From positions 1 to 23,717 of the IMG/VR virus record IMGVR_UViG_3300046003_005304: a DNA stretch of 23,717 bases. One strand, written 5' to 3'. How positions within the stretch are numbered: position 1 is the first letter of the stretch; every line of letters begins with the position of its first letter. The position numbers were made by a program, and so were the translations under genes. This document shows, piece by piece, positions 1 through 23,717 of this stretch. Source of the stretch: a virus. The notes beneath the pieces are model-generated. The model saw only the letters and a list, made by a program, of their open reading frames with translations, searched no databases and was not told where the DNA came from.

Positions 1-66
1 AAAGAATACCCACACCGGTACCTTATTGATATATAAAGGACTTTTTATAAGCCCCCCGAGTATCAT
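1..66 (-). CDS. possible 5' fragment of a gene running off the left edge
   Basis: On the minus strand an ATG at 66-64 overlaps the TGA stop of the HNH gene (65-63) in the ATATGA arrangement used by many gene pairs here. The frame then stays open for 22 codons to the edge (it begins MILGGLIKSPLYINK). There is no good ribosome site just upstream, only a GGAG about 17 bases away, so translation would rely on coupling. No family can be recognised from 22 residues. A terminase small subunit would be the usual neighbour of the HNH gene, but nothing in these residues shows that. The start could equally lie further left. Confidence 0.25.
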   Translation of the reverse strand, partial: MILGGLIKSPLYINKVPVWVFF

Positions 67-419
67 ATTGATTTATATAAACTCCAATGATGATTGTCAT
101 CCATAGGGTTTCCCTCTGCATCTGCACCAATAAGATGCCCTGATTTCTCTTGCCGTTGCTTGTGCTTATCGTGGCAGGAGAAGCATAAGCTTTGCAAATT
201 CTGCATATCGTATAATAACTTAACATCGCCATGGTGAGGCTTGATATGGTCTACCACGTTAGCACCTACGATATTGCCAAGATGCAGGCAGAAGCGACAA
301 AGCGGATTGGTTGTAATAAATGTGTTACGCAACTTACGCCATTTTGCGCCATAGCCTCGCTTGTGCGGTGATAGGCGTTTATCAGTCGGAAGCTTCAACA
401 TGATTTTCCAACTCTTCAT
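63..419 (-). CDS. HNH endonuclease
   Basis: A 118-residue protein of the phage HNH nuclease family, which nick or cut DNA with a metal-bound beta-beta-alpha fold; many such proteins sit beside the terminase and assist genome packaging. Visible features are an early basic 'RGYGAKWRKLR' segment (about residues 21-31), a first zinc pair CRFC (41-44), the catalytic-type VVDHIKP (about 55-61), an NLQSLC segment and a second pair CFSCH (about 79-83). This matches the common Cx2C...DH...NLQ...Cx2CH layout. The start overlaps the 3' end of the 52-residue gene upstream. A second in-frame Met at residue 7 is also possible. The position at the end of the small-gene cluster fits a terminase to the left, which is an inference. 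Confidence 0.88.
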   Translation of the reverse strand: MKSWKIMLKLPTDKRLSPHKRGYGAKWRKLRNTFITTNPLCRFCLHLGNIVGANVVDHIKPHHGDVKLLYDMQNLQSLCFSCHDKHKQRQEKSGHLIGADAEGNPMDDNHHWSLYKSI

Positions 420-540
420 ATGACAACAATCTGCTTCCTTCTGCTGTTAATGGTTTATACACAGTGACGGTTTTGCCTTCTGGTGTTTTGTATTTACACA
501 GAATATTGGGCGTTCTGTCTACTGGTTCTTTGTAACGCAT
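382..540 (-). CDS. small hypothetical protein (52 aa)
   Basis: An unrecognised 52-residue ORF that begins MRYKEPVDRTPNILCKYKTP and ends ELENHVEASD. It fills what would otherwise be a 100-base gap between two leftward genes. It overlaps the 3' end of the gene upstream by 22 bases and the 5' end of the HNH gene by 38 bases, with coupling of the kind seen throughout the cluster. Composition is soluble and mixed, with no membrane segment or signal peptide. The ribosome site is weak (a GAG about 17 bases before ATG), so translation may depend on the gene upstream. Function unknown. Confidence 0.5.
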   Translation of the reverse strand: MRYKEPVDRTPNILCKYKTPEGKTVTVYKPLTAEGSRLLSYEELENHVEASD

Positions 541-746
541 AATGTCACTATGACTAACTCATTGTTATTTGTCAAACACTCACTTAAGTCATGCTTTTCT
601 TTTGCTTCTTTGTAAAGCGTGTTTATGTAGTTGGCAGAGATGATGCCACCAATAGCACGCGCTACCCGCTCACCTGAATAGCCTTTGTGTTTTAGCGTTA
701 CGGCTTTGAGATAAATATCTGCTGTGACTTTTGGTGGTCTAGCCAT
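519..746 (-). CDS. small hypothetical protein with helix-turn-helix-like N-terminus (75 aa)
   Basis: It starts at the ATG at 746-744 (MARPPKVTADIYLKAV), with a purine-rich AGGGGGTGA upstream and a start overlapping the TGA of the gene before it; a GTG one codon earlier is an alternative. Residues about 10-45 (YLKAVTLKHKGYSGERVARA followed by an Asn-Tyr-Ile-Asn-Thr stretch) look like helix, turn, helix, as in small DNA-binding or terminase-small-subunit N-termini. That is pattern reading only. The last 20 residues are hydrophobic and irregular. No firm family assignment. Confidence 0.6.
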   Translation of the reverse strand: MARPPKVTADIYLKAVTLKHKGYSGERVARAIGGIISANYINTLYKEAKEKHDLSECLTNNNELVIVTLCVTKNQ

Positions 747-961
747 CACTCACCCCCTTGCCTGTCTGCCATAAGCCGCGATATAGTACGAGCTTGAGCG
801 TGTACGATTGCTTCTAGATTAGCAATACGAAATTCCAGCATGTCAGATTTGCTTACTTGACGCGGTGCAACTGAAACATGCCTAACGCCTGCCATTGCTT
901 TGATTAAATCGTTTCTGATTTGCTCGTGTTGGTCTGGTGTTAGTTTTGGATGATTGGTCAT
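746..961 (-). CDS. small hypothetical protein (71 aa), probable coiled coil
   Basis: A 71-residue leftward protein that begins MTNHPKLTPDQHEQIRNDLI and ends RLMADRQGGE. Residues about 38-67 (SDMLEFRIANLEAIVHAQAR) have a heptad-like spacing of hydrophobic residues, suggesting a short coiled coil. The start is preceded by AGGAACCAGTGAA, and the ATG overlaps the TGA of the gene upstream (ATGA). The stop overlaps the start of the next gene. Family not recognised; probably a small conserved phage protein. Confidence 0.65.
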   Translation of the reverse strand: MTNHPKLTPDQHEQIRNDLIKAMAGVRHVSVAPRQVSKSDMLEFRIANLEAIVHAQARTISRLMADRQGGE

Positions 962-1110
962 TTCACTGGTTCCTGTAGTTTTTTGATATATAAATCAGTT
1001 AAATCAAAAGCTAAATCAACAATATGGTCATTCTCTAAATTTCCCCATGTGTCGTGTTTTACGACTGTAAGCATCACGGCGAGGGATATTTCTTTACGTA
1101 GTTCGCTCAT
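958..1110 (-). CDS. small hypothetical protein (50 aa)
   Basis: A 50-residue protein beginning MSELRKEISLAVMLTVV and ending LYIKKLQEPVK. The start at 1110 is chosen because GGGAG lies 8 bases upstream and the start falls 20 bases after the stop of the small membrane gene at 1131. An in-frame ATG at 1164 also has a good site (AGAGGGA, 8 bases) and would add 18 residues, but those bases already encode the C-terminus of the 1131-1256 gene. The frame stays open back to 1287, though that part looks like a shadow. Function unknown. Confidence 0.55.
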   Translation of the reverse strand: MSELRKEISLAVMLTVVKHDTWGNLENDHIVDLAFDLTDLYIKKLQEPVK

Positions 1111-1130
1111 TTCACTGGCTCCCATTTCAT

Positions 1131-1256
1131 TTAACATCGGTAAACGTTGTTTTTCTTTTCGCATTCTGATTTTCCCTCTGGATTTACAAGGAAATGTCCA
1201 ATGTTCACCCCAGCCCAAATAGTAAGAACCAAAATTACTATTTCGTACACTTTCAC
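1131..1256 (-). CDS. very small membrane protein (41 aa), GTG start
   Basis: An overlooked 41-residue frame beginning with GTG: VKVYEIVILVLTIWAGVNIG, then HFLVNPEGK and a Cys/Lys-rich end. Residues 4-25 form one strong transmembrane helix. The GTG overlaps the TGA of the gene before it (CAGTGA), and the G-rich run GGGGGTGGG directly upstream can serve as the ribosome site. The product looks like a single-pass inner-membrane peptide with a short polar tail. It may be a regulator, an exclusion factor or a lysis accessory; the sequence does not say which. Confidence 0.55.
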   Translation of the reverse strand: MKVYEIVILVLTIWAGVNIGHFLVNPEGKSECEKKNNVYRC

Positions 1257-1450
1257 TGCCCACCCCCGAATTTATTAAACGCTGCAAGTTGATCGGTTGC
1301 CGCTGCGACTGCTTGGCAATTTTCGCCTAATACCAGAAACGAAACATGGCGGTTGTCTTTCAAAATGGTAAAATTAAGCAGACCGAGCATGATGTTAAGA
1401 ATCAGCACCATTTTCGATGCGCCTTTAAATTGATGTAAGATATTATTCAC
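1253..1450 (-). CDS. small hypothetical protein (65 aa), GTG start
   Basis: A 65-residue protein whose GTG start at 1450 is fixed by an AAGGAGA ribosome site 7 bases upstream. Residues about 14-28 (MVLILNIMLGLLNFT) are strongly hydrophobic and could be one membrane segment. The C-terminus is Ala/Gln/Gly-rich (AVAAATDQLAAF...FGGGQ). The stop overlaps the start of the next small membrane gene. Not recognised; with its neighbour it forms a pair of adjacent small membrane proteins. Confidence 0.6.
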   Translation of the reverse strand: MNNILHQFKGASKMVLILNIMLGLLNFTILKDNRHVSFLVLGENCQAVAAATDQLAAFNKFGGGQ

Positions 1451-1496
1451 GTTCTAATCTCCTTTTGGTTGTTTGGGTAGGTAAGTTTGATGCTTT

Positions 1497-1748
1497 TTAC
1501 CCAATTTGTTGCTGTACGGGCAAATTTGACCCCGCCGCGTTGATTTTATCCAGCATCTCCACACATGCTTTACGGAATGTTGAATAAGTTGTCCCTTTGA
1601 TGCCTTTGTTTGCATCGTGGATTTTCTTCACATCGCGTTTAATAATTTCGAGCATTTGTTGATTATTTACCATTAGTGCCATGTTGAGACTAGCGTTAAG
1701 CTGTTCCAGTTGCGTAATGGTTTTGGGTGATATTTTTTCATTTGTCAT
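1497..1748 (-). CDS. small hypothetical protein (83 aa)
   Basis: An 83-residue soluble, helix-rich protein beginning MTNEKISPKTITQLEQLNAS and ending NLPVQQQIG. It has a CAGGAAAA ribosome site 4-5 bases before ATG. The middle (NNQQMLEIIKRDVKKIHDAN) looks like an amphipathic helix. No cysteine pair, signal peptide or membrane segment. It sits second in the leftward cluster, so it should be made early after that promoter fires. Function unknown. Confidence 0.65.
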   Translation of the reverse strand: MTNEKISPKTITQLEQLNASLNMALMVNNQQMLEIIKRDVKKIHDANKGIKGTTYSTFRKACVEMLDKINAAGSNLPVQQQIG

Positions 1749-1785
1749 TGTGTTTTCCTGTTTGTGTTAGGGGTTAGGCTGTTGC

Positions 1786-1962
1786 TCAAAGATAGCCGTA
1801 ATATTTAACGCCGTTTTCCATCCACAACGATGACAGGCCAGTTAAAATCGATTCATCAAATGGAATATAATTATCATTCGGAGCTGATTTGGATACACAA
1901 GCCACTACGTTAGTGCATTTATAATCGCGCTTTGTAAAGTTTTTATGTTTGTAAGTATTCAT
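1786..1962 (-). CDS. small hypothetical protein (58 aa), first gene of the leftward cluster
   Basis: A 58-residue frame beginning MNTYKHKNFTKRDYKCTNVV and ending ENGVKYYGYL. The ATG at 1962 has a GGGAGA ribosome site 7 bases upstream. The protein is polar, basic at the N-terminus and acidic in the middle, with two cysteines and no membrane segment. It is the first gene after the control region on this strand, directly downstream of the leftward promoter candidate. Not recognised. Confidence 0.6.
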   Translation of the reverse strand: MNTYKHKNFTKRDYKCTNVVACVSKSAPNDNYIPFDESILTGLSSLWMENGVKYYGYL

Positions 1963-1995
1963 CTCAATTTCTCCCGTGTTGTTTTCGATGTCCTA

Positions 1996-2024
1996 TTCAT
2001 GCCACGTTACTATGACGATGTCAA
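1996..2024 (-). promoter_or_regulatory. candidate leftward promoter
   Basis: On the minus strand TTGACA (2024-2019) is a perfect -35 hexamer, followed after 17 bases by CATGAA (2001-1996), a poor -10 match. It points into the leftward cluster, 34 bases before its first ATG. The -10 is weak, so the promoter may need an activator or the true -10 may differ. Confidence 0.4.
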
Positions 2025-2057
2025 TAATAATAATGCAGGAGGGCTAAAAAAAAATCA

Positions 2058-2323
2058 TCACGCTTTGAAGAATATTTAAATTATTGATTTATATGAATCC
2101 TGACGCGCATCACGCCACTTTCGCGTTTTTCCATTAGAGGCTATAAACGATGTCAAATGTCAGTATTTACCAGAATGTTTTATATATTTACCTTTAAAGC
2201 GTGAGGAATAGTAGTAAGGTATTGATATAAAAAAGCAATCCGCATCACGCTTTGTTTTTTAAATCACGCTTTGAAGCGTAGGGTATTGATTTATATGAAT
2301 TCAAAATCACGCGCATCACGCCA
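2058..2323. repeat. duplicated iteron-like repeat block; candidate origin or operator array
   Basis: The 517-base gene-free stretch 1963-2479 contains two copies of a composite unit about 206 bases apart (2058-2117 and 2264-2323). Each copy has, in order, TCACGCTTTGAAG (2058-2070, 2264-2276), TATTGATTTATATGAAT (2082-2098, 2284-2300) and CGCGCATCACGCCA (2104-2117, 2310-2323). Further TCACGC cores lie at 2245 and 2307, giving six forward copies, and one inverted AAAGCGTGA is at 2196-2204. TATTGATATAA recurs at 2220-2230. Repeated protein-binding sites with AT-rich DNA beside a primase-helicase gene are typical of phage origins or repressor operators. The role is inferred. Confidence 0.6.
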
Positions 2324-2391
2324 TGAAAAACGCAAAAAGGGCAATGCTTAGAAAGATGACATAGCTAGGTTCTCAGTTTTCAAAAAAAAAG

Positions 2392-2405
2392 TTGACCCTT
2401 GTCAA
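2392..2405. promoter_or_regulatory. small palindrome TTGAC-CCTT-GTCAA, candidate operator
   Basis: A perfect 5-base inverted repeat with a 4-base centre (TTGACCCTTGTCAA), just upstream of the rightward promoter candidate and of the XRE regulator gene. A second symmetrical element, TTATAGTATAA, lies at 2433-2443. Such half-sites are the size expected for an XRE/Cro dimer. No footprint data; inferred from symmetry and position. Confidence 0.4.
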
Positions 2406-2426
2406 TTTACTAGACAAAGTATTTTT

Positions 2427-2454
2427 TTGACATTATAGTATAACAATGTTACAC
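2427..2454 (+). promoter_or_regulatory. candidate rightward early promoter
   Basis: TTGACA at 2427-2432 is a consensus -35. TTACAC at about 2449-2454 sits 16 bases later as a moderate -10. It lies about 26 bases before the ATG of the regulator gene, whose ribosome site AAAGGAGGG is very strong. It would drive the regulator and the replication operon. The symmetrical TTATAGTATAA lies between the two hexamers, where a repressor would block polymerase. Confidence 0.45.
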
Positions 2455-2479
2455 AAAATTGAGAAAGGAGGGAAAATTT

Positions 2480-2650
2480 ATGGAAATGATTAAGAAATTT
2501 AGAGAAAAGCACAATTTGTCACAAGAGAAGCTGGCGCGATTGCTAGATGTGTCAACGGCAAGTGTGTATAACTGGGAAACAGGGCGGCGTTCTGTGCCGT
2601 CTATGTTACACCTTGCGCTTGATACTATTGAAAAAAACTTAGGGAAGTAG
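2480..2650 (+). CDS. XRE-family helix-turn-helix regulator (Cro/CI-like, 56 aa)
   Basis: A minimal helix-turn-helix DNA-binding protein. It starts at ATG 2480 (MEMIKKFREKHNLSQEKLAR), chosen for AAAGGAGGG 8 bases upstream; the frame opens 21 bases earlier but that part covers the ribosome site. The classic XRE pattern is clear: LSQEKLARLLDVS (helix 2 and turn), then TASVYNWETGRRSVPS (recognition helix with the W-E-x-G-R-R ending). It is only one domain long, so it resembles Cro or a small phage regulator rather than a full CI repressor. As first gene of the rightward operon, next to repeats and palindromes, it probably controls both divergent promoters. No partner repressor or integrase is in the window. 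Confidence 0.85.
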   Translation: MEMIKKFREKHNLSQEKLARLLDVSTASVYNWETGRRSVPSMLHLALDTIEKNLGK

Positions 2651-2654
2651 CCTC

Positions 2655-4745
2655 ATGCAAATAGAGGAAGTAAAGAACTCGGTGTTATTATCCGAGGTGG
2701 TTTCGCACGACACAAAACTGGCGAAAAAAGGGCAGGCGTATTTAGGCTTATGCCCTGTACACGCTGAGAAAACGCCGAGCTTTTACGTTTATAATGGAAA
2801 GCATGGTGAGCGGTTTAAATGCCACGGTTGCGGGATAAACGGCGATTTGTTTGATTATTTGCGTGAAACTCGCGGCTTGAGTATTCGTGAGGCAAAGGAG
2901 TATTTGGGCGCGGGTGAAGTTAGTGAAAGAAAAGAGCCACTGATTAAATTGCCTCATATAAATAAATATGAGGGAATTGAGTTATTGTCAAACGCGCCAG
3001 ACATAAATGGTAACACGCTAGAAATCTATAATCCCGACCCTGAAAAGAAGATAAAAAAACCTGTAAAATTTGCACATGCTTTTACGTTTGAACGCGGTAA
3101 GGCGGTGATACGGATTGAAACAGGGACGAAAAAAATCACGCCGATGATATGCTGGACTAATCACGGCTGGACATATTTTCCGTTTCCAGAACCGCGCCCG
3201 TTGTTTGGATTTGATGCCACTGCGCCTTTGGTGATTGTGGTGCAGGGCGAAAAAAAGGCAATGCAGTTAGCGCGTGCGACGGGTGCTTGCGTGGTCTCGG
3301 CGGCGGGTGGTGACAATGCGGTGGAAAAAACTGACTGGACGATTTTAAAAGGCCGTGAGGTGATTATTTGGCCTGATAATGATTTAAGCGGGAAAAAGGC
3401 AGCATCATATGTATCCCAGCAGACGGGCGGCATTATTATGTCTATTCCGCCTGAAAAGCCGAAAGGCTGGGATGCAGGCGACTGGTTAGTGGAAAACCGC
3501 GACGGTGATGCGCTGGCGTTTATTCATGGCAGTTTAAACCGCGTTGCAGAGCGCAGGCAGGATAGCTGGGCGGAGCGGCTGCTATATAAAGATGGTGAGC
3601 TTGACAGGAAAAGCATTAATAACGTGGTGGAGTATTTGTTGCACCACGAGGATTTTAGCGGCGTTTATCGTTATGATGATTTTCACAAGCAGACGATTGT
3701 AATAGGTGATAATGTCCACCCACTTGGCGATACGGATATAACAGAGCTATGCTTGCGTTTGGAGCGTCACGGCCTATGCAGCGAGGCTGGAAAGGTTGCG
3801 GCCTGCATTGAGGTGGTTGCACACCGTACGGCGTTTAATCCCGCGCAGGAATATTTTAACGGGTTGAAATGGGATGGTGTTGCGCGGTTAGATAAATGGT
3901 TATCGTATTATTTGGGCGCGGATGAAGAACCAGCGGAATATTTAGCTGCGATTGGTAAGAAATGGATGGTTGCAGCAGTGAAGCGTGTATTTGAGGCAGG
4001 TTGTAAATTTGACCACATGCTGATTATTGAGGGGAATCAGAATCTAGGGAAATCGACGGCACTTAGAACGCTTGCGACGTTTGGGGAAAAAGAGGAGTGC
4101 TATTTTACCGATTCGCTGAGTATGGAGATGATAACTAGCAAGGATTGTATGCAGTTAACGGCTGGCAGTATTATCGTTGAGCTTGCGGAATTGGTTGGCT
4201 TGCGAAAACGCGACGATGATGAGATTAAGCGCTGGATAACGACGCAGGTAGATAAGGGGCGGCTTCCGTATGCGAGAACTCCAGTGAGTTATCCGCGCTC
4301 GTTTGTTTTAGCGGGTACGACGAATAATTATGATTATCTGAGTGACCCGACTGGCAATAGACGCTTTTGGCCGTTTAAGGCGAAGGCGGTCGATATTGCG
4401 GCATTAAAGGATGACCGTGAGCAGCTTTGGGCGGAGGCGGTTACATTGTATAAAGCGGGTATTTATATAGGGCTTGAACCAGAGGAGCAGGAGCTTGCTG
4501 TTAAGGAACAGATGAAGCGTTTAAATGTTGACCCGTGGGCTGATGATGTAGAGCGTGTTTTGTGTGAATTATCGTTAGAAGGTTTTAGAACGGATCAGGT
4601 GATGAAAGCGATGATGATGTCGATGCGTGATAAGGATGCGATAAGCGAGAAGCGCATTAAGAAAATATTGCAGCAGTTAGGGTATCAGAGCAACACCCGC
4701 TGGAATACGGATAAGCAGAGGAGCGAGCGGGTATGGTTACGCTAA
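2655..4745 (+). CDS. primase-helicase (CHC2 zinc finger, TOPRIM, VirE/D5-type ATPase)
   Basis: A 696-residue replication protein combining primer synthesis and DNA unwinding. Residues 33-59 hold a CHC2 zinc finger (CPVH at 33-36, CHGC at 56-59). A TOPRIM-like domain follows, with VVQGEKKA near 195-202 (acidic E199) and IIWPDND near 237-243. From about 390 onward is a VapE/VirE (D5-like) helicase domain: Walker A GNQNLGKST (460-468), Walker B-like IIVELAEL (506-513), an AGTTNN sensor (553-558) and an arginine-finger-like NRRF (568-571). The ATG has GGGAAG upstream, and the 3' end overlaps the next helicase by 13 bases. No DNA polymerase is in the window, so the phage may use the host enzyme or one encoded elsewhere. 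Confidence 0.9.
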   Translation: MQIEEVKNSVLLSEVVSHDTKLAKKGQAYLGLCPVHAEKTPSFYVYNGKHGERFKCHGCGINGDLFDYLRETRGLSIREAKEYLGAGEVSERKEPLIKLPHINKYEGIELLSNAPDINGNTLEIYNPDPEKKIKKPVKFAHAFTFERGKAVIRIETGTKKITPMICWTNHGWTYFPFPEPRPLFGFDATAPLVIVVQGEKKAMQLARATGACVVSAAGGDNAVEKTDWTILKGREVIIWPDNDLSGKKAASYVSQQTGGIIMSIPPEKPKGWDAGDWLVENRDGDALAFIHGSLNRVAERRQDSWAERLLYKDGELDRKSINNVVEYLLHHEDFSGVYRYDDFHKQTIVIGDNVHPLGDTDITELCLRLERHGLCSEAGKVAACIEVVAHRTAFNPAQEYFNGLKWDGVARLDKWLSYYLGADEEPAEYLAAIGKKWMVAAVKRVFEAGCKFDHMLIIEGNQNLGKSTALRTLATFGEKEECYFTDSLSMEMITSKDCMQLTAGSIIVELAELVGLRKRDDDEIKRWITTQVDKGRLPYARTPVSYPRSFVLAGTTNNYDYLSDPTGNRRFWPFKAKAVDIAALKDDREQLWAEAVTLYKAGIYIGLEPEEQELAVKEQMKRLNVDPWADDVERVLCELSLEGFRTDQVMKAMMMSMRDKDAISEKRIKKILQQLGYQSNTRWNTDKQRSERVWLR

Positions 4746-6130
4746 GGGAAGACCAGCAGGATATTATAGCGCGGGTGAGAGCGAAATTTGCAGAGGGGAA
4801 GCGTTCTGTTTTAATGCAAATGGCAACGGGGGCTGGTAAAACCTACACGGCTGCATTTGTAATGAAGGAGGCGGCAAAAAAAGGAAACCGCACGCTATTT
4901 TTGTGTAACCGCCGAGAGTTGATAGACCAAACGGTAGCAGCTTTTGATAATATAGGCGTGAAAGCGGATGTGATAGCAGCGGGTTTTAAACCTGATTATA
5001 ATAATTTTATTCAGGTAGGTAGCATTGATACAATTCGAGCGCGGCTTGATGATGTAATGTTTTTCCCTGATTTGGTTATTTGGGATGAATGCAGGGCGAT
5101 TGCTTCGCCGTCGTGGGCAATGATACGCGAACACTATGCGCCTGCTTACCACTTAGGGCTTGATGCTACGCCGAAGCGATTAGATAGAAAAGCATTGCGC
5201 CCGTATTTTGAAGATATGGTATGCGGCCTGACAATAGGAGAATTGATAGAGCGCGGCGCATTGGTTCCCCCGAAAGTTTATGCGCCTGCTGTCCGCCCTG
5301 ATATGTCTGGTGTAAAAATACGCGGTGGAGAATATGACGCGGCAGGTGTTGCGGGTGTTATGAGCGCCAGTAGCGTGACTGGTGATATTGTAGCGCATTA
5401 TTTGCGCTTGGCTAATGGCGGGCAGGGAATAGTGTTTTGCCCTACCATTGAATATAGCGAAATGATTGCGGAAGTGTTTACCGAGGCAGGCATACCAGCG
5501 CAGCATTTAGACGGTAACACTACGCGGAAGGTTCGTAAGAAAATTGTAGAGCGATACCGTAACGGCGAAATTAAGCTGCTTACGAATGTTAATTTGTTTA
5601 CTGCGGGTTTTGATGTTCCGAATGTGAGTTATATTGCAGATGCCAGTCCGACGAAATCACTGGCAAATTATATGCAGCGAGCGGGAAGAGGCAGCAGGCC
5701 AGCAGAGGCGAAAACTCACTATATTTTAGCAGACCACGCGGGCAATAGCTTTGAGCATGGCTTGCCGCATGAAGATAGGGAGTGGAGCCTAGACGCGCCG
5801 CCGAAGCGCACGAATAAAGGAATTAGTGTTCAGCCAGTTCGCCAGTGTGAGCATTGTTATGCGGTGTGTAGCATACAGGAAACACATTGCCCATTATGTG
5901 GTAAAGAGTTCCCTATAAAAAAGCGGGAAGTGAAAGAAGTAATTGGAAATTTAGTTGAAGCGGTAAAGGAAGCGAAACTATACGGTGCTGATTTAGATGC
6001 TGCTATTGATGCCTGCAATACAATACAGGATTTTTTAAAAATAGCTAAACGGCAAGGATATAAAGCTGGCTGGGCTTATTATCGTATGAAAGAAAAGGGA
6101 AGCAAATGGCAGTCGAAGAATCCAATGTAA
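4733..6130 (+). CDS. SF2 DEAD/DEAH-box helicase with C-terminal zinc cluster
   Basis: A 465-residue superfamily 2 nucleic-acid translocase. Motif I is ATGAGKT (31-37), motif II is DECR (118-121), motif III is LDAT (143-146), motif V includes TAGFDVPN (290-297) and motif VI is QRAGRGSR (315-322). After the core, cysteines at 372, 375, 386 and 389 (CEHC...CPLC) form a probable zinc ribbon, followed by a helical tail. The family includes RAD25/ComF-like phage helicases used in replication fork restart or recombination. DECR in place of DECH is a variation seen by eye. It overlaps the primase-helicase upstream (13 bases) and the VRR-NUC gene downstream (25 bases), so all three are probably translationally coupled. 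Confidence 0.9.
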   Translation: MVTLREDQQDIIARVRAKFAEGKRSVLMQMATGAGKTYTAAFVMKEAAKKGNRTLFLCNRRELIDQTVAAFDNIGVKADVIAAGFKPDYNNFIQVGSIDTIRARLDDVMFFPDLVIWDECRAIASPSWAMIREHYAPAYHLGLDATPKRLDRKALRPYFEDMVCGLTIGELIERGALVPPKVYAPAVRPDMSGVKIRGGEYDAAGVAGVMSASSVTGDIVAHYLRLANGGQGIVFCPTIEYSEMIAEVFTEAGIPAQHLDGNTTRKVRKKIVERYRNGEIKLLTNVNLFTAGFDVPNVSYIADASPTKSLANYMQRAGRGSRPAEAKTHYILADHAGNSFEHGLPHEDREWSLDAPPKRTNKGISVQPVRQCEHCYAVCSIQETHCPLCGKEFPIKKREVKEVIGNLVEAVKEAKLYGADLDAAIDACNTIQDFLKIAKRQGYKAGWAYYRMKEKGSKWQSKNPM

Positions 6131-6453
6131 CGAATCAGGTGCGACTAGCGGCTAGCAAATTAGGCGTGGTGCTATTCAGAAACAATCGCGGAAAATTTCG
6201 CACGTTAGACGGCAAGCGAATAGTTGAAGCTGGTTTATCTGTAAACGGCAGCAGCGATTTAATCGGCTGGCATAGCGTAGAAGTAACGGCGGATATGATT
6301 GGGAAGCGTGTAGCAATTTTTACGGCGGTGGAAGTAAAAACACCGACAGGCGCAATAAGGCCAGAGCAACAGCGGTTTATAGATAATTTAAATGCAGCGG
6401 GCGGCAAAGGAATTTTTGCACGAAGCGAAAAAGATATTGACGGCTTATTATAA
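6106..6453 (+). CDS. VRR-NUC domain nuclease
   Basis: A 115-residue small nuclease of the VRR-NUC branch of the PD-(D/E)xK superfamily, which in phages resolves branched DNA or works with an adjacent helicase. The signature is clear: GSSDLIGW (49-56, catalytic D51), FTAVEVKTPTGAIRPEQQRF (72-91, with the E-x-K pair E76/K78 and the family Q88-Q89) and a closing AGGKGIFARS. The length is typical of stand-alone phage versions. It overlaps the SF2 helicase by 25 bases, a conserved type of pairing suggesting a helicase-nuclease unit. A short palindromic gap separates it from the exonuclease gene. Confidence 0.88.
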   Translation: MAVEESNVTNQVRLAASKLGVVLFRNNRGKFRTLDGKRIVEAGLSVNGSSDLIGWHSVEVTADMIGKRVAIFTAVEVKTPTGAIRPEQQRFIDNLNAAGGKGIFARSEKDIDGLL

Positions 6454-6457
6454 GTTG

Positions 6458-6478
6458 TTCTATAAATACTTTATAGAA
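6458..6478. promoter_or_regulatory. perfect 9-base inverted repeat before the exonuclease gene
   Basis: TTCTATAAA (6458-6466), TAC, TTTATAGAA (6470-6478) form a perfect palindrome in the only gap inside this operon. It ends where the AAAGGA ribosome site of the exonuclease gene begins. It may be a DNA operator or a weak AU-rich RNA hairpin limiting translation. With no T-tract and low stability it is unlikely to be a terminator. Confidence 0.55.
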
Positions 6479-6489
6479 AGGACGTTTAT

Positions 6490-7161
6490 ATGATTACAGT
6501 TTACGATGATTTATTACAAGGCGGAGATGAATGGCTTGCGGCTCGTTGCGGGTTATTGACTGCTAGCGAAATGAAGCTGATTATTACGCCTAGCAAGATG
6601 CAATTTGCAAATAATGATAAAAGCCGCGCTCATGTGTTTGAGTTGCTCGCCCAGCGTGTGACGCACTATGTGGAGCCGTTTTTTATCAGCGACGATATGC
6701 TTCGCGGAATGGAAGATGAAGCCGTTGCCCGTGATTTATATGCTGGCAAATATGAACCAGTAACGCAGACAGGATTTATTACGCATAAATTTACTGATTT
6801 TACGCTTGGTTATTCGCCAGACGGTTTAGTGGGTGACGATGGTGTGATTGAAATTAAAAGCCGCCGCCAGAAATACCAGATTGAAACGATTGTAAATAAT
6901 GAAGTGCCAGAGGAGTATTTGTTGCAGATTCAGACTGGCTTGCTGGTTTCAGGCCGTAAATGGTGTGATTTTATTAGTTATAGCGCGGGGCTTCCGTTGT
7001 TTGTGAAGCGCGTTATGGCCTGCAATGAAACGCAGGTAAAGATATTAGAAGCGGCGATTGCATTTGAAAAAGCGGTGCAAGAAAAAATGAATTGTTACGC
7101 TGATAATATGGTTAATTTTATAATGACAGAACGTAAAGAAGAAGGAGAATTAGTAATATGA
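6490..7161 (+). CDS. YqaJ-type (lambda exonuclease-like) recombination exonuclease
   Basis: A 223-residue exonuclease of the YqaJ/lambda Exo fold, which chews double-stranded ends 5' to 3' to expose single strands for phage recombination. The N-terminus shows QGGDEWLAARCGLLTAS (10-26). The catalytic block has RGMEDEAV (72-79, E75), GYSPDGL (107-113, D111), IEIKS (120-124, E121/K123) and the YLLQIQTGL helix with Q146/Q148. The start has AAAGGA upstream. It overlaps the next gene by 4 bases (ATGA), tying it to the two proteins that follow, where an annealing protein and SSB normally sit. Confidence 0.88.
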   Translation: MITVYDDLLQGGDEWLAARCGLLTASEMKLIITPSKMQFANNDKSRAHVFELLAQRVTHYVEPFFISDDMLRGMEDEAVARDLYAGKYEPVTQTGFITHKFTDFTLGYSPDGLVGDDGVIEIKSRRQKYQIETIVNNEVPEEYLLQIQTGLLVSGRKWCDFISYSAGLPLFVKRVMACNETQVKILEAAIAFEKAVQEKMNCYADNMVNFIMTERKEEGELVI

Positions 7162-7775
7162 GTGAAGTAAATATTGCGGCAGCTTGTGCGCCGAAAAGCG
7201 ACCAGTTAAACGCGGATGATTTAATTAACACTACGAAAACGGTAAAAATCACGGCAGTAAAAGCTGGTAATGCAGAGCAAAAAATCGTGGTGCATTATGA
7301 TGGTGATAATGGCAAGCCGTGGAAGCCGTGTAAATCGATGATTCGCGTCATGCGTACTTTATGGGGTGATACCGCTGCAACGTGGTGCAATCATAGCGTT
7401 ACGCTTTATAATGACCCCGAAGTGCAATATGGTGGCGTAAAAGTTGGCGGGATTCGTATCAGTCACGCTACTGGTATTGAGCAGGCTGTTATGCTTGCAT
7501 TGACGGCGAAAAAAGGCCAGCGCAAGCCGTATCAGGTGAAGCCTTTGGTTATTGCAGCAGTGGTTGACGATACCGCTAAAAAACTAGCAGCAGCAACAAC
7601 GAAAAAAACTAAAATTGTTGCAGAAATTGCAGCTTGTGAAACGCAAGAAGCAGTGATTGCGGTATTAGATAGAGAGGCAGGTGCAATGGATAGGTTCGCC
7701 GCTGATTATCCCGCTTTAGGAAAAGAAGTAAACGAAGCAGTATCAATCAAACAAGGAGAATTGAGCAATGGGTAA
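7158..7775 (+). CDS. recombination-module protein of unknown function (205 aa)
   Basis: This protein sits between the exonuclease and the SSB-like gene, the slot usually held by a single-strand annealing protein. Residues about 25-130 form a compact beta-rich domain with VKITAVKAG, VVHYDGDNGKPWKPCKSMIR (44-63), SVTLYNDPEVQYGGVKVGGI (80-99) and a basic KKGQRKPYQVKPL (118-130). I recall similar domains as uncharacterised proteins beside YqaJ genes in other phages, but know no assigned function. The rest is an Ala/Lys-rich helical tail. It does not show recognisable RecT, Erf, Sak or Redbeta motifs. An annealing or OB-fold-like DNA-binding role is an inference from position. Confidence 0.75.
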   Translation: MSEVNIAAACAPKSDQLNADDLINTTKTVKITAVKAGNAEQKIVVHYDGDNGKPWKPCKSMIRVMRTLWGDTAATWCNHSVTLYNDPEVQYGGVKVGGIRISHATGIEQAVMLALTAKKGQRKPYQVKPLVIAAVVDDTAKKLAAATTKKTKIVAEIAACETQEAVIAVLDREAGAMDRFAADYPALGKEVNEAVSIKQGELSNG

Positions 7776-8055
7776 AAAATACGATTTAGCAGTAAAAGTT
7801 GGAAGTTATACCGATAATAACGGCAACACGAAAAACCGTTATAAAAATATTGGTGCTTTGATGACTGGCAACGATGGCGGTGAGTATATTTTGCTGGAAA
7901 AAACATTTAATCCCGCTGGTGTAACGTCCGACCGTGAAAGCATTATGATTAGTCTTTTTGGGCCACGCGATAATAATAATCAGACCGCGCATAATGAGGC
8001 TAAACAGGATGGTTACGCGCCACAGCCTGACACTGACGATACTATTCCATTTTAA
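7768..8055 (+). CDS. single-stranded DNA-binding-like protein (95 aa)
   Basis: A 95-residue protein with a short beta-rich domain (KYDLAVKVGSYTDNNGNTKN, then YKNIGALM, EYILLEKTFNPAG and SIMISLF) and a disordered Asn/Gln-rich linker ending DTDDTIPF. The acidic tail with a final Pro-Phe is the hallmark of SSB proteins, where it docks replication and recombination partners. The domain is shorter than E. coli SSB (178 residues overall) and fits the small phage SSB-like type. ATG 7768 overlaps the gene upstream by 8 bases with AAGGAG just before it. It is the last gene of the operon, followed by a terminator. Confidence 0.75.
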   Translation: MGKKYDLAVKVGSYTDNNGNTKNRYKNIGALMTGNDGGEYILLEKTFNPAGVTSDRESIMISLFGPRDNNNQTAHNEAKQDGYAPQPDTDDTIPF

Positions 8056-8062
8056 GTAAATC

Positions 8063-8095
8063 GGGCGGGGTTGATAGCCTCGCCCTTTTTTTATT
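8063..8095 (+). terminator. rho-independent terminator of the replication operon
   Basis: GGGCGGGG (8063-8070), loop TTGATAG, CCTCGCCC (8078-8085), then a T run. The stem is 8 bases with one mismatch and lies directly after the SSB-like gene. It separates replication/recombination genes from the NAD+ genes. Confidence 0.85.
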
Positions 8096-8103
8096 AAAAA
8101 AAC

Positions 8104-8133
8104 CCTATTGACTACATAGCGAATTGCTATACA
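8104..8133 (+). promoter_or_regulatory. promoter-like element before the NAD+ genes
   Basis: CCTATTGACT (8104-8113) and CTATACA (8127-8133), with TGC directly before TATACA as in an extended -10. The gap between TTGACT and TATACA is 14 bases, short for a sigma-70 promoter. The same arrangement, with 19 bases between the first T of TTGACT and the C of CTATA, recurs at 10798. It also contains an inverted repeat ATAGC-GAATT-GCTAT (8116-8130). It lies just after a terminator and before a new gene pair, as a promoter should. Confidence 0.55.
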
Positions 8134-8151
8134 GTGGGGGGAGAAATGGGG

Positions 8152-8946
8152 ATGAGTATGATTTACTTAAATAAAGATTTAGTCAAAACATCGCAATTTA
8201 GCGGCGGAGAGAGAAATGTTGTAGTTGATACAATAAAGGTTTCAACATCTACCGCAAACGAATGCACTGCGTTTTTGCTTGATGCGAATTGTATTATGGA
8301 TTTACTTTTGACTGAGAATGCGAACGGGGGGATTTACGATCTAACTATCCCTTATTTTCCTTATGCACGGCAGGACAGGGTGTGCAATGACGGGGAGGCG
8401 TTTAGCCTTAAGGTAATGGCTAATTTGATTAATTCCCTTGGCTGCGACTATGTAACAGTATTTAACCCGCACAGCGATGTATTGCCTGGGCTTATAAATA
8501 GTTGTGTGGTCGTTCAAGCATGGCAACTATGCGAAGGTGTGCCATTTCACAAATATGATTTTATAATTTCGCCAGATGCGGGCGCTGAAAAAAAGACAAT
8601 TAAAATATCACAGCGTTACGATATTCCCATGCTATGCGCCTACAAAACTAGAAACCCTAAAACTATGGAAATCACAAAAACATGGGTGGATGATTCGGAA
8701 GATTTGCAAGGTAAAAGCGTCATTATCGCAGATGATATATGTGACGGAGGAAGAACATTCATAGAGCTTGCGAAGGTGCTGCGCGAAAGGGGGGCTGGCG
8801 ATGTGTCGCTTTACGTCACTCACGGCATATTTTCGCGTGGTATTGATAATCTGAAAGGCGCAATCGATACGGTTTACTACAACAACTCCCTAAACCAAGA
8901 CGGAACAGGCAACCCATACACTTTAATTACAAAGGAGCTATCATGA
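8152..8946 (+). CDS. Prs-like ribose-phosphate pyrophosphokinase; probable ADPR-PP synthetase (Adps) of NARP1
   Basis: A 264-residue PRPP-synthetase-fold protein. Canonical Prs moves pyrophosphate from ATP to ribose-5-phosphate; the NARP1 homologue acts on ADP-ribose. Visible motifs are IPYFPYARQDR (66-76, with the ATP-side R73/Q74/D75), FNPHSDV (104-110), ISPDAGAEKK (139-148) and the phosphate-binding loop IIADDICDGGRTF (191-203). At 264 residues it is shorter than bacterial Prs (about 315), as phage versions are. ATG 8152 is chosen because GGGGGGAG precedes it by 8 bases; GTG 8134 would put the ribosome site inside the gene. The stop overlaps the NAMPT-like start (ATGA). Sequence alone cannot prove ADP-ribose over ribose-5-phosphate as substrate. 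Confidence 0.87.
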   Translation: MSMIYLNKDLVKTSQFSGGERNVVVDTIKVSTSTANECTAFLLDANCIMDLLLTENANGGIYDLTIPYFPYARQDRVCNDGEAFSLKVMANLINSLGCDYVTVFNPHSDVLPGLINSCVVVQAWQLCEGVPFHKYDFIISPDAGAEKKTIKISQRYDIPMLCAYKTRNPKTMEITKTWVDDSEDLQGKSVIIADDICDGGRTFIELAKVLRERGAGDVSLYVTHGIFSRGIDNLKGAIDTVYYNNSLNQDGTGNPYTLITKELS

Positions 8947-10409
8947 AAATCAACCCATTAACCGCTATCGATTTTTACAAAGCAGGACACCGCCAGCAAT
9001 ATCCAGTTGGCACTAATCTGGTCTATTCCAACTTTACAGCGCGGAGCGATAAACTTAGTAATTTACCAGAGGGAGTGCGGCCAGAGGGTGTTACGTTTTT
9101 TGGATTACAATATTTTATTAAGAGCTTTTTAATTGAGGCGTTTGACATTGAATTTTTTAGCCAACCGAAAGAAAAGGTGGTAGCGGCGTATAAGCGGCGT
9201 ATGGATACCTCACTTGGCAAAAATGCAATCCCTGTTGACCACATTGAGGCGTTGCATGATTTAGGTTATCTCCCCATTGAGATTCGCGCATTGCCAGAAG
9301 GGGAAGAGGTTCCAATTAAGGTTCCTATGCTTATTATTTTTAATACTCACCCTGATTTTTTCTGGCTAACAAATTACCTTGAATCTGTAATGTCTAGCTA
9401 TTTGTGGAAGCCCACCACTTCAGCGACTACGGCAAGGGCTTACCGCAAGATTCTTGATCATTATGCGAAAAAAACAGGAACGGCAGCAGAGTTTGTGCAA
9501 TTTCAAGGACACGATTTTTCTTTCCGAGGAATGAGTAACCCAGAGGATGCTGCGCTGTCTGGTGCGGGGCATTTGTTATCTTTTGTTGGGACTGACTCAG
9601 TGCTAGCTATTGACCTTTTAGAGCAATATTACGGAGCGGATGCTGAGAAAGAACTTGTTGGTTGCAGCGTTCCTGCAACAGAACACAGCGTTATGTGTAT
9701 GGGGAGTAAGGAGTCAGAAATTGATACTTTCCGCCGACTTATTAATGAAGTTTATCCATCTGGTATTGTTTCTATTGTTTCAGATACATGGGATTTCTGG
9801 CGCGTGGTGACTGAATATGTTGCTACATTAAAATCCGATATTCTGGCGCGTAATGGTAAGGTGGTTATTCGTCCTGATAGCGGCGACCCTGTTAAAATTA
9901 TTTGCGGGGATGAGGAAAGCCGATATTTGCCAGCATTTAAGGGGGCGGTAGAATGCCTATGGGATATTTTTGGCGGAACTATTACCGAAACAGGCCATAA
10001 ACTGTTGGATTCGCATATAGGGCTGATTTATGGTGATTCTATTACTCCGCAACGCGCTATTGCAATACTTGAAGGGCTAGAAAGCAAGGGTTTTGCTTCG
10101 GGTAATGTGGTATTTGGTATCGGTTCATTCACTTATCAATATGTCACCCGTGATACCTACGGTTTTGCAGTAAAATCAACCTACGGCGAAATTAATGGAG
10201 AGCCTAGGGAGATATTTAAAGACCCCATCACGGATAACGGCGTAAAGAAATCCGCTGTTGGGTTGATTTCTGTCCTAAAGGATAGCGAGGGAAATTATTG
10301 CCTGCATGACAAGCAGGAAAATATCGCGGATAGCGGAGAGCTTTTAACTGTATTCCGCAACGGTTCACTTGTGAGGGAAACAACTTTGTCAGAAATTCGC
10401 ACCCGCTAA
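8943..10409 (+). CDS. NAMPT-like nicotinamide phosphoribosyltransferase; probable Namat of NARP1
   Basis: A 488-residue protein that aligns by eye along the length of human NAMPT (491 residues). Matches include NPLTAIDFYKAGHRQQYP (4-21), DFSFRGMSNPEDA (191-203), SFVGTDSV (213-220, D218), VPATEHSVM (243-251, H248 at the phospho-His position), SDTWDFW (280-286) and VVIRPDSGDP (307-316, R310 and D312). In NARP1 the homologue Namat joins nicotinamide to ADPR-pyrophosphate to give NAD+ directly; NAMPT proper joins it to PRPP to give NMN. The start overlaps the Prs-like gene by 4 bases with AAAGGAG upstream, so the two enzymes are co-made. No NMN adenylyltransferase is in the window, which fits the two-enzyme pathway but is not decisive. 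Confidence 0.92.
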   Translation: MKINPLTAIDFYKAGHRQQYPVGTNLVYSNFTARSDKLSNLPEGVRPEGVTFFGLQYFIKSFLIEAFDIEFFSQPKEKVVAAYKRRMDTSLGKNAIPVDHIEALHDLGYLPIEIRALPEGEEVPIKVPMLIIFNTHPDFFWLTNYLESVMSSYLWKPTTSATTARAYRKILDHYAKKTGTAAEFVQFQGHDFSFRGMSNPEDAALSGAGHLLSFVGTDSVLAIDLLEQYYGADAEKELVGCSVPATEHSVMCMGSKESEIDTFRRLINEVYPSGIVSIVSDTWDFWRVVTEYVATLKSDILARNGKVVIRPDSGDPVKIICGDEESRYLPAFKGAVECLWDIFGGTITETGHKLLDSHIGLIYGDSITPQRAIAILEGLESKGFASGNVVFGIGSFTYQYVTRDTYGFAVKSTYGEINGEPREIFKDPITDNGVKKSAVGLISVLKDSEGNYCLHDKQENIADSGELLTVFRNGSLVRETTLSEIRTR

Positions 10410-10454
10410 CGAAGTGCGTGATTTGGCTTATAGGAATTATGAAAGGAAAGAAAG

Positions 10455-10640
10455 ATGTACGCAGTAGGTGTTTTACTGACTGAAGGCGGAAGCAATGCAG
10501 GGTTTAGAATTAATCTAGCAAGCGATGGCTGTGTAGGGATGCTTCCAGTTTTTGCAACCAAACAAGACGCGCTAGATGCTTACCCAAATTTTCAGCTTAT
10601 AGAGATAGAAGCTACCCAACAACCAAAGGAGCAAAAATAG
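10455..10640 (+). CDS. small hypothetical protein (61 aa)
   Basis: A 61-residue protein beginning MYAVGVLLTEGGSNAGFRIN and ending EATQQPKEQK, with AGGAAAG 5 bases before ATG. The middle (FATKQDALDAYPNFQLIEIE) resembles small cytosolic alpha/beta phage proteins that adopt a ferredoxin-like or ubiquitin-like shape, but no family is recognised. It follows the NAMPT-like gene by 45 bases with no terminator, so it is in the same transcript. The next small gene starts immediately after its stop. Confidence 0.65.
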   Translation: MYAVGVLLTEGGSNAGFRINLASDGCVGMLPVFATKQDALDAYPNFQLIEIEATQQPKEQK

Positions 10641-10805
10641 ATGACTAAGCGCGTAAAAAACGATGTTGTATTTTTAACAGCATTGCCAAAAATAAAAGAA
10701 ATGTTTGTTGAGATTAAAGACGCTTTTCACTTTGGAAGTCAAAGTGAGTGTTTTGCTCATATGGTTAGAGAATTTCATAAAAAGATAAAAAAACCTATTG
10801 ACTAA
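10641..10805 (+). CDS. small basic protein (54 aa), ribbon-helix-helix-like
   Basis: A 54-residue frame starting directly after the TAG of the gene before it, with AAAGGAG 9 bases upstream. It is basic (MTKRVKNDVVFLTALPKIKE). The C-terminal half FHFGSQSECFAHMVREFHKK resembles the helix-turn-helix of ribbon-helix-helix regulators (the S-x-S-E...R pattern), so a small DNA-binding protein is possible. The last codons (KKPID) run into the second promoter-like element at 10794, so the gene end and the promoter share bases. Its function, including self-regulation, is an inference. Confidence 0.55.
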   Translation: MTKRVKNDVVFLTALPKIKEMFVEIKDAFHFGSQSECFAHMVREFHKKIKKPID

Positions 10806-10823
10806 CTATGCATTTACTATAAG
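10794..10823 (+). promoter_or_regulatory. second promoter-like element, matching the one at 8104
   Basis: CCTATTGACT (10794-10803) and CTATAAG (10817-10823), spaced exactly as CCTATTGACT and CTATAC before the NAD+ genes (19 bases from TTGACT start to CTATA start), after a similar A-rich run. It lies between two small genes, 27 bases before the ATG at 10850, and would give the downstream accessory genes their own start. Confidence 0.55.
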
Positions 10824-10849
10824 GTAACAGCATAACGAAAGGGAACACA

Positions 10850-11107
10850 ATGTCTGATAATGAATTTAACAACGAAACACACCCTGATGCAGTCAACTGG
10901 CAAGCGTCTAAGGTTATGGCTGATTTGCACAGCTGGATGACTCGCTCGCTTGAGCATGCGGCAAAAACTTTGCACCTGACGCAGGAGCAGTACGACCACT
11001 TGGAAGAAGGTTTAAAGATTCTGATTTGCGAGGGCGCATTAGAGAATATTTATGCAGATGCAGCAAAACACGCTGATGATGCTGACAAAGATTTATTTAA
11101 ATATTAG
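10850..11107 (+). CDS. hypothetical acidic helical protein (85 aa)
   Basis: An 85-residue acidic, His-rich helical protein (MSDNEFNNETHPDAVNWQAS ... KHADDADKDLFKY). ATG has AAAGGGAA 5 bases upstream. Residues 20-75 look all-helical with regular hydrophobic spacing, without a membrane segment. The acidic composition, including a DDADKD tail, is of the kind seen in some phage DNA-mimic or inhibitor proteins, but that is not evidence of such a function. Family not recognised. Confidence 0.65.
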   Translation: MSDNEFNNETHPDAVNWQASKVMADLHSWMTRSLEHAAKTLHLTQEQYDHLEEGLKILICEGALENIYADAAKHADDADKDLFKY

Positions 11108-11117
11108 GGAGAGAGAT

Positions 11118-11330
11118 ATGACAAACGAATTACAGCAGTATGTCGATTGGCTTATTGAGCAAGGCAATGCGACAATCTTGCAACGGAATAGCCGCGCTAG
11201 AAAACTCCCTTTCGGTGCGCGGCTTAGAGGGGCGGCTTTTGAAAGTTGCCTGCCCCTCGCCTTTATTTTTGGCATTGGATATGCCGCAACTTATGCTGTG
11301 TTTACGGTGATTGAATGGGTGATGTTATGA
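11118..11330 (+). CDS. small membrane protein (70 aa)
   Basis: It starts at ATG 11118 (MTNELQQYVDWLIEQGNATI) behind GGGAGAGAG; the longer frame back to 11052 overlaps the previous gene and is not needed. The first 40 residues are polar and basic (RNSRARKLPFGARLR). Residues about 44-67 (SCLPLAFIFGIGYAATYAVF) form one long transmembrane helix. By the positive-inside rule the basic N-terminus should stay in the cytoplasm. The stop overlaps the next start (ATGA). Function unknown. Confidence 0.65.
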   Translation: MTNELQQYVDWLIEQGNATILQRNSRARKLPFGARLRGAAFESCLPLAFIFGIGYAATYAVFTVIEWVML

Positions 11331-11578
11331 ACTATCCCCGCGCTGTATTTCTTGGTGACTTAGAAGCGTTACGCAAGAGCTTTGATAAAGAATGTGGCAA
11401 CAACACAATGACAGAACAACAATGGAGGCACGCTTATTTATGCTGGATTTCAAAACAATGGACAACGCCACGCTTGCCGCTTCGCTTGCGCTTTATAACC
11501 GCTGGCGCAAGGGTGTGGGGGAGTTTGCAGACTTTAAAAAGCAACTTCCTTACAAGCCTAGCGAGCTTACGGCGTTGA
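11327..11578 (+). CDS. hypothetical protein (83 aa), long overlap with the next gene
   Basis: The ATG at 11327 overlaps the TGA of the membrane protein (ATGA). The first half (MNYPRAVFLGDLEALRKSFD, then TMTEQQWRHAYLCWISKQW) looks like ordinary protein. After about residue 45 the composition turns Arg/Leu/Thr-rich and shadow-like, exactly where the more protein-like frame of the 11440-11610 gene takes over. Either the two genes overlap by 139 bases, or a frameshift has split one longer gene. Which holds cannot be decided from one sequence. Confidence 0.45.
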   Translation: MNYPRAVFLGDLEALRKSFDKECGNNTMTEQQWRHAYLCWISKQWTTPRLPLRLRFITAGARVWGSLQTLKSNFLTSLASLRR

Positions 11579-11610
11579 TGAATGAAATTATTGATAGGTT
11601 GGAGCAATGA
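11440..11610 (+). CDS. small hypothetical protein (56 aa)
   Basis: A 56-residue protein starting MLDFKTMDNATLAASLALYN and ending ALMNEIIDRLEQ. GGAGG lies 11 bases before the ATG. A second Met at residue 7 is an alternative start. The SLALYNRWRKGVGEF segment followed by a Pro-containing turn and a C-terminal helix resembles a type of small phage protein I have seen, with no known function. It overlaps the upstream frame at length, as noted there. Confidence 0.55.
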   Translation: MLDFKTMDNATLAASLALYNRWRKGVGEFADFKKQLPYKPSELTALMNEIIDRLEQ

Positions 11611-11669
11611 GTAATGGCGAACCTGAAATCATTCAACAATTAAACACATCTTATAAAACAGCCGATTAA
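11607..11669 (+). CDS. possible 20-residue peptide ORF
   Basis: An ATG overlapping the previous TGA (CAATGA) opens a 20-codon frame, MSNGEPEIIQQLNTSYKTAD. The overlap is like the other couplings here and the residues are plausible, but the length is too short to judge and GGAG is only 2 bases from the ATG. If not translated, 11611-11688 is simply a short gap. Confidence 0.25.
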   Translation: MSNGEPEIIQQLNTSYKTAD

Positions 11670-11688
11670 TGCTGAAAGCGAGTAACTC

Positions 11689-12069
11689 ATGACCATCCCA
11701 CTCACCAAACTAATTGCAGAAAATAAGGAAAGGCCGATAGCGGAAGCCAGCCGAAAAACCAATTCGCGTTTTTTGTTAAAAATAGATACTTGCTGGGTTG
11801 TGGGGTTTTGGAACGGCTTTTCATGGGAAGGTGAAGACGATGGATTATTGTTATATCCCACCCACTTCCGCCCACTGCCAGATGATAGGCTTGCTTTTGT
11901 GGCTGAACACTACCGCGCAGGTGTTGACGCGTTTATATCTATGTTCGAGCCATTGGCTGAAAAGAGCGGCATTTACGGCGCGGCTCTTGAGTTCGCTCAG
12001 GGTTTGCAAAAACAAGCAGAAGCAATAGCAGAGGGGAAAGACAAAACCGATGAGGCACACAATGGATAA
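11689..12069 (+). CDS. hypothetical protein (126 aa)
   Basis: A 126-residue soluble protein beginning MTIPLTKLIAENKERPIAEA. The first half is beta-like and aromatic (CWVVGFWNGFSWEGEDDGLL). The second is helical (PDDRLAFVAEHYRAGVDAFI, then AQGLQKQAEAIAEGKDKTDE). There is no signal peptide or cysteine motif. The ribosome site is weak (GCGAG). The stop overlaps the start of the Lar-like gene. The family is not recognised. Confidence 0.6.
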   Translation: MTIPLTKLIAENKERPIAEASRKTNSRFLLKIDTCWVVGFWNGFSWEGEDDGLLLYPTHFRPLPDDRLAFVAEHYRAGVDAFISMFEPLAEKSGIYGAALEFAQGLQKQAEAIAEGKDKTDEAHNG

Positions 12070-12514
12070 GCAGGTAGAACTTTTACCGTGCCCTTTTTGT
12101 AATGCGAAAGCATATAAATCTGAGTTTGGCTCAGATACTCATAGAAGGCCTTCTGATAATGCGCACCTTTTTGTTATTAAATGCGGCATGTGCTGCGCTG
12201 AAATTCGGCGTTTTGGTGATAAACTCGCTATCGCTGCATGGAACCAACGCACAACACCCACCCCACCAGCAGGGCAGTTTGATACCTCAAAATACATTAA
12301 GCTAAGTTGGAACCAGCAAGAAGAAATAAAGACGGGAAAATTTACTGTGCGTAAGCAAAATTTACCAGCAGGACAGGTAGAGGCGGTAGCTAGGGCATTA
12401 GCAGCCGCAGACCCACTATCAGGATTTGCTATTTGCCATGAAGGAAAAGAGGCGTGGCATTATAAAATTAAACAGGCAGAAGCCGCCATAACCAAAATAT
12501 TGGAGGTAATATGA
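12062..12514 (+). CDS. Lar-like zinc-ribbon protein (restriction alleviation family), 150 aa
   Basis: The N-terminal 63 residues follow the Lar_restr_allev pattern: LLPCPFCNAKAY (C10, C13), then VIKCGMCCAEIRR (C41, C44) and KLAIAAWNQR (54-63), the A-x-x-x-W-N-x-R ending typical of the family. Lar of the Rac prophage modulates EcoKI restriction-modification; many phage members carry the name without test. A helical extension of about 85 residues follows (VEAVARALAAADPLSGF and a C-terminal helix), longer than Lar itself. ATG 12062 is chosen for GAGG 6 bases upstream; an ATG 12 bases earlier lacks one. It overlaps both neighbours. An anti-restriction role is plausible but unproven. Confidence 0.72.
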   Translation: MDKQVELLPCPFCNAKAYKSEFGSDTHRRPSDNAHLFVIKCGMCCAEIRRFGDKLAIAAWNQRTTPTPPAGQFDTSKYIKLSWNQQEEIKTGKFTVRKQNLPAGQVEAVARALAAADPLSGFAICHEGKEAWHYKIKQAEAAITKILEVI

Positions 12515-12675
12515 GCCGTTGCCCTAGATGTGATGCATGTATGAGCATGTGGGATGCCCCTGTGTGCAGCCGTTGTGCTTATCCTGAAGCTGATAAACGT
12601 GATGCTGTAATGATAGCAATCGATGACCAGGATTATCGGGAAAGGATGGATAAGGAAGATGATTATAGCATTTAG
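12511..12675 (+). CDS. small Cys-rich zinc-ribbon-like protein (54 aa)
   Basis: A 54-residue frame overlapping the Lar-like stop (ATGA), with TGGAGGTAAT directly before ATG. Cysteines at 4, 7, 10, 19 and 22 (SRCPRCDACMSMWD ... VCSRC) form CxxC knuckles that probably bind zinc. The second half is acidic and helical (DDQDYRERMDKEDDYSI). Such small ribbons often bind nucleic acid or another protein. Function unknown. Confidence 0.6.
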   Translation: MSRCPRCDACMSMWDAPVCSRCAYPEADKRDAVMIAIDDQDYRERMDKEDDYSI

Positions 12676-12820
12676 CTTATTTATTGGACTATGTTGGTTT
12701 TATTTAACTTATGATGCCATCATAAATAAAAATAAAATATCAGTCATTTTTATTTCTATGTATATTGCAATACATGTAGGTAAATCGGTTTATAATAATA
12801 TTGGAGTGCTTGGCCTATGA
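12659..12820 (+). CDS. small two-helix membrane protein (53 aa)
   Basis: It starts at ATG 12659, inside the end of the gene before it. Two hydrophobic stretches, MIIAFSLFIGLCWFYLTY (1-18) and ISVIFISMYIAIHVG (about 27-41), are separated by a short basic loop, a helical-hairpin membrane protein. The longer frame from 12623 would add 12 basic residues and is also possible. AAGGA lies very close to the ATG, so translation is probably coupled. Small hairpin proteins of this type include holins and exclusion proteins; this one lies in the early, not the lysis, region. Confidence 0.6.
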   Translation: MIIAFSLFIGLCWFYLTYDAIINKNKISVIFISMYIAIHVGKSVYNNIGVLGL

Positions 12821-12990
12821 CTTGCATTCACAATAACGCCCCCTGCACAATATGCTTTATGGATAACGGAACGCGTGTTAATAGACAGTTGCTATATCCT
12901 AAGCAAGTAGCGCGTGACGTTTATCGTTCAATTCAGTATTATAAAAATCGCGTTTATGTCTATTTTCAACCAAACAAGAGAAAAAAATGA
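12817..12990 (+). CDS. small Cys/His protein (57 aa)
   Basis: A 57-residue frame overlapping the previous TGA (ATGA). The N-terminus MTCIHNNAPCTICFMDNGTR has C3, H5, C10 and C13, enough ligands for one zinc. The rest is basic and Tyr-rich (RDVYRSIQYYKNRVYVYF, ending KRKK), which suggests nucleic-acid or membrane-surface contact. GGAGTG about 10 bases before ATG is the likely ribosome site. Not recognised. Confidence 0.55.
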   Translation: MTCIHNNAPCTICFMDNGTRVNRQLLYPKQVARDVYRSIQYYKNRVYVYFQPNKRKK

Positions 12991-13124
12991 AAACCAAACT
13001 TTTATATTTTGTGCCAGAATTTGTGCTGGCATTTGTTGTAATTCTTATTTTATCCGTTGCAAATGTTTACGCTGATGATTCGGGTACGTTTCGCGGTGAA
13101 GATTATTCTGGCAAAGGCCGCTAA
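12987..13124 (+). CDS. very small secreted or membrane-anchored protein (45 aa)
   Basis: A 45-residue frame overlapping the TGA before it (ATGA). It has a textbook signal-peptide shape: MKTKLLYF basic start, a hydrophobic core (VLAFVVILILSVAN) and a V-Y-A end. Cleavage after that Ala would release a 16-residue polar peptide (DDSGTFRGEDYSGKGR). There is no lipobox Cys. It is the last gene of the rightward arm, 59 bases before the first terminator stem. It could act in the periplasm, or stay as a one-helix membrane protein if not cleaved. Function unknown. Confidence 0.55.
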   Translation: MKTKLLYFVPEFVLAFVVILILSVANVYADDSGTFRGEDYSGKGR

Positions 13125-13183
13125 ATAGTGTTATAAATACATTGCATAATGTGTTTCCTACATTGCGACTTCCTACCACCTTA

Positions 13184-13211
13184 CCCCCGCTTGACTGTGG
13201 GGGTTTTTTTT
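13184..13211 (+). terminator. rho-independent terminator closing the rightward accessory genes
   Basis: CCCCCGC (13184-13190), loop TTGACT, GTGGGGG (13197-13203), then eight T. The 7-base stem has one G-U pair. It lies just after the last rightward gene and reads in that direction. Confidence 0.88.
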
Positions 13212-13227
13212 GGTAAATATAGGGAAT

Positions 13228-13271
13228 TAGTGCCTCCCCCTCTGCACGCACGGGGAGGCCGTTTGGCACTA
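13228..13271. other. GC-rich hairpin with two competing stems in the convergence region
   Basis: An outer stem can form between TAGTGCC (13228-13234) and GGCACTA (13265-13271), and an inner one between GCCTCCCC (13232-13239) and GGGGAGGC (13252-13259). They share GCC at 13232-13234, so they exclude each other at the base. There is no T-tract on either strand. It may slow polymerases from both arms, protect transcript ends, or act on the leftward late messenger, which has no other visible stop signal here. Confidence 0.45.
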
Positions 13272-13279
13272 GTTACAAC

Positions 13280-13313
13280 GCCGTCAGTCACCACGCTGGC
13301 GGCATCTTTTTTT
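13280..13313 (+). terminator. second rightward terminator in the convergence region
   Basis: GCCGTCAG (13280-13287), 8-base loop, CTGGCGGC (13296-13303) with one G-U pair, then seven T and a further T run. It backs up the terminator at 13184 and prevents rightward read-through into the lysis genes. Its T-tract overlaps the stop codon of the outer-membrane spanin gene on the other strand. Confidence 0.8.
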
Positions 13314-13518
13314 ATTTTTCACACTTTTCCAACCACACCGCATTGTGCGCATTGATTGCCTCTTGTATTTCAGCGTCAATCTTTAAGCTGTTAGGGATAG
13401 GCTTGGCGAACCAGCAGTAATCCCCTTGGTATCTAATCTTTGTAGAATTGTCGCAAGCTGGAAGGGATAATGCCAGCACGAGTATAAGCGATAGCCTTAG
13501 CGCGTGTTTTCTCTGCAT
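13312..13518 (-). CDS. outer-membrane spanin lipoprotein (Rz1-like)
   Basis: A 68-residue lipoprotein. The N-terminus MQRKHALRLSLILVLALSLP runs into a lipobox with the +1 Cys at 22 (SLPAC). Lipid attachment there would place about 47 residues in the periplasm, including YCWFAKPIPNSLKID and INAHNAVWLEKC. The 'CxxxxPI...D...I..HN..W..C' pattern occurs in many phage proteins beside endolysins. It starts inside the inner-membrane spanin gene in another frame, the classic Rz/Rz1 arrangement. ATG 13518 has AAAGG 8 bases upstream; GTG 13527 is an alternative. With its partner it fuses the inner and outer membranes at the last step of lysis. It is the last gene of the late arm. Confidence 0.85.
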   Translation of the reverse strand: MQRKHALRLSLILVLALSLPACDNSTKIRYQGDYCWFAKPIPNSLKIDAEIQEAINAHNAVWLEKCEK

Positions 13519-13681
13519 CCTGCACACCTTTCATTGCTTCCGTAACGCCTTTTAAGTCTGCTTCCGTTTCCGTAAGTGTTGCTTCTGTAATTCCGCTGGT
13601 TTTAGCGGATCTAACCAATAACCAAACAACGCCCCCCAGAATAGCAAAAACCCCAAATAACAATCCATAAGCTAAACCCAT
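13433..13681 (-). CDS. inner-membrane spanin (Rz-like)
   Basis: An 82-residue protein with one N-terminal transmembrane helix (MGLAYGLLFGVFAILGGVVW, 1-20, continuing LLVRSAK) and a periplasmic helical stretch (ITEATLTETEADLKGVTEAM onward) fit for a coiled coil. It is shorter than lambda Rz (153 residues) but has the same design. The lipoprotein gene overlaps its last third in a different frame. Its start follows the stop of the holin-like gene by one base. It is recognised by topology and partner, not by sequence identity. Confidence 0.75.
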   Translation of the reverse strand: MGLAYGLLFGVFAILGGVVWLLVRSAKTSGITEATLTETEADLKGVTEAMKGVQDAEKTRAKAIAYTRAGIIPSSLRQFYKD

Positions 13682-13682
13682 A

Positions 13683-13862
13683 TTACTGGCCTGTTATGTT
13701 AAAGTCTTTAGCGGCAATCAATCCAACGCCAGCAGATATAGCAACAATCAGCGCGCCGAAATCAATCGCTGCAATGCCGCCTGTGGTATATTGTGTGATT
13801 GCAACACCTACCGCTGTAATGATTGCGGCAACACCGCCTAAAGTAGTTTTAATATTTTTCAT
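13683..13862 (-). CDS. small membrane protein, holin candidate (59 aa)
   Basis: A 59-residue frame between lysozyme and spanins, with AAAGGAT before ATG. It has two hydrophobic segments (LGGVAAIITAVGVAI, about 8-22, and FGALIVAISAGVGLIAA, about 35-51), a short linker and the polar ending KDFNITGQ. Small proteins of this build, ending in KD-N-x-T-G, are often found beside phage endolysins and annotated as holins. Two helices would make it a class II-like holin that forms holes for the lysozyme. The competing holin candidate is the gene at 14659. Confidence 0.65.
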   Translation of the reverse strand: MKNIKTTLGGVAAIITAVGVAITQYTTGGIAAIDFGALIVAISAGVGLIAAKDFNITGQ

Positions 13863-13866
13863 GATT

Positions 13867-14313
13867 TTATCCTTTCAAAAATAAATCTTGTTCTGCTTTT
13901 CTACGACGGGTTAATCCACGCAGACTTACTTTTTTGCCGTTGACTATAGCTTTATCCCAAACAAGAAACTGTTCAGCTGCACCTGCATAATCTAGCATAT
14001 TCAGCTTCCGCAATAAAGTTGATTTACGAAACGCGGGCGAGCCGATATTGAAAATTAGACTTAGTAGCGCGTCATTTTGATTGCCTGTAAGCGGTGCCGT
14101 TATTACTCCATCTAATTCAGCTTGAAAACCTACTAGCTGGCGCTCTAACGCATATTCTGCCTGTGTGCGGGTGATAGGCTTGGTAAGTGTGGTAACTGGC
14201 CTGCCATTCCAACGGGTAAAGCCTATGCCGATTGTCCAAACACCAGCAGGGCAACGATAGGGCTTGGATTCAAAGCCTTCAAATTCTGTAATAAGTTTAA
14301 TTGCTTCTTTCAT
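13867..14313 (-). CDS. GH24 lysozyme (endolysin), E-C-T type active site
   Basis: A 148-residue muramidase that cuts the glycan strands of peptidoglycan between MurNAc and GlcNAc. The T4/P21-lysozyme signature is clear at the N-terminus: EFEGFESKPYRCPAGVWTIG (10-29). E12 is the catalytic acid and T27 the partner. The middle residue, Asp in T4, is C21, with the family spacing E-x8-C-x5-T, a variant known in part of GH24. Later family motifs are NQNDALLSLIFNIG and GLTRRRKAEQDLF. It has no signal peptide or SAR segment, so it needs a holin to reach the wall. The start overlaps the stop of the 52-residue gene upstream (ATGA). Confidence 0.92.
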   Translation of the reverse strand: MKEAIKLITEFEGFESKPYRCPAGVWTIGIGFTRWNGRPVTTLTKPITRTQAEYALERQLVGFQAELDGVITAPLTGNQNDALLSLIFNIGSPAFRKSTLLRKLNMLDYAGAAEQFLVWDKAIVNGKKVSLRGLTRRRKAEQDLFLKG

Positions 14314-14468
14314 GATTCTAACTCTTTTTGCAGTTTAATCATTTCGCTGCGGGCATAATCACCCATACGCATTTGTTGACGGTCGCAATAATTTTTCATA
14401 TTTAATAGCGCACGAAGTTTAGCTTTGGGATTAGTAAGCTTTTTCCATGAATCCATTGAGTTATTCAT
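14310..14468 (-). CDS. small basic hypothetical protein (52 aa) in the lysis cassette
   Basis: A 52-residue frame that joins its neighbours by ATGA overlaps at both ends, which strongly supports it. It is basic and helical (MNNSMDSWKKLTNPKAKLRA, ending MIKLQKELES) with no membrane segment or signal. Its place directly before the lysozyme suggests a cytoplasmic accessory of lysis, perhaps a regulator or antiholin partner. No family is recognised. Confidence 0.6.
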   Translation of the reverse strand: MNNSMDSWKKLTNPKAKLRALLNMKNYCDRQQMRMGDYARSEMIKLQKELES

Positions 14469-14662
14469 GATACTTTTACCTCTCCTAGTTCACTTAAAGA
14501 CAATTGCATCAATGAATTAATACTATCATTTTTCGCCGTTATCAACACATTGATAGGAATGTTATATTTTAAGGACATAGAAACGGCGGCAAAGGCCAGC
14601 GATTGCGCGGCTGTGTTATAAATAGTGCAAAAAATAATAATGAAAACGTAAACGAGTTTCAT
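14465..14662 (-). CDS. small exported or membrane protein in the lysis cassette (65 aa)
   Basis: It starts at ATG 14662 (GGAG 6 bases upstream); the GTG at 14677 would put the ribosome site inside the gene. MKLVYVFIIIFCTIYNTAAQ is a signal peptide or N-terminal anchor with possible cleavage after T-A-A. The remainder is mildly hydrophobic and Ser/Leu-rich (SLAFAAVSMSLKYNIPINVL). Its ATG overlaps the stop of the gene at 14659 and its stop overlaps the next start. It could be an antiholin, pinholin-like or periplasmic factor; its family is not recognised. Confidence 0.6.
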   Translation of the reverse strand: MKLVYVFIIIFCTIYNTAAQSLAFAAVSMSLKYNIPINVLITAKNDSINSLMQLSLSELGEVKVS

Positions 14663-14886
14663 TGTGAACTCCACCACTTTGCCATCATATCAATTTTATT
14701 AATCACTAAACTACCAACAGAACCCGCCACGGTTACAATCAATACCAAAATTGCACCGACCTTTAAGCCTTGCACCGTGATAGCAGTTTCCATAGTCCTA
14801 ATGCGCGCCTCGTGGTCATCTAAGCGGGTGTGTATATCATCTGACGATTTAGTGATTGCCGCAATGATTTTATCGGTATCCGCCAT
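14659..14886 (-). CDS. XhlA-like holin candidate (75 aa)
   Basis: A 75-residue protein with a polar, coiled-coil-like N-terminal half (ITKSSDDIHTRLDDHEARIR) followed by one transmembrane helix near the C-terminus (VGAILVLIVTVAGSVGSLVI, about 43-62) and a short end KWWSSQ. This layout matches the hemolysin XhlA family, whose members work with a holin and endolysin in phage-like lysis cassettes. It is the first gene after the tail module, its start touching the tail gene stop. Assignment rests on length and topology. Confidence 0.65.
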   Translation of the reverse strand: MADTDKIIAAITKSSDDIHTRLDDHEARIRTMETAITVQGLKVGAILVLIVTVAGSVGSLVINKIDMMAKWWSSQ

Positions 14887-15629
14887 TATTCACCTCTTAC
14901 AAAAAAATTACTAGTCCATTGCATTATCCACGAAGGCGAATCCGCATAGGCTATCTCAGGCGCAAGTCCTGCTGCTGTTATGACGTAATCATTTGGATTG
15001 CTACTGATATTTGCGCCTGCCGCATTCATTGCATCCAGTAGCGTATCAAATTGCGATTGTGTTTGTCCTACACCATAGAAGCGAAAATCTTGCCATGCTT
15101 CCGTAGCGATTGTGTTGGAATCTGGAAGGTTAAACGAAAATACGCTGTCCCCCATATCAGAAGCGAGTGCAATTTGTCCAGTAAAGGTATCAACATAAAT
15201 GGAATCATTATTTACGGTGCCGCGCTCGTCAAAATAGTTCGACTGCCACCAAATACTTTTCATCGAAGTTGTATCAGTCCAGCGGGTGTAAAAGTTGCCA
15301 TAAGCTATCCCATCACCGCCATGAGAGGTCATCTTAATCATTGCGCCCATTTCTAGCGTGTTGTTTTGCTGCCAGAAGCGGATCGGCGCTGCGTAGGTAT
15401 GTTGCACCTGCGTGGTGAGATAATCGTCAATAGCAGGGTCATAGGATGGATTGCGTGCTGTGTTGCTGGTTAGGCCAATATAAATGAGGTTATCCTCAAT
15501 ATAGTGAAACTGCTTGTCACTGCGCCACGAAATCACATCGAGGTCACGCATTAAATGCTGCTGTGGCTCGTAAAGGAAGCTAATGTCCTTTTTCTTATAC
15601 CATGGCTGTGCGGTGTAGTATTTAACCAT
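14886..15629 (-). CDS. tail-associated protein, unknown role (247 aa)
   Basis: A 247-residue aromatic-rich, beta-type protein at the end of the tail module (MVKYYTAQPWYKKKDISFLY ... IMQWTSNFFVRGE). No signal peptide, membrane segment or known motif. The position after the fibre-like genes suggests a receptor-binding or tail-tip decoration protein, by inference. Start 15629 directly follows the TGA of the gene upstream; an ATG at 15644 in the same frame is possible. Confidence 0.6.
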   Translation of the reverse strand: MVKYYTAQPWYKKKDISFLYEPQQHLMRDLDVISWRSDKQFHYIEDNLIYIGLTSNTARNPSYDPAIDDYLTTQVQHTYAAPIRFWQQNNTLEMGAMIKMTSHGGDGIAYGNFYTRWTDTTSMKSIWWQSNYFDERGTVNNDSIYVDTFTGQIALASDMGDSVFSFNLPDSNTIATEAWQDFRFYGVGQTQSQFDTLLDAMNAAGANISSNPNDYVITAAGLAPEIAYADSPSWIMQWTSNFFVRGE

Positions 15630-15630
15630 A

Positions 15631-16815
15631 TCACACCGCCGCATTTTTCAGGAAATACACATAGCCGTCATTGGTGTTGACGCGGCCTAATACGATAAGC
15701 CAGTTGAGATCGTTGGAGTAACAAGATGAATAATGGCTGTAAGTAGTGAGGCCAGTAATCAGCGGGCGGCTTAACAAATCAACCGCTAAATTTTGATGCG
15801 CTATAGCCGTAGCACCGCTAACCGATACGCCGCGCCCGATATTAAACTCATTGCTTGCGTAAAATGCAAAACTGGGAGTGGTGTTATATATTCCTGCATT
15901 GCTTGTATCTGTGTAAAGTGACGGCGTGGAAGAAATATCAATGACAATTACTCTAAAATTTGCTGTTGATTGCATAATATGAGATATAAGCCCCGAAATT
16001 TCTGTCTGGTAGCGTGAAAAGTTGCGCGAAGTAGAGCGCAAAGAGGTGCTATTTTGGAATGTTGCAACCGTCAGGCTGTTAATAGAATTTGCTACCGTGC
16101 TTACCGTAAAGGTGACTTTATTCACATAGCAAGTTGTTAAACTGCTGCCGTTGGTTGCCACATAGTAAGCCACACCACCGCGCAGATAAGCACTAGCTTG
16201 ATCCATTGCTACGCCCGCGCCTGTTGCATCCACATCACGCGTTACATACACGGCCGCAGGAGTGCCAACGGTCAAAGTCCACAAGGCAGAAACAAAAGAG
16301 CGAGTGCCACCATTGTTAAATTCATTCAGGATAACAAAGTGAGTGCCATCCTCTGCAATTACAATATCGGTAATGCCACGGGCAAACGCCTCTGCACGCC
16401 CTGCATCACCTGCATCGCTGCTGATTTGTGTGCTTGTTACCGTGGTTCCCGAAGCCCCGCAATTGATAAAATATAGGTCATTATTTACACCAAGTAGCCA
16501 GTAATTCGTATTTGGAACACGGCGTAGTAACATGAGATTATCAACGCTAGAAGAAACAACAGTCACCGCACTACCAACCGAAGGCGTGCCCGATTTCGTA
16601 GCTATCCGAACCGTAGGATAACCACTGGCATCGCGGTAAAACACCACGAATCGGTCGCTGTCGATAGGCTCAATGCGGCTGTTGTCATCAGAGGGAGCAG
16701 AAGTCGATAAAGTCCCCACGCTAACAGGCGTTGGCTGCGAAGTCGGCGCTTTAATCCAATCTTCAACGGGGAAGCTGGCAGAATCAGAAGCAACATAGGC
16801 GTTAAATAAGCTCAT
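15631..16815 (-). CDS. probable tail fibre or receptor-binding protein (394 aa)
   Basis: A 394-residue protein rich in Ser, Thr and Val with repeated short beta-strand blocks such as RFVVFYRDASGYPTVRIA, NYWLLGVNNDLYFIN and HFVILNEFNNGGTRSFVSAL, separated by turns, resembling a beta-propeller or other repeat fold. This is typical of phage adhesins. The ATG overlaps the TAA of the upstream gene (TAATG). No enzymatic or chaperone domain is visible. It sits among tail genes, so it should be displayed on the particle, and its sequence would be expected to vary between related phages. Confidence 0.65.
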   Translation of the reverse strand: MSLFNAYVASDSASFPVEDWIKAPTSQPTPVSVGTLSTSAPSDDNSRIEPIDSDRFVVFYRDASGYPTVRIATKSGTPSVGSAVTVVSSSVDNLMLLRRVPNTNYWLLGVNNDLYFINCGASGTTVTSTQISSDAGDAGRAEAFARGITDIVIAEDGTHFVILNEFNNGGTRSFVSALWTLTVGTPAAVYVTRDVDATGAGVAMDQASAYLRGGVAYYVATNGSSLTTCYVNKVTFTVSTVANSINSLTVATFQNSTSLRSTSRNFSRYQTEISGLISHIMQSTANFRVIVIDISSTPSLYTDTSNAGIYNTTPSFAFYASNEFNIGRGVSVSGATAIAHQNLAVDLLSRPLITGLTTYSHYSSCYSNDLNWLIVLGRVNTNDGYVYFLKNAAV

Positions 16816-17684
16816 TATCTGCGCTCCGTTACATTGATTACAAGATTTTGCAGGCCAGTTGCAGCGGTTACATCTGCAACCACCCAGCGCGGGTCTCCTG
16901 CCGTGATAGTATTGGCAGCCGTGAAAGCATTTTCATCAACAGTAGTTGAAACTGAAAAGCTGCCTCCCGTTATAATCGTGCCACCTGCAACGGTTCCATC
17001 GGTTGAGAGATATAAATCAATCGTGCCAGTGCCAGCAGTACTTTCCATATCACCAGCGGCAAGCGTTAGCGTTTCATTGTAATAGCCCACAATATACTCG
17101 CCCACCGTCACATTCGATGGAATAAGTGCGGTGCTATCAATCTCACGCGCAGCCGTAGCGAGGTTATCACGATCAACAACCCCGCTATCAATCGTCCAAA
17201 CCGTACCGCCGCTGCTAACCGTAATATCACCTTTATCACCATCCGCAACCGTACCATCAACACCGCGCACACCTGACACTTGAAAGTTCCAAGCCGCTAT
17301 CGTACCGCTGCCGCCTGTTGCCGTGACATTCACGGTGTAAACCAGCCCCACCACAGAAGTGACCTGCCCATACATAAAATTAGCGTCATTTGCTTGATCC
17401 GTTATCAATACAAATGCGCCATCCGTAATCTGCACGCTGGTTGCAAGCGTGAATACCTTGCTGCCTGTACCAATGGCAACCAAGCTTGTGGAGGTGCTAT
17501 ATAGCCCCTGCCCTAGCTGGTTTAATGCAGCCCGAAATACGCGATTAGGAAAACGCGCCTCTGCTGGATATTCAGCACCGCTTGCGCCCGTGGTTGCGGG
17601 TAAAACCTGAACATGCCCTAGCCCATCTTCACCTACAAAATCCGCAACATCAAAATCTAATCCATCTAGCGTAATATCAGCCAT
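16815..17684 (-). CDS. tail fibre-like protein with collagen-type/GDKGDITV linker (289 aa)
   Basis: A 289-residue acidic protein. The middle has GVRGVDGTVADGDKGDITVS, a short Gly-rich collagen-like stretch leading to the DKGDITVSSGGTVWTIDS module (about 149-166). That module is common in phage tail fibres and links shaft to tip. Before it is a beta-rich region (SKVFTLATSVQITDGAFVLI); after it is a C-terminal beta domain rich in Thr/Gly. It lies between the tail-tip genes and the adhesin-like gene. Attachment to the tail tip is inferred from order. Confidence 0.75.
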   Translation of the reverse strand: MADITLDGLDFDVADFVGEDGLGHVQVLPATTGASGAEYPAEARFPNRVFRAALNQLGQGLYSTSTSLVAIGTGSKVFTLATSVQITDGAFVLITDQANDANFMYGQVTSVVGLVYTVNVTATGGSGTIAAWNFQVSGVRGVDGTVADGDKGDITVSSGGTVWTIDSGVVDRDNLATAAREIDSTALIPSNVTVGEYIVGYYNETLTLAAGDMESTAGTGTIDLYLSTDGTVAGGTIITGGSFSVSTTVDENAFTAANTITAGDPRWVVADVTAATGLQNLVINVTERR

Positions 17685-17685
17685 T

Positions 17686-18576
17686 TTAACCCTTCCATTC
17701 TTGCAATCTCAAAGGCACTGCATCAAAACCATAATCAGCGTGTGCAAAAAGCCCAGTATCAACTTGTGTTACCATTTTACTTGTTTTTAGCCACGTTGTC
17801 AGTCTTTTAGGATAGGGCAACCAGATAAAAGGCCGATTGATTCCGTACTGGCGCGATAATTCAAAAAAAGTATTCATGACATCATCTTGAGGCATGTACT
17901 CCACTTGTCCCTCAAATATATAAGCGGGGTCATAATTATCAAACCGCTTTAATCCGCCGTCCAATTCTGAAACCTTCGTAAACTGGCGCAATCCATAGCT
18001 TGCACCATAAGCGGGATTGACTGGCAATTGAAACGCCGTAGCCACTTCAAACATGCCGATTTGAATAAAATCATCCGCATTATCGGGGTCAATTAAATCG
18101 AGCTGCCAGCTTTGCGCTTGATATGGCGCATCTAAAAATATAGGCAAAAACGGAATTTGCCCCGCTATTTCTTCATTGCTATAAGTGCCAGTCCAAAAAA
18201 ATGGAGTGTACCATGAACGCCCCGCATAAGTATAAACAGAAGGCCAAATATTCACCTCGCCACTATCATAAATCGAAGTCGTCCAAGCGGAATCACTATA
18301 AAGCCGCAAGCGATACCGTGGCGAAGTAGAAGGTCGCATATTATGCGCTGCAATGCCGAATATCTGTAAAGCGCGAGGGCTTGTAGAAGTGCCACGCAAG
18401 TAAGGCGTAAAAGCAGGGCTGCCAGATAGTGCATCGCTTCTTGCAACCCGCGCATAAATATTTGTCGCTGCATTGGTTGCAGGATATGAAGCAAGCCAAC
18501 CGTTGCCTGAATAAGTAAAGTTTCCCGTGTGAGAGGGATACCCAATAACGGCGTTTAACGTTCTATCTATCCCCAC
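17686..18576 (-). CDS. minor tail / tail-tip protein (296 aa), GTG start
   Basis: A 296-residue protein, start GTG 18576 fixed by GGAG 8 bases upstream and a 10-base overlap with the upstream gene. It is aromatic and beta-rich, with a galactose-binding-like first half (RYRLRLYSDSAWTTSIYDSG) and a second half of minor-tail type (FQLPVNPAYGASYGLRQFTK, RLTTWLKTSKMVTQVDTG). No enzymatic motif is seen. The gene order tape measure, tail tip, this protein, fibres points to the distal tail. I cannot give a specific family with certainty. Confidence 0.65.
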   Translation of the reverse strand: MGIDRTLNAVIGYPSHTGNFTYSGNGWLASYPATNAATNIYARVARSDALSGSPAFTPYLRGTSTSPRALQIFGIAAHNMRPSTSPRYRLRLYSDSAWTTSIYDSGEVNIWPSVYTYAGRSWYTPFFWTGTYSNEEIAGQIPFLPIFLDAPYQAQSWQLDLIDPDNADDFIQIGMFEVATAFQLPVNPAYGASYGLRQFTKVSELDGGLKRFDNYDPAYIFEGQVEYMPQDDVMNTFFELSRQYGINRPFIWLPYPKRLTTWLKTSKMVTQVDTGLFAHADYGFDAVPLRLQEWKG

Positions 18577-20168
18577 AATTCTAGCTCCACTGTTTTAGCC
18601 CTAGCATCATACAGTATACCGTGGATATTGAAAAGGGCGCCGTTGTCTAATCCAAACCGTGGATAAAATACTTTTACTACATCACCCAGGTCAATTGCGC
18701 CTGCTAAATCCACATCATATTCTGCCACTAATCTATACAGATTGCGCCGCACACCGTATAAATCAAGATAGTGGTTCGCCAGCGCGGTTGCGTCAGTTTC
18801 ATTATCGACAATCGTATCAAATACTAACTCGATTGCTTCGGGGTATTGCGTACGAATTGCGGTATTTGTTACCGTAATACTGCGATAAGGAAGACCGTAA
18901 TAAAGCCGTGTTTCTTCTGTTACCGCTGGTGCAATTGTTCCGCCATCTTGAACCGTCCAGTTTTTCTGGTAATTAACGGTAATCTTCCATGCAGGTATTC
19001 CACGGCCTTCATCGTTGCTTACCAACCGCTCTAGCTGCTCAATTTTATAATCACCAAGCCCCGCAACTTCGGGATATATAAACCGCTTAAATGTTGCCGC
19101 GATTGTAGGGGTAGGCGAACCGCTAGGGTCTTTAATTTGCCTAAAATTGTAAACACCCAAACGATTAGGCGCATACCACCCACCATAAGAAGCTGCCAGC
19201 ATATCCAAAACAGCGCGATAAGTTTCAGATTTAACCACCACACCAGCATCATAATTTGCCACTGCTTGTAATGCCGTTAAATCAGCCGCCGAAATATCAC
19301 CACTATCAACGCCAGCATCTAAAAGCAATCGTTGCACTAAGCGAGGCAATCGATTGTCATTTGCCGTTGCGGATTCATCAACATCACAAGTAATTTGACC
19401 TTCAAGCGTGCCGCCTAATTGAAAAACACCATCACTATAAGCCGTTATGTATTTGCCCTGTCCTGGATGGGTAGATGCTATCATTGCGGTCGCATCAGCA
19501 TAATTTGCATGAAAAGTCCATGCGCTACCATTTACTCTAATACCATCACCACCATCAAAAACACTAATAGGCGCAAGAACTCCATTTTTGTCGTGATTTA
19601 CACCCCAAACCAAATCATTAATGTTTAAAGCGTCTGGTACGATATTGCGAACCTTGCCAAAAACGCGGATTTTGTTTTGCCCTTTAATATCGTTAGGAGT
19701 ACCTTCCAAACCAGTTACGCCGCTATTCGTACCCGCGTAAACTGATGGTGAAATCTCGCGGTCAAGTTCTAGCTGCCTATCACGAAAACGGAAAACCACT
19801 TCTTTTAAATCACCAGTAGCCTGCTCAATCGTGCCGCTGATAACAGTGACAAAAGTACTATAATCCGCCAAATGGTCGCCTAATAATAGCTTACCCTCAA
19901 ACCCATACCCATAATCAAGCCAAGCGTCATATTCGCCGCTGATATTGTCAATTACAAGCTCGCCATAGGCTAACTGACTTCCACCAAAAGTTCTACCATT
20001 TGCCACAATTGCGCGCCGTAAATTTGCCGCTTGCTTAATTGCAGGCGCATAATATCCAGCCGCACTTGGATGGTTATAACCATAAGGCGCGGAAGCAACA
20101 CGCAAAACATTGGTTGCAGGGCTTCCCTCTATACCCGCCGTTACTTCTGCAAGCCAAATTAAAGACAT
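18567..20168 (-). CDS. tail-tip / baseplate hub-like protein (533 aa)
   Basis: A 533-residue protein directly downstream of the tape measure, where distal-tail and hub proteins of siphoviruses are encoded. It begins MSLIWLAEVTAGIEGSPATN. It has several beta-rich domains, a central helical part (LPRLVQRLLLDAGVDSGDIS) and a C-terminal segment DLGDVVKVFYPRFGLDNGA ending KTVELELWG, a pattern seen in phage tail proteins of this size. The ATG lies one base after the tape measure stop. Assignment rests on position plus general similarity. Confidence 0.7.
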   Translation of the reverse strand: MSLIWLAEVTAGIEGSPATNVLRVASAPYGYNHPSAAGYYAPAIKQAANLRRAIVANGRTFGGSQLAYGELVIDNISGEYDAWLDYGYGFEGKLLLGDHLADYSTFVTVISGTIEQATGDLKEVVFRFRDRQLELDREISPSVYAGTNSGVTGLEGTPNDIKGQNKIRVFGKVRNIVPDALNINDLVWGVNHDKNGVLAPISVFDGGDGIRVNGSAWTFHANYADATAMIASTHPGQGKYITAYSDGVFQLGGTLEGQITCDVDESATANDNRLPRLVQRLLLDAGVDSGDISAADLTALQAVANYDAGVVVKSETYRAVLDMLAASYGGWYAPNRLGVYNFRQIKDPSGSPTPTIAATFKRFIYPEVAGLGDYKIEQLERLVSNDEGRGIPAWKITVNYQKNWTVQDGGTIAPAVTEETRLYYGLPYRSITVTNTAIRTQYPEAIELVFDTIVDNETDATALANHYLDLYGVRRNLYRLVAEYDVDLAGAIDLGDVVKVFYPRFGLDNGALFNIHGILYDARAKTVELELWG

Positions 20169-20169
20169 A

Positions 20170-23100
20170 TCAACCCGCCGCCATTAAACGTTGGCTGCGC
20201 TGCATATCGGCAAGCTGTCCTTGTACGCCTGCCAGCATATCGGCATTAACGTTGCCAGATTCTGCCGTGACTTTTACAAGGCTTGCCGTAATACGAATTA
20301 GAGAATCCATCTTACCGTCTAAGCTGCTACCGCCGCCGCTATTGATTGATTGCAAAGCACCCATACCAATGCGAGAAGCCGCCGCACGATTCACCACAAA
20401 TTCGCCACTGGTAAGCATTGCAGGGATGGTATCAATACCGCCGCCCCCTGTTACAAGACCGCCAGTTGCAAAGCCCTTAGCGCCTGCTGCCCGCATAGCT
20501 GCAATGATTGCAGATTCCTTGCCCACCGCCGCTGCTGATAATTGACCTGCACCCGTTGCGCCCGTATAACCTGTAACACTACGATAAATCGCTTCTGTTT
20601 GACCCACCGTTAAGCCGCTAGATGTAACCTCGTTAAGGTTGCGCCCTGCTGCATTGCTTGTGCCACCTGTAAATACGTCACGGCCTGTTTGTAATGCCGC
20701 AACCATGCGGTTAAAGCCATCCTGCAACACCTGAATTTGATTAGCAGCTGCTTGTGCAATGCCTTCCTGAATGGATACTTGCCGCGTGAATACCGAAAGT
20801 GTTGCTCTGCTCAAAGCTTCCGCCCTATCACGGTCTTGAGCGTAAACCATATTAAATCCGTTTACTTCACCAGAAAGCTCAAGGAAAGCAGGCAATAGCT
20901 GGCGCAATTCTTCCGCTGCACCTGCATCACCTAATTGAGCTTTTGCACCTAATACCTCAACTTGTGAGCGAATAGCTGCAAGCCGCTCTACAGGTGCAAG
21001 CGGCGAAAATTTACCGACAGTCAATTCCTGAATAAAATCAGTAAAGCTTTCTTTAATGCGGCTGAAACGTTGCACAAATTCATTTGCAGCCCGCGCTTGT
21101 TCGTTAAGCGCTTCAATTTGCAAATTCATTGTAGTAGTTAAAACGGTTTCAATCTCTGCAATTTTGGCCTGAACTTCAAACGCTTCTAATGCTTCTTTTT
21201 GCTCTTTATATAATTGATTGATTCGGTCTAATGGCAACCCTAACCGCTTTGCTTGCTCAATTATTGGATTAAATCTTTTATTTAATTCCGTCATTGCAGC
21301 ATCAAAACGCGATATAGGATTAATCATTTCTTCAAATGATTTTAAAAATTCAATATCAGAAATTGCTTGGTCAACATTTGAGAAATCAACATTTTTTAAA
21401 GCCGCAGAAACAGCATCGCTAAACTTGCGTGTAGTGTTTTCGGTAAAATCTTTAAACAATGCCTCTAATAAGTCGCCCGCTTCTTTAAATTGTTTCCGCA
21501 AAGGCGAATCAGTATCAAACACTTTTAAATCTGTACCCTTTGCAAATTCAAAACCATACCTTTGAGAAACTGCAATCGATAACTTATCAGTAATATTGAA
21601 AAGCTTTGCCATAGCAGCCGCGCTACCAGAAAGCGCATCCACCATATCTTGGTTTTCTTGGCTAAACTTATCACCACGCAATCCGCCACGCGCTAAAATT
21701 TCGCCAGTTTCTAAATTTGTCGAACCCGTCTGCATACGGCTTGAAGGCTTTTTATTGCCAAATAATCCGCCGATTGCGTTTCCAATAAACGAACCTATCA
21801 TAGGGCCGAGTATCGGAACGGGAATAAACGAACCCGCAATGGCTCCTACAGTTCCGCCTATATCAGCACCGATTCCACGCTGTCCAAATATTGCATTAGC
21901 TCCTAAGTTTCCTGCAAAACCACCAGCAGCACCACCAAGGGAACCACCAAAAGAGCCATTAGTTAAACTGCTTGCCGACGAAAGGCCAGTACCAGCAGCC
22001 GCTCTACCGCTCCATGGTAAGATTTCTCCCATACCAAAAGCACTGCCAAGTTTATCAAGCCCCATTCCCAGCATATCACCGCCACCAAATAGATTCATGG
22101 CGCTTGAACCTATGCTGGAAAGATTGCCTAAACTAAAACCGCCACCAGCAGAACCAGCACCCATCATGCCCGCAATATTAAGCCCCTGCGCCCCAAATAT
22201 TTGTAGCGTGGCCATCTCCGCCGCCATTCGGAAAAATATCTTTTTAATTGCACCAGCCGCATCCGCCGCGCTATCAATCGAACCATCAAAAACGCCCTCA
22301 AACGTATCAGTAATAACATTCTGAATGTTTTTCATCGCGTTGATGTAAGGCTCTTCCATTAAGCGGCGGTTTTCTTCTGCTTGTTCCTGTAACTTTGCGG
22401 TGGTTTCTTCTTGCGCTTTAATGGCAGCTTTTGCTGCGTTGTTCGCTTTTACATTTTTAACAATTTCAGCAGCCTGTTTTTTCTGCGCCTCGGTCAGAGT
22501 GCCATAACGCTCTTCTAATTTTTTAAGCTCAAGCTCCACGTCATAGGCGGCTTTTGCTTGCTCATCCATCCCCATCGTTACGGTTTCATAAGTTGCCGCT
22601 GCCTGCATTTCATCAAGTGATTTCTGCAATTCATCGGCGGCTTTTTTTGCCGTTTTCATCTTATCAGCAAGGCCACCTTTGGGAGCCGAACCACCAGCCT
22701 TACCACCGCCCGAACCTTTACCAGAAAGCGCATCATTCAGCTTATTTTGAAGCTGGTATAATTCACCAAGTGCCTTAATGTTTTTGGTATATTCGCCGCG
22801 TGTTTCCGTTTCAGCATCAAGATTAAACGCTTTCAATAATGGGTTACTTGTACCCGCCGCAATTTTCGCTTTAAACTCTAATTCCGTTTGACGTAATTTT
22901 ACATTTGCTTCTGCATCAAGGATTTTTGCTTTTACAGATTCAAGGCGATCCGCTGCGTTATCTCTTAACGCCTTTGATTCTTCTTCTAGCTTTGTTTTAT
23001 TCTGGCCTGTGCTTTCCGCCAGCTTGTCATTCATAACAGCAAGGTCATCCGCTGCCTTGCTTGCGTCATCCATTTCAACGCGCAGTCTTTCAAGGTTTTC

Positions 23101-23717
23101 TTGCGCCTCGCTGCTTGAGTCAGAAAAAGCATAAATAGCCGTAGCCGCAAGGATTGCAACGCCGACTGGACCACCTAATAGAGCCATGCCGCGTGAGGCC
23201 AGTGTAGCAGCACCGCTAACCCCAACTAATGCCTTAGCCGCCAAAACAGAGCGGCCTTCCATTACACCAAGCGCAACTTGCACTGCCGCCAACTGCCTAG
23301 CCAGAATAATAGATTGCGCCCCCGCCATAACAGCAGCCCCAGCATACCTTGCACCAACCGCCGTTGCAGCAAATACTGCAACATCCGCAATAGCCTCAAA
23401 GTTTTCCGCTAAACCGTCAATGGATAGAGATAGCGTGCTAGTTGAGCTTGCGATTGCGTCACTTTTACCAATATAGCTTAAAAAAGCATTATCCAAGCGA
23501 GTAAGGGAGCGCGAAACAGTTGCCCCCATTTGTTCATATTCGGCATTAATGGTTGCAGCCCCGCGCTGTAATGCGCTTAAAAACTTATCAGTTGAAAGCT
23601 CGCCAGATTCCGCCATTTTTTTCATTTCGGCAGGAACGCGTAATCCTAACTCCTGCGCCACCACTTGCGCTAGGCGAGGGGCTTGGTCAATCAGCGAATT
23701 AATCTCTTGTGACGTCC
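20170..23717 (-). CDS. tail tape measure protein, 5' end cut by the window edge
   Basis: An open frame of at least 1181 residues that continues past the right edge; a GTG at 23664 is internal and not needed. The first visible residues (LAQVVAQELGLRVPAEMKKM, then AESGELSTDKFLSALQRGA) match the N-terminal tape-measure domain of lambda gpH-like proteins. Hydrophobic stretches (GVAILAATAIYAF near 23129-23168; Gly/Ile/Pro-rich SFIPVPILGPMIGSFIG near 21790-21840) alternate with long charged helices of coiled-coil type. The C-terminus has TSGEFVVNRAAASRIG, a common tape-measure ending. It sets tail length and helps DNA enter the cell. It is transcribed leftward into the tail-tip genes. Confidence 0.92.
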   Translation of the reverse strand, partial: TSQEINSLIDQAPRLAQVVAQELGLRVPAEMKKMAESGELSTDKFLSALQRGAATINAEYEQMGATVSRSLTRLDNAFLSYIGKSDAIASSTSTLSLSIDGLAENFEAIADVAVFAATAVGARYAGAAVMAGAQSIILARQLAAVQVALGVMEGRSVLAAKALVGVSGAATLASRGMALLGGPVGVAILAATAIYAFSDSSSEAQENLERLRVEMDDASKAADDLAVMNDKLAESTGQNKTKLEEESKALRDNAADRLESVKAKILDAEANVKLRQTELEFKAKIAAGTSNPLLKAFNLDAETETRGEYTKNIKALGELYQLQNKLNDALSGKGSGGGKAGGSAPKGGLADKMKTAKKAADELQKSLDEMQAAATYETVTMGMDEQAKAAYDVELELKKLEERYGTLTEAQKKQAAEIVKNVKANNAAKAAIKAQEETTAKLQEQAEENRRLMEEPYINAMKNIQNVITDTFEGVFDGSIDSAADAAGAIKKIFFRMAAEMATLQIFGAQGLNIAGMMGAGSAGGGFSLGNLSSIGSSAMNLFGGGDMLGMGLDKLGSAFGMGEILPWSGRAAAGTGLSSASSLTNGSFGGSLGGAAGGFAGNLGANAIFGQRGIGADIGGTVGAIAGSFIPVPILGPMIGSFIGNAIGGLFGNKKPSSRMQTGSTNLETGEILARGGLRGDKFSQENQDMVDALSGSAAAMAKLFNITDKLSIAVSQRYGFEFAKGTDLKVFDTDSPLRKQFKEAGDLLEALFKDFTENTTRKFSDAVSAALKNVDFSNVDQAISDIEFLKSFEEMINPISRFDAAMTELNKRFNPIIEQAKRLGLPLDRINQLYKEQKEALEAFEVQAKIAEIETVLTTTMNLQIEALNEQARAANEFVQRFSRIKESFTDFIQELTVGKFSPLAPVERLAAIRSQVEVLGAKAQLGDAGAAEELRQLLPAFLELSGEVNGFNMVYAQDRDRAEALSRATLSVFTRQVSIQEGIAQAAANQIQVLQDGFNRMVAALQTGRDVFTGGTSNAAGRNLNEVTSSGLTVGQTEAIYRSVTGYTGATGAGQLSAAAVGKESAIIAAMRAAGAKGFATGGLVTGGGGIDTIPAMLTSGEFVVNRAAASRIGMGALQSINSGGGSSLDGKMDSLIRITASLVKVTAESGNVNADMLAGVQGQLADMQRSQRLMAAG

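Follow-up and report, generated by a model that had tools for sequence, protein, structure and literature searches.

The analysed stretch of DNA, hereafter the window, is the whole 23,717-base record of an uncultured virus. No near-identical DNA was found among 50,697 records of isolated phages, the tail and primase proteins of the window have only distant relatives among isolates, and an Rfam scan of the window gave zero matches. The plus strand carries a block of replication and recombination genes coding for a small repressor-like helix-turn-helix (HTH) protein, a primase-helicase, a ResIII helicase, a VRR nuclease, a YqaJ exonuclease, and an ssb-like protein (named from gene position and size, as its PHROG matches are without function), and the lysis and tail genes are encoded on the minus strand. 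Two direct repeats of 61 nt with 70% identity (2057–2117 and 2263–2323), flanked by inverted arms, are placed in a non-coding stretch that separates divergent gene blocks and is a possible origin or control region. Between the plus-strand replication block and the minus-strand lysis and tail genes lie two further plus-strand genes, which code for a kinase of the ADP-ribose pyrophosphate synthetase type (Adps; 8152–8946) and a nicotinamide ADP-ribose transferase of the Namat type (8943–10409).

The first-pass annotation had described a Prs-fold kinase and a NAMPT-fold transferase overlapping by four bases, and the open reading frames, the shared ATGA, and the Pfam assignments all agree with this description. 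Candidate starts of the kinase gene, whose stop codon ends at 8946, are GTG 8134 and ATG 8152; the latter, located 8 nt after GGGGGGAG, is the best start and yields the protein of 264 amino acids on which that annotation was based. The transferase (488 amino acids) starts at 8943, so that the ATGA is common to the kinase stop and the transferase start, and AAGGAG precedes this start. The location of both genes on the same strand, their adjacency, and their overlap correspond to the layout of one operon. The kinase matches PHROG family phrog_619 (E = 1.6e-77) and the Pfam families Pribosyltran, Pribosyl_synth, and Pribosyltran_N above cut-off, and the transferase matches phrog_448 (E = 1.2e-196) and, likewise above cut-off, NAPRTase and NAMPT_N. 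The family assignments are thereby secure, and similarity to solved Namat and Prs structures fixes both folds.

A Rho-independent terminator follows the ssb-like gene on the plus strand (8063–8095) and consists of a stem (8063–8085) with 10 G + C-rich pairs and a subsequent T7 tract. This feature, already reported by the first-pass annotation, is corroborated by a fold z-score of -3.5 relative to shuffled sequences and by a terminator of the same form, with a different sequence, at the equivalent place in a related phage. The claim that the pair also has its own promoter fared less well: a putative promoter-like element (TTGACT-16-TACAGT, 8108–8135, plus strand) has 9 of 12 matches, but the 9 such sites found in this 3.5-kb region are indistinguishable from the 7.9 expected by chance from shuffles. 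An imperfect palindrome, ATAGCGAATTGCTAT (8116–8130), which can be extended to ACTACATAGC-GAATT-GCTATACAGT (8111–8135; 8 of 10 arm positions), overlaps the promoter-like element and, given its location before the kinase gene, could be an operator. The 15-bp palindrome occurs only once in exact form in the window, and at 0–1 mismatch it is absent from the related phage; the 23 sites found at up to two mismatches, compared with 13.9 expected, make an unconvincing operator set, and a function as repressor operator is at most tentative.

The structure of the Namat of the Bacillus phage SPbetaL1 has been solved, and the features that separate Namat from NAMPT have been defined (PMC12774641). According to these rules, the selectivity-clamp helix of Namat reads GSX-phi-X-phi-X-phi-TRD with aromatic residues at positions 3 and 7, and a clamp loop stacks on the adenine, its third residue being Arg, or Lys or Tyr followed by a stacking residue (PMC12774641). 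The transferase of the window contains the helix motif GSFTYQYVTRD (residues 394–404; 10122–10154, plus strand), which matches the published motif exactly, and lacks the GG[AG]LLQ sequence of the NAMPT-type clamp-helix region, which is GGALLQK in the mammalian and Xanthomonas enzymes and GGGLLQQ in KVP40 NadV, and reads GSFTYQ here. Residues S193, S395, F396, Y400, and T402 are all in the Namat state, and the two serines among them that correspond to the phosphate-touching serines of Namat (S193 and S395) are replaced by Gly in all four NAMPTs compared. D10, Y12, F192, R195, D218, A245, R310, D312, and D365 are identical to SPbetaL1 Namat, with D218, R310, and D312 aligning with D215, R306, and D308 of that protein, and H248 is present. 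The earlier statement that the catalytic positions of both proteins (D218, H248, R310, D312, and the kinase loop DDICDGGRT) are intact was thus borne out.

Among solved structures, SPbetaL1 Namat (9W5X/9W5W) is the best match of the transferase with 568 bits, compared with 238–241 bits for the mammalian and Xanthomonas NAMPTs. In a tree of 73 transferases, seven NAMPTs are located on one side of a branch with 100% support, and the window protein, SPbetaL1 Namat, and NrsB of the Vibrio phage ICP1 on the opposite side; within its part of the tree the window protein groups with four other viral contigs (L002, L006, L008, and L009; 99%). PDB entry 9ke8, a solved “NAMPT”, also groups with Namat in this tree, yet reads GAQTYQRNTRD and is without both clamp aromatics, so that it offers a natural case for testing the clamp rule.

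The clamp loop of the transferase is the one feature that deviates from the published stacking rule, because K37, an allowed third residue, is followed by L38 and Leu is a poor adenine stacker. The specificity of the enzyme might therefore be relaxed or dual. We consider this unlikely, since the clamp helix is intact and single clamp mutations in SPbetaL1 Namat lower NAD+ formation only 1.3–1.7-fold (PMC12774641).

The kinase carries the loop DDICDGGRT (8731–8757, plus strand) in place of the loop DDMIDTGGT of Escherichia coli Prs, and the pattern DDxxDTxGT is accordingly absent from it. In Prs, this loop binds the 5′-phosphate of ribose-5-phosphate, and the change would sit where the extra AMP of ADP-ribose must exit the pocket. 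The motifs FNPHSDV, PDAGAEKK, and GGRT, which the first-pass annotation had described as variant, are of the kind present in known or probable Adps, and PHSDV, PDAGA-K, KxRNxxTxEI, and a GGxTF-like motif are common to the kinase and the characterised Adps of SPbetaL1, whereas E. coli Prs reads DLHAEQ, PDIGGVVR, and DTGGT at the equivalent motifs. In a tree of 48 kinases, the window protein groups with characterised Adps across a 99% branch from the housekeeping Prs of E. coli, Mycobacterium tuberculosis, and Burkholderia (n = 3, two of them partial sequences). Its identity to any relative found is at most about 48%. Unlike the transferase, the kinase does not group with the proteins of L002, L006, L008, and L009, but an AU test does not reject a single clade (p = 0.076), and swapping of partners between kinase and transferase is therefore not claimed.

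Several known systems resemble the pair closely enough for direct comparison. The NARP1 system of SPbetaL1 (Adps–Namat; 9W5X, 9W5W; PMC12774641) has the same gene order, kinase then transferase; its Namat is about 55% identical to the window transferase and alike in the clamp-helix motif and the nicotinamide and ribose contacts, and its Adps motifs EPHSDV, PDAGAAKR, and KQRNFHTGEI match those of the window kinase. Differences concern the kinase loop (DDICDGGRT in the window, DDLSSFGGT in SPbetaL1), the clamp loop, which is longer in the window and has K37-L38 where SPbetaL1 has R40, and the carrier, which is a 134-kb SPbeta-like phage in the one case and probably a small phage in the other. 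The transferase of the nrsAB system of ICP1 (PMC11559045) is 54% identical to that of the window and shares its clamp-helix motif and a Lys in the clamp loop, and the ICP1 kinase is likewise of the DDICDG subtype. ICP1 differs from the window by being a 126-kb virulent phage, by the kinase loop DDICDGAAS, and by the lack of overlap between the two genes. The prs-nadV genes of phage Felix O1 code for an identical kinase loop (DDICDGGRT), the motifs PDAGA-KK and KxRNxxTGEI, and the clamp helix GSYTYQYMTRD, but nadV is longer (1,782 bp) and an HNH gene is inserted between nadV and the kinase gene; the Namat of Bas63, a phage of the same genus as Felix O1, is treated in PMC12774641. In 69 of 80 viral loci with relatives of the window transferase the kinase gene is located directly upstream. 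A NARP1 pair of a mycobacteriophage forms NAD+ by using ADP-ribose that is liberated from immune signals. The PRPP-type NAMPTs (human, Xanthomonas XC_0719, and KVP40 NadV) agree with the transferase in fold and in the catalytic residues for nicotinamide and ribose, but have the GG(A/G)LLQ clamp-helix region, Gly in place of S193 and S395, and, in phages, usually a neighbouring NMN adenylyltransferase (NMNAT) gene.

This comparison bears on the main alternative reading, canonical NMN salvage, in which the kinase would convert ribose-5-phosphate to PRPP, the transferase would form NMN, and completion of NAD+ would fall to an adenylyltransferase of the host. The Prs and NAMPT folds of the two proteins are compatible with such a route, as is the NMN-forming activity that Namat retains in vitro: it makes NMN from PRPP at approximately half the rate of human NAMPT (PMC12774641), so that use of PRPP is conceivable on sequence grounds. 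Nevertheless, we regard canonical salvage as highly improbable, because both proteins are separated from Prs and NAMPT with 99–100% support, the clamp motif of the transferase is of the Namat type, and the loop DT-GT for the 5′-phosphate of ribose-5-phosphate is replaced by DGGRT in the kinase. Furthermore, NMNAT genes adjoin the NAMPT gene in three of the four phages with PRPP-type NAMPT, none of which has an Adps-type kinase there, while none was recognised in the window, a 23.7-kb fragment, although KVP40 also lacks one beside nadV. The first-pass annotation had left the choice between ADP-ribose and ribose-5-phosphate open and had named clustering with ribose-5-phosphate-specific Prs and PRPP-specific NAMPT as the observation that would speak against a NARP1 assignment; the pair falls instead with Adps and Namat, and clamp motif, kinase motifs, and trees favour ADP-ribose. 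Judged from these sequence features, the pair is very probably a NARP1 module active on ADP-ribose, and as such adds a good example to this known pathway and does not constitute a new system.

The backbone genes of the window (primase-helicase, helicase, VRR nuclease, YqaJ exonuclease, and ssb-like; 2135–8029, plus strand) share 79% nucleotide identity with the related phage, which is known from two records (L179 and L180) that are identical across their overlap. This similarity, which extends over 5.9 kb, ends at the end of the ssb-like gene and thereby marks the left edge of a variable region, where the relative has unrelated small genes at the position of the pair. No transferase was found in the 36-kb record of the relative, which is partial and leaves absence from the phage itself unproven. 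Since the similarity ends at ssb and the record of the relative lacks the pair, the genes look like accessory cargo, and we consider it very likely that they are a NARP1 module carried as such. The view of the pair as a self-contained cassette can be retained insofar as the record of a close relative is without it at the same point, but its own promoter is putative. Downstream of the pair, within the variable region of the window, lies a gene with weak similarity to Lar-like restriction alleviation genes (12050–12514, plus strand; PHROG 599, E = 2.4e-6; Pfam Lar just below cut-off), and the region may thus be a small anti-defence region.

In the related phage, portal and terminase genes flank the replication block on its left side, which suggests an estimated genome size near 40–50 kb for the window phage once the missing head genes are added. 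The carrier therefore is probably a small phage, which would be mildly unusual: NadV-like genes have been reported in about 2% of small phages versus 22–33% of larger ones (PMC9503650), and almost all of 60 isolate records sampled at regular intervals along the ranking were at least 75 kb in size, with 74.9 kb as the smallest. A single further small carrier was identified: a podovirus of 42.6 kb (MW202524.1), in which the two genes likewise overlap and directly follow a lambda-repressor-like HTH gene.

The nearest non-viral relatives of the pair are bacterial chromosomal pairs found in Alphaproteobacteria (including Micavibrio), Verrucomicrobiota, Cyanobacteriota, Acinetobacter, and Bacteroidota. 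Their transferases are 61–68% identical to that of the window, contain the Namat motif, and are nearer to it than those of any characterised phage NARP1, and their kinases are of the DDICDGG subtype; one bacterial pair, from Paenibacillus, has been reported to be active (PMC12774641). A gene for NrtR, a regulator consisting of a Nudix domain and a winged helix, was present in the fetched flanks of 73 of 80 bacterial loci (L086–L165; for example L120:6507–7313, L097:6718–7476, and L112:4299–4988) versus none of 80 viral loci, as determined with a profile built from five NrtR proteins of these bacterial loci that were all confirmed by Pfam. Many of the 80 bacterial loci are from Acinetobacter, and the loci are thus not independent. 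According to the part of PMC9503650 that cites Huang (2009) and Rodionov (2008), NrtR senses ADP-ribose; PMC12774641 makes no mention of NrtR. The NrtR linkage of the nearest bacterial relatives is mildly unusual and suggests that the linked pairs are ADP-ribose-regulated salvage operons of the NARP1 type that are annotated as prs-nadV. About as likely as not, the window pair belongs to a lineage that is common to phages and bacterial chromosomes, with the bacterial pairs as NrtR-linked salvage operons of NARP1 chemistry that would be induced by the ADP-ribose on which they act, and with phages carrying the enzymes without the sensor.

The best INPHARED match lies on a contig named “Acinetobacter phage MD-2021a” (CAKLQF020000015.1). 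A gene next to this match, annotated as “bifunctional NMN adenylyltransferase/ADPR pyrophosphatase”, was considered as evidence for the PRPP route in close relatives and dropped, as it matches the NrtR profile (E = 8e-119), and its counterpart in Acinetobacter pittii (L120) is a regulator with Nudix and NrtR winged-helix domains. Based on this profile match the contig is probably bacterial and the gene misnamed; the genes around the match are bacterial-looking as well (an AraC regulator, TauE/SafE, and methylenetetrahydrofolate reductase).

The presence of NrtR, a regulator of NAD homeostasis, in 73 of the 80 chromosomal loci makes a housekeeping role of this chemistry probable, and the phage pair might accordingly be auxiliary metabolic cargo whose NARP1 chemistry increases the turnover of NAD+ for replication and does not primarily serve counter-defence. 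This appears quite unlikely to us. During infection, ICP1 nrsAB raises NAD+; it is required to overcome the SIR2-HerA system Nezha and confers a fitness cost where SIR2-HerA defence is absent (PMC11559045). The lack of the pair in the record of the close relative is as expected for a defence-dependent trait, and the weak Lar-like anti-restriction gene is located within the same variable region.

With the pair as a NARP1 module, a host defence effector (TIR, SIR2, or SEFIR) would split NAD+ into nicotinamide and ADP-ribose. The two genes, expressed from a start point that may lie behind the ssb terminator, would then provide a kinase that transfers pyrophosphate from ATP to ADP-ribose, yielding ADPR-PP, and a transferase that joins ADPR-PP and nicotinamide directly to NAD+ without an NMN adenylyltransferase. 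The rebuilt NAD+ would make phage replication possible.

The published Namat rules thus go far towards settling the substrate from sequence in a case where the labels “prs” and “nadV” leave the question open. The analysis places the NARP1 pathway in a probably small phage, a group in which NadV-like genes are rare, and points to the pair as cargo, carried by this phage but not contained in a close relative's record. Beyond the phages, the bacterial gene neighbourhoods suggest that many chromosomal genes regarded as coding for “PRPP-type NAMPT” code for enzymes that recycle ADP-ribose and are linked to a sensor of this compound.
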